From assembly GCF_002895945.1 (NCBI RefSeq), contig NZ_NPZB01000001.1:1-64000 (forward strand): DNA of 64,000 nt, given 5' to 3'. The notes under the pieces are model-generated. The model saw nothing but the letters and a program-made list of their open reading frames with translations, was not told the DNA's origin and did not search any database. How positions within the stretch are numbered: the stretch's first letter is position 1; the number at the start of each line of letters is the position of its first letter. The position numbers were made by a program, and so were the translations under genes. The DNA is from Solilutibacter silvestris. Its GTDB lineage: Bacteria > Pseudomonadota > Gammaproteobacteria > Xanthomonadales > Xanthomonadaceae. Shown one piece after another: positions 1 to 64,000 of this stretch.

Positions 1-64
1 CGCGATCGAGCACCTGCTTGACTGCTTCGGCCTTGAACTCATCCGTATATCGCTTGCTGCTCAT
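1..64 (-). CDS. IS3-family transposase OrfA, N-terminal part only (cut by window edge)
   Basis: The minus strand from 64 reads MSSKRYTDEFKAEAVKQVL, the start of the helix-turn-helix OrfA protein of IS3-family elements. A GAGGTG ribosome site lies just before the ATG. The gene continues beyond position 1, so completeness cannot be judged. OrfA binds the ends of the element and, fused to OrfB by frameshifting, forms the transposase. Confidence 0.85.
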   Translation of the reverse strand, partial: MSSKRYTDEFKAEAVKQVLDR

Positions 65-127
65 CAACACCTCTGCCGTTGCCATGAATTATGGCTCCTG
101 GGTGTCTACGAAAGGCTGGGCGGTCCA
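1..127 (-). mobile_element. End of an IS3-family insertion sequence
   Basis: The minus strand from 127 begins TGGACCGCCCAGCC, which has the look of an IS3-group terminal inverted repeat, about 35 bases ahead of the OrfA start at 64. The other end lies outside the window, so the repeat partner and any target duplication cannot be checked. The boundary at 127 is inferred from the TGGACC end. Confidence 0.6.
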
Positions 128-157
128 CTTTCCTCTAGAATAACTACACAATTCGTT

Positions 158-453
158 TCAGGTCAATGCACTTGAATGAAGGCGTACTTCGCTCGCACCA
201 TGCGGTGGCTTTTTTAGGATGTCGCGCTCCTCGGTCATGCGCCACAGCTCGGTTTGCAGTTTGCGGTTATCAGCCAGTACTCGGCATCGCCTTGTTGTGC
301 CTGCGGGACCTTCCGCTGCTCGTGTATACACGCATAAAGCGGGTCGGTACTGACTCCTAACCAGCTCGCCACGTCGCGCACAGACCGACTCTGTTCCGCC
401 ACTTGCTTGGCCACCACGACCTTGCCTCAATCCGGATACTGCTTGCCACTCAT
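158..453 (-). pseudogene. Decayed IS3-family OrfA
   Basis: The frame starts MSGKQYPD at 453 and is stopped at once by TGA. It continues as a recognisable OrfA helix-turn-helix (AKQVAEQSRSVRDVASWLGV), shifts frame near 290, then ends with the typical NRKLQTELWRMTEERDILKK leucine-zipper/linker. An A-AAA-AAG run on the minus strand (about 213-219) matches the slippery site IS3 elements use to make the OrfAB fusion. No OrfB follows; the younger IS end at 127 lies beside it. This is dead transposon debris forming the left edge of the operon region. Confidence 0.75.
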
Positions 454-550
454 ACACGCATCCGTCGTTGTTGTATTGTACGACTTGGAAATGGCTACTC
501 AAGCCCGGGCGATTCAATCACTTCTACAGTCACACACACAAATCGCATCA

Positions 551-1486
551 TCAGATGCCGATAAAGCCGGGTTTGACCCGGACTTGTTCTTGGGAATATG
601 CCGCCAAGAAAGCCTCGGCGACATGATTGACTGCCTCTGCGCTCGGATGTCGCTCGTCACTTTGCCAAAGCGAAATTCCCATTGGATTGGTCTGGAAAAA
701 CTCATACGCAGGGAAATAGGAGATGTGCGTGTCTTCCTTCGTCTCGTCGAGAAGAATGAACATCGCAGCAAGTAACGTCGATTTTGATCGACTGTTTGCT
801 ACTTGCGGATGATAGCCATCGTCGGCGTGTTTGAGAGGCGTTGGCGAGACGCTAAACACGATAGGGGTGTTAGGTGGCTTATGCGCACGGATCAGTCCAA
901 CGACCTGCCGCATATCCTCAACACACTCGTCGACCGTCAGGAAACGATTCACAATATGCATGTCAGACGATTTGCCCAAGATCTCTGCACCCAGATAGGG
1001 CGCACGATTCAATGTGATTATTTCACCACTGATCTGCGCCTCCCAGATGTCGGAAAGGCCTAGCGTGATAAAGAACGCATCCGCCTTTTCAAAGGCTCGC
1101 ATAGAGTCCGTGGCTGTTCTCAACTTTGTTTCGACCAACTCTTCGGCGCTCTGGGCATCGACGCAATGGCGCAATGGATCGTCGTAGGCTTGGCTACCAT
1201 CAGCCTTGCGAACCCGCCAGTCGATACTGGGCGCTGGTAGTCCCACCGCACGACGCAGTTCATAGAGTATGGTGCGACTATTGTAATGGACGCCCCAGGA
1301 GACATCTGGAAGATCGAACCCCTGAAACTTTAGCCACAGATTAATATTCACAGCAAAACAACTGCCGATGGAATACGCGCAGGTCGCCCTTGTTAAGAAC
1401 TTGATCGGGTTGACAGGACGAACCAACGGACTATCCGCTCGGTGCCATTTGTGACCTGCCTGCGGCGTTACCAATTGCCAGTACAC
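551..1486 (-). CDS. GSCFA-domain protein (SGNH-like esterase/acyltransferase fold)
   Basis: The 311-residue product carries the motif that names the GSCFA family (AYSIGSCFAVN, GSCFA at residues 41-45) and, near the C-terminus, DERHPSAEAV, which resembles the Asp-x-x-His block of SGNH hydrolases. A middle FSVSPTPLK block is also typical. The family is uncharacterised; the fold suggests ester cleavage or acyl transfer. I see no signal peptide. The GTG start at 1486 is chosen because AGGAG lies 8 bases upstream. It is the last gene of the operon, 72 bases after the ATP-grasp gene. I infer that it moves or removes an acyl group on the operon's product. Confidence 0.75.
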   Translation of the reverse strand: MYWQLVTPQAGHKWHRADSPLVRPVNPIKFLTRATCAYSIGSCFAVNINLWLKFQGFDLPDVSWGVHYNSRTILYELRRAVGLPAPSIDWRVRKADGSQAYDDPLRHCVDAQSAEELVETKLRTATDSMRAFEKADAFFITLGLSDIWEAQISGEIITLNRAPYLGAEILGKSSDMHIVNRFLTVDECVEDMRQVVGLIRAHKPPNTPIVFSVSPTPLKHADDGYHPQVANSRSKSTLLAAMFILLDETKEDTHISYFPAYEFFQTNPMGISLWQSDERHPSAEAVNHVAEAFLAAYSQEQVRVKPGFIGI

Positions 1487-1558
1487 AGCACTTTCTCCTG
1501 TTCTTTGCCATCTTGGAGCGACAGGTTATGGGCGTGGTTTCACCCAGCATATTTGAAC

Positions 1559-2557
1559 CTACGAAGCCATGCCCTCACTCACGGGCGAACCGTCGGTCCT
1601 CGCACAGTTCATGATTGTTTCGCCATCAAACAACGAGCGGATACCGTGGCACAATTCCTTTCCAAGCGAGTGAAGCTCTTTGCAATGCAAGTGCTTGACG
1701 AACGAACCACCAGGCGTGCGATTGGCATCGAACAGTACGACTTCATCGTCCTTCAGCACATAGTCGAACTTGCCAAATTCGAAGCCAAGATTCTTCCGTA
1801 TGGTTCGTAATGCCGGCGGGACGGGCACCTCTTCCAACTTAACTGTATTCGATACTTTGATGATGGGCTGGGTCGACGTAAGCCGATAACTGATCTCCCG
1901 ATCGCCGCAAAACCAGTAGTACCGAACGGCATAGTTCGTCCCTACTCGTTCAGGCAAAAAGCGTTCCACAACCAAGTTCTTATTACTAAATATGCTTCTG
2001 GGGACATTGCCAAGCGATGAGAATACTCGGTATTCGCTGGTCTTAAGTTCCCGTATACATCTCCAAGGCACTTCCCCCGTAATCAGCTTGCTAAGCTTCC
2101 CAACGGCGTTGTTGACCCTCTCTCCGAGGATCGCATGTTGCCCAGATCGAAGACGCAATTCGGGCATACCGCCGAAGTTCCGGTCGGTCTTGACGATCAC
2201 CGGACCGCAATAGGGCGAGTCCCTACTCAAGAGATTCGTACTGATCTTGGATTTTGATATGTCAACTACCGATGCATTGATGGTCCGCGGAAATCTCTGC
2301 ATGAAGGCAAAGTATTCGCGCGGAACGACAGTCATGTCCAAGTGCGGGATCAACAGATCGGCAGATAGATACCTGTCGACACCTCGAAGGACTTGCACGT
2401 CATATCCCATACTTCGCCATTCGGCCATAAGCAGACCGAGCAGGTAGGTCTGCGGGTCGGGCGCGAGCTCATGAATCAGTATGGCGATTCTTTCCATATC
2501 CAGATACGTTCTCTTGCTGGGTGACTTGCGCCGGATGGCCCCGCGCATCCGGTTCAA
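1559..2557 (-). CDS. ATP-grasp family ligase, specificity unknown
   Basis: This 332-residue protein has the landmarks of an ATP-grasp enzyme: a lysine strand (GPVIVKTDRNFGG), an adenine-binding strand with acidic residue (LVVERFLPE) and a C-terminal metal-binding block (GKFDYVLKDDEVVLFDANRTPGG). ATP-grasp enzymes join a carboxylate to an amine or other nucleophile through an acyl phosphate. It most resembles RimK-like members but matches none I can name. The TTG at 2557 overlaps the stop of the glucosyltransferase gene; an ATG at 2497 (MERIAILIHELAP) is an equally possible start. The carboxylate could be hydroxymalonate, a peptide or a sugar acid; this is not shown. Confidence 0.75.
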   Translation of the reverse strand: MNRMRGAIRRKSPSKRTYLDMERIAILIHELAPDPQTYLLGLLMAEWRSMGYDVQVLRGVDRYLSADLLIPHLDMTVVPREYFAFMQRFPRTINASVVDISKSKISTNLLSRDSPYCGPVIVKTDRNFGGMPELRLRSGQHAILGERVNNAVGKLSKLITGEVPWRCIRELKTSEYRVFSSLGNVPRSIFSNKNLVVERFLPERVGTNYAVRYYWFCGDREISYRLTSTQPIIKVSNTVKLEEVPVPPALRTIRKNLGFEFGKFDYVLKDDEVVLFDANRTPGGSFVKHLHCKELHSLGKELCHGIRSLFDGETIMNCARTDGSPVSEGMAS

Positions 2558-4347
2558 TTAATAGCTTCGTGATTCGAATCCGACGCCACCTGTTCGATCG
2601 TGACCTCCTCGTATCGCTGGCTCATTTGCCAGGCGACGAACGGCGCAACCGCCCAAGCGCAGATGACTGCAACGATTAGTGGATTCCAACTTGCCGACCA
2701 GATGTGCACCCATACTGCAAGCAGTAGTGCAGCAGCTGGGGAGATCCACATGTATCGCACATAGCCCATTACGCCAAGATCATCGGCGTCGTATTCACTA
2801 GAGGGCACCCACTCCAGTCCACGACGCTTGGAACCGGCGATGCGATAGATCGCTCTGCAGGCGGCATCTACATTGCGCGCGCCCTCGAATGGGGCAAACG
2901 CGACTGTTATGAAGGCGTAGACAGCGCAATCCTTATAAGTGCGGAATGAGGTCTGTGCTCCTTGGACTTTCTTCACGATGACGACCACGACAATCGGAAT
3001 AAGCACCGACGCCAGCGATACAATAGCGCTGCGATACGTCCGGTCTGTCATTACGCAGAGGAACTGGAGCAGCGCGATGGATGCTGGGAATAGGCTGGCA
3101 AGTATGCATTTTAATATCTTCCAGCGGGACAACAAACTGAAAGTGTTTTTTCGCCGTCCGGTAGCAGACGGTACCGATGGAAAGAGCCAGGTCCCGTTCT
3201 GCCAGTCGCCCCGCATCCAGCGGTGGTGGCGCCTGGACGCTGCGTGGTAGGTGGGCGGAACAGTTTCGTACAAGATGACATTGCCCGCCCATCCGGCGCG
3301 AGCGAAGCATCCCTCGACGACGTCGTGGCTCAGCAGGTGGTTTTCCGGAATCATGCCCCGCAACGACATGTCGAAGGCAGCCACCTCGTAGATGCCTACG
3401 CCCGTGAAACATCCCTCTCCGAAGAAGTCCTGAAAGATGTCGAAATGAAGCTTCTTCGGATCGGTCCCGCGCTGTCTAACCCAGAAGCGCTCGAACCAGG
3501 ATGCGGCACCGGTCGGTATGCTCGCCATCATCCTGGGTTGCAGGATGCCATGACCGGATACAACGCTCGTACCATCCATCCTTGGTTCATTGGCGGGGTG
3601 CGCCAAGATAGAAATTAGCTGAAGGGCAGCTCCGGGGGGCAGACGGGTGTCATTATCCAAAGTAATGACGTACTTTGCTCTTCTTAATGCACAGATGTCG
3701 CCTTCAACAACAGGGAAGTGCGACGCGTTTCCGCGTAGGATGAAATCGTTAAGGTCCTCTAGCTTTCCACGCTTGCGTTCGTATCCCATCCATACAGAAT
3801 CATAGGCATTCCATCGCCTCCCACGATGAAGCAGGAAGAAGGGACGGCGATTCGCCGATCCATATGTTTCGTTCAGCTCACTGATCCGATGTTGGATCTG
3901 CGACAGTTGCTCGTCATCGGTGGGCAAATGTTCTGTAGGTGCGTCGCCCCAATCAGTCAGCACACCGAAGAAGACGTTTGGATCATCGTTGGCCAAGAAA
4001 TGGTCACGGATACGATCCGCGAGTGCATCGATCTTCTGACTGTCTAGAATAAGATCAGGAATTACTACCAAGGTCGTATTTTCAGCAGCAACATTGTCTG
4101 CATCGATAGCCGACAGGGGCAGCGAGCGAACGAAAAGTCGTATTACGCTATTCGTGACAGAAAATACGGGATGAGCGATAAGCGGCACAAGGCAAACCAC
4201 CATCAAAGCTACTACTAAAACGCCACTATCATAGGCACCGAAGTACAGGAGCAAGATGACGATTATGGCAGCCACCACCAAACCGACAAAACTTAGATAA
4301 AGACGGGTTAATCCCGTCGTCGTAAAGCGATCACTCAGTTTTTTCAT
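2554..4347 (-). CDS. Stand-alone GT84 beta-1,2-glucan synthase-like glucosyltransferase, membrane protein
   Basis: The 597-residue product has two membrane segments near residues 15-60, a cytoplasmic glycosyltransferase domain and further membrane segments from about residue 410. It matches the GT84 half of cyclic beta-1,2-glucan synthase (NdvB/ChvB): LLHRGRRWN and WMGYERKRGKLEDLN (170-200), DNDT (231-234), GCFTGVGIY (312-320), SHDVVEG (340-346) and RRHHRWMRGDWQ (372-383). NdvB uses UDP-glucose to build beta-1,2-glucan and carries a GH94 phosphorylase half that sets chain length. Here the protein stops where GH94 would begin, so it is about one fifth of NdvB length. The start is supported by AGAAGGA 8-9 bases upstream. 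It overlaps the small gene before it (ATGA) and the ATP-grasp gene after it. Confidence 0.85.
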   Translation of the reverse strand: MKKLSDRFTTTGLTRLYLSFVGLVVAAIIVILLLYFGAYDSGVLVVALMVVCLVPLIAHPVFSVTNSVIRLFVRSLPLSAIDADNVAAENTTLVVIPDLILDSQKIDALADRIRDHFLANDDPNVFFGVLTDWGDAPTEHLPTDDEQLSQIQHRISELNETYGSANRRPFFLLHRGRRWNAYDSVWMGYERKRGKLEDLNDFILRGNASHFPVVEGDICALRRAKYVITLDNDTRLPPGAALQLISILAHPANEPRMDGTSVVSGHGILQPRMMASIPTGAASWFERFWVRQRGTDPKKLHFDIFQDFFGEGCFTGVGIYEVAAFDMSLRGMIPENHLLSHDVVEGCFARAGWAGNVILYETVPPTYHAASRRHHRWMRGDWQNGTWLFPSVPSATGRRKNTFSLLSRWKILKCILASLFPASIALLQFLCVMTDRTYRSAIVSLASVLIPIVVVVIVKKVQGAQTSFRTYKDCAVYAFITVAFAPFEGARNVDAACRAIYRIAGSKRRGLEWVPSSEYDADDLGVMGYVRYMWISPAAALLLAVWVHIWSASWNPLIVAVICAWAVAPFVAWQMSQRYEEVTIEQVASDSNHEAIN

Positions 4348-4490
4348 TGTGACGTTCCTTCTACCGAATGGATCTCGACTCCACGCATGACGAATCGGAG
4401 CACCTCTGGGCCACGACCCGTGACTATACCCGCATCCGTAGTTGGTATACTTACCATGTGATGCATTGAAACGAAAGGTGGCCTACACAC
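4344..4490 (-). CDS. 48-residue small protein between FkbH and GT84 genes
   Basis: A GTG at 4490 preceded by a near-perfect AAGGAGGGG opens a 48-codon frame (starts M-C-R-P-P-F-V-S, ends H-S-V-E-G-T-S-Q). Its TGA overlaps the ATG of the glucosyltransferase gene as ATGA, the same coupling seen elsewhere in this operon. A strong ribosome site plus coupled stop argue for real translation. I recognise no family and see no membrane segment. It could be a small partner of the glucosyltransferase, a modified peptide for the ATP-grasp enzyme, or a translated leader that only couples expression. A 13-codon frame (ATG at 4491) shares the same ribosome site in another phase. Confidence 0.5.
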   Translation of the reverse strand: MCRPPFVSMHHMVSIPTTDAGIVTGRGPEVLRFVMRGVEIHSVEGTSQ

Positions 4491-4496
4491 ATCAAT

Positions 4497-4505
4497 CCCC
4501 TCCTT
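4497..4505 (-). promoter_or_regulatory. Strong ribosome binding site AAGGAGGGG
   Basis: The minus strand reads AAGGAGGGG here, six bases before the GTG at 4490. It is the best Shine-Dalgarno sequence in the accessory operon and is what decides that the small 4344-4490 frame is probably a gene. Confidence 0.6.
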
Positions 4506-4562
4506 GTCTTGTCGAACTGTCCGTCCTAAAGACCGACCGTATAGAACGAATGGATCAAGGCT

Positions 4563-5651
4563 TCAATCAAGCAGGGCGTTGTCCAGCTCGCTCACCAACT
4601 TTACATAGTCTGGAAACGGATGGATCCGCTTCAAGTCATGTTCCAGAAGAAGTCCAGCCGCGTCCTGAGATACTTCACGAAATCCTGCAAACTTGTATGT
4701 CACATACATCTGCCGGTTGCGGTCAGTATGAACAAAAGAGGCACGCAATCGCACGCCTGCATTGGCTGACTTGCGAAGCAGGTGACCGAGCAGCACCGTT
4801 CCCACACCCCGAGTCATCACCCGACAAGACATGATCAAGAGCCGTATTGTCCAGATTGTGGCACTGGTCTCGACCAGAGCCAACCCAATGATCCCGCTGC
4901 TGCCATAGCGATCCTCGAGTTTCGCAACTAACAACAGATGATCCGGAGAGCGAGCCAGGTCCTCGAGTTCCTCATAGGAATAGGTGAGACCAGTCGTGTT
5001 GAGCTGATTGGTCCTCAGTGTGAGCTCCTCCGCACGCTGCAGGTCGCCGTCGGCGGCTGGCAGGATTGACATTCGCATGCCCAGCGTCGACAAGAACGCG
5101 CCGCGGGATCCCGTGAAGCTCTTCTCTGCCTCGACCCGAGCTATATCTGTGCGATACATCAAGCGGCGCATGCGAGCCTCATCCGTGACGACATCGAGCC
5201 GGAATTCCGCACGATCGAGCAACCCCGGGATTTCCGTGGCATCAATAACGTTTACCTGAGGCAGGTAGAACGCAACCTCGTCCCGCTCGGCGGCCTGATC
5301 GTCTATAAAAGCTACTGTATCGAGTCCAATGCCAAGCCTCTCGGCAATTGTACGCACCGCGTCGGCCTTGCCCGCCCATGAGATTTGAGGATGGAGGAAG
5401 AATTCCGCCAAACCGAAAGCCTCGACCACAGGCCACGCGGCGGCGTAATCGTTCTTACTCGCCACGGACTGAAGGATGCCTCTTTCATCCAGTTGTCTGA
5501 CTACTTCGGCGACGCCTTTCTTGAGTTCACGCGCCTCTCCATTCAGGAGCTTGCCTTGCCAGAGGGTATCATCAAGGTCCCAGACTAGACACTTGATCGT
5601 CTTTTGGGCGTGCCGATCTTCTGCACCGCCGTTAAGATCAGAAATCGACAT
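4563..5651 (-). CDS. fkbH: FkbH-like protein: HAD phosphatase plus GNAT-like domain, loads glyceryl onto ACP
   Basis: The HAD nucleophile motif WDLDDTLW sits at residues 24-31 and the C-terminal half has the FkbH signature LIMSCRVMTRGVG. FkbH proteins take 1,3-bisphosphoglycerate, remove phosphate and place a glyceryl unit on a dedicated ACP, the first step to hydroxy- or methoxymalonyl-ACP. The open frame extends to 5774, but ATG at 5651 gives 362 residues, the usual family length, and leaves a 14-base overlap with the acyl-CoA dehydrogenase gene. Its ACP partner is two genes upstream. There is no upstream Shine-Dalgarno, so it is probably translated by coupling. Confidence 0.88.
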   Translation of the reverse strand: MSISDLNGGAEDRHAQKTIKCLVWDLDDTLWQGKLLNGEARELKKGVAEVVRQLDERGILQSVASKNDYAAAWPVVEAFGLAEFFLHPQISWAGKADAVRTIAERLGIGLDTVAFIDDQAAERDEVAFYLPQVNVIDATEIPGLLDRAEFRLDVVTDEARMRRLMYRTDIARVEAEKSFTGSRGAFLSTLGMRMSILPAADGDLQRAEELTLRTNQLNTTGLTYSYEELEDLARSPDHLLLVAKLEDRYGSSGIIGLALVETSATIWTIRLLIMSCRVMTRGVGTVLLGHLLRKSANAGVRLRASFVHTDRNRQMYVTYKFAGFREVSQDAAGLLLEHDLKRIHPFPDYVKLVSELDNALLD

Positions 5652-6783
5652 GGGGCGACTGGAGTGCATAGGATGCAAGTCCGACCTGATGTATTTCCCG
5701 CGTGCCCTCGATAATCTCGAGGACCGTAGCATCACGCAGGTATCGTTCGACAGAGTAGCCGATGCTGTAGCCATTAGCGCCGTGTAACCTCACCGCGTCG
5801 TTGGCCACCCGGACAGCGGCCTGCGCCGCATGGTATTTCGCCAGCGTCGTTTCCATGACGGCGCGTGGATCACCTTCCATCCGGAAAAATGCACTGCGAC
5901 AGCAGAGGGCACGTGCCGTGGTATGAGCCAGCAGCATGTCGGTTAGCTGTCGCCTGACAAGTTGAAACTCTGCGAGGGAGTGCCCCGCCTGTTTCCGATG
6001 CACGGCATAGGAAAGACAAGCGTCTAGGCATGCCCAAACGACACCGGCTGCGCCCCATGCGATTGAGAACCGTCCTTGGTCTAGCGCTGCGTTCGCGACG
6101 AAGGCTATGCCCGCCCCTACCGGACCTATTCGCTGGGACATGGGTATCTCAACGTCCTCGAAACACAGACGCGCAAGCATGGCGCCCCGTACCCCCAAGA
6201 CTTCCATCATCGGTTCCGTTGTGAATCCGGGATGGCCGCGTTCAACCACAAGCGCGATAGGCCTGCCGCCATCCTGAGCAAAGATGAGGAAGAGATCTGC
6301 TACGAGACCTGCAGTGATCCAGACCTTGGTGCCGTTAACCCGATAGTGCGATCTCTGGTCCTGGGCGTCGGTGGCAATGGAATTCCCCGCGCTACCCACC
6401 TCCTCCTCCGTCAGGGCGAAGGCGATGATCTTCCTGCCCGAGCAGATGTCGGGAAGCCATCGCGCTTTCTGTTCGGGGGTACCAAAACGGACCAATGCAT
6501 GCGCAGCCATGTTATGAGCCGTCATGAAGCTGCGCACGGACGAACACGCCTTACCAATCTCTTCGGTTACCACACCATAGGCCAGCGCATCCATATTGCC
6601 CGCCCCCCACTCTGCTGGTAGTGCAGCACTCAACCAGCCGTTGGAGCGCAAAGTGCCTAGTAGCTCAGCAGACATAACTCGCTGACGATCGATGTCGCCC
6701 GCGACAGGAACGATATGTTCTGCGGCGAAACGTTTCGCCCTTTCCTTAGCATCCTGCTGGGCGTCGGTAAGGCGCAGGTCCAC
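5638..6783 (-). CDS. fkbI: Acyl-CoA dehydrogenase of the FkbI type (acts on ACP-bound substrate)
   Basis: The 381-residue protein is a full-length flavin acyl-CoA dehydrogenase: N-terminal helices, AFALTEEEVGSAGNS and KVWITAG in the middle sheet domain, and the C-terminal block YLRDATVLEIIEGTREI. In methoxymalonyl and hydroxymalonyl pathways the matching enzyme oxidises the 2-hydroxy-3-oxopropionyl-ACP aldehyde to hydroxymalonyl-ACP. The GTG start at 6783 shares its G with the TAG stop of the ACP gene. Gene order, not sequence alone, separates it from beta-oxidation dehydrogenases. Confidence 0.85.
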   Translation of the reverse strand: MDLRLTDAQQDAKERAKRFAAEHIVPVAGDIDRQRVMSAELLGTLRSNGWLSAALPAEWGAGNMDALAYGVVTEEIGKACSSVRSFMTAHNMAAHALVRFGTPEQKARWLPDICSGRKIIAFALTEEEVGSAGNSIATDAQDQRSHYRVNGTKVWITAGLVADLFLIFAQDGGRPIALVVERGHPGFTTEPMMEVLGVRGAMLARLCFEDVEIPMSQRIGPVGAGIAFVANAALDQGRFSIAWGAAGVVWACLDACLSYAVHRKQAGHSLAEFQLVRRQLTDMLLAHTTARALCCRSAFFRMEGDPRAVMETTLAKYHAAQAAVRVANDAVRLHGANGYSIGYSVERYLRDATVLEIIEGTREIHQVGLASYALQSPHVDF

Positions 6784-7025
6784 TATGCCGCGACACTCCC
6801 AAGTTTTCGGGTGACGAACGAATCCATTGCATCGACCGACAAGAAGTTGTCAAGATCGAGATCCTCGTTATCCACCGTCACCTTGAACTCGTTCTGGATA
6901 AAGTCGACGAGTTGCAGGGCGAAAAGAGAATTCACCAGCCCTGTGCTGAAGATATCTTCGTCGTCGGCCATCGACTGACCGATGTTCCTTTTCAAATATT
7001 CCCTTATCCGCAGTCTATGGTCCAT
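6783..7025 (-). CDS. fkbJ: Discrete acyl carrier protein of the FkbJ type
   Basis: An 80-residue acidic protein with the four-helix carrier pattern. The phosphopantetheine serine is Ser33 in GLVNSLFALQLVDF; asparagine in place of the usual Asp of the DSL motif is the form I associate with carrier proteins of hydroxy/methoxymalonyl cassettes. It would hold the glyceryl group while the dehydrogenases oxidise it. It overlaps the upstream dehydrogenase gene by 11 bases and the downstream gene by one base. No phosphopantetheinyl transferase is present in the window. Confidence 0.88.
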   Translation of the reverse strand: MDHRLRIREYLKRNIGQSMADDEDIFSTGLVNSLFALQLVDFIQNEFKVTVDNEDLDLDNFLSVDAMDSFVTRKLGSVAA

Positions 7026-7896
7026 GGATAGCTTCGCCCTCTTGGCCGTAGTCGAAAAATCCCACTCCGGATTTCCGCCCGAGTCTGTTGTCGCTCACCA
7101 TGCGGCGAAGCAGTGGACGGGGCTCGAACTTCGCATCATTGAAACTGTCCCGCAGCACCTCGAGCGTGCGCATGATGGTGTCAAGCCCGATCAGATCGGC
7201 GGTTGCCAGAGGACCCATCTTGTGGGCGAAACAATTCACAAAGATTGCATCTACATTGGTGGCACTCGCCGTATCGTCCTCCAGCACGGCGATGGCCTCG
7301 TTGATCATGAGCATCATCACACGGTTAGACACGAATCCCGGCTTGTCACGAACCACTATGGCTCGGCTGCCTAGCTGCGCCAGCATATCGTTCGCGGCAT
7401 CCACCGCGAACTGTGAGGTGACATCACTGACGACCACCTCGACATGGCGCCTGAGCGGCACGGGATTCATGAAATGCATGCCGATAATGTGGGGATGCCT
7501 CGTTGCGACCTTCGCGACCCGTGCGATACAAATTGCAGATGTGTTTACGACGAAGACGCACTCTGGATAGCACACCTCATCCAATGAACGGTACACATCT
7601 TCCTTGACCCCCCAGTCCTCGGTAGTATTCTCGATGACGAAGCCAATCTCGGCCAATTCGCCATGGTCAGTCGTCCCACGGATCCGTGAGAGGATCTCGC
7701 CATGATCGGCCTTACGAAGCGCCGGGCAACTGAATGCGGCAAATCGCAACCCGTCGGCAATAGACTTTCGGGCGCTGTCGAGCGCTGCCCGGTTGGTATC
7801 AATGAGCACGACATCATGTCCCGTCTGCGCGAGGGCCTGTGCGACGCTCCTTCCGATGACTCCGGCGCCGACCACGCCGATCTTCTCAAACCTCAT
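7015..7896 (-). CDS. fkbK: 3-hydroxyacyl-CoA dehydrogenase of the FkbK type
   Basis: The 293-residue protein has the NAD-binding start GVVGAGVIGRSVAQALAQTGHDVVLID, the catalytic-domain block HFMNPVPLRRHVEVV, RDKPGFVSNRVMMLMINEA, and the C-terminal DNRLGRKSGVGFFDY. In hydroxymalonyl-ACP synthesis this enzyme oxidises the primary alcohol of glyceryl-ACP to the aldehyde. It is the first recognisable gene of the minus-strand operon. AAAGGA lies about 11 bases before its ATG, and a 57-codon frame ends just before it. Confidence 0.85.
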   Translation of the reverse strand: MRFEKIGVVGAGVIGRSVAQALAQTGHDVVLIDTNRAALDSARKSIADGLRFAAFSCPALRKADHGEILSRIRGTTDHGELAEIGFVIENTTEDWGVKEDVYRSLDEVCYPECVFVVNTSAICIARVAKVATRHPHIIGMHFMNPVPLRRHVEVVVSDVTSQFAVDAANDMLAQLGSRAIVVRDKPGFVSNRVMMLMINEAIAVLEDDTASATNVDAIFVNCFAHKMGPLATADLIGLDTIMRTLEVLRDSFNDAKFEPRPLLRRMVSDNRLGRKSGVGFFDYGQEGEAIHGP

Positions 7897-7898
7897 AG

Positions 7899-8072
7899 CT
7901 ATGCTTGTCCTTTGCGAAAATCGACGATGGCATAGTTGCTGGATTCATCCATAACACTCCTGCACGGCCCTTCAATCTGATCGTCCACCAACCGGCGACC
8001 GAAATTCCGATGGAGGCAGGCCAGAGAACACGAATTTCGTAGCGTCAATAGAGACGACCATGTTTCCGACAT
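7899..8072 (-). CDS. Possible 57-codon small ORF leading the operon
   Basis: This frame starts ATG at 8072 and ends TAG two bases before the dehydrogenase start. Its last 17 codons also have their own ATG (7952) behind AGGAG, so a 17-residue peptide coupled to the dehydrogenase is the better-supported reading. A 41-codon frame (8097-7972) overlaps in another phase. I recognise no family in any of them. This could be a leader peptide, a decayed gene or chance. Confidence 0.25.
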   Translation of the reverse strand: MSETWSSLLTLRNSCSLACLHRNFGRRLVDDQIEGPCRSVMDESSNYAIVDFRKGQA

Positions 8073-8398
8073 CTCGATCGATGTTTGATTCTGGCATAAT
8101 TCATAATTACTCGTGATTGTTGCTTACCTTGGTTGGCAACGCAACCGACATAGGCATTGGAGGGGCGCCGCCCGAGACACTTCCCTTCTCCACCGGATCC
8201 CCCCAGACTCTTCCACGACTGCAGACGGCCAACTCCGGCCTTGTTTGGGCGAAGCCGACATGCTAAATCGTCAACACCATTATTGTATTGCCTATCAGTC
8301 CATCAGTTAGCTAACCAATAGCCCAATGCATTTCCCAAATTCAATGTGCCCTATGCGTCGGATTTGATTGCTGCTGCTCCCTTGGGAATCCCTGTTGC
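8073..8398. other. Divergent intergenic region, no gene recognised
   Basis: This AT-richer stretch separates the minus-strand operon from the plus-strand efflux adaptor gene and should hold both promoters. I could not pick a convincing -35/-10 pair on either strand. No RNA gene or long inverted repeat was seen. Confidence 0.4.
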
Positions 8399-9622
8399 AT
8401 GCTTAGATCATTAAAAATAACTTTTCATAGGGCCTTGCCGCCGGCAGTGGCTTTAACATTGTCGGGCTTGATCCTAGGCGGATGCGGACGGAACGTCGGC
8501 AGCGCGCAGACTGCAATAGTGGCCGACAAAGCCGCTGTCGCCGACGGAAGTGACGATAAGGTTAAGGAGCCGGTTACCGTCGTAGCTGCGATTCAGGAAA
8601 AAGTGCCTATCTACTTAACTGCATTGGGAACGGTCACAGCCTACAGTACGGTCACTGTCAACCCACAGGTTGGTGGGGAGTTGCTCAGCGTAAATTTCCA
8701 CGAAGGGCAGCAGGTGCGCAAGGGAGACTTATTAGCGGAAATTGATTCGCGTACACTGCGGGCGCAATACGATCAGGTGCTGGCCATTCGGCAGCAGAAT
8801 CAGTCCCTGCTGTCTACAGCACAATCGAACTACAGAAGAGCTAATTCTCCTGAGTACCGCCAGTATGTGGCGAAAAGCGATCTGACGAACTTACACAATC
8901 AAGTGGCGCAATACACCGCCGCCGTTGCAGCAGCACAGGCGAACATAGATCAGGGCAAGGTGCAATTGGGCTATACCCGGATCACCGCACCGATCAACGG
9001 CATAACCGGGATTCGAGGCGTAGACGCAGGCAATGTAGTTAGCACATCCAGTCAGATTGTCACGATTACGCAAGTACAACCAATCTACGTGACATTTAGT
9101 TTGCCGGAACAATATCTTGATCGAGTACGGACAGCCAAAAAGAAATCACCATTGCCAACAGCTGCATTAGATCGCAATAACGCGCACGTGATCGATCCTA
9201 GCGGAGATCTGCAGGTCATTGATAACCAGATCAGCGCAGGTAATGGGACATTCCGCCTACGCGCGCAGTTCCTAAATGCTGATGAGGCGTTGTGGCCTGG
9301 GCAGTTCGTCAATGTTCGACTGAAAATCGGTGAATTACCTGATGCTGTGGTAGTACCTTCTACGGCTATTTTCAGAGGTAAAGCTGGGGACTCTGTGTAC
9401 GTCATGAAGGCGGACAACACGGTTACTCTGCGCGAAGTTACCCAAGGAGAAGAAGTGGATGATAGCCGCGTAGTGATCTCCAGTGGCCTGCGCGTGGGTG
9501 AGAAGGTGATAACTGAAGGTCAGTTTCGGCTCTCAGAAGGCACAAAGGTTAATCCTAAATTACTGTACCGTATGCCACCAGCATCCACGTCTGACACGCA
9601 ACTTAAACCGGGACAACAATAG
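8399..9622 (+). CDS. RND efflux periplasmic adaptor (membrane fusion lipoprotein, MdtA/AcrA type)
   Basis: The 407-residue product begins with a lipoprotein signal (LSGLILGGC, lipobox cysteine near residue 29), then the biotinyl/lipoyl-like half TVNPQVGGELLSVNFHEGQQVRKGD, an alpha-hairpin, the second lipoyl half YTRITAPINGITGIRGVDAGN, and the beta-barrel and membrane-proximal blocks (LWPGQFVNVRLKIG, VVVPSTAIFRG). Such adaptors join an inner-membrane RND pump to an outer-membrane channel. No pump gene follows: IS3 remnants begin 48 bases after the stop. It is therefore an orphan, perhaps cut from its operon by the insertion, or served by a pump elsewhere. No clear Shine-Dalgarno precedes the start. 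Confidence 0.88.
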   Translation: MLRSLKITFHRALPPAVALTLSGLILGGCGRNVGSAQTAIVADKAAVADGSDDKVKEPVTVVAAIQEKVPIYLTALGTVTAYSTVTVNPQVGGELLSVNFHEGQQVRKGDLLAEIDSRTLRAQYDQVLAIRQQNQSLLSTAQSNYRRANSPEYRQYVAKSDLTNLHNQVAQYTAAVAAAQANIDQGKVQLGYTRITAPINGITGIRGVDAGNVVSTSSQIVTITQVQPIYVTFSLPEQYLDRVRTAKKKSPLPTAALDRNNAHVIDPSGDLQVIDNQISAGNGTFRLRAQFLNADEALWPGQFVNVRLKIGELPDAVVVPSTAIFRGKAGDSVYVMKADNTVTLREVTQGEEVDDSRVVISSGLRVGEKVITEGQFRLSEGTKVNPKLLYRMPPASTSDTQLKPGQQ

Positions 9623-9669
9623 ACATAATGACCTACGCATTTAATTTGTATCCAGTTATGCGGTGAGGG

Positions 9670-10241
9670 CTACGGGATGGTATCGGGCTCCTGCCAAGTT
9701 GGGCGAACGCTGGCCCGGGTCTTGTAGCTATGCACGCTGTGCGGCCGCTGTTCGTTGTAGAACTGCCGCCAACGTTCGATCAGCGCCTTGGCTTCGGCGC
9801 GGCTGCGGAACCACTCGCGGTTTGAGCAGCTCATCACGCAGCTTGCCGTTGAAGCTTTCGACGAAGCGGTTCTGCCAGAGACTGCCCGGTGCGATGAACG
9901 CAGGGCCGATCGCGACATCGCGCAGCCAGCACATCACCTTGGCTGCGGTGAACGCGAAACCATTGTCCGTGCGCACGAACGCAGGCTTGCCAAGAGGCAC
10001 ATCAACCGCGACAGGCTGCCAGAACGCCGCCGCCGCGGCCAAGACGCGGAATGTTCAGGCCGAGTGCACGCGTAGCCGCATGGGAACCCCGCTCAACGCC
10101 AGCCACGCCGCCATGCGTCGATACCCGAAACGCGGCACTGGACCGGCCAGTTTTTCGTAGACATTGAAGGACTGCTTCGGGTCGGTTTCCGCCGGTCGGC
10201 ACCGATCCGCAATTGATCAAACTGGCCCGCGGTCTAGCCAT
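9670..10241 (-). pseudogene. Decayed IS3-family transposase OrfB
   Basis: The DDE core is readable in pieces in different frames: FGYRRMAAWL near the 5' end, then AFVRTDNGFAF and IAPGSLWQNRFVESFNGKLRDELL, then SRAEAKALIERWRQFYNEQRPHS and a stop at 9670. At least two frame changes and an internal loss separate them, so no active transposase can be made. It lies directly downstream of the efflux adaptor gene. Confidence 0.85.
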
Positions 10242-10282
10242 AGTCGATCGGTCGTGTGATGCATTCGACCCGGCACATGCAA

Positions 10283-10468
10283 CTATCCGCTGACGTCTTT
10301 CGCGCTGAGCTTGGGAAGCCTAAAGAACAAAGTAAGGGCAATGGAGAGGATGTCGTTGAAAGAATGTTGGGTTGCAGCAAAGAGGCCTCTCCTAGATTTT
10401 TCTGGCCAGATGAAGAAGCTAGTTCCGAACACATAGAATGCCCAAACAGTGCTAAAGAATTGAATTGG
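10283..10468 (-). pseudogene. Fragment of a membrane-type protein, no start codon
   Basis: Within the gap 10242-10618 the minus strand carries one frame that reads like a membrane segment with charged flank (FFSTVWAFYVFGTSFFIWPE, then KSRRGLF), ending at TAG 10285-10283. It has no usable start and a TGA lies immediately upstream; a different frame further upstream also reads as protein-like. I take it as a broken gene. No family recognised. Other open frames on both strands here look like chance. Confidence 0.35.
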
Positions 10469-10618
10469 TCAGGGTATACGCTAATCCCCACAAAGTGCAG
10501 ATACGACCGCAGTCGTGCTTGCTTTTAATGCAAAGCAGAGCTGGTCCCGGAAATCTGAACAGTCCGATAAGTAGATTGCCAGCTCAGTGAGGCGATGATA
10601 TCGCGATTAACTTAGTTG

Positions 10619-11242
10619 CTAGGTGCACTTCGCCCTCGTGATTTCTTTGGTGGCGATGTCGGGTGTCAGGAACAACAAGCTGGAGGATTTTGGCTCGGCC
10701 GTCCAAACTCCGGTCACAGCGTGTTGATAACAGAATTCTCGGACAGAACGTCCGAAATGGCGCTGAATCTTATTCAGAGAATCCTTACCGGGTCTGACTC
10801 TACGCCAGTGATCGAAAAAAGGACGTTCGCCGTCCGGATCATACGCTTTGTCTCCGGTCCTGCATGCCTTCAGTAGTGTGAGAATTTGCTCATCTGTAAC
10901 TGAGCAATTATCGAGCTCATTGCTGGATGCTGCTTGGGCCAGTGCTTGCTTGAGCTGCCTGAAGAATGCTGCATTAGATCGTTCTCCTTCTGGCCCAACC
11001 AGTACATCGCCGATGACCCGATAGGCCTCCGAAGGAATTCTTTCAGAAACGCGACCGTTGGATACATCACATTGCCAGCCGACATTCTTTTTTGGGATCC
11101 CAACAAGCAGAGTCAAAGGTCGACCGAAAAATATACCGCGGACATCCAGCTTGGAGTAGGTAAAATGGAAAAGAAGAGATGCATTACGTTGCCCATGTGC
11201 GCGCTTTTCCAACGCTGGAAGGATATCTTCGATGTTCTCCAT
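10619..11242 (-). CDS. Uncharacterised protein, about 207 residues
   Basis: I do not recognise this protein. It is mixed alpha/beta with no signal peptide or membrane segment. Visible blocks are FHFTYSKLDVRGIFFGRPLTLLV (N-terminal, beta-rich, split here only for reading), an acidic helical middle and a C-terminal stretch FFDHWRRVRPGKDSLNKIQ. The open frame begins at 11260, but ATG at 11242 has GAGGGG just before it and is preferred. It stands alone on the minus strand between a broken gene and an XRE regulator. Its place in an island suggests cargo, but nothing shows its job. Confidence 0.6.
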   Translation of the reverse strand: MENIEDILPALEKRAHGQRNASLLFHFTYSKLDVRGIFFGRPLTLLVGIPKKNVGWQCDVSNGRVSERIPSEAYRVIGDVLVGPEGERSNAAFFRQLKQALAQAASSNELDNCSVTDEQILTLLKACRTGDKAYDPDGERPFFDHWRRVRPGKDSLNKIQRHFGRSVREFCYQHAVTGVWTAEPKSSSLLFLTPDIATKEITRAKCT

Positions 11243-11260
11243 AAGGCCCCTCTGTTCCAT

Positions 11261-11493
11261 TGGCGCATTTTGTGATATTGCGTGATACTAAAGCAAAGAA
11301 GCTATAAATTCAGGAATGGCAACGGTAGCTTAAGCTTCAAGTAGTGCTAGCGACGACCGCAATCCGCACGAGCTTTTCAGGATGACCCAACTCCCCAAGA
11401 ACACTACGCAGAGCGCTGATTTGAGCCGATGTCGTTGCTAACCGCATTTATATTCAAGTGATCTTTCAATTCAAAAAAACCGTTGGTAAAAAC
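11261..11493. other. Intergenic stretch, nothing recognised
   Basis: AT-rich region upstream of the 10619-11242 gene. A TATCAC direct repeat lies near 11270-11290, close to that gene's start. No gene, RNA or terminator is evident. Confidence 0.3.
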
Positions 11494-11733
11494 TTAGCTT
11501 CCGGCCTCCTTTAGCAGTCGGGAAGGTGGGATCCCAAGGCCAACTGCAATTTTCTCCAATGTGACCAAAGTCAAATTTCTTCTACCTCGTTCGATGGTGC
11601 CGTAATAGGCTCGGTGCATTTCGATATGATCAGCGAAGTCTTCTTGGCTGATCCCCATCGCCTCGCGCCTCGCCCGAATGGCGACCCCAATTCTGGATTG
11701 CAAAGTGTCGGTGCCCATGACGTGAAGCGTCAC
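11494..11733 (-). CDS. XRE-family helix-turn-helix regulator
   Basis: A 79-residue protein that is almost only a Cro/C1-type DNA-binding domain: RIGVAIRARREAMGISQEDFADHIEMHRAYYGTIERGRRNLTLVTLEKIAVGLGI has all five helices (quoted in part: recognition helix at HRAYYGTIERG). GTG at 11733 has AAAGG nine bases upstream; ATG at 11718 is an alternative. It is divergent from the plus-strand pair at 11804 and 12285, and a perfect dyad lies between them. I infer that it represses both directions, in the style of small regulators of restriction or phage genes. Confidence 0.85.
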   Translation of the reverse strand: MTLHVMGTDTLQSRIGVAIRARREAMGISQEDFADHIEMHRAYYGTIERGRRNLTLVTLEKIAVGLGIPPSRLLKEAGS

Positions 11734-11744
11734 CGACCCCTACC

Positions 11745-11764
11745 TTTATGGCTACTACCATAAA
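11745..11764. promoter_or_regulatory. Dyad operator TTTATGG-N6-CCATAAA
   Basis: A perfect 7-base inverted repeat with a 6-base spacer sits 12 bases upstream of the XRE gene start and 40 bases before the divergent plus-strand gene. Size and place fit the binding site of the neighbouring XRE dimer. Binding is inferred. Confidence 0.6.
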
Positions 11765-11803
11765 CATAGGCTATATTTATATCTCTTTTCGATCGGTCGA
11801 GCC

Positions 11804-12274
11804 ATGTCCCTGTATTTGGTAATGCCAGGGGTGGAAATGTCTCTTGAGGTCTTCGTTCCTCTTCAGGTCGAGGAAGCTTTCGCGATCCAGTGGGAGAGAC
11901 TCAAAACCTCCAAGGAAAGAGAGAAATTCGCCAACCGCGTGGCACAACAACTCCAATTGGTCCTTCCACAATGCGTTGACTGGGACATCCGAGAGCCCAC
12001 CCAAGCACAACTGACCTATGCACAGCTCATTGCGCAGCAACTGGGGATTCCATTGCCCTCGGAGGCCAGAAAATTTCGATACCACACGGCGATGTTCTTA
12101 GAGACCTACTCGGAACAGGTCAAGCCAAAGCGGAGTCAGGATCCATCAGCGGAGAAGGTAGCAACAGGCGGTCAGCGATCAGCACTCGAATTTGTCCTCC
12201 GGACACGGCGACAGAATGATCCATCTCAGGACGCGCCTCCAACTCTTACTGAGCAACCAAAACCCACTGAGTAA
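11804..12274 (+). CDS. Uncharacterised protein, 156 residues, cargo of the recG island
   Basis: No family is recognised with confidence. The first 70 residues look helical; residues about 66-95 (PTQAQLTYAQLIAQQLGIPL) resemble a short 'PTxxQLxYAxxIAxxLGxxLP' motif that I recall from small helical add-on domains. The last 50 residues are polar and probably disordered. It is followed after 10 bases by the SseB-family gene, so the two are likely one transcript, facing away from the XRE regulator. An internal ATG (MSLEVFVPL, 11834) is a possible start. Confidence 0.6.
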   Translation: MSLYLVMPGVEMSLEVFVPLQVEEAFAIQWERLKTSKEREKFANRVAQQLQLVLPQCVDWDIREPTQAQLTYAQLIAQQLGIPLPSEARKFRYHTAMFLETYSEQVKPKRSQDPSAEKVATGGQRSALEFVLRTRRQNDPSQDAPPTLTEQPKPTE

Positions 12275-12284
12275 AAGACAAAAA

Positions 12285-13010
12285 ATGGACGAAGCATCCC
12301 TAGAAGCATTAATGGAAGAAGCAAGGATTTCACACGATGCTGAGGCGAGATTCTTCCAGGTGCTTCTCAATTCTGTTGTCTATGTTCACGCGCCTCTCTC
12401 CGATGACCATCCTCGGTTACGCCTGCTCACCTTTCCTCACCCGAATGGCTTCATGGCATTGCCGTTTTTCACATCTCTAAGAAAAGCTCAAGTTGCTGCT
12501 GGAACTGCCGCGCGTATCCTCGCCACGACTGGCCGGGAACTATTTGCTGGCTCGAACGGTGCGACCTTCATGGTGAACCCCAACGATGGGGGTGCTGTCA
12601 TTTATCCGGAAGAGATTCAGTCACTTTTAGATACCGGATTTGTGTCGCGTGTGGAAAAGTCCTGCGTTGAATCCGAGCGGCAGGTATACGTCTCTTCACC
12701 AGCTGATGTTCCCGAGTGGTTCATCGATGCCCTTCGTGCCACATGCACTGCGCTTGAAATGATCAAATCTGGCTTTCTCTTGGAAGTCGGAGAAACCCCA
12801 AATGAAACATCCAGAGGCTTGGTCATCATACTAGGTGTCTCTCCTGATAACGCTGAGCGCGCAGCACGAGCGATTGCGCTTTGCCTTCAACGTGGAGGCA
12901 AACTGGATTCGTTCAATCGCCCTTTAGACATTACAACGTTCGATCCTGCGGGTAACCCGCCAGAATGGATGGGGGCTGATGGACTCAGGTTCTATCCAAC
13001 ACTAAGCTGA
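12285..13010 (+). CDS. SseB-family protein
   Basis: The 241-residue product shows the SseB N-terminal pattern (a short helical start, LNSVVYVHAPLS, LLTFPHPNGFMALPFFTSLRKA, FMVNPNDGGAVIYPEEIQSLL) and an SseB C-terminal-like half (ALEMIKSGFLLEV, GLVIILGVSPDNAERAARAI). The biochemical role of this domain is not firmly known to me; it is often met beside toxin, immunity or housekeeping genes. ATG at 12285 fits the family better than the upstream start at 12192, which would overlap the previous gene. It converges with the RecG-like gene. Confidence 0.75.
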   Translation: MDEASLEALMEEARISHDAEARFFQVLLNSVVYVHAPLSDDHPRLRLLTFPHPNGFMALPFFTSLRKAQVAAGTAARILATTGRELFAGSNGATFMVNPNDGGAVIYPEEIQSLLDTGFVSRVEKSCVESERQVYVSSPADVPEWFIDALRATCTALEMIKSGFLLEVGETPNETSRGLVIILGVSPDNAERAARAIALCLQRGGKLDSFNRPLDITTFDPAGNPPEWMGADGLRFYPTLS

Positions 13011-13084
13011 TATTCCTACTCTCAAAATGCAGAGCCATGTACAAAGGTTCAGCCGACGAAGTTTGGCCAAGACCATCACCGAAG

Positions 13085-15025
13085 CTATTTCTTCGGAGCG
13101 CTCGTCACCTCCTCCAACATCTCTGCCAATAGTTCAGCTGACACGGTTTTATTGAAGATCACAGAATCCGCGCTCCCGTGTTGCCTTTTCCCCACCACCG
13201 AAAGATCTCCTACGCCTCGTGTCCGCATGTCAAGTTCCGCAAGTCGCAGTCCGTCATTGGTTGATGCAATTGCTTGAAGTCGAGTCATCGCCGTTTCACC
13301 AATAGGTCGTGGAAGATAAAGGAAGCACCACCCGTCTCCACCGTGACGACTTAACCGGCCACGAAGCTGATGCGTCTGTGCTACACCAAATCGCTCTGCA
13401 TGCAGCAATACAAGCACGCGCAAACCTCTTATGTTTACTCCGGTTTCAACAATGGTAGTGCTTATGATTATTTGGGCACGCCCCGCATCCACATCCGCCA
13501 AGGCACGTCGGTTTTCCTCTTGGTCTGCCCCGCTGTGCGCGACGCGCACTTTCCCCGGGAATAGTGCTTCCCACTTTTCAGCTACCTCTTGCACGGAGGG
13601 AAGCGGGTAAATGTCCTCTTGCTCCTCCTCTGACGGTTCCTTTCGTGGACAGACAATGAGAAGGCGACAATCCGGATCACGAAGAAGATCTTTCACTTCT
13701 TGAACCATGACCCTTGCCTCGTCCCTCTGCACGATTCGGGTTCTTATATTTCGTGGAGAATGATATTTCGTCAGACGAATCACATTGACAGATCCGTACA
13801 TCAACATGGCTTGGGTCCGTGGAATAGGCGTTGCGCTTACTTCGATAATGTGTGTGCGTTGATCGACCAACGCTCTGCGCTGCTCAACAGAGAATCGATG
13901 CTGTTCGTCCGTGACAAACAAATCGATGGGCCCGATCTCGCGGAACAACAGTGCCGTTGTTCCCACCAAGACACGTTCCCCGGAAATGTCACGGTCAAGA
14001 TTCTTATTGACCCAGACCGGACTCAAATCTGGCCAGAGATCGCGAATCTCTTTGAATGCTTGCTCGGCTAGACGCTCGTGCGGGAGTAACACCGCGCATC
14101 GCCCGCCCGCTCGCGCCACATAGGCCACAGCCGACTGATAGACAATGCTCTTGCCCACCCCGACATCCGCATTAATCAGGCTCACCGATGTTCTAGGGGT
14201 TTGCAGCATACTCACAAGGTGATGAATGCCGGCTTCTTGCTCGTCCGTCAGCACGAAAGGTATCGATTCCAATAGCGCTTCCCAGCCCTCACACAGCAAT
14301 GGGGGACGGGAAACCTCGGGTAGTGCGCAAGTCTCCTTGAGGTCTTGCACCGAGATAAGTGCCGCCACTCGCGCGAGGATTGCGTGTGCCTCCTCGGCCT
14401 CCTCCAGATCAGCTGGACTGTGCACCCGCTCGAGTACTTGTTCTAGCGTCCATTCAGTGCACCGCACGAGTTGACGCAAGCGCGCCCCTTGCACGATTGA
14501 TCCAACTCGTTCTCTCAGGAATGTCGCTGCTATCGGGATTGATTGCTCAAGCCGTTCTGCAATCAGTCTGCGCACAGCGTCTGATCCCAGCACACCGGTA
14601 CGACCCGGATACGTCGGTAGTAGCCGACCCACTTCGCTAGCTTCGAGCAAGGTTGGCCCATTCAGGAATGGCTTCCCTCCAACGATTACGACAGTTCCCG
14701 CCAGACACAGCTCGTCGTGCGTCCGGGCCTTCGCCTCGAATCCTCGGGGATCACCGAAGAAACTGAATTTGAATCGTTGCCCACGCTCATCGAGGAGCGA
14801 AGCACGAGACAACGGTGATCTTTTCGCGCCGCGACGTGAACTCTTCCATTCGGTAAACAGGTCGTTGCCAAATCGTCCAACCACGACAATCCGTTGGCCC
14901 TCAACAAACCGTTCAGAAAAGTCCCTAACGACTGTTCGGCAGTCCAAATAACCCGTAGGAAGGTACAGAGGGACTTGCCAAGGCTCGCTCAACCCTAACG
15001 ACTTGAGTTTGCCTAAACTCAGCAT
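13085..15025 (-). CDS. Divergent RecG-like superfamily 2 helicase carried by the island
   Basis: The 646-residue protein keeps the RecG layout: an N-terminal OB/wedge-like region, then helicase motifs with RecG wording. Walker A is ADVGVGKS (286-293), motif II VTDEQHRFSVEQR (DEQH 373-376), motif III SATPIPRT (397-404), motif V TTIVETGV (523-530) and motif VI QLRGRLSR (553-560). RecG remodels stalled forks and R-loops. It differs widely from the host RecG next door, so it is no simple duplication. ATG at 15025 has AAGGG upstream and overlaps the new stop of the broken host recG (ATGCTGA), implying translational coupling to recG. An upstream TTG (15079) would add 18 residues. Confidence 0.88.
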   Translation of the reverse strand: MLSLGKLKSLGLSEPWQVPLYLPTGYLDCRTVVRDFSERFVEGQRIVVVGRFGNDLFTEWKSSRRGAKRSPLSRASLLDERGQRFKFSFFGDPRGFEAKARTHDELCLAGTVVIVGGKPFLNGPTLLEASEVGRLLPTYPGRTGVLGSDAVRRLIAERLEQSIPIAATFLRERVGSIVQGARLRQLVRCTEWTLEQVLERVHSPADLEEAEEAHAILARVAALISVQDLKETCALPEVSRPPLLCEGWEALLESIPFVLTDEQEAGIHHLVSMLQTPRTSVSLINADVGVGKSIVYQSAVAYVARAGGRCAVLLPHERLAEQAFKEIRDLWPDLSPVWVNKNLDRDISGERVLVGTTALLFREIGPIDLFVTDEQHRFSVEQRRALVDQRTHIIEVSATPIPRTQAMLMYGSVNVIRLTKYHSPRNIRTRIVQRDEARVMVQEVKDLLRDPDCRLLIVCPRKEPSEEEQEDIYPLPSVQEVAEKWEALFPGKVRVAHSGADQEENRRALADVDAGRAQIIISTTIVETGVNIRGLRVLVLLHAERFGVAQTHQLRGRLSRHGGDGWCFLYLPRPIGETAMTRLQAIASTNDGLRLAELDMRTRGVGDLSVVGKRQHGSADSVIFNKTVSAELLAEMLEEVTSAPKK

Positions 15026-15159
15026 GGGATGGCCCTTGACGTGGTCAGGGCCTTGTGTCGACCGCGACGCGCATGACAAACTAACTCATTAACCTCAAAA
15101 TCCGAAGGGAATCTCCGATTTTGACAAGATTTGCGGCGAGGGCAAGTTTCTAGGGAAAC
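15019..15159. other. Island end fused in frame to recG
   Basis: At 15160 the host recG reading (DLLVATTVI) stops matching RecG and becomes foreign for 46 codons up to the stop at 15019. A short near-palindrome, GTTTCTAGGGAAAC (15146-15159), sits exactly at the junction. No copy of the recG 3' end is found in the window, so the element extends left beyond position 1 or the 3' end was deleted. Confidence 0.6.
15095..15124. repeat. Inverted repeat TCAAAATC-N14-GATTTTGA near the island end
   Basis: A perfect 8-base inverted repeat about 35 bases inside the island/recG junction, in an AT-rich patch. It may be part of an end-recognition or attachment site, or just a stem-loop. There is no T-run, so it is unlikely to be a terminator. 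Confidence 0.4.
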
Positions 15160-16881
15160 GATCACGGTGGTGGCGACCAGCAGGTCGGTCTTGCCGGCCT
15201 TGAAATCGAGCATCGCGGCCTGTTTGTCGCGCGCGTTCATGCGCCCGTGTACCAGCCCGACCCGCAATTTCGGAAGTTGCGCGACCAACGCCTCGTAGGT
15301 GCCCTGCGCGGCCTGCGCGATCACTTCGTCGGAGTCGTCGATCAAGGTGCAGACCCAATAGGCCTGGCGACCTTCGGCACAGGCGGCGCGGATGCGTTCG
15401 ACCAGATCGGGACGGCGTTCCGAGGTCAGCACGATGGTCTGCACCGGCGTGCGCCCGGGCGGCAGTTCGTCGATCACCGAGACATCGAGGTCGGCGTAGG
15501 CCGCCATCGCCAAGGTGCGCGGAATCGGCGTCGCGGTCATCACCAACTGGTGCGGTACACGCTTATGAGAAGCCGGCGACGACGCATCATCCACGCCTGC
15601 CCGTCCTTTGTCGCGTAATGCCAGGCGTTGCTGCACGCCGAAGCGATGCTGTTCGTCGACGATGGCCAGCGCGAGATCGTGGAAGGCGATGCCTTCCTGC
15701 ATCAAGGCGTGCGTGCCGACCACCAGCTGCGCCGCGCCGTTGGCGATGGTGTCCAGCGTCGCTGCGCGCGCCTTGCCGCCGACTTTTCCCGCCAGCCAAG
15801 CAACGCGGATGTCGAGTGGTTCCAGCCAGCCACGCAAGGTGTCGTAGTGCTGTTCGGCGAGCAATTCTGTCGGCGCCATCAGCGCGGCCTGGCGCCCCGC
15901 TTCGATCGCCAGCAATGCCGCCAACGCCGCCACCACGGTCTTGCCGCTGCCGACATCGCCCTGTACCAGTCGCAGCATCGGATGCGGATGGGCGAGATCG
16001 TCGCGCACTTCGTCGAAGACGCGTTCCTGCGCCGCGGTCAGCGCGAACGGCAACGCTGCGCGCAGGCGTTCGGCCAATCGCGACGATTTCCCCAGTGGAA
16101 TCGCGCCATGTTTTTGCATGGCGATGCGTTGGCGGCGCAGGCTGAGGTGGTGCGCCAGCATTTCCTCCAGCGCCAGCCGTCGTTGCGCGGGATGATGGCC
16201 GGATTGCAGGGCATCGAGATCGGCATCGGCGGGCGGACGATGCAAGGTCAACAAGGCATCGCGCAATCCCGGCAGATGCAGCGCCCGCGCCAATTCCGCC
16301 GGCAGCAGTTCGAGTTCGGCATCATCAGGCAGGCGCTTCAACGCTTCGCCGATCAATCGTCGCAACGCCGCCGGCGTGACGCCTTCGAGTTGCGGATAGA
16401 CCGGGTCGAGGCGATCACTCAATGTCGCGTCTTCATCGCCAAGGATGCGGTAACTGGGATGCACCATCTCCAGTCCGAGCTGGCCCGGGCGTGGTGTGCC
16501 GAAGACGCGCACACGCGTGCCCGGCAGGAACTGGTTGGCCTGTTGCGAACGAAAGTGGAAGAAGCGCATCACCAGCGTGCCGCGCGAGTCGTCGGTCAGC
16601 GCGACCTTCAGTTGCGGGCGATAACGGAACCCGCGTTCGACGGCTTGCACGGTTCCTTCCACTTGCGCGGCGACGCCCGGTTGCAGCGCGCGGATCGGCG
16701 TTAGTCGCGTGCGGTCCTCATAGCCACGCGGCAGCCAGAACCACAGGTCCTGCAGCGTTTCCAGCCCGCGTTCGGCCAGTTTCGCCGACATCTGCGGGCC
16801 GACGCCAGGCAACGTGGCGATGGCGGCATTGCCGGCCGCCGCCAATGCCGGCGCGGGTTTGCCTGCTCGCGCCATTGGTCC

Positions 16882-17265
16882 TTATTCGAGCACGAGGATG
16901 GCGTCGACCTCGAACTGCGCGCCTTTCGGCAAGCCGGAGACTTCGATGGTGGAACGCGCCGGATACGGTGCGTCGAAGAATTCCGCCATCACCGCGTTGA
17001 CCGTGGCGAAGTTGGAGAGGTCGACGAGGTAGAGGCCGAGCCGCGCGATCTGGCGCAGTTCGCCGCCGCTGGCCTCGCACACTGCCTTGAGGTTGTCGAA
17101 GGCGCGACGCACCTGCGCGGCGAAATCGCCGTCGACGATGTCGCCCGTTGCCGGGTCGAGCGGGATCTGGCCGGAGAGGAACACGGTGCCGCCGCAGCGC
17201 ATCGCCTGCGAATACGGGCCGATGGCGGCGGGCGCACGATCGGTATGGATTTGGACGCGACTCAT
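16882..17265 (-). CDS. ridA: RidA family reactive enamine/imine deaminase
   Basis: From ATG 17265 the 127-residue protein has the RidA signature: AIGPYSQAM, VFLSGQIPLDPATGDIV, and the C-terminal RSTIEVSGLPKGAQFEVDAILV with the conserved arginine. RidA clears reactive enamines released by PLP enzymes and works as a trimer in the cytoplasm. A longer upstream open frame (to 17514) is antisense noise over the end of spoT. It lies six bases before recG, between spoT and recG, as in related species. Confidence 0.92.
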   Translation of the reverse strand: MSRVQIHTDRAPAAIGPYSQAMRCGGTVFLSGQIPLDPATGDIVDGDFAAQVRRAFDNLKAVCEASGGELRQIARLGLYLVDLSNFATVNAVMAEFFDAPYPARSTIEVSGLPKGAQFEVDAILVLE

Positions 17266-17323
17266 GGCGGCTCCGGGCTTGGTGGATGCACCTAGTGTAA
17301 CGAGCGACCGGTGCGGGCTCGCC

Positions 17324-19480
17324 TCAGATCCGTTCGACGTTGTGCACGGCGGCGACGCGGCGCAGGCGGCGGCGGACTTCCTCGAGGTGGTCCATGGTGT
17401 GCACCTCGATGTAGAAGCGCACGGTGGCGACGCTGTTGTCGCGGTCGAGGTAATCGACGCGGTCGATGTTGGATGCCGCTTCGGCGATCGCCGAGGCCAT
17501 CTGCGCCAATACACCGGGGCGGTTGTCCGCTTCGACGCGGATGCCGACGAGATAGTCGCCGGTCACGTTGGGATCCCAGCCCATCTCGACGCAACGCTCG
17601 GGCGAGCGCCGGTATTCGCTGACGTTGCGGCAATCCGAACGATGCACCGCGATGCCCTTGCCGGTGGTGTGGTAGCCCATGATCGAGTCGTACGGGATCG
17701 GCATGCAGCACTGCGCGAAACTGATCACGCCACCTTCGTTGCCGGAGACCAGGATGCGATCGCGCGCACGCACGGCGTGGGTATCGTGGCCGTCGCGATC
17801 GGGCGTGGTGGAAAGGTGCTGCGCCACCTGGCTGGGAATGCGGTTGCCGAGCGCAATGTCTTCCAGCAACGATTCCAGGCGCGGATAGCGGTGGTCGGAG
17901 AGATAGCGCTTGAGCTGCGCGGCGGGCAGGCGTTCGATCGAACTGTCGAGTCTTTCCAGCGCGGCTTCCAGCATGCGATGGCCGAGCTGCACCGCCTCCT
18001 CGTGCCCGACCTGTTTCAGCCGCTGGCGGATCGCCGCACGCGCCTTGCCGGTGGTGACGTAGTCCAGCCACTGCGGTTGCGGCGCCGCCGATTTCGCGGT
18101 GACGATCTCCACCGTCTGGCCGCTGGTGAGGCGCGTGCGCAACGGCACCAGCCGTCCGTCCACGCGCGCGGTCACCGCGTTGTTGCCGACGTCGGTATGC
18201 ACGGCGTAGGCGAAATCGAGCGCGGTCGCGCTGCGCGGCAGGGCGAGGATGCGACCCTTCGGCGTGAACACGTAGACCTCGTCCGGGTACAGCTCGACCT
18301 TGACGTTCTCGAGGAATTCCAGCGAATTGCCGGTGGCCTTCTGCGATTCCACCACGCCGGCGATCCACGCATTGGCGCGATTGAGCGCGCTGCTGGAATC
18401 GCCACCCTGCTTGTAGGTCCAGTGCGCGGCGATGCCGCGTTCCGCCACCAGATCCATGTCCTGGGTGCGGATCTGCACTTCGATCGGCGCGCCGTATGGC
18501 CCGAACAACACCGTGTGCAGCGACTGGTAGCCGTTGGCCTTGGGGATGGCGATGAAATCGCGGAAGCGCCCGTCGAGCGGCTTGAAGGTGGCGTGCGCCA
18601 CGCCCAGCGCGTGGTAGCAATCGGGCACGGTATCGACGATGACGCGGAAGCCGAACACGTCCATCACCTGTTCCAGCGATTTCCGTTCGGCGCGCATCTT
18701 GGTGTAGATGCTCCACGGCGATTTCACCCGGCTCACCAGGCGATGCTTCAATCCTTCCTTGGTCAGTCGTTGCGCCAGTTGCGCCTCGACCTGTATCACC
18801 GCCTCGCGGCGCACCGCCGGCTGCTGGCGGATGCGTTTTTCCAGCGCGGCATAACGCCACGGGTGCAGCGCCTTGAAGGCAAGATCCTGCAATTCGGCCT
18901 TGACCAGGTTCATGCCCAGGCGCTGCGCGATCGGTGCGTAGACCTCGAGCGTTTCGCGGGCGATGCGTTCGCGCGCCTCGCGCGATTGCGAACCGAGCGT
19001 GCGCATGTTGTGCAGGCGATCGGCCAGCTTGATCAGGATGACGCGCAGGTCGCGCGACATCGCCAGCATCATCTTGCGGAAACTCTCGGCCGCGGCTTCC
19101 TGTCGATCGCGGAACTTGAGCTTGTCCAGCTTGGTGACGCCTTCCACCAGTTCGGCCACGGTTTCGCCGAACTGCGCGGCGAGATCATCGCGATCGAGCG
19201 GGGTGTCCTCGATGGTGTCGTGGAGGATCGCCGCGATCAGCGTTTCCGCGTCCAGCCCGAGTTCGGCCAGCACCCGCGCCACCGCCACCGGATGGGTGAT
19301 GTAGGGTTCGCCGGATTTGCGCGTCTGCCCGGCATGCGCGGCCGCGCCGATCCGCCATGCCTTGTGCAACTGGCTGCGGTCGTGGTCATCGAGATAGCTC
19401 GCGGCGGCATCGAGCGCACGCATGTCTTCCGGCAGATCGGACGGTTGCGGAGCGGGCGATTGCAGCGATTGCGGCGCCAT
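17324..19480 (-). CDS. spoT: Bifunctional (p)ppGpp synthase/hydrolase SpoT
   Basis: The 718-residue enzyme has an N-terminal HD hydrolase domain (AAILHDTIEDT, the intact HD-ED motif), a synthetase domain (FGFRVIVD, IAIPKANGYQSLHT, EVQIRTQDMD), a TGS domain (VYVFTPKGRILALPRSATALDFAYAVH) and a C-terminal ACT domain. It makes and degrades the stringent-response alarmone. Both active sites look intact. A terminator separates it from rpoZ, so it probably has its own promoter between 19480 and 19564. Confidence 0.95.
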   Translation of the reverse strand: MAPQSLQSPAPQPSDLPEDMRALDAAASYLDDHDRSQLHKAWRIGAAAHAGQTRKSGEPYITHPVAVARVLAELGLDAETLIAAILHDTIEDTPLDRDDLAAQFGETVAELVEGVTKLDKLKFRDRQEAAAESFRKMMLAMSRDLRVILIKLADRLHNMRTLGSQSREARERIARETLEVYAPIAQRLGMNLVKAELQDLAFKALHPWRYAALEKRIRQQPAVRREAVIQVEAQLAQRLTKEGLKHRLVSRVKSPWSIYTKMRAERKSLEQVMDVFGFRVIVDTVPDCYHALGVAHATFKPLDGRFRDFIAIPKANGYQSLHTVLFGPYGAPIEVQIRTQDMDLVAERGIAAHWTYKQGGDSSSALNRANAWIAGVVESQKATGNSLEFLENVKVELYPDEVYVFTPKGRILALPRSATALDFAYAVHTDVGNNAVTARVDGRLVPLRTRLTSGQTVEIVTAKSAAPQPQWLDYVTTGKARAAIRQRLKQVGHEEAVQLGHRMLEAALERLDSSIERLPAAQLKRYLSDHRYPRLESLLEDIALGNRIPSQVAQHLSTTPDRDGHDTHAVRARDRILVSGNEGGVISFAQCCMPIPYDSIMGYHTTGKGIAVHRSDCRNVSEYRRSPERCVEMGWDPNVTGDYLVGIRVEADNRPGVLAQMASAIAEAASNIDRVDYLDRDNSVATVRFYIEVHTMDHLEEVRRRLRRVAAVHNVERI

Positions 19481-19563
19481 GGCCCGAGCCTACACTGCCG
19501 CGACGCGGGCGAAAATGCCTGCCAGCGCACCGATCCGGCATCTGCAAACGCGCGCTCCAATGC

Positions 19564-19588
19564 AAAAGGCCCCGCGTTGCGGGGCCTT
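19564..19588 (-). terminator. Intrinsic terminator after rpoZ
   Basis: On the minus strand a 10-base perfect stem AAGGCCCCGC/GCGGGGCCTT with a 3-base loop is followed by TTTT. It lies 27 bases after the rpoZ stop and should end most gmk-rpoZ transcripts before spoT. Confidence 0.8.
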
Positions 19589-19614
19589 CGAGGCGTGACT
19601 GGATGCCGGGCGGA

Positions 19615-19914
19615 TCAGTCGTCGCCCTTGGACATGTCGTCGTCGCCAACCACTTCGGCGGCGGCCCATTCCATCGCTTCGCGCTCGGCGCGCGCCTTCT
19701 CGGACTTCTCGACGGTGTCGATGAAGGCGGAGTCGACCTTGCGGGCGGCGATTTCACGCAGGGCCAGCACGGTCGGCTTGTCGTCCAGCTCGCGATTGTC
19801 GAGCTTGGGTTCGACGCCCTTGGCCAACTGGCGGGCGCGCTTGGCGGCCATCACGACCAGTTCGAAACGGTTGTCGACCACATCCATGCAGTCTTCGACA
19901 GTGATACGCGCCAT
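19615..19914 (-). CDS. rpoZ: RNA polymerase omega subunit
   Basis: The 99-residue protein starts [20 protein letters not shown] and contains [11 protein letters not shown] and [17 protein letters not shown], the hallmarks of omega. It helps assemble beta-prime into RNA polymerase and forms part of the ppGpp site. Its position between gmk and spoT is conserved. Confidence 0.95.
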
Positions 19915-19973
19915 GGCTTTGCGGCGGCAGACGCCGCCCTCCGGAATCGGGGTAGACCGGGAAGTATGGCTGG

Positions 19974-20594
19974 TCAGCCGTTATCGGTCAATAACTGGGT
20001 GATCAGGCGGGCGTGGCGGGCGATCTGGGCCTCGCGGCGCAGGCGGCTGGCGGTGATGATGCTGGCGAGGTCCTCGGTCGCGACCGCGAAATCCTCGTTG
20101 ACGATCACGTAGTCGAACTCGCCGTAATGGCTCATCTCTTCGCGCGCGGCGGCGAGGCGGCGGGCGATGGTTTCCTCGCTGTCCTGGGCGCGGCGGCGCA
20201 TGCGATCCTCCAGCGCCTGGCGCGAGGGCGGCAGGATGAAGATGCTCACCGCGTCCGGCACCTTCTCGCGCACCTGGCGCGCGCCCTGCCAGTCGATCTC
20301 CAGCAGCACGTCGCGGCCCAAGGCCAGCTGCGGTTCCACCGACTGCCGCGCGGTGCCCTTCCAGTCGCCGTGGACGCGCGCGTATTCGAAGAAGTCGCCG
20401 GCACCGATCATGCGCTGGAATTCGCCGTCATCGACGAAGTGGTAGTGCTCGGCATGGCGCTCGCCGGGACGCGGCCCGCGCGAGGTGAACGAGATCGACA
20501 GGCTGATGGTCGGATCGCGTGCCAGCACGGCGTTCACCAGGCTGGATTTCCCTGCGCCGGAGGGCGCCGCGACCATGTAGAGGGTTCCGCGCAT
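19974..20594 (-). CDS. gmk: Guanylate kinase
   Basis: The 206-residue enzyme begins [20 protein letters not shown] with the P-loop, followed by the GMP-binding [17 protein letters not shown] and [12 protein letters not shown]. It phosphorylates GMP to GDP with ATP. Length and motifs are typical. It lies between yicC and rpoZ on the same strand. Confidence 0.95.
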
Positions 20595-20646
20595 GTGGGA
20601 TCGACGGGTGGATGGACAGGGATCGTACCGCGTTTGCGGTGGTGGC

Positions 20647-21519
20647 CTATTCGATGTTCTGGACCTGCTCCCGCACCTGGTCGATCAGCACCTTGAGTTC
20701 GATGGCGGCATTGGTGCTGCGCAGGTCCACCGATTTCGAGCCGAGTGTGTTGGCTTCGCGGTTGAATTCCTGCATCAGGAAATCGAGGCGACGGCCCATC
20801 GGCTCGTGCTGGCCGAGCGCACGACGCAATTCCTGCAGGTGGGCGTCGAGGCGATCGAGCTCCTCGTCGACATCGATCTTCTGCAGGGCCAGCACCAGTT
20901 CCTGCTCGATCCGGCCCGGCTCCAGCGTCGTGCCCGGCACACTGAATTCGGCCATGCGCTTCTGCAGCTTGTCGCGCTGGGCATGGCGCAACGTCGGCAG
21001 CAACGCGCGTACCTCCGCCACCTGCACGGCGATGGCATCGGCGCGATCGCGGATCACCTCGGCCAGTTTCGCGCCTTCGCGTTCGCGCGCGGCGACGAAT
21101 TCGTCCACCACCGCGGACAGCAATTTCAGCGCCTGTTGGTGCAGGTGTTCGGCATCGACATCGCGACGCCGCACCACGCCTGGCCACGCCAGCACGTCGG
21201 TGATGTCGGTGGATGCATTGGGGAAGCGTGTCGACAAGCTTTGTGCGAGCTCCGACAGGCGCGCGACCACGCCATCATCGATCGCCAGGGCGTCGCCACC
21301 TTCGTTGCTGCGCAGGCGAAACGAGAGTTCGAGCTTGCCGCGCGAGACTTTCGCCGCGACGCGTTCGCGCAACTGAGGCTCCAGCACGCGCAGCTCGTCG
21401 GGCAGGCGCACGCCGAGTTCGAGGAAACGATGGTTGACCGCGCGCAATTCGCAGGCGAGCGTACCGATCTCGGTCGGCGCTTCGGCGGAAGCGAATGCGG
21501 TCATGCTGCGAATCGGCAT
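20647..21519 (-). CDS. yicC: YicC family endoribonuclease-like protein
   Basis: ATG at 21519 (MPIRSMTAFASAEA) gives 290 residues, the family length. The start SMTAFA, ELRAVNHRFLELGVRLPDELR and the C-terminal block GRRLDFLMQEFNREANTLGSK are YicC hallmarks. YicC is reported to act in RNA turnover in Escherichia coli. The frame is open further upstream, but that part is antisense to rph. It is divergent from rph with a 75-base gap holding both promoters. Confidence 0.92.
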   Translation of the reverse strand: MPIRSMTAFASAEAPTEIGTLACELRAVNHRFLELGVRLPDELRVLEPQLRERVAAKVSRGKLELSFRLRSNEGGDALAIDDGVVARLSELAQSLSTRFPNASTDITDVLAWPGVVRRRDVDAEHLHQQALKLLSAVVDEFVAAREREGAKLAEVIRDRADAIAVQVAEVRALLPTLRHAQRDKLQKRMAEFSVPGTTLEPGRIEQELVLALQKIDVDEELDRLDAHLQELRRALGQHEPMGRRLDFLMQEFNREANTLGSKSVDLRSTNAAIELKVLIDQVREQVQNIE

Positions 21520-21594
21520 CGAGAATCCTATATCAGCTGGGAAATATGGGGTGAATGGTAAACTCGCGCGCCGTTCCGCAGGAAATCCCGGAAA

Positions 21595-22326
21595 ATGAGC
21601 GTCCTTGAGCGCCCCAGCGGCCGCGCCGCCGACCAACTGCGCACGGTCAGCCTGACTCGCCATTACACGCGCCACGCCGAAGGTTCGGTACTGGTGGCCT
21701 TCGGCGATACACAAGTGCTGTGCACCGCCAGCGTCGAAGCCAAGGCACCGGCATTCCTGCGCGGCAAGGGCGAAGGCTGGGTCACGGCGGAATACGGCAT
21801 GCTGCCGCGCGCCACCCACACCCGCAGCGATCGCGAAGCCTCGCGTGGCAAGCAAGGCGGCCGCACCCTGGAAATCCAGCGCCTGATCGGCCGTGCGCTG
21901 CGCGCCTGCGTCGATCGCAAGGCGCTCGGCGAACACACCATCACCCTCGACTGCGACGTATTGCAGGCCGATGGCGGCACCCGCACCGCTGCGATCACCG
22001 GTGCCTACGTGGCGCTGGCCGATGCGGTGAACGGCATGCTGGCCAAGCGCATGATCGCGCGCAATCCGCTGCATGGCGCGGTCGCGGCGATCTCGGTCGG
22101 CATCTGGCGCGGCGTTCCGGTGCTCGATCTCGACTACGCCGAAGACAGCACCTGCGACACTGACATGAACCTGGTGATGAACGACGGCGGCGGTTTCATC
22201 GAACTGCAAGGCACCGCCGAGGGCCACGCCTTCCGTCGCGATGAACTCGATGCCTTGCTGGCCTTGGGCGAAGCCGGCTGCAGGCAGTTGTTCGCAGCGC
22301 AACAGGCGGCGCTGGCGCAGTCGTGA
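21595..22326 (+). CDS. rph: Ribonuclease PH
   Basis: The 243-residue phosphorolytic exonuclease shows [25 protein letters not shown]-like start, [17 protein letters not shown], and [18 protein letters not shown]. It trims tRNA 3' ends with phosphate. Full length, unlike the truncated E. coli K-12 copy. Its stop overlaps the rdgB start by four bases, so they are one operon. Confidence 0.95.
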
Positions 22327-22913
22327 AACTGGTGCTGGCCAGCGGCAACGCCGGCAAGCTGGCGGAATTCCGCGAGTTGTTCGCGGGCACGGGATTCGAT
22401 TTCCATCCGCAATCGGAATTCGCCATCGATGATGTCGAGGAAACCGGACTCACCTTCGTCGAAAACGCATTGATCAAGGCGCGTCATGCCGCGCGCATCA
22501 GCGGATTGCCGGCGCTCGGCGACGACTCCGGACTGTGCGTGGATGCACTGGACGGTGCGCCCGGACTGTATTCGGCACGCTACGCCGGCAGCCACGGCGA
22601 CAGTGCCGCGAACATCGAGAAGTTGCTGCGCGAGATCCACGGAGTCCCCGACGATCAACGCACGGCGCGCTTCGTCTGCGTGCTGGCATTGCTGCGCCAT
22701 GCCGACGATCCGCAACCGATCATCGCGCAGGGCACCTGGGAAGGCCGCATCCTCGACGCACCGCGCGGCGACAACGGTTTCGGTTACGACCCGGTGTTCG
22801 TGGTCCCGGGACTCGGATTGAGTGCGGCGGAACTGGATTCCGCCGCCAAACATCGCCTGAGCCATCGCGGACAGGCAATGGCGCGATTGCACGAGCTGTT
22901 GCAACCACAATGA
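22323..22913 (+). CDS. rdgB: XTP/dITP pyrophosphatase (RdgB/HAM1)
   Basis: The 196-residue protein starts [15 protein letters not shown], has the metal site [24 protein letters not shown] and the C-terminal LSHRGQAM. It removes non-canonical purine triphosphates from the pool. A gtg start overlaps the rph stop (GTGA), and its own stop overlaps hemW (ATGA), giving a tight rph-rdgB-hemW operon. Confidence 0.95.
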
Positions 22914-24076
22914 ACGCGCAAGAGCTGACGCTCACGCCACCGCCGTTGTCGCTTTACGTCCACCTGCCGTGGTGCGTGCGCAAATGCCCGTACTGCGATT
23001 TCAATTCGCATGGCTTGCGCGGCGACGCCCCCTACGATGACTACATCGACGCACTGATCCGCGACCTCGAACACGACCTGCCGCTGGTGTGGGGGCGCGT
23101 GGTGCATTCGGTGTTTTTCGGCGGCGGCACGCCCAGCCTGTTTTCGCCGGAACGGATCGATCGCTTCCTGCAACAGGCCAGCGCGCGCCTGACCATCGCG
23201 CCCGGCGCCGAGATCACCCTGGAAACCAATCCGGGCACGGTCGAACACGGGCCGTTCGCGGGCTATCGTGCGGCCGGCATCAATCGCCTCAGCTTCGGCG
23301 TGCAGAGTTTCGACGATGGCTGCCTGCAGCGACTCGGACGCATCCATTCCAGTGGCGATGCCGAGCGCGCGGTGAAGGCGGCGCAGGACGCCGGCCTCGA
23401 CAACCTCAACCTCGACTTGATGTATGCGCTGCCGCAACAGACACTGGCGATGGCCGAACACGACGTCGAACGCGCCATCGCACTGTCGCCCGCGCATCTC
23501 AGCCATTACCAGCTGACGCTGGAACCGAACACCTTGTTCGCGGCGAAACCGCCGCAGTGCATTCCCGACGACGATCTCGCCTGGGACATGCAGGAGCGTT
23601 GCCAGGCGTTGATGGCGGACGGCGGATTCGCGCAATACGAAGTCAGCGCCTACGCCAGGCCGGATCGCCAGTGCGCGCACAACCTCAACTACTGGACCTT
23701 CGGCGACTACCTCGGCATCGGCGCGGGCGCGCACGGCAAGCTCACGCTGGGCGCCGAACAACGCATCCTGCGGCGCTGGAAGCTGAAGCATCCCGATGCC
23801 TACCTGCGCGATGCCGGCGACGCGGCAGCCATCGGTGGCGACGAGGACATCGTGTCGGCGCGGCGTCCATTCGACTTCATGCTCAATGCGCTGCGGCTCA
23901 ACGCCGGTTTCAGCCTGAAACTGTATGAGCAACGCACCGGCCTGGAGGCTGCGACGATCGGCCGCGAATTGGCGATCGCAGCAGAGCGCGGCTGGTTGGA
24001 TGTCCGGGATGCCCATGTCATCCCGACAGAGTTGGGACGGCGGTTCACAAATGACGTGATTGCGCTGTTTTTGTGA
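22910..24076 (+). CDS. hemW: Radical SAM heme chaperone HemW
   Basis: From ATG 22910 the 388-residue protein has the radical SAM cluster [11 protein letters not shown] (CxxxCxxC), [10 protein letters not shown] and [11 protein letters not shown], and a C-terminal HemW domain. It is annotated in older records as coproporphyrinogen oxidase-like; the HemW form CPYCDF lacks the extra cysteine of HemN. It carries heme to respiratory enzymes. Overlaps rdgB by four bases. Confidence 0.93.
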
Positions 24077-24159
24077 AGCCCGGCACTGATTTCCGTGAAA
24101 TAACCGCTAACATCACCGCAAGTAATATCCAGGTGCAGGATCGCGCCAAGGGAAGAACT

Positions 24160-26436
24160 ATGGATGGTCTCGGATTCGGGCAACCTCGTGCGTTGCCGCC
24201 CCGCGTGCAGAACGCGATCTCGAAAGTCATGGCCGCATGTGCCGATGGGCTCGCCCATCCGGTGCGACAGGCGCTGGCCAGCCTGCGCGATGAAATGCCA
24301 TTGATGATCGGCAACCCGTCGTTAGCGACGCAGGACATCATCCTGTTCTCGCACTGCAAGCACCTGTCGATCAAATCAGGCGAAGTGCTGCCGGCGCTGC
24401 TGGAGCAGATCGAACACGAACTGGCGACCATCCGCGACCGCGAGCAAGGGCCGCAGCAGGTGGACTTGTGGTCTTCCTCCGCACACTGGACTCTGGCGGA
24501 CGCCGGGGAGAACGTCGCGCCGCCGCAGGCCGAAGGCATCGGCCAGGTGACGAACCAGTGCAAGTTGCCGCTGTACCTGCTTGGCCAACGCTTCGGCGTA
24601 CTGGCTGGCACGCCCGCCTTCGATGCCGACAGCATCCCGGTCGGTCCACGCCGGATGATCCAGGCCATCGATCGCGCATCGCACCATGTCTTCGGCGAGG
24701 GTTTCCCGCACCGCCTGCTGACGGAAGCGCTGGCGAACGCGCTGTTCCATGACTATCCGGCGCTGGTGGGCCGCATCAACAAGGAACTGGAAAGCGCCAG
24801 CATCCTGCCCGGGCTCACCTTCATTCCATCGCTGAAGCGCGCAACATCGTCGCGTGCGCCGACCGAAGCACATGGCGAAGCCGAACAGGCCGGATACGCG
24901 TCGGGCCAGTCGGCGACACCGGCCGTGCCTCATCGACAGGTCGCTGCCAACGCCGATGTTGGCTGGTTCGATCAACCCGAGGCACGCAGCGCGGACGCCC
25001 GCGAGCGTTTCGTCGGCGCAGTCTCGTCTCCCGGTTTCGCACATGCGCGCACCCTGCTGGCGAAGGCGAAAGGGCGCGGTCCGCAGCAGGCAAACGCTGG
25101 CGCATCGAACGCGGTGGCGCTGCCGCCGCACATCGTCGCCGAACTGCTCGACTCGCTGTCTTCGCGTGATGGCAATGGCCGCCAACTCGGCATCCGCCAC
25201 CTGCACGACGAGCTGAAGGCGCGCGCGAAATCGCTGCCCGGCGGCTCGGCGCAGCTGTCGCAGCAGCAGACCGATTCGATCGAACTGCTGGGCATGCTGT
25301 ATGAAACCCTGTTCCGCGAGATGCGCACGCAATCCGGCGCGCTCGACCTGCTCAAGCGCCTGCAGATCCCGTTGATGCGGATGGCGTTGTCGGGACAGGA
25401 ATTCTTCGAGTTGCCGACGCATCCCGGTCGCCAGATCATGAGCCGCGTGGCGGAATCGGGCGCCGCGATCGCCGGCGAGGCCGACAACGATCCGCAGTTC
25501 GACGCGGCGCTGACCCATGCGGTCAAGCGTGTGGAGGAGGAATACCGCGGCGATGGCACGGTGCTCGAACACATCCACGAGGAGCTCGCCGGCGCCCATC
25601 AGGCGCACGCGCAACGCAGCGAAGCCGCGGAGCGCCACCAGATCGAGGCGGCGCGCGGCCACGAACGCATCGCCGTCGCGCGCGAAGCGGCGAAGTCGCT
25701 GATCGACCAGAAGCTGGCCGGCATCACGCTGCGCCCGCAGATCGAACTGCTGATCCGCACCGCTTGGCAGGACGCACTCGCCTTCATCCGCATGCGCCAC
25801 GATGAACATTCCGATCTCTGGAAACGCCACGAACGCCTGAGCGGACGCATGCTCGAAATCGTCACCGCGGCGGACGCGGTACAGGACGTCGACCTGCAGG
25901 AATCGATCGGCGAAATCCTCAAGCGCACCGGGTATCACGCCGAAGAAGCGGGTGAAGTCGCGCATGTATTGAGTCGCAGCGCGGCCATGCCACGCACCGG
26001 GTCGCGGATGTCGATGACGGAACTGGTGACGATGATGCGGGCGCGACCGCGCTTCGGCGAATCGTCACAAGCGCAACAGTTGGCGGCGGAACTGCCACAA
26101 CCACGCAACACGCGCGAAGAGGAATGCTATCGCCACGTCTGCACCCTGCCATTCGGCTGCTGGCTGGATTTCACCATCAACCAGCAGGGCGACGTGCGCA
26201 GGCGCCGCCTGTCCTGGTACAGCCGGATCACCGGACATGCCTTGCTGGTGAATCGTCGCGGCGTACGCGTCGCCGACATGCAGCTGGATCAACTGGCGCG
26301 ATTGCTGGCATCGGGACAGATGCACGTCGCCCGCAAACACGAGATGAGCCTGCTCGACCGCGCCTGGACCACCACGCTCGGCACGCTTGAAAGCCTTGGC
26401 CGGCTCTTCTCCGGACAAATGCAGGCCGTGGCATGA
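24160..26436 (+). CDS. DUF1631 family protein
   Basis: The protein of about 758 residues is mostly helical and ends with the DUF1631 C-terminal block (CTLPFGCWLDFTI, RRLSWYSRITGHALLVNRRG). It has no signal peptide. A GTG at 24073 would start within hemW; ATG at 24160 has AAGGGAAG five bases upstream and is preferred. The function is unknown. It overlaps by four bases with a PilZ-domain gene, which suggests that it acts with a cyclic-di-GMP receptor. Confidence 0.8.
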   Translation: MDGLGFGQPRALPPRVQNAISKVMAACADGLAHPVRQALASLRDEMPLMIGNPSLATQDIILFSHCKHLSIKSGEVLPALLEQIEHELATIRDREQGPQQVDLWSSSAHWTLADAGENVAPPQAEGIGQVTNQCKLPLYLLGQRFGVLAGTPAFDADSIPVGPRRMIQAIDRASHHVFGEGFPHRLLTEALANALFHDYPALVGRINKELESASILPGLTFIPSLKRATSSRAPTEAHGEAEQAGYASGQSATPAVPHRQVAANADVGWFDQPEARSADARERFVGAVSSPGFAHARTLLAKAKGRGPQQANAGASNAVALPPHIVAELLDSLSSRDGNGRQLGIRHLHDELKARAKSLPGGSAQLSQQQTDSIELLGMLYETLFREMRTQSGALDLLKRLQIPLMRMALSGQEFFELPTHPGRQIMSRVAESGAAIAGEADNDPQFDAALTHAVKRVEEEYRGDGTVLEHIHEELAGAHQAHAQRSEAAERHQIEAARGHERIAVAREAAKSLIDQKLAGITLRPQIELLIRTAWQDALAFIRMRHDEHSDLWKRHERLSGRMLEIVTAADAVQDVDLQESIGEILKRTGYHAEEAGEVAHVLSRSAAMPRTGSRMSMTELVTMMRARPRFGESSQAQQLAAELPQPRNTREEECYRHVCTLPFGCWLDFTINQQGDVRRRRLSWYSRITGHALLVNRRGVRVADMQLDQLARLLASGQMHVARKHEMSLLDRAWTTTLGTLESLGRLFSGQMQAVA

Positions 26437-26828
26437 GCGTGGAAAACCGCTACACCGCGCGCCGCGACGTGCACGCGACGATCCCCGTGGTCGACGCCCT
26501 GACCGGCGCCATCGTCGGCCGCGTCGGCAACCTGTGCGCGACCGGCCTCCAGATCGTGCGCGGTGGCGGCACCGCCGCAGGCGGACTGCACACCGGCGCC
26601 CTCTACCAGTGGACGTTCGCCCTGCCCGGCGAGCTCGGCGGTGGCCAGATCGAATGCGGCGTCGAAGTGATGTGGAGCGGTCGCGATACCGCACAGGGCC
26701 GCGATCTGGTCGGCGCGCGCTTCATCCTGATCGATCCCGCCACCATGGAGCAGATCGCGGCCTGGTGCGGCGCGGGAGAACATGCTCCGGCGAGCGCCAA
26801 CCACGCGACGAACGCACACGCCCGCTGA
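26433..26828 (+). CDS. PilZ-domain protein
   Basis: The 131-residue protein begins RYTARRDVHATIPVVDALTG with an arginine pair, then VGNLCATGLQIV (matching the PilZ D/NxSxxG region, here N-L-C-A-T-G) and GVEVMW and VGARFILID strands. PilZ domains bind cyclic-di-GMP; the serine position is altered here, so binding is uncertain. It overlaps the DUF1631 gene (ATGA), so both are made together. Confidence 0.75.
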   Translation: MSVENRYTARRDVHATIPVVDALTGAIVGRVGNLCATGLQIVRGGGTAAGGLHTGALYQWTFALPGELGGGQIECGVEVMWSGRDTAQGRDLVGARFILIDPATMEQIAAWCGAGEHAPASANHATNAHAR

Positions 26829-26886
26829 ACACGCCCGCCGAATCTGCGTTGGGCGACAATGGGGCCGTCTCCGCCAGGATCCGACC

Positions 26887-28212
26887 ATGTCCGAGCCGTC
26901 CCTTGCTGGCCTCTACGCCGACCATCTCGACACCGTCAAACGCCACGCCGACGCTGCGTTGCAGCGCGGTGGCCACGACCAGTTGGTGGTCCCCAGCGGC
27001 ACCCTGCACTACCAAGTATTCGATGATCGCGACTATCCCTACGCGGTGAATCCGCAGTTCAAGCATTGGCTGCCGGTCACGCGCGCGCCGGGCAGCTGGC
27101 TGGTCTATACGCCGGGACAGAAGCCAAAACTGATCTTCCTGCAACCGCGCGATTACTGGCACGTGGTGCCGCAGGCGCCAAGCGGCTACTGGGTCGATCA
27201 TTTCGACATCATCACCATCCGCACGCCGGACGAAGCGAAACAGCATCTGTCGGCGACCGCACGTGCGGCCATCCTCGGCGAAGCGCAGAGCGCGCTCGGC
27301 AACACCTTCGTCCCCAACAATCCCGCGGACGTGGTGCAGTACCTGGAGTACCACCGCGGCTACAAGACCGCATATGAAATCGCGATGATGTGCGAGGCCA
27401 CCCGCCGCGGCGTGCGCGGCCATCGTGCGGCGGAACGCGCCTTCCGCGCCGGCGCCAGCGAATTCGGCATCCACCTTTCCTATTGCCAGGCCGCCGGCCA
27501 GGATGCGCTCGAACTGCCGTACCAGAACATCGTGGCGTTGAACGAGCACGGCGCGGTGCTGCACTACACCGGGCTCGATCGCGTGCCGCCCAAGCCGTAT
27601 CGCAGTTTGTTGATCGATGCCGGTGCCAGCCACGCCGGTTACGCCTGCGACATCACCCGCACGTATTCGGCGCAGCACGACGATTTCGCGGCGATGATCG
27701 AACGCGTCGATGCCGCCCAGCAAGCGATGTGCGCGCAGGTGCGCCCGGGCGTCGATTACCGCCAGATCCACCTCGATGCGCATCTTGCGTTGTCGGGCGT
27801 GCTCAAGGACTTCGGCGTGATCACGGTGTCGCCCGAGGAAGCGGTGGCGAGCGGCGTCAGCAACGCCTTCTTCCCGCACGGCATCGGCCACGGCATCGGC
27901 CTGCAGGTGCATGATGTCGCCGGTTTCGCCGAAAGCGACCGCGGTGGCACCCTGCCCAAGCCAGACGGTCATCCCTATCTGCGCCTGACGCGCCCGCTGG
28001 CGGCGGGCATGGTGGTGACGATCGAGCCCGGCCTCTATTTCATCGACATGCTGCTGGACGAACTGAAAGCGAAGGGCCTGGAACGCAGCGTCGACTGGAA
28101 CGCGGTGGAACGCTTCAAGCCGTATGGCGGCATCCGCATCGAGGACGACGTCGCCTGCACCAATGATGCCCCGATCAATCTGACCCGCGAGGTCTGGAAG
28201 GAGATCGCATGA
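26887..28212 (+). CDS. pepQ: Xaa-Pro dipeptidase PepQ
   Basis: From ATG 26887 (MSEPSLAGLYADHL) the protein has 441 residues, the PepQ length. It carries the creatinase/M24 metal ligands: LIDAGASHAGYACDITRTY (two Asp), FFPHGIGHGIGLQVHD (His), TIEPGLYF (Glu) and GGIRIEDDV (Glu). It cleaves dipeptides ending in proline in the cytoplasm. The stop overlaps the next gene by four bases. Confidence 0.94.
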   Translation: MSEPSLAGLYADHLDTVKRHADAALQRGGHDQLVVPSGTLHYQVFDDRDYPYAVNPQFKHWLPVTRAPGSWLVYTPGQKPKLIFLQPRDYWHVVPQAPSGYWVDHFDIITIRTPDEAKQHLSATARAAILGEAQSALGNTFVPNNPADVVQYLEYHRGYKTAYEIAMMCEATRRGVRGHRAAERAFRAGASEFGIHLSYCQAAGQDALELPYQNIVALNEHGAVLHYTGLDRVPPKPYRSLLIDAGASHAGYACDITRTYSAQHDDFAAMIERVDAAQQAMCAQVRPGVDYRQIHLDAHLALSGVLKDFGVITVSPEEAVASGVSNAFFPHGIGHGIGLQVHDVAGFAESDRGGTLPKPDGHPYLRLTRPLAAGMVVTIEPGLYFIDMLLDELKAKGLERSVDWNAVERFKPYGGIRIEDDVACTNDAPINLTREVWKEIA

Positions 28213-28643
28213 ACAAGATTCCATTGATGATGATGGCGCTGTCGGCGCTGGCGCTGTCCGCCTGCAAGCAACAGCCGGCCCCGGTCGACCCGGTCGCGAA
28301 CGATGGCTGCCTGCACTATTCGCCGGCGCAGAGCGTCCTGGTCGGCAAGGCCTATACCAAGGACGTCACCGCGCCCGGCAAGATGACGCGCAAGGCGCTG
28401 CTGTTGAAGCTGGATGCGCCGACCTGCGTGTCACCGCTGGCGAGCAGCCACGCCGACTTCAAGCGCGTCGACAGCATCCAGGACATCGAACTGGTGGCAC
28501 AAAGCGACATCGTCGACGTGTTCAAGCTCGACGGTTATCGCGTGCGCGCCAAGGGGGCACTCGCCACCGAACAGGGCGATGGTGCGGCGGCGCCGGTCGG
28601 CCTGACGTTGCTGACGATCGGGCCAGCGGATCCGAACCAGTAG
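28209..28643 (+). CDS. Small lipoprotein, unknown role
   Basis: A 144-residue protein with a lipoprotein signal (MNKIPLMMMALSALALSAC, lipobox LSAC). The mature part contains VLVGKAYTKDVTAPGK and ALLLKLDAPTCVS, which resembles a DUF4431-type OB-like domain, plus four cysteines. It is likely in the cell envelope. It follows pepQ with an ATGA overlap but probably works independently. Confidence 0.7.
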   Translation: MNKIPLMMMALSALALSACKQQPAPVDPVANDGCLHYSPAQSVLVGKAYTKDVTAPGKMTRKALLLKLDAPTCVSPLASSHADFKRVDSIQDIELVAQSDIVDVFKLDGYRVRAKGALATEQGDGAAAPVGLTLLTIGPADPNQ

Positions 28644-28655
28644 GGACGAGCCCGA

Positions 28656-29573
28656 TCAATCCGGCTGCGTGACTTTGTTCGCGGCCGCGGCGCTCGTGCG
28701 CAGCAAACCTTCTCCTGCAAAGAGCGCCAGCGCGACCCAGATCAGTACGAACCCGATCAGGCGAGCGCTGTCGAAGGCTTCGTGGAAGACGAACACACCG
28801 AGCAGGAACTGCAGGGTCGGGGCGATGTACTGCATCAAACCGATGCTGGTCAACGACACCCGCCGCACCGCATAGGCGAAGCCGACCAGCGGCAGCGCAG
28901 TGACGATGCCGGACACCACCAACAGACCGCAGATCCAGGCGCCCTGGTCGAAGCCACTGCCGCCATGGCCGGTCTGCCAGGCCAGCATGAACAGCGCCGG
29001 CAGCAACAGATAGGCGCCTTCCACGCCCAGGCCGGTCACCGAATCCACCGCTGCCAGCTTGCGGATCAACCCGTACAACGCGAATGAAACAGCCAGTGCC
29101 AGCGCGATCCAAGGCAGGCGCCCGTAATCGAACGTCAGCCACAGCACGCCCGCGCCGGCAATCGCCACCGACAGCCATTGCAGCGGGCGCAGTCGCTCGC
29201 GCAGGAAGACGACGCCGATCAACACGTTGAGCAACGGGTTGATGAAATAGCCCAACGCGGTTTCCACCACGTGGCCGGCGTTCACCGCCCAGATGTACAG
29301 ACCCCAGTTGAACGCGATCAACGCGCCACTGGTGGCCAGCATCACCCGCAGTCGCGGCTGCACCAGCACGTTGCGCAGCCAGCCACGGCCATCGCGCCAG
29401 ATCAGGAATGCACCGACGAACAATGCGCTCCAGACGATGCGCTGGAGGACGATGGCCAGCGATGGCACCGACTTCAACGCATGCCAGTACAGCGGCATCA
29501 CGCCCCACAGCACGAAGCTGGCAGCGGCCATCCACGTGCCGCGCGATACTTCGCGATCAGCGTTGTCGTTCAT
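28656..29573 (-). CDS. rarD: EamA/RarD-type transporter
   Basis: The 305-residue protein has ten hydrophobic segments and the RarD start GTWMAAASFVLWGVMPLYWHALKSVPSLAIVLQRIVWS (first part), with FNWGLYIWAVNAGHVVETALGYFINPL typical of RarD. RarD proteins are inner-membrane permeases of unknown substrate. It converges with the lipoprotein gene and overlaps the upstream transporter gene by four bases. Confidence 0.9.
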   Translation of the reverse strand: MNDNADREVSRGTWMAAASFVLWGVMPLYWHALKSVPSLAIVLQRIVWSALFVGAFLIWRDGRGWLRNVLVQPRLRVMLATSGALIAFNWGLYIWAVNAGHVVETALGYFINPLLNVLIGVVFLRERLRPLQWLSVAIAGAGVLWLTFDYGRLPWIALALAVSFALYGLIRKLAAVDSVTGLGVEGAYLLLPALFMLAWQTGHGGSGFDQGAWICGLLVVSGIVTALPLVGFAYAVRRVSLTSIGLMQYIAPTLQFLLGVFVFHEAFDSARLIGFVLIWVALALFAGEGLLRTSAAAANKVTQPD

Positions 29574-30481
29574 CGCTTCGCCTGTGTGGACTTGCTACGA
29601 GCGGCTTTGCCCAGCGTCATCGCCAGCACGGCCAGCACGATGATCGCCATCGGGATCAGGTCGCCGGCACTGAAGCGCTCGTGCACCAGCAGCGCGCCCA
29701 GCACCACCGCGATGACCGGATTGACATAGGCATAACTGCCCGCCAATGCCGGACGTACGTGGTGCAGCAACCAGACATAGGCGCTGAAGCCGATCAGCGA
29801 TCCCATCACCACCAGATACGCCGCGGCGGCGATCGCATGGTGCGTCGGCATCGGCATGCGCTCGCCGCGCACGAGCGCGACCACGCTCATCGCCACGCCT
29901 GCACACAGCATTTGCGCGGCCGAGGTCATGAACGGCGACGGCAGGTCGCGGCCGCGACTCCAGATCGATCCGAACGACCACGCCAGTGGCGCGATCAGCA
30001 ACGCGATCAATCCCGCCGGCGACGCGCGCAGGCTGCTGCCGGCGTTCAACCAGATCACGCCGATGAAACCGATCATCACCCCGATCCATTCCAGCCGCGT
30101 CGCACGATCGCCCTTCATCCATGCGAACAACGCGATCCAGATCGGCGCCGACGCCACCGCGACCGCCGCAAGGCCCGACGACACGCTCTGTTCCGCATAG
30201 TTGACGAAGCCGTTGCCGAACAACAGCAACAGCAGGCCCATCACCGCCGAATTCGCCCACTGTTTGCGCGTCGGCGTCGCTTCGCCGCGCCAGCGCAGGA
30301 AGACGAACATGATGCTGCCGGCGATCAGGAAGCGGATGGCGCCGAGCCAGAACGGCGTGAAGCCACCCTCCAGCGCCAGCTTGATCGCCAGATACGTCGA
30401 ACCCCAGATGACGTAGACCGCCGCCAACGCGAGAACGACCGCAGTTCGGCTGGGTGGATGTGCAGTTGGATGGGTACTCAT
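29570..30481 (-). CDS. yedA: EamA-family exporter, YedA-like
   Basis: The 303-residue protein shows ten membrane segments in two EamA repeats, beginning VVLALAAVYVIWGSTYLAIKLALE and FTPFWLGAIRFLIAG, the YedA pattern. It probably exports amino acids or metabolites; the substrate is unknown. It overlaps rarD, so two paralogous permeases form one operon. Confidence 0.88.
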   Translation of the reverse strand: MSTHPTAHPPSRTAVVLALAAVYVIWGSTYLAIKLALEGGFTPFWLGAIRFLIAGSIMFVFLRWRGEATPTRKQWANSAVMGLLLLLFGNGFVNYAEQSVSSGLAAVAVASAPIWIALFAWMKGDRATRLEWIGVMIGFIGVIWLNAGSSLRASPAGLIALLIAPLAWSFGSIWSRGRDLPSPFMTSAAQMLCAGVAMSVVALVRGERMPMPTHHAIAAAAYLVVMGSLIGFSAYVWLLHHVRPALAGSYAYVNPVIAVVLGALLVHERFSAGDLIPMAIIVLAVLAMTLGKAARSKSTQAKR

Positions 30482-30499
30482 GACTGCACAAGGCTAACG

Positions 30500-30519
30500 T
30501 GGCGACCCGAAGGTCGCCA
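30500..30519 (-). repeat. Stem-loop TGGCGACC/GGTCGCCA with TTCG loop
   Basis: Perfect 8-base stem in the 61-base gap between prc and yedA. On the minus strand the loop is TTCG, which gives a very stable hairpin, but no T-run follows, so termination is unproven. It may protect or attenuate the prc transcript. Confidence 0.45.
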
Positions 30520-30542
30520 GAATTTTCTTGCGGTCGAATCGA

Positions 30543-32735
30543 TCAGCGCACCCAGGTCACCGCATTGCCCGATTGCGGCAACACTTGGCTGGCGAGGCGC
30601 GAATCGTGCGCGAGCAGGCCCATCGCGTCGGTAAGAATCGCGGCCGATTCGCGCAACAGCGGATCGGGACGATTCTCGGCCAGCTTCTCGCGCGCGGCTT
30701 CCTTGGCGATGTCGCGTTCGCTGCCCGCCAAACCGTCGTCGGTGGCGTCATCGGCCAGCGGATCGAGCGGCAAGCCAAGACGCTTGCGTTCGGCCTGGCG
30801 TGTTTTCAGCTTGGTCTCGTTCTTCTCGCGTTCGGCGCGGCGCTCGCCCTCGTTCATCGAGAGATAGTGCTTGGCCTTCAGCGCCTTGAACTCGGCGAGA
30901 TCTTCCAGCAACCACTGGTATTCGCGATCGCTCTTGATGCGCGCCTCGTGGCTGGCATCGAGCTGCGGCAGGATCGATCCGAACACGCCGTATTGCTGGT
31001 GCGGCGCAGCCGGGATGCTTGACCACGGCAGCGCGTTGTCGTACATGCTTTCGCCGAAGTTGCTGGCATCCACCGTCACCGGGAAATGGATGTCCGGTTC
31101 GACACCCTTGTTCTGCGTGCTCGAACCCGACGGCCGGAAGAACTGCGCGATCGTCATCTTGACCTGGCCGAACTGGGTCTTTCGCGTGCTGGGGAAGCGA
31201 TCGAGATCGACCAGGTTCTGCACCGTGCCCTTGCCGAAGGTGGTTTCGCCGATGATCAAGCCACGACCGTAATCCTGGATCGCGCCGGCCACGATCTCCG
31301 ATGCCGACGCGGTGCCGCGATTGACCAGCACCGCGAGCGGGCCCGCCCAGGTGACGCCGGCATCATCATCGCCATCCACTTCGACGCGGCCACCCGACTG
31401 GCGGATCTGCACCACCGGGCCGGTATCGACGAACAGGCCGGTGATGCGCACCGCCTCGCCCAGCGAACCACCACCGTTGTTGCGCATGTCCAGCACCACG
31501 CCATCGACGTTCTGCGCCTTGAAGCCGGTGAGCAGGCGGGCGACGTCGCGCGATGCCGAAGCGTAGTCATTGCCGCTGCGACGCGCGCTGAAATCCTCGT
31601 AGAAACTCGGCAGCTTGATCACGCCGACCTTGCGCGCCGGCATGCCATTGGCGGCCGGCAGGTTGATGACTTCGCCCTTGGCGGCATCTTCGGTGAGCTT
31701 GACGATATCGCGCGTCAGCGCGATCACCCGCGGCTTGCTGTCGACCGGCGCGTTCGGCGGCACGATGCCGAGGCGCACGCGCGTGCCCTTGGCGCCACGG
31801 ATCTTCTCGACCACATCGTCGATGCGCCAGCCGATCACGTCTTCCATCGCGCCGGAAGCGCCCTGCCCGACCGCGACGACGCGATCACCGGGCCGCAGCA
31901 GTTTGCTGATCGCCGCCGGGCCGCCCGGCACCAGTTCGCGCACGATGACGACATCATCCTGCTTCTGCAGTTGCGCACCGATGCCCTGCAACGACAGCGA
32001 CATCTGCTGGTTGAAGCGTTCGGCCGCGCGCGGGTTGAAATAATCTGTATGCGGATCGGTGGCGTTGGTGTAGGCGTTCATCGTCAACTGGAACACGTCT
32101 TCCGAGTCCAGCTCGTCGACATTCTTGATCGCGTTGGCGTAGCGCTTGTCGAGGGTCTTGCGGATGTCGTCGGGCTGCTTGCCCGCCAGCTTCAGGCGCA
32201 GCCAGTCGTTGCGCACCGATTGCTTCCACAGCTGGTCGAGCGTGGCCTTGTCGGCCCACGCCGCTTTCTCGCGATCGTATTCGAAGCGATCGTTGCCGGT
32301 GAACGTGAAGATGTCCTGGTTGAGCAGCGCGCGCTGCGCCGCGATGCGTTCACGCGCATGCTTGCGATAGGTCTCGAAGATCGCGAACGGCACCTTCATG
32401 TCGCCATTGCTGAACGCCGCATCGAAGCCGGCGCGTTGCGCTTCGAATCCCGCCACTTCGTCAGCGGTGAAATACATCTTGTTGCCGTCGAGCGCGTCGA
32501 AATACTTCTTGAAGATTTCCTTCGAGAGGGCATCGTTGAGCGGCTGCGCACGATAGGCGTAGCGGCTGTTCGACAACAGGCCGTAGACCAGTCGCGCGGT
32601 GACCGTCTGGTCGGCGTTCTGGGCCAGCGGGCCGTGTGCCGCCGCTGCGGTTGGCGGATGCCGGGTGACCACCGCCGCGCCCAGCGCGAGCGGAATCGCC
32701 AAAGCCAGGGCCAGCACTGCACTGCGTCGCTTCAT
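30543..32735 (-). CDS. prc: Tail-specific (carboxy-terminal) protease Prc
   Basis: The 730-residue protein has a signal peptide (MKRRSAVLALALAIPLALGA), an N-terminal helical domain, a PDZ domain (LVPGGPAAISKLLRPGDRVVAVGQG) and the S41 peptidase core with VLDMRNNGGGSLGEA, the serine in RGTASASEIVAGAIQDYGR and lysine in TTFGKGTVQ. Prc trims periplasmic proteins, including cell-wall enzymes. Length and order are typical. It lies downstream of the lipoate genes but has a separate 122-base upstream gap. Confidence 0.94.
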   Translation of the reverse strand: MKRRSAVLALALAIPLALGAAVVTRHPPTAAAAHGPLAQNADQTVTARLVYGLLSNSRYAYRAQPLNDALSKEIFKKYFDALDGNKMYFTADEVAGFEAQRAGFDAAFSNGDMKVPFAIFETYRKHARERIAAQRALLNQDIFTFTGNDRFEYDREKAAWADKATLDQLWKQSVRNDWLRLKLAGKQPDDIRKTLDKRYANAIKNVDELDSEDVFQLTMNAYTNATDPHTDYFNPRAAERFNQQMSLSLQGIGAQLQKQDDVVIVRELVPGGPAAISKLLRPGDRVVAVGQGASGAMEDVIGWRIDDVVEKIRGAKGTRVRLGIVPPNAPVDSKPRVIALTRDIVKLTEDAAKGEVINLPAANGMPARKVGVIKLPSFYEDFSARRSGNDYASASRDVARLLTGFKAQNVDGVVLDMRNNGGGSLGEAVRITGLFVDTGPVVQIRQSGGRVEVDGDDDAGVTWAGPLAVLVNRGTASASEIVAGAIQDYGRGLIIGETTFGKGTVQNLVDLDRFPSTRKTQFGQVKMTIAQFFRPSGSSTQNKGVEPDIHFPVTVDASNFGESMYDNALPWSSIPAAPHQQYGVFGSILPQLDASHEARIKSDREYQWLLEDLAEFKALKAKHYLSMNEGERRAEREKNETKLKTRQAERKRLGLPLDPLADDATDDGLAGSERDIAKEAAREKLAENRPDPLLRESAAILTDAMGLLAHDSRLASQVLPQSGNAVTWVR

Positions 32736-32856
32736 GGAATCCTCGAGAATCTGTATTGATGCTTGGACACGCCGGATGCGTGAACGTTCACTCTGCCATA
32801 TTCAGGGTGCCGGGCGCGCGACGCCAGCGCCATAAGTACTGGCCGGAAACGCCCGT

Positions 32857-33882
32857 TCAGCCAGCGTGGCGGCCGGCTTCGGCGGCCTGGCGATCGGCGT
32901 GGTAGCTGGAGCGCACCATCGGCCCGGAGGCGACGTGCTCGAAGCCCAGCGCCATGCCGTAGTCCTCGAATGCCTTGAACTCCTCGGGCGTCCAGTAGCG
33001 CAGTACCGGATGATGCGCCGGTGACGGCTGCAGGTACTGGCCGATGGTGATCATGTCGACGTCGTGCGCACGCAGATCGCGCAGGGTGGCTTCGACCTGT
33101 TCCTGCGTCTCGCCGAGGCCGAGCATGATTCCCGACTTGGTGGCGACCTCCGGATGCTGCGCCTTGAAGCGCTTGAGCAATTCCAGCGACCACGCGTAGT
33201 CGGCGCCCGGACGCACGTTGCGATAGAGATCGGGCACGGTTTCGATGTTGTGGTTGAACACGTCCGGCGGATCCTGCGCCAGAATCTCGAGCGCGCGCTC
33301 CATGCGGCCCTTGCCGCGGAAATCGGGCGTCAGGATTTCGATGCGGATACCCGGCGCCGCCGCACGCGTTTCGCGGATGCAGTCGACGAAGTGCTGGGCG
33401 CCGCCATCGCGGAGATCGTCGCGATCGACACTGGTGATGACGACGTACTTCAAGCCCATGTCCGCGACCGTGGTGGCGAGGCGACGCGGCTCATCGAGAT
33501 CGAGCGGCTTGGGGCGGCCATGCGCGACATCGCAGAAACTGCAACGGCGCGTGCACACCTCGCCCATGATCATGAAGGTCGCGGTGCCGTGGCTGAAACA
33601 TTCGTGGATGTTCGGGCAGCTGGCGTCCTCGCACACGGTGACGAGGCGGTTCTCGCGCAGTTTCGACTTGAGTTGCTGCACGGCGTTGCCGGCCGGCAAG
33701 CGCACGCGGATCCATGCCGGCTTGCGCAACACCGGGGCATCCTGGAACTGCACCGGGGAACGGCCGATCTTGTGGCCGGCAAGCTGCTTGGCGCCCGGCT
33801 CCAAAACCCCATGGCCGAGCGTGCCGCCTTCGACGACGGCCAGCGGGATGCTGCGGGATTCGGTACTGCGCGGTTCGCTCAT
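32857..33882 (-). CDS. lipA: Lipoyl synthase
   Basis: From ATG 33882 the 341-residue enzyme has both iron-sulfur sites: [12 protein letters not shown] (auxiliary cluster) and [10 protein letters not shown] (radical SAM). It inserts two sulfurs into octanoyl groups on lipoate-dependent enzymes. It follows lipB by seven bases. The open frame further upstream overlaps lipB and is not coding. Confidence 0.96.
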
Positions 33883-33889
33883 GTCGCCA

Positions 33890-34549
33890 TTATCGCGCAG
33901 CCAGCTGCGGCGGCGCATCCGGCTGCATCCGCAGCCCGAATTGGCGGGCGAGTTCCGCCACCAGCACCGGCTTGACCGCGGCCATGCCGCCTGGTCCGCC
34001 AAGATCGTCCAGCGCCACCACCTGCAGACCGGCATAACCGCAGGGATTGATGCGCGCGAACGGCGGCGTGCTCTCCCCGGTGATGTTGAAGGCCAGTCCG
34101 TGGAAGGTGCAGCCACGACGCACGCGGATGCCGAGCGCAGCGATCTTGGCGTCATTGACGTAGACGCCGGGCGCGCCATCGCGGCGCAGGCCAAGGATGT
34201 TCCATTCGCCCAAGGTGTCGATGATCGCTTGTTCAATGCGATGCACGTACTCGCGCACGCCGATGCCGAGGCGCTTCAGGTCGAGCAGCGGATAGGCGAC
34301 GATCTGGCCGGGACCGTGATAGGTCACCTGGCCGCCACGATCGACCGGAATCACCGGAATGTCGCCGGGCGCCAGCACGTGTTCGGGCTTGCCGGCCTGG
34401 CCGAGGGTGAACACCGGATCGTGTTCGACCAGCCACAACTCATCAGTCGTGTCGGCATCGCGCGCATCGGTGAATGCCTGCATCGCGTGCCACACCGGCT
34501 CATACGTCTGGCGACCGAGATCACGGACGATGCAATCCCGACTGTTCAT
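33890..34549 (-). CDS. lipB: Octanoyltransferase LipB
   Basis: The 219-residue protein has [19 protein letters not shown], the lysine in [11 protein letters not shown] and the active cysteine in [11 protein letters not shown]. It moves octanoyl from ACP to lipoyl domains, the step before LipA. It sits between the DUF493 gene and lipA, a conserved trio. Confidence 0.96.
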
Positions 34550-34576
34550 TGCGCAGTGTTCATCGCGAAACGGACG

Positions 34577-34873
34577 TCAGATGGTCCACTTCACTTCCGG
34601 ATGACCACGCAGCGCCGCATGCGCGGCATCGTACTGTTCGCGTGACGCCGCCTTGAAGCTGAGCTTGATCGACACGTACTTGCCGCCGGAGGAATCGCGG
34701 GTGGCGACGGTTTCGCGCAACACTTCGATGCCGGCGTCTTCCAGCAAGCCGGGAATCACCGCTTCGAGTCCGGCAGCGGCCGGCCCCATCGCGGTGATTT
34801 CGAACACGCCGGGAAACTGGAAGCCGTGTTCGGGATTGTCGGATTTGATTTCCATCAGCGCGACTTCCACCAC
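34577..34873 (-). CDS. ybeD: DUF493 family protein (YbeD)
   Basis: A 98-residue protein with the YbeD fold pattern (FPGVFEITAMGPA, GGKYVSIKLSFKAASREQYDAAHAALR, a C-terminal VKWTI). It resembles ACT-like regulatory domains. Its role is unknown, but it is nearly always beside lipB and dacA/dacC. It overlaps the end of dacC by 19 bases. Confidence 0.92.
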   Translation of the reverse strand: MVEVALMEIKSDNPEHGFQFPGVFEITAMGPAAAGLEAVIPGLLEDAGIEVLRETVATRDSSGGKYVSIKLSFKAASREQYDAAHAALRGHPEVKWTI

Positions 34874-36075
34874 AGCATCAGACTATCCCACAGGCGGCGG
34901 AAGAAGCCGCCCTGATCGACCGCATCGATCGCGACCAGCGGTGCCTCGGCGATCGGCTTGCCATCCAGCGACAACTTGATGGTGCCCACGCGCTGGCCCT
35001 TGGCGATCGGCGCGATCAGGTTCTGCGGCACCTCCATCGACGACTTCAGCGCTTCGAAACGACCGCGCGGCACCGTCACCAGCAGTGGTTCGGCGACGCC
35101 CAGACGCACTTGCGGGCTGGCACCCTTCCACACCTTCTGCACGCTCACCTGTGCGTTGGCGTCATACAACTTGTGGGTTTCGTAGAAGCGGAAGCCCCAG
35201 TTGAGCAGGGCCTGCACGTCGTCGGCGCGTTGCTTCTCGCTGGTATCGCCCAGCACGACGGCGATCAGGCGCTGGTCGCCGCGCTGCGCCGACGCCATCA
35301 GGCAGTAACCGGCATTGGAGGTATGGCCGGTCTTGATGCCGTCGACCGAGGAATCGCGCCACAGCAGCAGGTTGCGGTTGGGCTGGGTGATCGGACCGAC
35401 GGTGAACTCGCGGATCTTGTTCAGCGCATAGGCCTGCGGATAGTCGTGGATCAGCGCGCGGCCGAGCAGCGCCAGATCGTGCGCGGTGGACAGATGTCCC
35501 TGCGCGGAAAGACCGGTGGGATCGACGAAGTGGCTGTTCTTCATGCCGATCTTGGCGGCATAACTGTTCATCAACTGGGCGAAGGCTTCCTCGCTGCCGG
35601 CGACGTGTTCGGCCAGCGCGATCGCGGCGTCGTTGCCGGATTGCACCACCATGCCCGTTTCCATCTGCTCCAGCGGCGCCGACTTGTTGACTTCGAAGCC
35701 GCTGTAGCTGCCATCGGTACCGGCGCCACCGGTCTTCCAGGCGTGCTCGGTCATCATCACCTGGTCGCTGGCCTTGACCTTGCCCTTGGCGATTTCGGCG
35801 GCGATGACGTAACTGGTCATCACCTTGGTGATGCTGGCCGGTTCCAGCTGGGTATCGATGTTCTGGCCCGCCAGCACCTGGCCGGTGGCGTAGTCCATCA
35901 CCACCCAGGCCTTGGACACCGCGGGCGCGGGCGCGGACGGGATCGGCAGCTCGCCGGTGGCAACGGCGGCCGGGGCCGTGGCCGCCGGTGCAGGCGCGGG
36001 GGTCTGCGCGAAGGCCAGCCCGAAGGCGGCGGTGAGGACGGCAACGGAAAGAACGGCAACGGGTCTGGAGGTCAT
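34855..36075 (-). CDS. dacC: D-alanyl-D-alanine carboxypeptidase (PBP5/6 type)
   Basis: From ATG 36075 the 406-residue protein has a cleavable signal (AVLTAAFGLAFA), the serine motif PASITKVMTSYV (SxxK), SGNDAAIALAE (SxN) and DGIKTGHT (KTG), a PBP5 C-terminal domain and a final amphipathic tail (FFRRLWDSLMLWW) for membrane anchoring. It trims the fifth alanine from peptidoglycan stems. It lies between rlpA and ybeD at the end of the elongation-gene run. Confidence 0.95.
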   Translation of the reverse strand: MTSRPVAVLSVAVLTAAFGLAFAQTPAPAPAATAPAAVATGELPIPSAPAPAVSKAWVVMDYATGQVLAGQNIDTQLEPASITKVMTSYVIAAEIAKGKVKASDQVMMTEHAWKTGGAGTDGSYSGFEVNKSAPLEQMETGMVVQSGNDAAIALAEHVAGSEEAFAQLMNSYAAKIGMKNSHFVDPTGLSAQGHLSTAHDLALLGRALIHDYPQAYALNKIREFTVGPITQPNRNLLLWRDSSVDGIKTGHTSNAGYCLMASAQRGDQRLIAVVLGDTSEKQRADDVQALLNWGFRFYETHKLYDANAQVSVQKVWKGASPQVRLGVAEPLLVTVPRGRFEALKSSMEVPQNLIAPIAKGQRVGTIKLSLDGKPIAEAPLVAIDAVDQGGFFRRLWDSLMLWWKSR

Positions 36076-36137
36076 GTGCTGGGATCTGGGGAAGCGGGAG
36101 AATGCGGCCGCGATTGGCGGCAGCGCAGGCGACAAGT

Positions 36138-37484
36138 TTAGTCGCGGACGGGATTCGGTGTCCCGAATCCGAGGCCGGAGATGCGCGCGGACAGCGTCGG
36201 GACTTCGGCGCTGTTCATCGCCACCACGCGCAGGCGCCAGAAACGCCGGCCATTGGCCCAGCCCTCGACGATGCGGGCATTGCTGACGCCAGCGTGCTGG
36301 ACGATGTCCAACGCATGTTCGGCGTTCTGCTGGCTGGAGAATGCGGCGACCTGCAGGGTGAGTCCGGCGGCAGTCGTGGTGGATGTGCTGGGGCTGGAAG
36401 TCACGATTGGCGGAGCCGGTGCGCGTGCCACGGACATCGTGGCGGTGGCTGCGGAAGCGACCGGCTTGGGTGATGGTGGAGCCGTCGCGGGCGACGATGC
36501 GGACGTGGTCGCGACCTGGGTCACCGGCGATGGCGTCACCGCAGGCAACACCGTCAGCGCCGCGTCGGGCTTGCCGGGTTTTCCGGTGGCGACGTGCAGG
36601 CCGCGCGCTTTCATCCACGCATCGAACTCGGTGGAGGTCATCACCTTGCCGTTCTGCATCATGTCGAAGCGATAGTCCTCCGCCACCGCTGGCGAACTGG
36701 CCAGCGCGACGCCTGCGGGCACCTTGCCATCGGCAACCTGCTGCGCCAGTTGCGACTTGGCCGCAGGATCGGTTTTCGCCGCGGCGGCGAGTTCGATCGC
36801 GTCATTGGTCTCGCGGCTTTCCTCGGGCGTCAGCGCGTCGACGCGCACGTGGGCCGTGCCCTTCTCGCGATAGCCGAGCTTCACCGCCGCGGCGTAGCTG
36901 AGATCGATCAGCCGGTTGGAATGGAACGGCCCGCGATCGTTGATGCGCACCACCACCGACTTGCCGTTGTCGAGATTGGTGACGCGCGCAAAGCTGGGGA
37001 GCGGCAAGGTGCGATGCGCCGCAGTGAAGGCGTACATGTCGTACACCTCTTCGTTGGAGGTGCGGCGGCCATGGAACTTGTTGCCGTAATACGACGCGGT
37101 CCCGGTTTCGGAATAACCGCGCGAATCGTCGAGCACGCTGTAGTTCTTGCCGAGCACCGCATAGGACTTGTTGCCGCGTTTCGACCGCGGTTCCGCCTTG
37201 ACGGTCGGCTCCGGGATGCGGTTCACGTCGGGAATCTCGCCGGGCACGCTGTCGCGGATGTCGGGACGATAGATGTCGCCAACCATCTGCCCGCGCTTGC
37301 TGGCGTCTTCCTGCGCCGGCGCATAGGGCGATGCCGAGGGATTCGTGGCGGTTGCGGTTGTTGCGCGCGGTGTGGCTTTCGGAATGGTGGTCGCGCGTGT
37401 TGTCGCGGGTTGCGATTTCGGCGGCGCGGAACTGCACGCGGCCAGCGCCACCGGCAACGCGATGGCGAGCGCGACGCGCTTCAT
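36138..37484 (-). CDS. rlpA: RlpA septal/endolytic lytic transglycosylase lipoprotein
   Basis: The 448-residue protein has a lipobox (PVALAAC), a low-complexity Thr/Pro linker, the double-psi beta-barrel (ETGTASYYGNKFHGRRTSNEE and NDRGPFHSNRLIDLS) and a C-terminal SPOR domain (LQVAAFSSQQNAEHALDIVQ). RlpA cuts glycan strands lacking stem peptides, and SPOR targets it to such glycans. It overlaps mltB by four bases. Confidence 0.95.
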   Translation of the reverse strand: MKRVALAIALPVALAACSSAPPKSQPATTRATTIPKATPRATTATATNPSASPYAPAQEDASKRGQMVGDIYRPDIRDSVPGEIPDVNRIPEPTVKAEPRSKRGNKSYAVLGKNYSVLDDSRGYSETGTASYYGNKFHGRRTSNEEVYDMYAFTAAHRTLPLPSFARVTNLDNGKSVVVRINDRGPFHSNRLIDLSYAAAVKLGYREKGTAHVRVDALTPEESRETNDAIELAAAAKTDPAAKSQLAQQVADGKVPAGVALASSPAVAEDYRFDMMQNGKVMTSTEFDAWMKARGLHVATGKPGKPDAALTVLPAVTPSPVTQVATTSASSPATAPPSPKPVASAATATMSVARAPAPPIVTSSPSTSTTTAAGLTLQVAAFSSQQNAEHALDIVQHAGVSNARIVEGWANGRRFWRLRVVAMNSAEVPTLSARISGLGFGTPNPVRD

Positions 37485-38602
37485 GCGCCAGGCACCGGAT
37501 GGCCAGCGATCATTTGCGACAACTGGTACACGGCGGTCGAATACAGCGGCGACTTGTTGTACTTGGTGATCGCCACGAAGTTGGGAAACACCATCCAGTA
37601 TTCGGGACCGTTGGCGCCATCCAGCGTGATGATGTTGGCCGGCAACTCCGCCGCGACCTGTTGCAACGGCCGATAGCCCATCTTCGCAAGGTCAGCCTGC
37701 GGCAACATCGCTTCGCTGCGGTTGTCGGGATTGATCGCCTGCGCACCGGCATCGCGCGTCGCGCGCACCATCACCGGCTGGCCGCGTTGCCACTGGCCGC
37801 GACCGACGAAATAGTTGGCGATCGACGGCAACACGTCGGCGAGATCGCCGAACAGATCGCGCTTGCCATCGCCATCGCCATCGACCGCGTATTGGCGATA
37901 GCTCGACGGCATGAACTGGCCCCAGCCCATCGCGCCGGCGTAACTGCCGCGCAACTGGCTGATGTCGAGGCGCGCTTCCTTCTCCATCGCGAATGCCTGC
38001 GCCAGCTCGTCGCGGAAGAAGGCCTCGCGCATGTTCTCGCGCTCGATCTTGTCCGGCGCATTGGTGCGCGGATAGCGGAAACCGAGCGTGTACAGCGCAT
38101 CCACCACCGGATACTTGCCCATGTTGGCGCCGTAGCCGGTTTCGACGCCAATGATCGCGACGATGATCTCCGCCGGCACGCCGTACTTCGTTTCGACCGC
38201 CTGAAGTTCATTGCGATGTTTGGCGATGAAGGCCTTGCCGCCATCGATGCGCGCGCCATTGAGGAAGAGCGGGCGATATTCGCTCCACGCCTTGCCTTCG
38301 GCCGGGCGCGACATCGCGGCGATGATCGGCGCGCGGATCTGCGCGCTGGCGAGAATCGACTCGACGCGCTGCGGATCGACGCCGTATTTGGCGGCAGCGT
38401 CGCGGGCGAAATCGTGGCGCGCGGTGACGAGATCAGGGACCGGGCCGGTCGGACGCGCGGGCGTCGCCATTGGCGGCACGGGTGTCGGTGCGGGAGCGGG
38501 AGATGGCGGAACCGGCACGGGCCGGGGCGGCGGCGGCGACTGCGTGGCGCAAGCGGCCAACAGCAGCGATACCGCAGCGAGAGTCAGGTGGCGTCGGGTC
38601 AT
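37481..38602 (-). CDS. mltB: Membrane-bound lytic murein transglycosylase B
   Basis: ATG at 38602 (MTRRHLTLAAVSLLLAAC) gives a 373-residue lipoprotein with lipobox LAAC. The catalytic glutamate lies in IIGVETGYGANMGKYPVVDALYTLGF, and AMGWGQFMPSSYRQYAVDGDGDG is the second family hallmark. It cleaves the glycan backbone to anhydromuropeptides. A Pro-rich stretch follows the lipid anchor. It sits 48 bases after rodA. Confidence 0.94.
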   Translation of the reverse strand: MTRRHLTLAAVSLLLAACATQSPPPPRPVPVPPSPAPAPTPVPPMATPARPTGPVPDLVTARHDFARDAAAKYGVDPQRVESILASAQIRAPIIAAMSRPAEGKAWSEYRPLFLNGARIDGGKAFIAKHRNELQAVETKYGVPAEIIVAIIGVETGYGANMGKYPVVDALYTLGFRYPRTNAPDKIERENMREAFFRDELAQAFAMEKEARLDISQLRGSYAGAMGWGQFMPSSYRQYAVDGDGDGKRDLFGDLADVLPSIANYFVGRGQWQRGQPVMVRATRDAGAQAINPDNRSEAMLPQADLAKMGYRPLQQVAAELPANIITLDGANGPEYWMVFPNFVAITKYNKSPLYSTAVYQLSQMIAGHPVPGA

Positions 38603-38650
38603 CGTCGCGGAGGGTAGCACGCACCCCGTGGATGATCCTGACTGCAGCAC

Positions 38651-39760
38651 TCAGGTTCGCCGTGGCGAATGCGCGCGCACCGACATCACCAGGCCCATGC
38701 CCGCCAGCAGCACCACTGCCGACGTGCCGCCATACGACAGCAGCGGCATCGGCACGCCGACCACCGGCAACATGCCCGAGATCATTCCGCCGTTGACCAT
38801 CACGTAGACGAACAGTGCCAGGCCCAGCGTGCCGGCCAGCAGGCGCGAATAGGAATCGCGCGCTTCCATCGCGATCCACAGGCAGCGTCCGATCACGAAC
38901 AGGTAGGCGGCGAACATCAGCGCCACGCCGAGCCAGCCGAATTCCTCGCTCAATACCGAGAACAGGAAGTCGGTGGTGTGTTCCGGCAAATAGTTGAGAT
39001 GCGATTGCGTGCCCTGTTGCCAGCCCTGCCCGGACCAGCCGCCGGAGCCGATCGCGATCTTCGACTGTGTGATGTTCCAGCCCGCGCCGAGCTTGTCCGA
39101 ATCGGGATTGACGAAAATCAGGATGCGGTCCTTCTGGTATGGCTTCAGGAACCAGAACCATGCCGCCGGCGCCGCCACCGCCACCGACGTGAACGCGCCG
39201 ATGAACCACCACCATGACAGTCCGGCGAGGAACATGGTGAACACCGCGCCGCAGGTGATCAGCATCGAGGTGCCGAAATCCGGTTGCTTGAGGATCAGCA
39301 GGATTGGTACTGCGGCGATCGCGCCGCAGATCGCGATTGTCCGCACATTGGGTGGCAATACGGAATTGTGCAGATACCATGCCAGCATCATCGGCAGGCT
39401 GAGCTTGATCAATTCCGATGGCTGGAAATAGAAGATGCCGAGATTGATCCACAGGTTTCCGTGGTGACCACGGCCGAGCACCAGCACCGCCAGCAGCGGC
39501 ACGATCGTCAGCAGGTAGACATAGGGCGAAGCCGCGCGCAATCGCGGCGGCGCGACGCGCGACAGCAACCACATCAGGCCGAGGCCGATCACGAAGCGCG
39601 AGCCCTGCCCCATCACCATGTGCAGGCTGCCGTTGCTGGCGCTGTAAAGCGTCACCAGTCCACTGGCCATCAGCAGCAGCAATGCGCACAACAGCGGCAA
39701 GTCGATGGTGCGCAACAGGCGCTCGACCCAGTTGGTGATGAGCCTCAGCAACGGATTCAT
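38651..39760 (-). CDS. rodA: Peptidoglycan glycosyltransferase RodA
   Basis: The 369-residue SEDS protein has ten membrane segments and the conserved GWSGQGWQQGTQSHLNYLPE with TDFLFSVLSEEFG, and PVVGVPMPLLSYGGTS. RodA polymerises glycan strands for the rod complex with PBP2. It overlaps mrdA (PBP2) by four bases, the classic pairing. Confidence 0.96.
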   Translation of the reverse strand: MNPLLRLITNWVERLLRTIDLPLLCALLLLMASGLVTLYSASNGSLHMVMGQGSRFVIGLGLMWLLSRVAPPRLRAASPYVYLLTIVPLLAVLVLGRGHHGNLWINLGIFYFQPSELIKLSLPMMLAWYLHNSVLPPNVRTIAICGAIAAVPILLILKQPDFGTSMLITCGAVFTMFLAGLSWWWFIGAFTSVAVAAPAAWFWFLKPYQKDRILIFVNPDSDKLGAGWNITQSKIAIGSGGWSGQGWQQGTQSHLNYLPEHTTDFLFSVLSEEFGWLGVALMFAAYLFVIGRCLWIAMEARDSYSRLLAGTLGLALFVYVMVNGGMISGMLPVVGVPMPLLSYGGTSAVVLLAGMGLVMSVRAHSPRRT

Positions 39761-41820
39761 GGCGTCTGCCCCGGCGTATCAGTCGGCGTGTTGTCATCGC
39801 CGGCACCGGGATCCTCGGACGGCAGCATGTCGGTGCTGCGATCCTGCAGCGCATCGATGGTGCCCGGCACCAGGAACGACTCGGTGCCGATCGCGCCGCT
39901 TTCGGCATCGGCGAACATCGGATCGCGGCCATCGGCGAGCATGTCCTTGCCGTCCTTGCCCGCACTCGGCATCTTGCCGGTGATCCACGCATCCATGATC
40001 TTGCGCGCAATCGGCGCCGCGGTATCGGCACCATAGCCACCACCTTCGACGGCCACCGCCACGGCGATCGTCGGATTGTCGGCGGGCGCGTAGGCTTCGA
40101 ACAGCGCGCGATGGCGCAGGTTCATCGGCAGGTTGCGCGGATTGACCGCCGCGGCGCTGCGTCGGCTTGCCACCTGCGCGGTACCAGTCTTGCTGGCGAT
40201 GATGTAGGTCAAGCCAGCGCGAATGTTGGTCGCGGTGCCGGCGCCATGCACGGTGCCGATCATGCCTTCGCGGATCACTTGCAGATGCGCGGGACTGTCG
40301 CTGATGCGCCTCGGCTCGGACTGCGGCAACTCGCCCCACGATCCGCCAAAGCCGGTGCGCGCCGCTTCAACCAGGTGCGGTCGCCGCAACAGCCCGCCAT
40401 TGCCCAGTGCGGCGACGCCCTGCGCCAATTGCAACGGCGTGACTTTCCAGAAGCCCTGGCCGATGCCGCTGATCACCGTGTCACCGATATACCAGCGCGA
40501 TTCGCTGGCGCCTTTGATGTGCGTGCGCTTCCACTCCGGCGAGGGCAGGATGCCGCCGATCTCGCCGTACATGTCGATGCCGGTGGGCGAGCCGAAGCCG
40601 TATTTGCCGAGATATTGGTCGAAGCGCGCCATGCCCAGATCAAGCGCGAGCTTGTAGTAATAGGTGTTGACCGAGGCATAGATCGACTTGCGCATGTCGG
40701 TCCAGCCGTGGCCGCCGCGATGCGAATCGCCGTAGCCGCGCTTCTGCCCGGGGATGTAGAACATGCCTGTCGACAGCACCTTGTCCTCCGGCGTGCGCAG
40801 GCCACTCTCGAGACCGGCGAGGGCGAGGAACGGCTTCACCGTCGAACCTGGCGCGACGCCACCCAGCACGATGCGGTTGAACTGCGGGCGCGAGGGATTC
40901 TCGTTCAACGCGGCGTAGTCATCGTGCGAGATGCCGTTGACGAACAAGTTGGCGTCGTACGACGGCAGGCTGACCATCGCGAGGATGCCGCCGGTGCGCG
41001 GATCGATGGCCACCGCCGTGCCTTCGAGGTTGCCGAATGCCTCCACCATCGCCCGCTGCAGATCGAGGTCGATGGTCAGACGCAGGTCGTCGCCCGGTTT
41101 TGCCGGCACCACGCCGAGCGTGCGCAGCGCGCGTCCGTTGACGTTGGTCTCGATGCGTTCATAGCCGACCTTGCCGCGCAGTACCTCTTCGTAATAACGC
41201 TCCAGCCCGGTCTTGCCGACGTGGCTGAAGGCGGCATCGAGCGACACCATCTTCTCCTTGTCGCGCGCATCGACGCGGCCGACGTAACCGATGATGTGGG
41301 TGAACAGATCCTTGTACGGATAGACGCGACCGAAGTACGGGACGATCTCCACACCCGGGAACTGCCAGCGGTCCACCGAGAAACGCGCGATTTCCTCGTC
41401 GGTCAATTTCGCCTTCAACGTCACCGGCGCATGCGGGCGACTGGCATCACGCGCACGATCGAAGGCTTCGATGTCTTCCGGCTTCAGCTCGATCCGCGTC
41501 GACAACTGCTGGACCAGCGTCGCCATGTCGTCGACCTGGTCGGGTGTCACGTCGAGGCGGAACTGCGGGACGTTGTCAGCAAGGATGCGACCCTTGCGAT
41601 CGTAGATCAGGCCACGCCCGGGCACGATCGGCCGCGGCTTGATCTGGTTGGATTCGGCGAGCGCCGAGTACATGCGGTGCTGTAGCACCTGCATGTGGAA
41701 ATACCAGCCAGCCAGCACCAGCAAGCCCGCCACCACCGCCGCGAACGCGATGAACGCACGCCGCCGGAACTGCTCGACCTCGAGCGCCTGGTTCTTGATT
41801 GCGCTGCGTCGCAACGCCAT
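39757..41820 (-). CDS. mrdA: Penicillin-binding protein 2
   Basis: From ATG 41820 (MALRRSAIKNQ) the 687-residue protein has one N-terminal membrane segment, a dimerisation domain, and transpeptidase motifs GVAPGSTVKPFLALAG (SxxK), SVNTYYY (SxN) and SKTGTAQVA (KTG). It cross-links new wall during elongation with RodA. The start codon overlaps the mreD stop. An extended 41871 frame is not needed. Confidence 0.96.
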   Translation of the reverse strand: MALRRSAIKNQALEVEQFRRRAFIAFAAVVAGLLVLAGWYFHMQVLQHRMYSALAESNQIKPRPIVPGRGLIYDRKGRILADNVPQFRLDVTPDQVDDMATLVQQLSTRIELKPEDIEAFDRARDASRPHAPVTLKAKLTDEEIARFSVDRWQFPGVEIVPYFGRVYPYKDLFTHIIGYVGRVDARDKEKMVSLDAAFSHVGKTGLERYYEEVLRGKVGYERIETNVNGRALRTLGVVPAKPGDDLRLTIDLDLQRAMVEAFGNLEGTAVAIDPRTGGILAMVSLPSYDANLFVNGISHDDYAALNENPSRPQFNRIVLGGVAPGSTVKPFLALAGLESGLRTPEDKVLSTGMFYIPGQKRGYGDSHRGGHGWTDMRKSIYASVNTYYYKLALDLGMARFDQYLGKYGFGSPTGIDMYGEIGGILPSPEWKRTHIKGASESRWYIGDTVISGIGQGFWKVTPLQLAQGVAALGNGGLLRRPHLVEAARTGFGGSWGELPQSEPRRISDSPAHLQVIREGMIGTVHGAGTATNIRAGLTYIIASKTGTAQVASRRSAAAVNPRNLPMNLRHRALFEAYAPADNPTIAVAVAVEGGGYGADTAAPIARKIMDAWITGKMPSAGKDGKDMLADGRDPMFADAESGAIGTESFLVPGTIDALQDRSTDMLPSEDPGAGDDNTPTDTPGQTP

Positions 41821-42296
41821 CAGCGCCGTCCGCGGTCCAGCGTCGCCAGCAGTGCGTACACCGGCCCCCACAGCACCGCGCCGACCGCAGCCGCGCCCAG
41901 CGTGGCGATCGGCAATTGCGGCTGGCCGAGGAAGGCATGGACGATCGCGGTGACGATCCAGTCATTCACCAGCAGTGCGGCGATCGCCAGCACCTGTTGC
42001 CAGATCGGATAGAAGCGCAGGCGCGAACGGAAGCGATCCAGCAGGAACGCGATCACCACCAGTCGCAACGCGTATTCGCCCAGCAAGGTGCCTTGCACCA
42101 CGTCCAGCAAGAGGCCGATGAGGAAGGCGACGCCGAGGCCGCTGTCATCGCCATGTTCCAGCACCCAATAGGCGAGCACCAGCGCCATCCAGAACGGCCG
42201 GAACGGCACGATCGCATCCGGCAACGGCAGCAATGCCAGCAACATCGCGACGACGATGCTGGCGACCTGCAGCAGACGCGTGCGCCGCCGCATCAT
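41820..42296 (-). CDS. mreD: Rod shape-determining protein MreD
   Basis: A 158-residue membrane protein with about five hydrophobic segments and the MreD pattern (PFRPFWMALVLAYWVLEHG, LLDVVQGTLLGEYALRLVVIAFLL). It belongs to the elongasome membrane core. Overlaps mreC and mrdA by a few bases each. Confidence 0.93.
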   Translation of the reverse strand: MMRRRTRLLQVASIVVAMLLALLPLPDAIVPFRPFWMALVLAYWVLEHGDDSGLGVAFLIGLLLDVVQGTLLGEYALRLVVIAFLLDRFRSRLRFYPIWQQVLAIAALLVNDWIVTAIVHAFLGQPQLPIATLGAAAVGAVLWGPVYALLATLDRGRR

Positions 42297-43234
42297 GGCT
42301 TTTCCTCCACGGGTTCCATGTTGCTATGCCTGGCCTTGACCTTGTCGTGCGCAGGCTTGGCATCGCGTCCCGGCAATTCCACCGGCTTGAACACCGGAGC
42401 GGTGGGCAGCGTGCGCAGCAGCAGCACTTCATGGCCGCGATCGGGTTGCGCGGCGGGCGTGAGCTCGGCTTCGAGGAATGCGCGACTGTCGTCCAGCTTC
42501 AATTTGGCAATGGTGCCGACCGGGAAGCCGGCGGGGAATCGCCCACCCAGTCCCGAGGTCTGCACGCGATCGCCGACCTTGATGTCGGCGGAACGCGGGA
42601 TGTAACCCAGCACCAGGCGATTGCCGCGCCCGTAGACGATCAGGCGGATGCCGGTCCGCACCACTTCCACCGGGATGGCGTGGTCGGGGTCGGTGATCAG
42701 CAGCACCGTCGAGGTGATCGGCTGCACCGAGGTGACCTGGCCAAGGATGCCGCCGCCATCAATCACCACCTGCCCGACATGCACGCCCTGGTTGGAGCCG
42801 GCATCCAGCATCAGCCGCTGGTGGGTGGGGTCGAGGTCGATATCGAGGATCGGCGCCAGTTGCACGTCGAGCCGTCCACGTTGCGCCGCGCCGAGCAGGC
42901 CGCGCAGGCGCTCGTTCTCGGCCTGTTCGGCCTGCAGTCGCGCCATCCGCGCACCGGCCACCGCGACCGCGTTGCGCAACGCGGCGTTGTCCTGGATCAA
43001 TTGCGAACGGCTCACCGCGTTGTTGCGCATCTCCACGCCGATGCGGCCGGGCAGTCCCGCCAGTTTCCACACCGGCTGCGCCACCAGTTCCAGCGAGGCA
43101 TGGACGCGCTGCATCACGCCGCCGTGGCGATCGAACGCCATCAGCACGATGCAGGCCGCGAGATAAGCGAGCAAGCGCAACGTCTCCGCGATGCTCTCGG
43201 TGCGGGGCGCTGCGGGACCGGGATAGGAGGACAC
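42293..43234 (-). CDS. mreC: Rod shape-determining protein MreC
   Basis: The 313-residue protein has one membrane segment (LLAYLAACIVLMAF), a coiled coil around residues 70-105 and the MreC barrel (DQGV-like SNQGVHVGQVVIDGGGILGQVTSV, GDRVQTSGLGGRFPAGFPVG). It bridges MreB to PBP2 in the periplasm. It lies 87 bases after mreB. Confidence 0.95.
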   Translation of the reverse strand: MSSYPGPAAPRTESIAETLRLLAYLAACIVLMAFDRHGGVMQRVHASLELVAQPVWKLAGLPGRIGVEMRNNAVSRSQLIQDNAALRNAVAVAGARMARLQAEQAENERLRGLLGAAQRGRLDVQLAPILDIDLDPTHQRLMLDAGSNQGVHVGQVVIDGGGILGQVTSVQPITSTVLLITDPDHAIPVEVVRTGIRLIVYGRGNRLVLGYIPRSADIKVGDRVQTSGLGGRFPAGFPVGTIAKLKLDDSRAFLEAELTPAAQPDRGHEVLLLRTLPTAPVFKPVELPGRDAKPAHDKVKARHSNMEPVEEKP

Positions 43235-43321
43235 GATGGGAGGGGCGCGTCAGTTGGGCAGTGGGCGCCCCGCGGGGGAGGCGATGGAGGCGCCGCGAAC
43301 GACGCCCGATGAAGCATTCGG

Positions 43322-44407
<1,086 letters not shown>

Positions 44408-44522
44408 CTAGCAAAAAAGCGCTCTTCCGGTGTTCCCGGAACGTTATCCGGCGGCGTCTTGTTGGCCCTTGCACCCGTGCCGGGTTACTCTTTCCCGGTT
44501 TGCCGCAACCAACCAACCCGAT

Positions 44523-45455
44523 ATGTCCGCTCTGATTTGTGGTTCCCTCGCCTACGACACCATCATGGTGTTCCCGGACCAGTTCAAGAACCACATCCTT
44601 CCGGACAAGGTTCATATCCTCAATGTCTCGTTCTTGGTGCCGCGCATGCGCCGCGAATTCGGCGGCTGTGCCGGCAACATCGCCTACAACCTGAAGTTGC
44701 TCGGCTGCACGTCGATTCCGATGGCGACGGTCGGCCAGGATTTCGCGCCCTATCGCGAACACTTCACCAAACTCGGCATCCCGCTCGACCATGTGCGCGA
44801 ATTGCCGGAAGCGTGGACGCCGCAGGCCTTCATCACCACCGACCACGACAACAACCAGATCACCGCGTTCCATCCCGGCGCGATGATGGAAAGCCACCTG
44901 AACCACGTACACGATGTTGCCGATATCACCATCGGCATCGTCGCGCCCGATGGCTACGAAGGCATGCTGCAGAACGCGCGAGAGTTCGCCGCCGCCGGCA
45001 TCCCCTTCATCTTCGACCCGGGCCAGGCGATGCCGTTGTTCAACGGCGACGAGTTCCGCCAGTTCATCGAACAGGCCGACTACGTCATCACCAATGATTA
45101 CGAATCGAACCTGCTGCAGGAACGCACCGGCTGGGGCGAGGCGGAAATCGCCGGCAAGGTCAAGGCCTTCATCATCACGCGCGGACCGAAGGGCTGCGAC
45201 ATCCTCGTCGACGGACAAACCATCCATGTGCCGCAGGCGCAGGAACAGGCGGTGGTCGATCCGACCGGTTGCGGCGATGCATTCCGCGCCGGAATGATCT
45301 ATGGCATCGAGAACGGCCACGACTGGTTGACGATCGGCCGCATCGGCAACCTGATGGGCGCGCTGAAGGTGAGCCACCACGGCACCCAGAACCAGCGCTT
45401 CACCTTCGACGAATTCAACGCCGAATTCGCCCGGCAGTTCGGCCACACGCTGTAA
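44523..45455 (+). CDS. PfkB-family kinase, adenosine kinase-like
   Basis: From ATG 44523 (MSALICGSLAYDTIMVF) the 310-residue protein has the PfkB start, FGGCAGNIAYNLKLLG and the catalytic anion-hole motif DPTGCGDAFRAG. Within this family the wording fits bacterial adenosine/nucleoside kinase-like proteins rather than ribokinase. The substrate is not proven. It is divergent from mreB. Confidence 0.88.
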   Translation: MSALICGSLAYDTIMVFPDQFKNHILPDKVHILNVSFLVPRMRREFGGCAGNIAYNLKLLGCTSIPMATVGQDFAPYREHFTKLGIPLDHVRELPEAWTPQAFITTDHDNNQITAFHPGAMMESHLNHVHDVADITIGIVAPDGYEGMLQNAREFAAAGIPFIFDPGQAMPLFNGDEFRQFIEQADYVITNDYESNLLQERTGWGEAEIAGKVKAFIITRGPKGCDILVDGQTIHVPQAQEQAVVDPTGCGDAFRAGMIYGIENGHDWLTIGRIGNLMGALKVSHHGTQNQRFTFDEFNAEFARQFGHTL

Positions 45456-45476
45456 ACAGCATCGCGTCGGAGCGCG

Positions 45477-46196
45477 TTATTGCGCGCTCCACGCCTTCGG
45501 CATGCGCGCCGGATCAAGGCCGCCGACTTCGAATTCCGCGGTCTGCTTCGGGCCACCCTTCACCGGGATCTCGATCGTCAATGCCTTGTGGTGCTGGATC
45601 GCTTTCCACAGCGCGCGATCCGGATTGATGAACATCGAGATCGCCTCCTTGGTGTCGGGGCGCAGGCCGTCGAGCATCTTCGTCGCGCCGTCGACCGTCA
45701 CCTTGACCTTGCAGCCCTTGTAGCAATCGATGTCGCCGCGCGACAGCACGATATAGGTACTGCGCTTCCATTCCGGATGATCGCGGAAGATCAGTTGCAC
45801 ATGCGAGACGCCGCCATCGAGCGTGATCTCGTTCTTCGAAATCAACGCCGCACTGATCTGCTGGCCACGGCCTTCGGGATTGGTCTGGTAATCCCACAGC
45901 GACTTCAGGCGATCCTCTTCGCGACGGATGTCCGACTTCGCCTTGACCTCGTCGTAATGCGCCATCGCCTTCGCTTCGGCCTGCGTGCCGGCGTATTCCT
46001 GATGCAACTCGTCGATCTTGAGGCGCGCGCGACCCCAGTCGCCAGCCGTGTAGGCACTGTCGAAATCGGCCAGCACCGGCGCGGCATCCTGCTCGCGCGC
46101 GGCGGCCTGCGCCTTGGCATCAACCTGCACGCCGCCCTGCCCGCACGCCGAGAGCGCGAGGGCAAGCGCGACGATCATTGGCGAGTGACGACGCAT
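45477..46196 (-). CDS. Lipoprotein of unknown function
   Basis: A 239-residue protein with a signal and lipobox (IVALALALSAC). A helical N-terminal part is followed by a beta-rich part with a Cys pair (GDIDCYKGCKVKVTVDG). I recognise no named family. A perfect stem GGAGCGCG/CGCGCTCC (45469-45490) spans its stop and the end of the convergent kinase gene. It is one base pair from the aminopeptidase gene, so the two are likely one operon. Confidence 0.7.
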   Translation of the reverse strand: MRRHSPMIVALALALSACGQGGVQVDAKAQAAAREQDAAPVLADFDSAYTAGDWGRARLKIDELHQEYAGTQAEAKAMAHYDEVKAKSDIRREEDRLKSLWDYQTNPEGRGQQISAALISKNEITLDGGVSHVQLIFRDHPEWKRSTYIVLSRGDIDCYKGCKVKVTVDGATKMLDGLRPDTKEAISMFINPDRALWKAIQHHKALTIEIPVKGGPKQTAEFEVGGLDPARMPKAWSAQ

Positions 46197-46198
46197 CG

Positions 46199-48157
46199 TC
46201 ACTTCGCCGCCGGTTGCGCCGCGGGCGCCGCCTTCTCCGCCTTGTCGATCACGTCCTGCACGCTGCCGGTGGTGATCGGGTGGTATGACGGCTTGGCCTG
46301 CGCGAACACCTGCTTGGCGAACGCCAATCCATCCGGCGTCTTCACCAATTCGACGTAGGTCGGCATGATCAGCTTGCGGCGACCAACACGTTCGATGAAC
46401 TTGCCGAGTTCGGGCCGCGCCTGCACATAATCGCTGCGCACGGTGAGCGGATACCAGCGCATCGCGATCTCGCCATTCGGCGTGCCGGTGAAGTGATAGG
46501 CGGCATCGAGTGTCTTCAGTTGCTCGATCGGCAGCGTCTGCGGCAAGCCTTCGAGGAAATGTTCCCATTCCTGCGTGCTGTACTTCGCGGTCACCGCCTT
46601 GTCCGGCAAGCTGGCACCGGCCAGCCATGCCTTGAGCGATGCATCCACCGCATCGAACTTCTTGGAATCGGTCTTCGGCGCGTCGGCGGGAACGCCGGGT
46701 TCGTACACCCACTTCTCGACTTCGGCCATGCTGACCTTGCCGGGATACTTGTCGATCAGGTTGGCCTTGAGGTAATCGAGCATCTGCCTGGTGGTGATGC
46801 TCTGGAACGCGAAGTGATCGAAATATCCCTTCAGGAATGGGTCGAACACGTCGCGGCCGTACTTCTGTTCCAGCCATTGCCAGAACCACGCGCCCTTGGT
46901 GTAGACGGTCGCGCTCGACGAACCATCGGGATCGGCCAGCGTGCCCGGCTTCAGCGACAGCAACTGCAACTTGGGATCGAGCGTCTTGTATTCCTCGGCC
47001 AGTTCGCCGCGATCGATCGCGTTCTCCATGTCCTTGGCGTCGAGGCCATACAGCGCTTCGGTGATGCGACTCTGCACGTAGGTGGTGGTGCCTTCATTCA
47101 ACCACGCGTCCTTGTCGGTGGCGAAGGTGACGAGGTTGCCCGACCAGCTGTGCGCGAGTTCATGCGCGACCAGCGACACCAGCGACTTGTCGCCGACGAT
47201 CACCGTCGGCGTGGCGAAGGTGAGCCGCGGATTCTCCATGCCGCCATAGGGGAACGACGGCGGCAGCACCAGCAAGTCATAGCGATCCCAGCGATACGGG
47301 CCGTACAACTTTTCGGCGGTATCGATCATCTTGCCGGTGTCTTCGAATTCCTTTTCGGCCTTGCCGACCATCGACGGTTCCGCCCACACGCCACTGCGGC
47401 CGTTGATCGGCTTGAACACCAAGTCGCCCGCAGCGATTGCCAGCAGGTACGACGGGATCTTCTGCGGCATCTTGAAGGTGTAATCGCCAGTGCGCTTGGC
47501 ATCGGGCTTGTTGTCGGCGCTCATCAGCACCATCACGTTTTTCGGCGCGGTGACGTGCGCGGTGTAGGTGAAACGGATCTGCGGCGTGTCCTGCAACGGC
47601 ACCCAGCTGCGTGCGTGGATCTGCTGCGACTGGCTGAACATGAAGGGCGTCTTCTTGCCTTCGGTCATCGCCGGATCGAGCCACTGCAGGCCGGAGGCGT
47701 TCGGCGACGTCACGTAGGTCACGCGCACCTTGGCGGGACGATCCGGCGTATCGATGGTGAGTTTGTTGCCAAGAATCTTGTCGGCCGGCGCCAACGCGAA
47801 CTTCAGTTCCTTCCACTGGCCATCGGCGGCCTGCCCTTCGGCCTTCTGGATGGTGATGTCGCGGGTGTCGAGGACCAGCTGCGTCGCCGACTTGTCGAGC
47901 CAGTCCAGCGTATAGGTCGCGGTGCCGGCGATCGTCTTCTTGTCGAAGTCGAGCGCGAGGTCGAGCGCCAGATCAGTGGTGCGGACCTTGTCGGGCTGCG
48001 AGTAGGAATGTTCGTCCACCACCGCCTCCTTGGTCTGGGTCGCGGGCGCACTGGTCGCGGCGGTCGCAGGTGGCGGCGCCGAGGCCTGCGGTGCGGGCGC
48101 CTGCGGGCAGCCGGCGAGGCCGAGGGTGATGGAAGCGGCGAGCAGCGTCTTGCGCAT
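46199..48157 (-). CDS. M1-family metallo-aminopeptidase lipoprotein, LTA4-hydrolase-like
   Basis: From ATG 48157 the 652-residue protein begins with a lipobox signal (AASITLGLAGC) and an Ala/Pro linker. The catalytic half has the exopeptidase motif YGGMENPRLTF, zinc motif VAHELAHSWSGNLVT (HExxH) and the third ligand in WLNEGTTTYV. The GGMENP wording and the C-terminal helical domain match the leukotriene A4 hydrolase-like branch. It removes N-terminal residues from peptides, here probably in the periplasm. A much longer upstream open frame to 48811 is antisense-type noise over ubiE. Confidence 0.93.
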   Translation of the reverse strand: MRKTLLAASITLGLAGCPQAPAPQASAPPPATAATSAPATQTKEAVVDEHSYSQPDKVRTTDLALDLALDFDKKTIAGTATYTLDWLDKSATQLVLDTRDITIQKAEGQAADGQWKELKFALAPADKILGNKLTIDTPDRPAKVRVTYVTSPNASGLQWLDPAMTEGKKTPFMFSQSQQIHARSWVPLQDTPQIRFTYTAHVTAPKNVMVLMSADNKPDAKRTGDYTFKMPQKIPSYLLAIAAGDLVFKPINGRSGVWAEPSMVGKAEKEFEDTGKMIDTAEKLYGPYRWDRYDLLVLPPSFPYGGMENPRLTFATPTVIVGDKSLVSLVAHELAHSWSGNLVTFATDKDAWLNEGTTTYVQSRITEALYGLDAKDMENAIDRGELAEEYKTLDPKLQLLSLKPGTLADPDGSSSATVYTKGAWFWQWLEQKYGRDVFDPFLKGYFDHFAFQSITTRQMLDYLKANLIDKYPGKVSMAEVEKWVYEPGVPADAPKTDSKKFDAVDASLKAWLAGASLPDKAVTAKYSTQEWEHFLEGLPQTLPIEQLKTLDAAYHFTGTPNGEIAMRWYPLTVRSDYVQARPELGKFIERVGRRKLIMPTYVELVKTPDGLAFAKQVFAQAKPSYHPITTGSVQDVIDKAEKAAPAAQPAAK

Positions 48158-48204
48158 GGGAGGCTCCGGACGGCGGAAACCTCCGAGTTTAACGCTCCCG
48201 CGGA

Positions 48205-48966
48205 CTAGACCTTGTAGCCGGTATGAATGGCGACGATGCCACCCGACAGGTTGCGGTAGTCGCAGCGCGCGAACCCGGCCGCCTGCATCATCTCCTTGAG
48301 CGCATCCTGCGCCGGATGCTTGCGGATCGATTCGGCGAGGTACTGGTAGCTGTCGCCATCCTGCGCGAACAACTTGCCGAGCTTGGGCAGGATGTTGAAG
48401 CTGTGGAAATCGTAGATCGGCTTGAACCAGTCGGCGGTGACCTGCGAGAACTCGAGCACGCGCGCCTGGCCGCCGATCTTCAGCACGCGATGCATCTCGC
48501 GCAGCGCGGCATCCTTGTCGGTGACGTTGCGCAGGCCAAAGGCAATGGTGACGAGATCGAAGCTGGCATCGGGGAACGGCAGTGCTTCGGCATTGCATTG
48601 CACGTACTCGAAACCGTTGACGTTGCCGCGGTCGGTCATGCGGTCGCGCCCGACTTTCAGCATCGCGCCGTTGATGTCGCCCAGCACGATCTCGCCGGAG
48701 TCGCCGACGCGACCGCGCAGCAAGGCGGCGATGTCGCCGGTGCCGCCGGCAAGGTCGAGCACGCGATCGCCACGCGACACCGAGGAGGTCGCGACGAAGT
48801 AGTGCTTCCACACCCGATGCACGCCCAGCGACATCAGGTCGTTCATCAGGTCGTACTTGCCGGCCACCGAGGTGAACACCTCGCCCACCAGTTTCTGCTT
48901 GTCGCCCACCGGAACGTCGCGATAGCCGAAGTGGGTGGTGCCGGGTTTGTTGCTGGAATCGTTCAT
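48205..48966 (-). CDS. ubiE: Ubiquinone/menaquinone C-methyltransferase UbiE
   Basis: From ATG 48966 the 253-residue enzyme has [20 protein letters not shown], the SAM site [13 protein letters not shown] and [16 protein letters not shown], all UbiE hallmarks. It methylates the quinone ring. It stands alone between the aminopeptidase and a divergent permease gene. Confidence 0.96.
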
Positions 48967-49118
48967 GGGGGGATTATCGCATCGCGGCGCGCGAAGACAT
49001 GTCATCACCCCTTGTTTGTGCGTCGCAGCATCGCATGTTTGGATCGATGCTAACCTCGCCCTGCCTGTGCCTGCGGCGGCGTGGTCCGTGCAGCCCACAG
49101 GCACCTCATCCTGCCCTG

Positions 49119-50585
49119 ATGACGACGACAATCATGACGAAGCAACAAACCCGCTGGTCGCAATTCGGCGTACTCATCATCGTGTTCTTCTTCTGGGGCT
49201 TCGTCGCCGCCAGCAACGACATCCTGATCCCGGTGTTCAAGCAGGCGTTCCACTTGAGCCAGGCGGAAAGCCAGTGGGTGTCGAACGCCTTCTATATCGC
49301 TTATGCCGTCGGCTCAGCGATCTACTTCCTGTATTCCAAGATCTCGGGCAGCGACGTGCTGAACCGGATCGGCTACAAGAACGGCATCTGCCTCGGCCTG
49401 GTGATCTCGGCACTGGGCACACTGTTGTTCATCCCGGCCGCCAACCTCGGCTCCTTCCCGCTGATGCTCTCCGGCCTGTTCGTGGTGGCGCTGGGCTTCT
49501 CCCTGCAGCAGATCGCCGCCAACCCGCTGGCGATCATGATGGGCGATCCCAGCACCGGCGCGCAGCGCCTCAACATGGCCGGCGGCGTCAACAATTTCGG
49601 CACCACCATCGGCCCGCTGCTGGTCAGCTACGCCATCTTCGGCAGTGCCACCGCCAGCAATGCCACGGCCGACATCGGCAACGTCAAGACCCCGTACCTG
49701 TTCCTGGGCGCGGCTTTCCTCATCGTCGCCGCAATCCTCAAGTTCTCGTCGGTGCCGAACAGGCTCGACCTCGACAAGGTCGCGGAAGAGGAAGCCGAGG
49801 ACGCCAGCAAGCTGATCCACCGTCCCTCCGTCTTCGCCTACCCGCAGCTGGTGCTGGGCATGCTGGCGATCTTCCTGTACGTCGGCGTCGAAGTCTCCAC
49901 CGCCGGTAACCTGCCGGCCTACCTCAAGCAGAATCTCGGCGTGCCCACCGCACAGGTGGCGCCTTTCATCTCGCTGTTCTGGGCCAGCTTGATGATGGGC
50001 CGCTGGACCGGCATCCCCGGCGTAATGGGCGTACAGCCCGGCCTGCAGAAGGCGCTGATCCTAGTATTCCCGTTCCTGGCATTCGCGGTCTATCTGGCGG
50101 TCAATGCCGTTGCCAAGCACGACACTTCGCAGTTCCATCTCTACGTGGTACCGATCGCGATCATGGCCGTCACCGCACTGGCCAGCCACGGCAACCCGGC
50201 GCGGATGCTGAAGTACTTCGCGATACTGGGCATGACCGCGCTGGCCGTGGGCATGCTCACCTCCGGCCTGCTGAGCGCCCTCGCCTTCGTCTGCGGCGGA
50301 CTGGCCTGCAGCGTGATGTGGCCATGCATCTTCACCCTCGCCATCACCGGCCTCGGCAGGCATACCGGCACCGGTTCCAGCTTCCTGATCATGATGATCA
50401 TGGGTGGCGGCCTGGTCAGCATGTTCCAGGGCTGGCTGTCCGAGCACATCGGCATCCAGCTGAGCTATCTGGTGGGCTTCTGCTGCTTCGCCTACCTGGG
50501 CTTCTATTCCTGGTTCGCCGCAAGGCAGATCAAGGCCCAGGGCATCGATCTGGAGAAGGTCGCCACTGGCGGCGGCGGTCACTGA
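49119..50585 (+). CDS. Sugar permease of the FucP (fucose:H+ symporter) branch of MFS
   Basis: The protein of about 488 residues has 12 membrane segments and the FHS/FucP start [22 protein letters not shown] with [19 protein letters not shown] and [20 protein letters not shown]. Relatives carry fucose, glucose or galactose. No sugar enzymes or regulator are adjacent, so the substrate is open. ATG at 49119 or 49134 both fit; the longer open frame from 48999 overlaps ubiE's promoter region. A strong terminator follows. Confidence 0.88.
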
Positions 50586-50605
50586 TTGCGGGAGTTGTTG
50601 CCGTG

Positions 50606-50633
50606 AAAAAGCCGCCCGATGGGCGGCTTTTTT
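50606..50633 (+). terminator. Intrinsic terminator, probably bidirectional
   Basis: Stem GCCGCCC/GGGCGGC with loop GAT is followed by six T on the plus strand and preceded by five A, so it can also serve the minus strand. It closes both the permease gene and the convergent brnTA operon, whose last codon lies at 50635. Confidence 0.88.
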
Positions 50634-50634
50634 G

Positions 50635-50862
50635 TCACGTCTTGGTCGATGGCCACGCGATCTGCACCTTGCGATGCGTCATCACGCAATCGCGCAGATA
50701 CAGATTGATGAGGCTCTGATAAGGGACACCGGCATCATTGGCCATGCCCTTGAAGTACTCGACGACGTCCTCCGAGAGACGCATGGAGACAGGCTTCTTG
50801 AGCTTCGCCGCGTAAGGATTCTTCCGCGACTTCATTTTGGAAAAATCGTACTCGGCTTTCAT
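50635..50862 (-). CDS. brnA: BrnA-type antitoxin
   Basis: The 75-residue protein has a basic N-terminus and the ribbon-helix-helix pattern KKPVSMRLSEDVVEYFKGMANDAGVPYQSLINLYLRDC typical of BrnA (quoted in part: PVSMRLSEDVVEYFK). BrnA binds BrnT and represses the operon. The gene is three bases after brnT. Confidence 0.88.
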   Translation of the reverse strand: MKAEYDFSKMKSRKNPYAAKLKKPVSMRLSEDVVEYFKGMANDAGVPYQSLINLYLRDCVMTHRKVQIAWPSTKT

Positions 50863-50865
50863 CGG

Positions 50866-51144
50866 TCAACCTCCAGAGTAATGGCGGGTTTCGGATTTGG
50901 TGGCTTTTCTGGCGGAAATGATCCGAACGACATCTTCGCCTTCCCGTTCGCAGTGGCAAACGACCAGCAAATTGGCTTCGCTGCTCATGCCGAGCATGAT
51001 GAAACGATCTTCCTGTCCGGAATGGGCATCATCAAAAAACTGGACAGCAAACTCGTCATAGAAGACGGTTTTTGCTTCCTCGAAAGAAACGCCGTGTTTC
51101 TTCAGGTTGGCAGTTGCCTTGCCCGGATCCCACTCGAATCTCAT
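50866..51144 (-). CDS. brnT: BrnT-type ribonuclease toxin
   Basis: The 92-residue protein has the BrnT wording: FEWDPGKATANLKKHGVSFEEA, then EDRFIMLGMSS, LLVVCHCEREGEDVVRIISARKATKSE. BrnT is a RelE-fold ribonuclease that stops translation. The arginine/histidine-rich C-terminal end looks intact. It is first in the operon, as usual for BrnTA. Confidence 0.9.
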   Translation of the reverse strand: MRFEWDPGKATANLKKHGVSFEEAKTVFYDEFAVQFFDDAHSGQEDRFIMLGMSSEANLLVVCHCEREGEDVVRIISARKATKSETRHYSGG

Positions 51145-51160
51145 CCATACATTGTATGGA
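51144..51160. promoter_or_regulatory. brnTA operator, palindrome TCCATACATTGTATGGA
   Basis: A perfect 8-base inverted repeat around one central base overlaps the brnT -10 element and reaches the start codon. BrnA autoregulates its operon, so this is its likely binding site. Confidence 0.7.
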
Positions 51161-51178
51161 TCACCTTGAGAAAGTCAA
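51151..51178 (-). promoter_or_regulatory. brnTA promoter TTGACT-N16-TACAAT
   Basis: On the minus strand TTGACT (51178-51173) and TACAAT (51156-51151) are spaced by 16 bases. The start codon of brnT lies only 6 bases past the -10, so the message would be leaderless or nearly so, unless another promoter exists. Confidence 0.65.
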
Positions 51179-51200
51179 CCCGAGGCGTGCCCAAGGCCGC

Positions 51201-51593
51201 TCAGGACTTCGCCGAGACTCCCGTCAGCGCGGCGACCAGTTCCCGCACCAGCTTGCGCTGCGGCGATGACAGGGTGAGATAGCCGTCGACCATCACCCGG
51301 TCCTGCGGACCCAGCCCGGCTGACCAGTCCTGCCTGGCTTCACCAGTGCGACTCGGCGTGCCGTACTGCAACGTCTGCGGATCGACACCGACGATGCTCG
51401 CCAGCGTGCGGATCTTGTCCTGCCGCGGCATCACCCGGCCGTTGAGCCACTGCGAGATCGCCTGCGCGGTGACCGGCGTGCCGCCATAGCGGGAATTGAA
51501 ACGCTTCTCCACCACGGCGGCACTGGCCTCGATGCCAGCCTCCCGCAAGGCCGTCCGGAGCCGTTTCGCAAATTCCGCTTTCTCGTCCTTCAT
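51201..51593 (-). CDS. XRE-family regulator beside the type III restriction system
   Basis: The 130-residue protein has an N-terminal helix-turn-helix (FAKRLRTALREAGIEAS, VTAQAISQWLNGRVMPRQDKIRTLA split) and a C-terminal segment (RVMVDGYLTLSSPQRKLVRELV) seen in many XRE regulators of this order. It is divergent from mod, and two dyads lie in the shared region. I infer control of the restriction system, although such regulators also sit near other genes. Confidence 0.85.
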   Translation of the reverse strand: MKDEKAEFAKRLRTALREAGIEASAAVVEKRFNSRYGGTPVTAQAISQWLNGRVMPRQDKIRTLASIVGVDPQTLQYGTPSRTGEARQDWSAGLGPQDRVMVDGYLTLSSPQRKLVRELVAALTGVSAKS

Positions 51594-51627
51594 GGATCAG
51601 GACGTTAGGTGGCATCCCGCCCGCACA

Positions 51628-51646
51628 TGGAAAGTTTTGCTTTCCA
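51628..51646. promoter_or_regulatory. Operator dyad TGGAAAG-N5-CTTTCCA
   Basis: Perfect 7-base inverted repeat with spacer TTTTG, 35 bases from the XRE regulator start. It pairs with a matching dyad at 51651. Confidence 0.65.
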
Positions 51647-51650
51647 TTTG

Positions 51651-51669
51651 ATGAAAGATTTGCTTTCAT
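51651..51669. promoter_or_regulatory. Operator dyad ATGAAAG-N5-CTTTCAT
   Basis: Second dyad with the same core GAAAG-N5-CTTTC, centre 23 bases from the first (about two helical turns). A further TGAAAG at 51670-51675 forms CTTTCATTGAAAG with its right half. The tandem layout suggests cooperative binding by the regulator. Confidence 0.65.
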
Positions 51670-51699
51670 TGAAAGGGTCATCGTCTGCCCTCCGGGTTC

Positions 51700-51786
51700 A
51701 TGCCCAAGTCCCTGCTCGAACAACTGCCGGAGATCGTCAGGGAAGGCCATCGGCAGACCGGGCGCATGCGGATGGAGCGGCGCTAG
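51700..51786 (+). CDS. 28-codon leader ORF directly ahead of mod
   Basis: ATG at 51700 opens a frame starting M-P-K-S-L-L-E-Q-L-P-E-I-V and ending TAG immediately before the mod ATG (TAGATG). The opening resembles the first residues I recall from other type III/beta-class methylase proteins, so it may be the detached N-terminus of mod or a conserved leader. GGAG at 51774-51777 inside it serves as the mod ribosome site. Confidence 0.45.
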   Translation: MPKSLLEQLPEIVREGHRQTGRMRMERR

Positions 51787-53304
51787 ATGCCGCTGCTGTC
51801 CTGGTTCAATCGCGACGAGGACCTGACGCGCGCGGCGCGGGTGAAGTACCGTCTGCTGGAACCGGTAGCGAGCCTGTCGCATGGCGAACCCGATTCGCCC
51901 AACATGCTGATCGAGGGCGACAATCTTGATGCACTGAAAGCGCTACTACCCTATTACGCCGGGCAGGTGAAATGCATTTTCATCGACCCGCCCTACAACA
52001 CCGGCAGTGCGTTCGAGCATTACGACGACAACATCGAGCATTCGCAGTGGCTGTCGATGATGTATCCGCGGCTGGAGTTGTTGCGGGAGCTGTTGTCACA
52101 GGACGGATCGATCTGGATCACGCTGGATGACAACGAGGCGCATTACTTCAAGGTGATTTGCGACGAGGTTTTCGGGCGGAAGAATTTCATAACAACGGCA
52201 TTGTGGCGCAAGAACTACGCACCGAAAAGTACTGCAAAACACCTATCAGTTGACCACGACCATATCTTTATCTATGCAAAAGATGAGGCCGAGTGGCAGC
52301 CGAACCTCATGCCGCGCACGGAGAAACAAAACAAAGCATACAAAAACGTGGATAACGATCCTCGTGGCCCGTGGCGTCCGAACAACCTCGCGGCGCGCAA
52401 TTTCTATAGCAAAGGGACGTACCCGATCACATGTCCCAGTGGCCGCGTGATTACCGGGCCACCGAAAGGTTCCTATTGGCGGGTGAGCGAGGAGAAATTC
52501 CGCGCGCTGGATGCAGATGGCCGCATATGGTGGGGGCAGAACGGCAATAACGTACCCGCACCGAAAATATTCCTGACCGAAGTGAAGCAAGGCGTAACGC
52601 CACAAACATGGTGGTCCTATGAGGAAGTCGGACATACGCAGGACGCCAAGAAGGAAATCGTCACGCTATTTGGCGATGATGTTTTCGGAACACCAAAACC
52701 GGAACGATTACTAGAACGCATCTTGCATCTCGCCACCAATTCCGGCGACCTGGTCCTCGACAGCTTCCTCGGTTCCGGCACCACCGCAGCCGTCGCCCAC
52801 AAGATGGGCCGGCGCTGGATCGGCATCGAAATGGGCGATCACGCGCGCACGCATTGCCAACCACGGCTGGTCAAAGTCGTCAACGGCGAACAGGGCGGCA
52901 TCTCCGAAGCGGTCGGCTGGGCCGGTGGCGGCGGTTTCCGTTTCTTCAAACTCGGCAAGCCGGTGTTCGATGAAGACGGCCACATCGACGACAGCATCCG
53001 CTTTGAGCATCTGGCCGCGCATGTCTGGTTCGCGGAAACCGGCACGCCGCGCTCGACCCGCGCGAAGAAGGAACCGTTCCTCGGCGATCACGGCGGCGTC
53101 GGCTATTACCTGCTGTTCAATGGCATCCTCGGCGACGAACGCAAGTCCGGCGGCAACGTGCTGACCCGGCGCATGCTGCGTTCGCTGCCGAAGTTCGATG
53201 GCCCCAAGGTGATCTACGGCGAAGCCTGCGACCTGCCGGCGGAGCAGTTGTGCGAACTCGGCGTCACCTTCCGCCAGACGCCCTACGACATCAAGGCCCG
53301 CTGA
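51787..53304 (+). CDS. mod: Type III restriction system DNA methyltransferase (Mod)
   Basis: The 505-residue protein is a beta-class N6-adenine methylase: catalytic DPPYNTGS (67-74) comes before the SAM motif DSFLGSGTT (325-333). The part between, about residues 135-300, is the target-recognition domain. Mod sets the recognition site and is needed by Res for cleavage. Its middle (about 52190-52730) is clearly AT-richer than the two ends, as if recombined in. GGAG lies nine bases before the ATG. Res starts one base after the stop. Confidence 0.92.
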   Translation: MPLLSWFNRDEDLTRAARVKYRLLEPVASLSHGEPDSPNMLIEGDNLDALKALLPYYAGQVKCIFIDPPYNTGSAFEHYDDNIEHSQWLSMMYPRLELLRELLSQDGSIWITLDDNEAHYFKVICDEVFGRKNFITTALWRKNYAPKSTAKHLSVDHDHIFIYAKDEAEWQPNLMPRTEKQNKAYKNVDNDPRGPWRPNNLAARNFYSKGTYPITCPSGRVITGPPKGSYWRVSEEKFRALDADGRIWWGQNGNNVPAPKIFLTEVKQGVTPQTWWSYEEVGHTQDAKKEIVTLFGDDVFGTPKPERLLERILHLATNSGDLVLDSFLGSGTTAAVAHKMGRRWIGIEMGDHARTHCQPRLVKVVNGEQGGISEAVGWAGGGGFRFFKLGKPVFDEDGHIDDSIRFEHLAAHVWFAETGTPRSTRAKKEPFLGDHGGVGYYLLFNGILGDERKSGGNVLTRRMLRSLPKFDGPKVIYGEACDLPAEQLCELGVTFRQTPYDIKAR

Positions 53305-53305
53305 C

Positions 53306-55954
53306 ATGGCGCTCGATCTCAAGCTTTATCAGCGCCGCGCCCTCGCCTCGCTGGAACGATTTTTCGATGCAACGCAATTGAGGGGGCCAGCCGAGGCGTT
53401 CGCAGCCAGCGTGGACAAGGGCCTGGTCGACCAGTACAAGCCGATGCCGGGATTGCCGGACGTACCCTATGCATGCCTGCGTATCCCGACCGGTGGCGGC
53501 AAGACGGTGATGGGTGCGCACATCATCCAGTTGGCGGGTCGCGCATTGCTGGATCGCGAATTCCCGCTGGTGATGTGGATGGTGCCGACCACCCAGATCA
53601 AGACGCAGACGCTGGATGCATTCCGCGATCCGCGCCATCCCTATCGGCAGGAACTGGATGATGCCTTCGGCGGACAGGTGGCGATTTTCGACGTCGCCGA
53701 TTTCGCGCAGATTCGCCCCGCGGATCTCGGCACCAAGGTGAGCGTCGTCATCTCCACCGTTGCCGCATTGCGGGTCACCGACAAGGAAGGGCGCAAGGTC
53801 TACGAGCATCACGAGGATCTGGAAGCGCATTTCAGCGGTAGCGCGAAGGATCTCGACTACCTCGATCGCGACGCGAAAACAGGCAAGGCACTGGCATCGT
53901 TCGCCAACCTGCTGAAGCTGCACGGCCCGCTGGTGATCATGGACGAGGCGCACAACGCGACCACGAGATTGTCGTACACGGTGTACGAACGCCTGGGGCC
54001 GCGTGCGGTGGTCGAGTTGACCGCCACGCCGGATATCGCGAGTTCCAACGTGCTGGTGAGCGTCTCCGCCTTCGAGCTGAAGGCCGAGAACATGATCAAG
54101 TTCCCCGTGGTGCTGAAGGAGCACAACGGGCAATGGCAGACGGCGGTGAGCAGCGCGGTGGCGCGGCGCAAATCGCTGGCGAAAACCGCGCTGGACGAAC
54201 CGGACTACATTCGCCCCATCCTGCTGGTGCAGGCCGAAAACGCGCGCGGCGCGGCGACCGTTGAAGAAGTGAAGCGCCATCTGCTTGAGGTCGATGGAAT
54301 CAGGGCGGATGCTATCGCCATCGCCACCGGCGGCCAGCGCGAGATCGATGGGGTCGACCTGTTCGCGAAGGATTGCCTGATCGAGATCATCATCACCAAG
54401 CAGGCGTTGAAAGAAGGTTGGGACTGTTCCTTCGCCTATGTGTTCTGTTCGGTAGCGCAGGTGCGCAGCGACAAGGACATCCAGCAATTGCTCGGTCGCG
54501 TGCTGCGCATGCCCTACGCAACGCGACGTCGGCAGGAGGCGATGAACAAGGCATATGCGCATGTCGTCACCGAACGCTTCGGATTAGCCGCGGGTGAATT
54601 GACGCAATCGCTGGTCAACATCGGATTCAATCCGATGGAAGCTGCCGCCGCGATCCGCGACGACCGTTCGAATCGTCCCGAATTGCCGCTGTCCGGCGGC
54701 GAGACGAATGCGCCAATGCTTCCGACCACGCATATCGAAGTGACGAAAGCACCCAAGCTGGATGACGTGCCCGAACGCGACCAGCCCCGCGTCGTGTTCA
54801 CCCCGAATGTGGACGGGAACGGCGGCATCATCGCCATCACCGATGACATCGACCCGGCAACGGTGGAGGCCATCGTTGCGGCCGTGCCCACGCGCGAACG
54901 TGCAGCCGTGGCGGTGAAGATCGAACAACACCAGATGGTCACCGCCGCCGCCAAGGCACCCAGCGAGCGTGGCATGGAGTTCCGCGTGCCGCGCCTGTGC
55001 ATGGTGGAGCAAGACGAACTGGAACTGGTCGACCGCGGCGTGGTCTCCGCCGAATTCCGGTGGAATTTGCTGGCAACGGCGCCTGATCTGGCGAGCTTCC
55101 ACTTCAACGACGACAGCATGACTTTCGAGGTCGATCTCGATGGCGCGATGGTGAGCTATCACCAGGTCAAGGACGATGCCGCGACCTATCTGCCCGGCTT
55201 TGCGCAGGATCGCAGCGAGTCCGACCTGATCGGTTGGCTCGATCATGAAATCCGCGAGCCGTCGATCAAGCAACCCGTGCTGCGTGAATGGTTGCGTCGT
55301 GCAGTCGATGGCCTGTTGCGCGAGCGCGGCTTCTCGTTGGCGCAATTGTTGAAGGCACAGTTCATCCTGCGCCGCAAGCTGTCCGAACAATTGCAGATTG
55401 CGAAGGAGCGTGCACATGCAGACGGTTTCCAGCAGGCGTTGTTTCATGATGGCCTCGAACTGGTCAGCAGCGACGCACCGGGCCACGCCTTCATCTATCC
55501 CGCAGACATGGCGCTGTACCCGGCGCATTGGTATTACCGGGGCGCGTATCGCTTCCGCAAACACTATTACCCGATACCCGGCGATCTCGACTGGAAGACT
55601 CACGGTGGCAAGGTCGGCGAAGAATTCGAGTGCGCGCAGCAGATCGACATGCTCGACGAGGTCGAATTCTGGGTGCGCAATCTCGTCCATGCATCGCAAT
55701 TCTGGATGCCGACGGCACGGCAACGCACCTATCCCGATTTCGTGGCAAAACTGAAGGACGGGCGCCTGCTAGTCGTCGAATACAAGGGCGGCGATCGCTT
55801 CAGCAGTGATCAGGAAAAGGAAAAGCGCATGGTTGGCGAGCTGTGGGCGAAACGCAGCAACGGCAAAGGCTTGTATCTGATGACGCAGAAGGTCGACGAG
55901 AAAGGCCGCAGTATGCGTGAACAATTACTCGCTGCTATTGCCGGCGAACAGTAA
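53306..55954 (+). CDS. res: Type III restriction endonuclease subunit (Res)
   Basis: The 882-residue protein has a superfamily 2 helicase/translocase core (Walker A IPTGGGKT 60-67, DEAH 213-216, later QLLGRVLRMPYATRR) and a C-terminal PD-ExK nuclease site: PD at 810-811 and EYK at 825-827. With Mod it cuts DNA between two head-to-head unmethylated sites, using ATP. All motifs look intact, so the system is probably active. Confidence 0.92.
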   Translation: MALDLKLYQRRALASLERFFDATQLRGPAEAFAASVDKGLVDQYKPMPGLPDVPYACLRIPTGGGKTVMGAHIIQLAGRALLDREFPLVMWMVPTTQIKTQTLDAFRDPRHPYRQELDDAFGGQVAIFDVADFAQIRPADLGTKVSVVISTVAALRVTDKEGRKVYEHHEDLEAHFSGSAKDLDYLDRDAKTGKALASFANLLKLHGPLVIMDEAHNATTRLSYTVYERLGPRAVVELTATPDIASSNVLVSVSAFELKAENMIKFPVVLKEHNGQWQTAVSSAVARRKSLAKTALDEPDYIRPILLVQAENARGAATVEEVKRHLLEVDGIRADAIAIATGGQREIDGVDLFAKDCLIEIIITKQALKEGWDCSFAYVFCSVAQVRSDKDIQQLLGRVLRMPYATRRRQEAMNKAYAHVVTERFGLAAGELTQSLVNIGFNPMEAAAAIRDDRSNRPELPLSGGETNAPMLPTTHIEVTKAPKLDDVPERDQPRVVFTPNVDGNGGIIAITDDIDPATVEAIVAAVPTRERAAVAVKIEQHQMVTAAAKAPSERGMEFRVPRLCMVEQDELELVDRGVVSAEFRWNLLATAPDLASFHFNDDSMTFEVDLDGAMVSYHQVKDDAATYLPGFAQDRSESDLIGWLDHEIREPSIKQPVLREWLRRAVDGLLRERGFSLAQLLKAQFILRRKLSEQLQIAKERAHADGFQQALFHDGLELVSSDAPGHAFIYPADMALYPAHWYYRGAYRFRKHYYPIPGDLDWKTHGGKVGEEFECAQQIDMLDEVEFWVRNLVHASQFWMPTARQRTYPDFVAKLKDGRLLVVEYKGGDRFSSDQEKEKRMVGELWAKRSNGKGLYLMTQKVDEKGRSMREQLLAAIAGEQ

Positions 55955-56092
55955 CCAACCTCACAGCCCCTTCGCACCGTATTAACACCCGCGGAGAACA
56001 ATCCGGGAGCCGGGACCATCCCAGGCCGCCGACGCCATGGCCAGTCGGCCCATGGCAATTCGCGAAGGATCGCACGCATGGAGGCTCACCTC

Positions 56093-56578
56093 ATGAAATT
56101 CTCGTATCGCGCCACGCTGCTAGCGTTGGCGCTCGTCGGCGTTGCCGCACCAATCAACGCCACCCCACCGGCCGAACACATGGCGATGCATGCCAATGCA
56201 CTGCAGTGGGGCGATGCACCGCCGGGATTGCCCAAGGGCGCAAAGCTCGCCGTCCTGTCCGGCAATCCGGGCGCCGATGGCCTGTTCACGATTCGCCTGA
56301 AGATGCCACCGGGCTATCGCATTCCGCGTCACACCCATCCCACCGACGAGGCGGTGACGGTGATCCAGGGCCATCTCGACTATTCGATGGGCGATGCTGC
56401 GAGCGCGCACGCCGGGATGCTCGGCGCGAATGATTTCGTCAACATGCCGGCAGGAATGCAGCACGCCGTTTCCAGCAAGGGCGGCGCCATTGTCCAGGTG
56501 CAGGCGATGGGCCCATTCCAGATCAACTACGTGAATCCGGCTGATGATCCGCGCGGCATGGAACACAAGATGAAGTAA
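56093..56578 (+). CDS. Exported cupin-domain protein
   Basis: ATG at 56093 has GGAGG eight bases upstream and gives 161 residues with a signal peptide (FSYRATLLALALVGVAAPINA). The cupin metal site is IPRHTHPTDEAVTVIQGHLDY (His, His, Glu) with the late histidine in PAGMQHAV. The enzymatic role is unknown. It stands alone and ends at a terminator. Confidence 0.85.
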   Translation: MKFSYRATLLALALVGVAAPINATPPAEHMAMHANALQWGDAPPGLPKGAKLAVLSGNPGADGLFTIRLKMPPGYRIPRHTHPTDEAVTVIQGHLDYSMGDAASAHAGMLGANDFVNMPAGMQHAVSSKGGAIVQVQAMGPFQINYVNPADDPRGMEHKMK

Positions 56579-56591
56579 CGGATCGCTCGGG

Positions 56592-56625
56592 CAGCGGCGT
56601 CGCGATGACGCCGCTGTTCTTTCTT
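56592..56625 (+). terminator. Intrinsic terminator after the cupin gene
   Basis: Perfect 10-base stem CAGCGGCGTC/GACGCCGCTG with a 5-base loop followed by TTCTTTCTT. It ends 1-2 bases inside the hslU stop region, where the two genes converge. Confidence 0.8.
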
Positions 56626-57985
56626 ACAGGATGTAGCGCGACAGATCCTGATCCTTCACCAGCTCGCCGATGTGGCCATCGACATAGGCGCGATCGATCA
56701 CCAGCGTGCCACCGCGATCCGGCGCCTCGAAACTCAGCGATTCCAGCAAACGTTCCAGCACGGTGTGCAAGCGCCGCGCGCCGATGTTTTCCTGGCGATC
56801 GTTCACTTCCGCGGCGATCTCGGCGAGGCGATCGACAGCATCGTCGCCAAAGCTGAGTTCAAGTCCTTCCGTCTTCATCAGCTCGACGTACTGTTTCGTC
56901 AACGCGGCTTTCGGCTCGGTGAGGATGCGGACGAAATCGCCCTTGCCGAGCGCGCCCAGTTCGACGCGGATCGGGAAGCGACCCTGCATTTCCGGAATCA
57001 GATCGCTGGGCTTGGCGAGGTGAAACGCACCGCTGGCGATGAACAGGATGTGGTCGGTGCGCACCGGGCCGTACTTGGTGCTGACCGTCGAACCTTCGAC
57101 CAGAGGGAGAAGATCACGCTGCACGCCTTCGCGGCTGACATCGGCGCCATGGCCTTCACTGCGCTTGGCGACCTTGTCGATCTCGTCGATGAAGACGATG
57201 CCGTGTTGCTCGCAAGCCTCGATCGCGGCTTCGCGCACTTCGTCCTCGTTGACCAGCTTGGCGGCTTCCTCGTCCTGCAAGGCGACGCGCGCGGCCTTCA
57301 CCGTCAGCGTTTTCTTGTGGGTCTTGCCGCCGGAGAGTTGCGAGAACATCGAGCGCAATTGCTGGCTCATTTCCTCCATGCCCGGCGGCGCCATGATGTC
57401 GACACCGACGTTGACGGTGGTTTCGATTTCGATCTGGCGTTCGTCCAGTTCACCGCTGCGCAATTGCTGACGCAACTTGCGGCGCGTGTCGGATTCCACC
57501 GCCGAAGGTTCGTTGCGCACGTCCGCGGCATTGAAGCCGAAACCGCTCGGTGCGTGCTCGCGTTGCGGAAGCAGGGCATCGAGGACGCGGTCTTCGGCAC
57601 GTTCTTCGGCCTGGGTGCGCACGCGTTGCTTGGCCTGCTCGCGATAGAGCTTGACCGCGGTATCGGCGAGATCGCGGATGATCTGCTCGACGTCCTTGCC
57701 GACGTAGCCGACTTCGGTGAAGCGCGTCGCCTCGACCTTGACGAACGGCGCATTGGCGAGCGTCGCCAGTCGCCGCGCGATTTCGGTCTTGCCAACGCCG
57801 GTCGGGCCGATCATCAGGATGTTCTTCGGCATCACTTCGTGCCGAAGTTCATCGGACAGTTGCGCGCGCCGCCAACGATTGCGCAACGCGATCGCGACCG
57901 CACGCTTGGCCTGCTGCTGGCCGATGATGTGGCGATCGAGTTCGGCGACGATTTCGCGCGGCGTCATGGATGAGGAATCGGTCAT
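56624..57985 (-). CDS. hslU: ATP-dependent protease ATPase subunit HslU
   Basis: From ATG 57985 the 453-residue AAA+ protein has [34 protein letters not shown] (first part), Walker [24 protein letters not shown] and Walker [12 protein letters not shown]. It unfolds substrates for HslV. The start overlaps the hslV stop. The frame open upstream to 58585 is a shadow of hslV. Confidence 0.96.
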
Positions 57986-58536
57986 CACAGTTCCTCCACC
58001 ACGATGTTGCGGTTGGTGTAGATGCAGACGTCGCCGGCGATCTTGAGCGCCTCGACCGCGATGGTCTTGGCATCGAGTTCGGTATGCGCGATCAGCGCGC
58101 GCGCCGCCGACAGCGCGTACATGCCGCCGGAACCAATTGCGATCAAACCGTCTTCCGGTTCGATCAGGTCGCCGGTGCCACTGATGATCAATGATGTTTC
58201 GGCATCGGCCACCGCCAGCAAGGCTTCGAGCTTGCCGAAGCGACGTTCGGTGCGCCAGTCCTTGGCAAATTCGACCGCCGCGCGCAGCAGCTGGCCGTGC
58301 TTCTCCAGTTTCGATTCGAACAGCTCGAACAACGTGAACGCATCGGCCGCCGCGCCGGCGAATCCGGCGAGCACGCGCCCGTCCGTGCCGAGGCGTCGCA
58401 CCTTGCGCGCATTCGATTTCATCACCGTGTTGCCGAGCGTGACCTGGCCGTCGCCGGCGATCACCACTTTGCCGTTGCGCCGCACCGAACAGATGGTGGT
58501 GGCGTGGAACACGGTTGGATTCTGACTGGGGTCCAT
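57985..58536 (-). CDS. hslV: ATP-dependent protease proteolytic subunit HslV
   Basis: The 183-residue protein carries a short propeptide and the catalytic threonine in [21 protein letters not shown], then [18 protein letters not shown] and the [14 protein letters not shown] strand. It is proteasome-like and works as a dodecamer with HslU. The 133-base gap to xerC holds a GGGCCGC/GCGGCCC stem (58622-58639) without a T-run. Confidence 0.96.
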
Positions 58537-58669
58537 CGGAGTCTCCTTTGAGCTCCCGATCTGGGGTCGCCGGATGCGGACTCAAGCCGCGCCGCGATCT
58601 TTACCCGGTGCGGATTACCTCGGGCCGCCGCAGCGGCCCTCGACACCCATACGGCGAGGCGCTCCTGCC

Positions 58670-59563
58670 TCAGCCCCCCGTCTTCCGCTTCGCCCGCGGA
58701 TGCGCGCCGTCGTAGACCTTGGCGAGGTGCTGGAAATCGAGATGGGTATAGATCTGCGTGGTGCTGATGTCGGCGTGGCCGAGCAATTCCTGCACCGCGC
58801 GCAGATCGCCGGAGGATTCCAGCATGTGGCTGGCGAAACTGTGGCGCAACAAGTGTGGATGCACGCGCTTGTAGACACCCTGGCGCTGCGCGAGCTGGCG
58901 CATCCGTGACTGCACCGCGCGCGTGGTGATCGGCGCGCCGCCACGACCGGGAAACACCGGCGCGTCGGTGGCCGAATGCATTGCACCGCGCCACGCCGAC
59001 AGCGCCTTGCAGGCATGCGATCCCACCGGAACCGTGCGCTGCTTGTTGCCCTTGCCGGTGACGGTGACGAGACCACTATCGAGATCGAGTGCATTCCAAC
59101 GCAGGCCGCACAATTCGCTCACGCGCAGGCCGGAGGAATAAAACAGTTCCAGCATCGCGCGATCACGCAGGCCGAGTGCGGCATCGACATCGACTTCGAC
59201 CAGTTGCACCGCTTCGTCGACGTCGAGCACCTGCGGCAGGTTGCGCGGCGCTTTCGGTCCACGCACGCCATCGGCGGGATTGGCCGCGACCACGCCGTTC
59301 TTCAGCAACCAGCGAAACCAGCTGCGGCACGACGACAAGCGGCGTTGCAGGGTTTTCGCCGAAAGTTCCTTGCGATGTCCGTCGGCAATCCAGGCGCGGA
59401 TATGGTTGGCATTGGCACGCGCGGGATCATCGATGCCCTGCCCTTCGCACCAGTGCACGAACTCGCCAAGATCGCGGCGATAGGCATCCAGCGTATGTGC
59501 CGACATCGCCCGTTCGACCCGGAGATGGTCGATGAAGGCGGCGATGCCATGCGCGGTGTTCAC
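58670..59563 (-). CDS. xerC: Tyrosine recombinase XerC
   Basis: GTG at 59563 overlaps the DUF484 stop and gives 297 residues, the usual XerC length. It has the SAM-like N-terminal domain (YRRDLGEFVHWCEGQ) and the catalytic arginine in SGLRVSELCGL, HPHLLRHSFASHML and GHADISTTQIYTH. XerC with XerD resolves chromosome dimers at dif. Its place after dapF and DUF484 marks it as the housekeeping copy, not an island integrase. Confidence 0.95.
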   Translation of the reverse strand: MNTAHGIAAFIDHLRVERAMSAHTLDAYRRDLGEFVHWCEGQGIDDPARANANHIRAWIADGHRKELSAKTLQRRLSSCRSWFRWLLKNGVVAANPADGVRGPKAPRNLPQVLDVDEAVQLVEVDVDAALGLRDRAMLELFYSSGLRVSELCGLRWNALDLDSGLVTVTGKGNKQRTVPVGSHACKALSAWRGAMHSATDAPVFPGRGGAPITTRAVQSRMRQLAQRQGVYKRVHPHLLRHSFASHMLESSGDLRAVQELLGHADISTTQIYTHLDFQHLAKVYDGAHPRAKRKTGG

Positions 59564-60234
59564 GATGCGGTGTAGCGATCCAGCGCGGTGGCGAAGGCTT
59601 CGGCCATCATCTTGGCGAACAGCGTGCCCATGCCCGGATAGAAGCGGTTGGCATCGCTGCTGCCGACCGCAACCAGGCCGTGGCCGGCAATCGGCAGCAA
59701 CAGGCTGGACGACACGTCGTCGGCGCTGCTCCCGTACAACACCGATTGCTTGTCGGACTGCAGGCGACCGGACAACGGCTGGCCATCGCCGATGCAATCG
59801 CGGAACGGTGCCAGCACCGACGAACCTTCATCGGCATGCAGGAACCATTCCTGCCCATCGAGTTCGGCGACGTTGCGGAACAGCAGTACGCGCACGCGAT
59901 CACCGTGGAAATCCTCGGCCAGGCTCGCCGCCATCGCGCGCACGGTATCGGCGCGCGTGGACTGGCGCATCAATGCCAGCGTCAACTGGTGCGAGCGCAC
60001 GGCCAGGCGTTCGTTTTCCTCGGCATTGGCGAAGAGATCGTGGAGGCGACGATTGAGTTCGCGGTTCTTGTCGCGCAGCACTTCCAGCTGGTAGCTGGCC
60101 AGCGATGCGGCGCGCCCGTCTTCGCGCGGCACTTGCAGTGTCTGCGCGAGATCGGGGAACTGCTGCAGGAAGCCCGAATGGTGGCGCAGCCAGGCCGCGA
60201 CTTCGTGGGCACCGAGTTTTTCGTTGTGATCCAT
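59560..60234 (-). CDS. DUF484 family protein (GAF-like)
   Basis: The 224-residue protein starts with the DUF484 helical part (VAAWLRHHSGFLQQFPDLAQTLQVP) and a GAF-like C-terminal domain. Function unknown. It is conserved between dapF and xerC in gammaproteobacteria. It overlaps xerC. Confidence 0.9.
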   Translation of the reverse strand: MDHNEKLGAHEVAAWLRHHSGFLQQFPDLAQTLQVPREDGRAASLASYQLEVLRDKNRELNRRLHDLFANAEENERLAVRSHQLTLALMRQSTRADTVRAMAASLAEDFHGDRVRVLLFRNVAELDGQEWFLHADEGSSVLAPFRDCIGDGQPLSGRLQSDKQSVLYGSSADDVSSSLLLPIAGHGLVAVGSSDANRFYPGMGTLFAKMMAEAFATALDRYTAS

Positions 60235-60250
60235 GCGTTCGACCTATCCT

Positions 60251-61081
60251 TTAGGAATCCAGTTCGCCTTCGAACACGAAGGCCGTCGGCCCCGTCATTG
60301 TGACCGCAGAAGAGTCATCCGGCCAAGCGATGCGCAAGGCGCCGCCAGGCAGCTCCACCGCAACATCGCGACCGATACGACCGCGTCGCATCAGGACCGC
60401 CGCCGCCGCACAGGCGCCGCTGCCGCAGGCCAGGGTTTCGCCGGCGCCGCGTTCGTATACGCGCAGGCGGATGCGATCAGGCGCCAGCACCTGCGCAAAA
60501 CCGATATTGGCGGAATTCGGGAACATCGACGATGACTGCAGCGCCGGACCGATGCCCGCGACATTGGCGGCGCGCACATCATCCACTTCGATCACTGCAT
60601 GCGGATTGCCCATCGACACCGCACCGAAGGCGATGTCTTCCTCTCCCACATGCACGCGATAACTGTCAGCGGCGACAGTGCCTGCCGCCAGCGGAACGGT
60701 GTCGGGCGCGAAATCGGGAACACCCATGGCGATGCGATAGCCGCCATCGGCGAGGCGTTCGACCGCGTGCGTGCCGACCGGACTGTCGATGGCGAAACGA
60801 TCGCCCTGCGCCGCACTATCGCGCACCAGCCACGCAGCGACGCAGCGCGCGCCGTTGCCGCATTGTCCGGAGGGCGAACCATCGGAATTCCAGATGCCGT
60901 AGCTGGCGATGGAACCCGCTGCATGCGGAGCGGAGATGGTCAGGATCTGGTCGCAGCCGACGCCACGGTGGCGATCGCCGAGCAGGCGGCAAAGGTCGGC
61001 ATCGGGTGCAGGCGCACCGTCACGCAGATCGATGACGACGAAGTCGTTGCCGGCGCCATGCATCTTGCTGAAGCGCATCAT
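60251..61081 (-). CDS. dapF: Diaminopimelate epimerase
   Basis: The 276-residue enzyme has [16 protein letters not shown] and both catalytic cysteines in [11 protein letters not shown] and [10 protein letters not shown]. It makes meso-diaminopimelate for lysine and peptidoglycan. It follows lptM by four bases. Confidence 0.96.
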
Positions 61082-61085
61082 CGCC

Positions 61086-61307
61086 TCAATGTTTCGGTGC
61101 CGGCGTGGCCGGTGGCTCCTGGGCGGGCTGCGCGGCCGGCTTCGGTTGCGATTGGCTGTCGGTCGGCTGCGACTGGGTGTCCGCTGGCAGCGCCGGGGTC
61201 GTGGTTTCGACCGGCACCGGCTTCTGCGGCATCACCAGCGGGCCCTTGTTGCCACAGGCCGCGAGCAGGCAGGCGGCGACCAGTACGAGGGGGAGTTTGA
61301 TGTTCAT
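61086..61307 (-). CDS. lptM: Small lipoprotein LptM (YifL)
   Basis: The 73-residue lipoprotein has lipobox LAAC and the LptM core [13 protein letters not shown] right after the lipid site, then a Pro/Gln-rich tail. LptM assists maturation of the LptD outer-membrane LPS translocon. The position before dapF is conserved. It overlaps the oligopeptidase gene stop by four bases. Confidence 0.9.
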
Positions 61308-63454
61308 GCTGGAAGTGTAGCGCGGCCGGATGAAGCCACACCCAACTCATCCAGCATGAATGCGTACATCTCCGCGGACTCGCGATAGCGCCGGAAGCGG
61401 CCGGATTTGCCGCCGTGACCCGCCTCCATGTTGATGCGGAACACCACCGGATACGACGACGTGTTGACGTCGCGCAGGCGCGCCACGTATTTCGCCGGTT
61501 CCCAGTACTGCACTTGCGAATCCCACAGCCCGGTGCCGACGAACATTGCCGGATAGGCCTGCTTCGCCAGATTGTCGTACGGCGAATACGACAGCATGTA
61601 ATCGTAACTGTCCTTGCGTTCCGGATTGCCCCACTCGTCGTACTCGTTGGTGGTGAGTGGAATGGTCGGATCGAGCATCGTCGTCACCACGTCCACGAAC
61701 GGCACCTGCGACAGGATCACCCGATAGGCCTGCGGCGCCATGTTCGAGATCGCGCCCATCAACAGGCCACCGGCGCTGCCACCCATCGCCGCGACGCGAT
61801 CCTTTGCCGCGTATCCGTGTTCGACCAGCCAGCGGGTGACATCGATGAAATCGTTGAAGGTATTCGTCTTCTGGAACAGCTTGCCGTTGTCGTACCAGTC
61901 GCGGCCCATTTCCTCGCCGCCGCGGATGTGCGCCAACGCGTAGACCATGCCGCGATCGAGCAGGCTGATGATCGAGACGCTGAACGCAGGATCCATCGAA
62001 TGCCCGTAGCTGCCGTAACCGTACTGCAGCATCGCCGCCGTGCCGTCGCGCTTGAAGTCCTTGCGATAGACCAGCGACACCGGCACCTGCACGCCATCGC
62101 GCGCCTGCACCCACACGCGTTCGGTGGCGTAATTGCCCTGGTCGAATCCACCCAACACCGGCTGCTGCTTCAACAGGTGGCGCTCGCCAGTTTTGATGTT
62201 CACCTCGTAAGTGATCGCCGGTGTTGTCAGCGAGGTGTAGCTGTAGCGCAACCACTCGGTATAGGGCTCGGCATTGACTTCGAGGCCCATCGAATAGGCG
62301 GATTCGTCGGCCTTGACGTATTCCTCGCGACCATCGGCGTGGAGGATGCGGATGCGCTCCAACCCCTGCGAACGCTCGTCGATGGCGCTGAATCCGTCGA
62401 ACAGTTCGATGCCTTCGATGAATACCGCGGGATCGTGCGCGATCCAGTCCTGCCACTCGCTGCGCGACGTGTCGCCGTCGGACGCGGTGACGATCTTGAA
62501 ATTCCTGGCGGGCACGCCGTTCGCGTCCGGGGCATTGGTGCGGATCACCCAGCGCCCGTCGAAATGATCGGCGTCGTATTCGACATCGCGCTCGCGCGGC
62601 GCCAGCACCTTGAAGTCGGAAGGATCGGCGGCCGGCGCGTAGCGTTCCTCGTTCGACACCGTGCTGTGCATGCCGATGGTGATGTAGAGATCGTCGCGGG
62701 TGCGGCCGAGCCCCATGTAGTAGCTGTCGTCTTCTTCCTGGTAAACCACGACATCGTTCGCGACATCGCTGCCGAGTACGTGTTTCTTCACCCGCACCGT
62801 CAGCAGCGTCTCCGGATCGTTCTCGATGTAGAGCAGCGTGCGGCCGTCGTCGGCCCACTCGGCATCGGCGCTGGTGCCGGCAATGGCATCGGGCAATACC
62901 GCACCGCTGGCGAGATCGGTGAAGCGCAGCGTGTACTGGCGACGGCCATTGGTGTCATCGGCCCAGGCCATCATGCGATTGTCGCGGCTGATCGCCACCG
63001 GATGCGCGGAGTAGTACTCATGACCCTGCGCCAATACGTTGACGTCGAGCAGCACCTGCTCGTCGGCGAAATCGCCGGCGGCGTTGGCCTGCTGGATCGA
63101 AGCGGCATCGATCCTCGCGCCATCCTTGCGTCGCGCGTGCACCGGATAGTCCTGTCCGGCGACATAGCGCGAGTAGTACCACCAGCCACGGTCGCGATAC
63201 GGCACCGAGCTGTCGTCCTGCTTGATGCGCGCGACGATCTCGTCGTACAGCGTGTTTTCCAGCGGCTTCAGGCGCGCCAACATCGCATCGGCGTAGGCGT
63301 TCTCGGCATTGAGATACGCCAGCATTTCCGGGTTTTCGCGCGCGTCATCGCGCAGCCAGTAGTACGGGTCTTCGCGCGTCGCACCGAACGGCGCGGTGAC
63401 GACGTGGGGTTTCTTCGCCGGATGCGGCGGCTGCGGTTTGCTGTTGTCCATCAT
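61304..63454 (-). CDS. ptrB: Oligopeptidase B (S9A serine peptidase)
   Basis: From ATG 63454 the 716-residue protein has the S9A start REDPYYWLRDD, a seven-blade propeller, and the catalytic domain with serine in AAMGGSAGGLLMGA, ending with histidine in MEAGHGGKSGR. The YAHIRGGEEMGRDWYDNGK block fits oligopeptidase B, which cuts after Lys/Arg in short peptides. No signal peptide. Its start overlaps the stop of a second S9 gene (TGATG). Confidence 0.92.
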   Translation of the reverse strand: MMDNSKPQPPHPAKKPHVVTAPFGATREDPYYWLRDDARENPEMLAYLNAENAYADAMLARLKPLENTLYDEIVARIKQDDSSVPYRDRGWWYYSRYVAGQDYPVHARRKDGARIDAASIQQANAAGDFADEQVLLDVNVLAQGHEYYSAHPVAISRDNRMMAWADDTNGRRQYTLRFTDLASGAVLPDAIAGTSADAEWADDGRTLLYIENDPETLLTVRVKKHVLGSDVANDVVVYQEEDDSYYMGLGRTRDDLYITIGMHSTVSNEERYAPAADPSDFKVLAPRERDVEYDADHFDGRWVIRTNAPDANGVPARNFKIVTASDGDTSRSEWQDWIAHDPAVFIEGIELFDGFSAIDERSQGLERIRILHADGREEYVKADESAYSMGLEVNAEPYTEWLRYSYTSLTTPAITYEVNIKTGERHLLKQQPVLGGFDQGNYATERVWVQARDGVQVPVSLVYRKDFKRDGTAAMLQYGYGSYGHSMDPAFSVSIISLLDRGMVYALAHIRGGEEMGRDWYDNGKLFQKTNTFNDFIDVTRWLVEHGYAAKDRVAAMGGSAGGLLMGAISNMAPQAYRVILSQVPFVDVVTTMLDPTIPLTTNEYDEWGNPERKDSYDYMLSYSPYDNLAKQAYPAMFVGTGLWDSQVQYWEPAKYVARLRDVNTSSYPVVFRINMEAGHGGKSGRFRRYRESAEMYAFMLDELGVASSGRATLPA

Positions 63455-64000
63455 CACTTCTTCCCGAGCACGTCCCACAGGAAGGCATAGTTCAGCGCCC
63501 AGGTCTTGGCGGTCTGCTCGCTGGTGGAACCGGCGCCGTGGCCGCCTTCGATGTTCTCGAAATAGCGCACGTTCTTGCCGGCCGCTTCCATCTTCGCCGC
63601 CATCTTGCGGGCGTGACCGGGATGCACGCGATCATCGCGCGTGGTGGTCCAGATGAAGGTCGGCGGATATTGCTTCGCCGGATCGAACAACTGGTAGGCC
63701 GAGAACGTCTTGATGTAATCCCAGTCGGCGGTATCGGGATCGCCGTACTCCGCCATCCACGAGGCGCCGGCCAGCAGGTGGCTGTAGCGCTTCATGTCGA
63801 GCAGCGGCACCTGGATCACGATCGCGCCGAACAGCTGCGGGTATTGCGTGAGCATGTTGCCCATCAGCAGGCCGCCGTTGCTGCCGCCCATGGTGCCGAG
63901 GCGCTTGGGCGAAGTGATCTTGCGATCGATCAGGTCCTGCGCGACCGCCGCGAAATCCTCATAGGCCTTGTGGCGATTCTGCTTGAGTGCCGCTTCGTGC
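63454..64000 (-). CDS. S9 prolyl oligopeptidase family protein, C-terminal part (cut by window edge)
   Basis: The visible 181 residues are the end of a prolyl oligopeptidase-type catalytic domain: serine in GTMGGSNGGLLMGNML, aspartate in TTRDDRVHPGHA and histidine in GGHGAGST. The frame is open to position 64000, and the start is outside. It differs from its neighbour, so the tandem pair is probably old. Confidence 0.88.
   Translation of the reverse strand, partial: HEAALKQNRHKAYEDFAAVAQDLIDRKITSPKRLGTMGGSNGGLLMGNMLTQYPQLFGAIVIQVPLLDMKRYSHLLAGASWMAEYGDPDTADWDYIKTFSAYQLFDPAKQYPPTFIWTTTRDDRVHPGHARKMAAKMEAAGKNVRYFENIEGGHGAGSTSEQTAKTWALNYAFLWDVLGKK

Follow-up and report, generated by a model that had tools for sequence, protein, structure and literature searches.

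The window analysed here, the whole 64,000-nucleotide stretch of contig C1, carries an eight-gene operon (positions 551-7896, minus strand throughout) in which a hydroxymalonyl-ACP cassette continues into genes for a GT84-like membrane protein, an ATP-grasp-like protein and a GSCFA protein. The operon is part of one low-GC, horizontally acquired island of ~54 kb that continues on a second contig (C2). We tentatively read it as the synthesis arm of an island pathway whose product would be a beta-1,2-gluco-oligosaccharide or glucan that carries added groups and is exported by an NdvA-like transporter, a reading we consider plausible, if somewhat short of probable. The operon genes are as follows:

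7015-7896, minus strand: FkbK-like 3-hydroxyacyl dehydrogenase, first gene (Pfam 3HCDH_N 6.7e-45, 3HCDH 1.7e-26)
6783-7025, minus strand: FkbJ-like acyl carrier protein (ACP; Pfam PP-binding 4.4e-4)
5638-6783, minus strand: FkbI-like acyl-CoA/ACP dehydrogenase (Pfam Acyl-CoA_dh_1 6.1e-34)
4563-5651, minus strand: FkbH, HAD-IIIC, glyceryl-ACP synthase type (TIGR01686 247 bits, cut-off 146.65)
4344-4490, minus strand: 48-aa ORF behind a strong ribosome site (AAGGAGG), coupled to the GT gene through ATGA (4-bp overlap)
2554-4347, minus strand: GT84-like membrane protein, stand-alone, 597 aa (match to solved Cgs 3.8e-79)
1559-2497 (possible TTG start at 2557), minus strand: ATP-grasp-like protein with conserved VIVK, VVERF, GKFDYV and DANRTP blocks
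551-1486, minus strand: GSCFA (SGNH superfamily) protein (PF08885 3.8e-37)

Gaps between neighbouring genes do not exceed 72 bp, in agreement with the first-pass annotation, which had described seven recognisable genes and a small one on a single strand with overlapping or short junctions; its operon limit of 8072 had to be corrected, as no operon gene begins there and the FkbK gene starts at 7896. GC content is low in all eight genes (0.49-0.59), and, judged from sequence, the eight ORFs are genuine genes rather than chance ORFs. The 48-aa ORF had no Pfam match. Promoter-like sites occurred at chance level (4 versus a mean of 5.8 in shuffles), while terminator-like sites numbered 14 against a mean of 6.8 in shuffles, many of them inside genes; the interpretation draws on neither set.

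The assignment of the first four genes to FkbK, FkbJ, FkbI and FkbH was borne out by Pfam and TIGR01686 matches with intact key motifs; with FkbH, FkbK, FkbI and a separately encoded ACP all present, the cassette is complete. The ACP gene overlaps the FkbK gene by 11 bp, the FkbI-like gene overlaps the ACP gene by 1 bp and the FkbH gene overlaps the FkbI-like gene by 14 bp. Scoring 20.9 bits against a PP-binding cut-off of 20.8, the ACP shares 35-48% identity with five FkbJ-type ACPs in which the Ser is invariant, and Ser33 in GLVNSL was taken as the putative phosphopantetheine site. FkbH retains DxDxT and is 50-56% identical to five cassette FkbH proteins. Its start was placed at 5651 because the N-terminal ~38-56 residues of the frame listed from the ATG at 5774 are absent from five homologues, so that this ATG probably lies too far upstream. 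No PKS or NRPS consumer lies beside the cassette in the operon, and none was found in the island among the whole-genome matches listed.

The proposed beta-1,2-glucan synthase part likewise held, corresponding to the GT84 core of Cgs: residues 24-580 align with Cgs 417-982, homology ends at Cgs 982, the protein itself ends 17 residues later and the gene that follows is unrelated. Equivalents of Cgs D527, D624, D739 and R773 are retained. At the position of the Cgs primer Tyr694, in contrast, the loop holds no Tyr, whereas DPY, with the primer Tyr, occurs in all ten full-length synthases aligned, taken from 52 other strong GT84 matches in the phylum sample described below. As the GT84-like protein lacks the primer tyrosine, glucan growth is probably not started as in Cgs. 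The same genome also carries a full-length synthase at C1:757 kb. The soluble domains of Cgs, including GT84, are reported to be cytoplasmic (PMC10901819), an orientation that fits a cytoplasmic ACP donor.

Of the two remaining genes, the GSCFA assignment is solid by sequence: the Pfam score is 128.7 bits against a gathering threshold of 25, which upholds the earlier naming, and the nucleophile block is intact, as it is in 19 of 19 homologues aligned. No signal peptide was evident by eye, and the predicted structure had a pLDDT of 33, too low for use. The GSCFA family had no member with known activity according to a 2022 review (PMC9487903).

The ATP-grasp label fared less well: what speaks for it is the set of motifs and, at the C-terminus, a weak match between profiles, and no significant match was obtained in Pfam, NCBIfam or PDB; it is unproved. 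The best hits, at chance level, were a radical-SAM chain (E 0.2) and, for one of seven family members, a D-Ala-D-Lac ligase (E 0.18), which we take to belong to the ATP-grasp family. Comparison by hhalign with a RimK-like ATP-grasp protein aligned 50 C-terminal columns weakly (E 0.0068, but probability 5.6), a second presumed ATP-grasp protein gave no match (E 0.51), and the predicted fold reached a pLDDT of only 35, too low for use. The protein (P0006) had no match in 72,556 plasmid records; it matched in one of 60 relatives (its own genome), in two of 369 class genomes (its own and G092), in five of 239 phylum genomes when searched as profile A1 (its own and four of one genus) and in one MAG upon a search of genome contigs. 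G092 has three relatives, two of them on either side of a RimK-like ATP-grasp gene and the third near apparent glycan genes (by eye). On contig L003, from a MAG, the sequence after a relative looks sulfotransferase-like (by eye) and leads on to a methyltransferase, and in G532 and G465 a relative sits beside a methyltransferase. Inspection by eye of the stretches examined showed no FkbH gene near these relatives, and the neighbourhoods neither support nor refute the glucan pathway.

The surrounding island adds the following features:

1-127, minus strand: IS element end, presumably IS3-like, where the contig stops; the island resumes at the left end of C2
8399-9622, plus strand: MdtA/MuxA-like RND adaptor (PRK11556 294.9 bits, below the cut-off of 391)
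9643-10138, minus strand: IS transposase gene remnant (rve_3 3.2e-8)
15019-16875, minus strand: 5' part of recG (RecG_wedge 7.9e-16)
C2:8769-10721, strand opposite to the operon: NdvA/ChvA-like beta-1,2-glucan exporter (PRK13657, TIGR01192, PDB 7znu)
C2:18059: MdtB-like permease, at the opposite end of the cluster from the adaptor (PRK10503, MdtB: 965.5 bits against a cut-off of 1584, the scored stretch being truncated where the locus ends)

Both ends of C1 share one 127-bp IS end and both ends of C2 share another, and the trinucleotides flanking the IS ends pair as AAG/AAG and TAC/TAC. Homology to recG stops at ~15,160, the island boundary, and its 3' part resumes at ~C2:37,870, the gene being split between ...LLVATTVI and EVGVDVPNAS.... 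These IS target duplications and the split recG indicate a single island across C1 and C2. Foreign composition (GC 0.536/0.552 versus 0.642), a disrupted target gene and a recombinase at the edge (a Phage_integrase match of 7.5e-12 near the recG 3' part) are all present. The transposase remnant is 79-85% identical to a C2 stretch with a transposase ORF.

The exporter is separated from the operon by ~10 kb that include a defence-like cluster, and scores just below the cut-offs of both PRK13657 (715.7 versus 733 bits) and TIGR01192 (557.4 versus 585.4 bits). Its best PDB match is NdvA (7znu, 2.5e-148; 498.5 bits), followed by plant ABCB proteins with 445 bits over two halves. Homologues reach at best 220.2 bits elsewhere in the genome and 269.8 bits in 16 congeners, compared with 1431.7 bits for the protein against itself. 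The island further carries a phosphopantetheinyl transferase (PPTase), a sulfotransferase, a GT90 enzyme (1.4e-21) and a possible UDP-xylose synthase, which together with the exporter favour a glucan product. A DIT1_PvcA protein (7.7e-16), an FMN hydroxyacid oxidase-type protein (FMN_dh 4.4e-115) and an aminotransferase (DegT 6.3e-80) are also present and point to a small-molecule cluster.

For the glucan pathway, we infer substrate, product, acyl transfer and export as follows. FkbH would load a glyceryl unit onto the ACP, and FkbK and FkbI would oxidise glyceryl-ACP to hydroxymalonyl-ACP. With the primer tyrosine and the chamber-forming domains of Cgs gone, the GT84 membrane enzyme would place beta-1,2-glucose on a separate acceptor instead of on its own loop. 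The GSCFA protein could then pass the C3 acid from the ACP to the sugar in the cytoplasm, the ATP-grasp-like protein may form a further acid-to-amine or acid-to-ACP bond, and the sulfotransferase, GT90 and UDP-xylose-synthase-like enzymes may attach further groups. The NdvA-like ABC transporter would export the product. The glucan decoration proposed in the first-pass annotation is supported in part: it gains from the Cgs-type GT84 core and from the exporter and PPTase in the island, and loses from the missing primer tyrosine. We know of no acyl transfer from hydroxymalonyl-ACP to sugar, the exporter could instead serve the full-length synthase of the genome, and a second, weakly matching PPTase lies by the NRPS-PKS locus described below. 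The unproved ATP-grasp identity also counts against the model, as do the exporter's distance from the operon, its opposite strand and its scores below both cut-offs. We regard as unlikely the most unusual form of the model, a new type of glycan decoration in which a polyketide extender unit, hydroxymalonyl-ACP made without a dedicated PKS, is moved by the GSCFA enzyme in the cytoplasm onto a linear beta-1,2-glucan exported by the NdvA relative, the GT84 that assembles this glucan having shed self-priming, cyclisation and control of length.

Possible, though doubtful, is that the island is a secondary-metabolite cluster building a small molecule from hydroxymalonyl-ACP with the ATP-grasp-like, PvcA-like (presumably isocyanide synthase family), aminotransferase and FMN hydroxyacid oxidase proteins. 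GT84 would then attach a single beta-glucosyl unit or a few, and export would fall to the ABC and RND pumps. The co-occurrence in one island of PPTase, DIT1_PvcA, FMN_dh, DegT, GT90, sulfotransferase and MdtA/MdtB-like RND genes suits such a cluster, and the missing GT84 primer Tyr suits a small acceptor. In Alkalihalophilus, moreover, a gene annotated with a BtrH-N domain is found close to the FkbK cassette; BtrJ is an ATP-grasp ligase charging an ACP. Against a small molecule stand the lack of a PKS/NRPS match in the island among the whole-genome matches listed and the fact that the exporter's best PDB match is a beta-1,2-glucan exporter.

We searched for FkbH, GT84 and GSCFA in one phylum sample of 398 genomes including our own, scoring at most three (GT84), four (FkbH) and five (GSCFA) candidates per genome. 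Within these limits FkbH lay near GT84 or GSCFA in none of the 397 other genomes, so the conserved syntenic block in several genera that had been anticipated did not emerge, and none of 13 FkbH neighbourhoods contained GT84, ATP-grasp or GSCFA. Five further genomes combine FkbH with GSCFA, on separate contigs in four and 1.1 Mb apart in one, and another (G220) has FkbH and a strong GT84 on separate contigs. The opposite pattern, FkbH beside a PKS with GT84 elsewhere, was seen in part: three of the seven closest FkbH matches in the phylum sample lie near PKS/NRPS domains (four of the seven loci sit on contigs of 10-19 kb only), and all 52 other strong GT84 matches fall in frames of 2,109-3,023 codons. 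Confinement to one of the 398 genomes and the PKS or NRPS genes adjoining FkbH cassettes elsewhere both count against the glucan pathway. They also invite the view, which we think distinctly unlikely, that a hydroxymalonyl cassette excised from a PKS cluster was brought by chance, within an island rich in IS elements, to a place upstream of glycan genes with which it shares no function: the operon is flanked by IS ends and remnants, the relatives found for each half occur in other contexts and the sample gave no second genome with the block. However, junctions are tight and translationally coupled, motifs are intact on both sides, composition is uniformly low in GC and the PPTase shares the island; in particular, the combination of GT84 and an NdvA-like exporter in one island argues against an accidental junction. 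Among the PMC papers searched, none mentions hydroxymalonyl together with glucan or FkbH together with ATP-grasp, and none of the papers listed by a wider search seemed pertinent, subscription literature being outside the scope of these searches.

A single type I PKS module was found in the genome. It is of KS-AT type (515 bits; the one strong match, at C2:918 kb) and belongs to an NRPS-PKS locus of exopolysaccharide type (C2:916-928 kb). That the cassette supplies this module is highly improbable and was rejected as the main reading because the NRPS-PKS protein is conserved in five congeners without an FkbH match (82-83% identical in four of 16, in pieces in a fifth), and further because its AT carries HAFH, which we take to be a malonyl-CoA signature, and the two loci lie far apart and differ in GC.

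If the glucan pathway is correct, a sugar chain destined for export would be decorated by acyl-carrier chemistry that, to our knowledge, belongs to polyketide-type assembly alone, and a 597-residue GT84 would offer a way to study beta-1,2-glucan polymerisation in place of a 2,800-residue synthase. The GSCFA family would gain its first function, and GT84 would be seen to act on an external acceptor. Even with a small-molecule product, a hydroxymalonyl cassette without an adjoining PKS is an unusual lead.

Among known systems, the operon shares four enzymes with the FkbHIJK, OzmBDEG and ZmaDEGH sets of polyketide clusters, which we take to be hydroxymalonyl-/methoxymalonyl-ACP cassettes, and both enzymes and order with four annotated plasmid clusters (Gloeocapsopsis, Chroococcidiopsis, Alkalihalophilus and Streptomyces canus). 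Unlike the polyketide-cluster cassettes, it has neither a PKS nor an FkbG-type O-methyltransferase and continues into the GT84, ATP-grasp-like and GSCFA genes. With Cgs (GT84-GH189-GH94, ~2,800 aa) the GT84-like protein has in common the TM and GT84 core with its catalytic residues, but not the NTD, cyclase, phosphorylase or Tyr694 primer. The C2 ABC transporter has NdvA/ChvA as its closest PDB/NCBIfam relative, yet is not beside a full Cgs gene and lies outside the window, and the GSCFA protein shares PF08885 and the nucleophile block with its family. Rhizobial substituted cyclic glucans (succinyl, glycerophosphoryl) resemble the proposed product in being beta-1,2-glucans that bear acidic groups (PMC7569799). 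For these we know of no ACP-bound hydroxymalonyl donor.

The operon lies inside one island of ~54 kb that is inserted in recG and divided between two contigs, C1, which has the window at its left end, and C2, which carries the rest. The window start is a contig end; a 127-bp IS end is common to both ends of C1, and another IS end to both ends of C2. Because the trinucleotides flanking the IS pair C1-left with C2-left (AAG/AAG) and C1-right with C2-right (TAC/TAC), and because recG is independently split, breaking off after ...LLVATTVI at ~window 15,160 and continuing with EVGVDVPNAS... at ~C2:37,870, the two parts form a single recG-inserted island. Its GC content is 0.536 and 0.552, versus 0.642 in the remaining window. 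The recG 3' part is adjoined by a phage-integrase-family protein and two more large proteins without a Pfam family. Directly at the break, within window 13085-15160, the island encodes a 664-aa helicase (DEAD and Helicase_C domains), which we interpret as RecG-like and which perhaps replaces the lost recG function. An Rhs-type repeat gene, recognized by eye, is broken by the same IS at the C1 and C2 ends (loci L033 and L036), and several similar repeats lie close by.

On the minus strand of the window, the operon runs from 7896 down to 551, encoding an FkbK-like dehydrogenase, an ACP, an FkbI-like dehydrogenase, FkbH, a 48-aa ORF, a GT84-like protein, an ATP-grasp-like protein and a GSCFA protein, with neighbouring genes that overlap or stand no more than 72 bp apart. 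The first-pass annotation had described this gene content correctly. The 48-aa ORF has the ribosome site AAGGAGG, and its stop codon overlaps the GT start (ATGA). The likeliest start of FkbH is near 5651, as five homologous FkbH proteins have no counterpart to the first 38-56 residues of the version that begins at 5774.

Residues 24-580 of the 597-residue GT84-like protein align with residues 417-982 of Cgs, the full-length Agrobacterium beta-1,2-glucan synthase (E 3.8e-79). In PMC10901819, the Cgs cyclase spans 979-1535 and the phosphorylase begins at 1536; given these limits and the alignment end at 982, the window protein is the TM + GT84 core alone. Its catalytic aspartates and RW motif are intact, and its loop, which in Cgs holds the primer Tyr694, reads DP-KKLHFD, without tyrosine, versus DPY in all ten full-length synthases aligned (of 52; one, L049, has an in-frame stop), among them the genome's own at C1:757 kb. 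A sample of 398 genomes of the phylum gave 53 strong GT84 matches, all with E values of 4.1e-68 or better. Of these, 52 lie in open frames of 2,109-3,023 codons, and the one in the window alone is short (642); at most three candidates were scored per genome, so that a short copy could go unseen where a long one is also present. Eleven more matches were weak (E about 1e-4 to 1e-3), and none of 16 congeners gave any GT84 match.

The ATP-grasp-like protein (window 1559-2497, minus strand) had no significant match in Pfam, NCBIfam or PDB. An ATP-grasp identity is suggested by its motifs and by a profile match over 50 columns to a RimK-like ATP-grasp (E 0.0068, with a probability of just 5.6); neither profile comparison with a second protein, taken by eye for ATP-grasp (E 0.51), nor an acyl-CoA dehydrogenase control (E 0.56) produced a match. 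Its relatives adjoin methyltransferases in a MAG (L003) and two phylum genomes (L102, L103), assigned to Methyltransf_11 in L003 and L103 and by eye in L102; the MAG relative continues into a sulfotransferase-like stretch, again by eye. The GSCFA identity is secure (3.8e-37), with the nucleophile block kept in 19 aligned homologues. No signal peptide was evident by eye, and the protein is thus probably cytoplasmic.

Island features on C2
C2:1418-8151 (L034): NADAR, HAD, PRTase-CE, ORC-CDC6-like and CARF-like proteins in a row; PADLOC: PDC-M42C, PRTase_III-A, CARF6
C2: ABC exporter closest to the beta-1,2-glucan exporters NdvA/ChvA; PRK13657 715.7 of 733 bits, TIGR01192 557.4 of 585.4 bits, 7znu 2.5e-148
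C2: sulfotransferase
C2: PPTase; passes the Pfam cut-off, scores 94.3 bits with the EntD model (cut-off 169)
C2: sugar-nucleotide enzyme; NCBIfam matches all sub-cut-off
C2: GT90 protein
C2: RND permeases
C2: FMN-dependent dehydrogenase
C2: DegT aminotransferase
C2:29494-31164 (L038:9494-11164): DIT1_PvcA protein; Pfam 7.7e-16

The row from NADAR to CARF-like proteins is a candidate defence cluster. We read the sugar-nucleotide enzyme as a possible UDP-xylose synthase. The DIT1_PvcA gene lies near the aminotransferase and FMN-dependent dehydrogenase genes. An MdtA-like RND adaptor (window 8399-9622) and an MdtB-like permease (C2:18059 onward) stand at opposite ends of the ~27-kb operon-bearing stretch, a layout that an inversion could have produced. 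The NdvA-like exporter (self-score 1431.7 bits) has no comparable homologue elsewhere in its own genome (best 220.2) or in the 16 congeners (269.8).

The proposal that the operon makes a decorated glucan gains from the NdvA-like exporter and PPTase in the same island and loses both the conserved block and Cgs-type initiation; we retain it tentatively, at somewhat less than an even chance. The remaining enzymes of the island make a small-molecule pathway, which we rate as somewhat less likely, a serious rival. The first-pass annotation had looked to a conserved block with GT84 next to FkbH and ACP, which was not borne out: among the 398 phylum genomes, matches occur in 59 (FkbH), 32 (GSCFA) and 61 (GT84), own genome included, and only the latter has FkbH near GT84 or GSCFA on one contig. 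Seven further FkbH matches have 48-55% identity. In the stretches read around them, FkbI adjoins all seven, FkbK and ACP adjoin five, and PKS/NRPS domains lie near three; GT84, ATP-grasp and GSCFA were found at none of the seven, nor at six more distant FkbH loci. An accidental gene junction is improbable in our estimate.

Every cassette enzyme is backed by Pfam and NCBIfam matches. The operon contains no FkbG-type methyltransferase, and hydroxymalonyl-ACP is therefore the end product expected from the pathway. Beside the genome's NRPS-PKS locus lies another PPTase-like gene, with weak NCBIfam matches, so the operon ACP may have a partner besides the island PPTase. That the cassette supplies the resident PKS is very improbable. 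The order FkbK-ACP-FkbI-FkbH recurs in all four annotated clusters compared, of which two are cyanobacterial, one is bacillar and one comes from a streptomycete. PKS, NRPS or acyltransferase genes adjoin the cassette in three, and the fourth has a very long SDR-annotated gene ~4 kb away. An unannotated Nostoc cluster has the same ORF pattern, and the FkbH DxDxT motif and ACP serine are common to the window cassette and all five.
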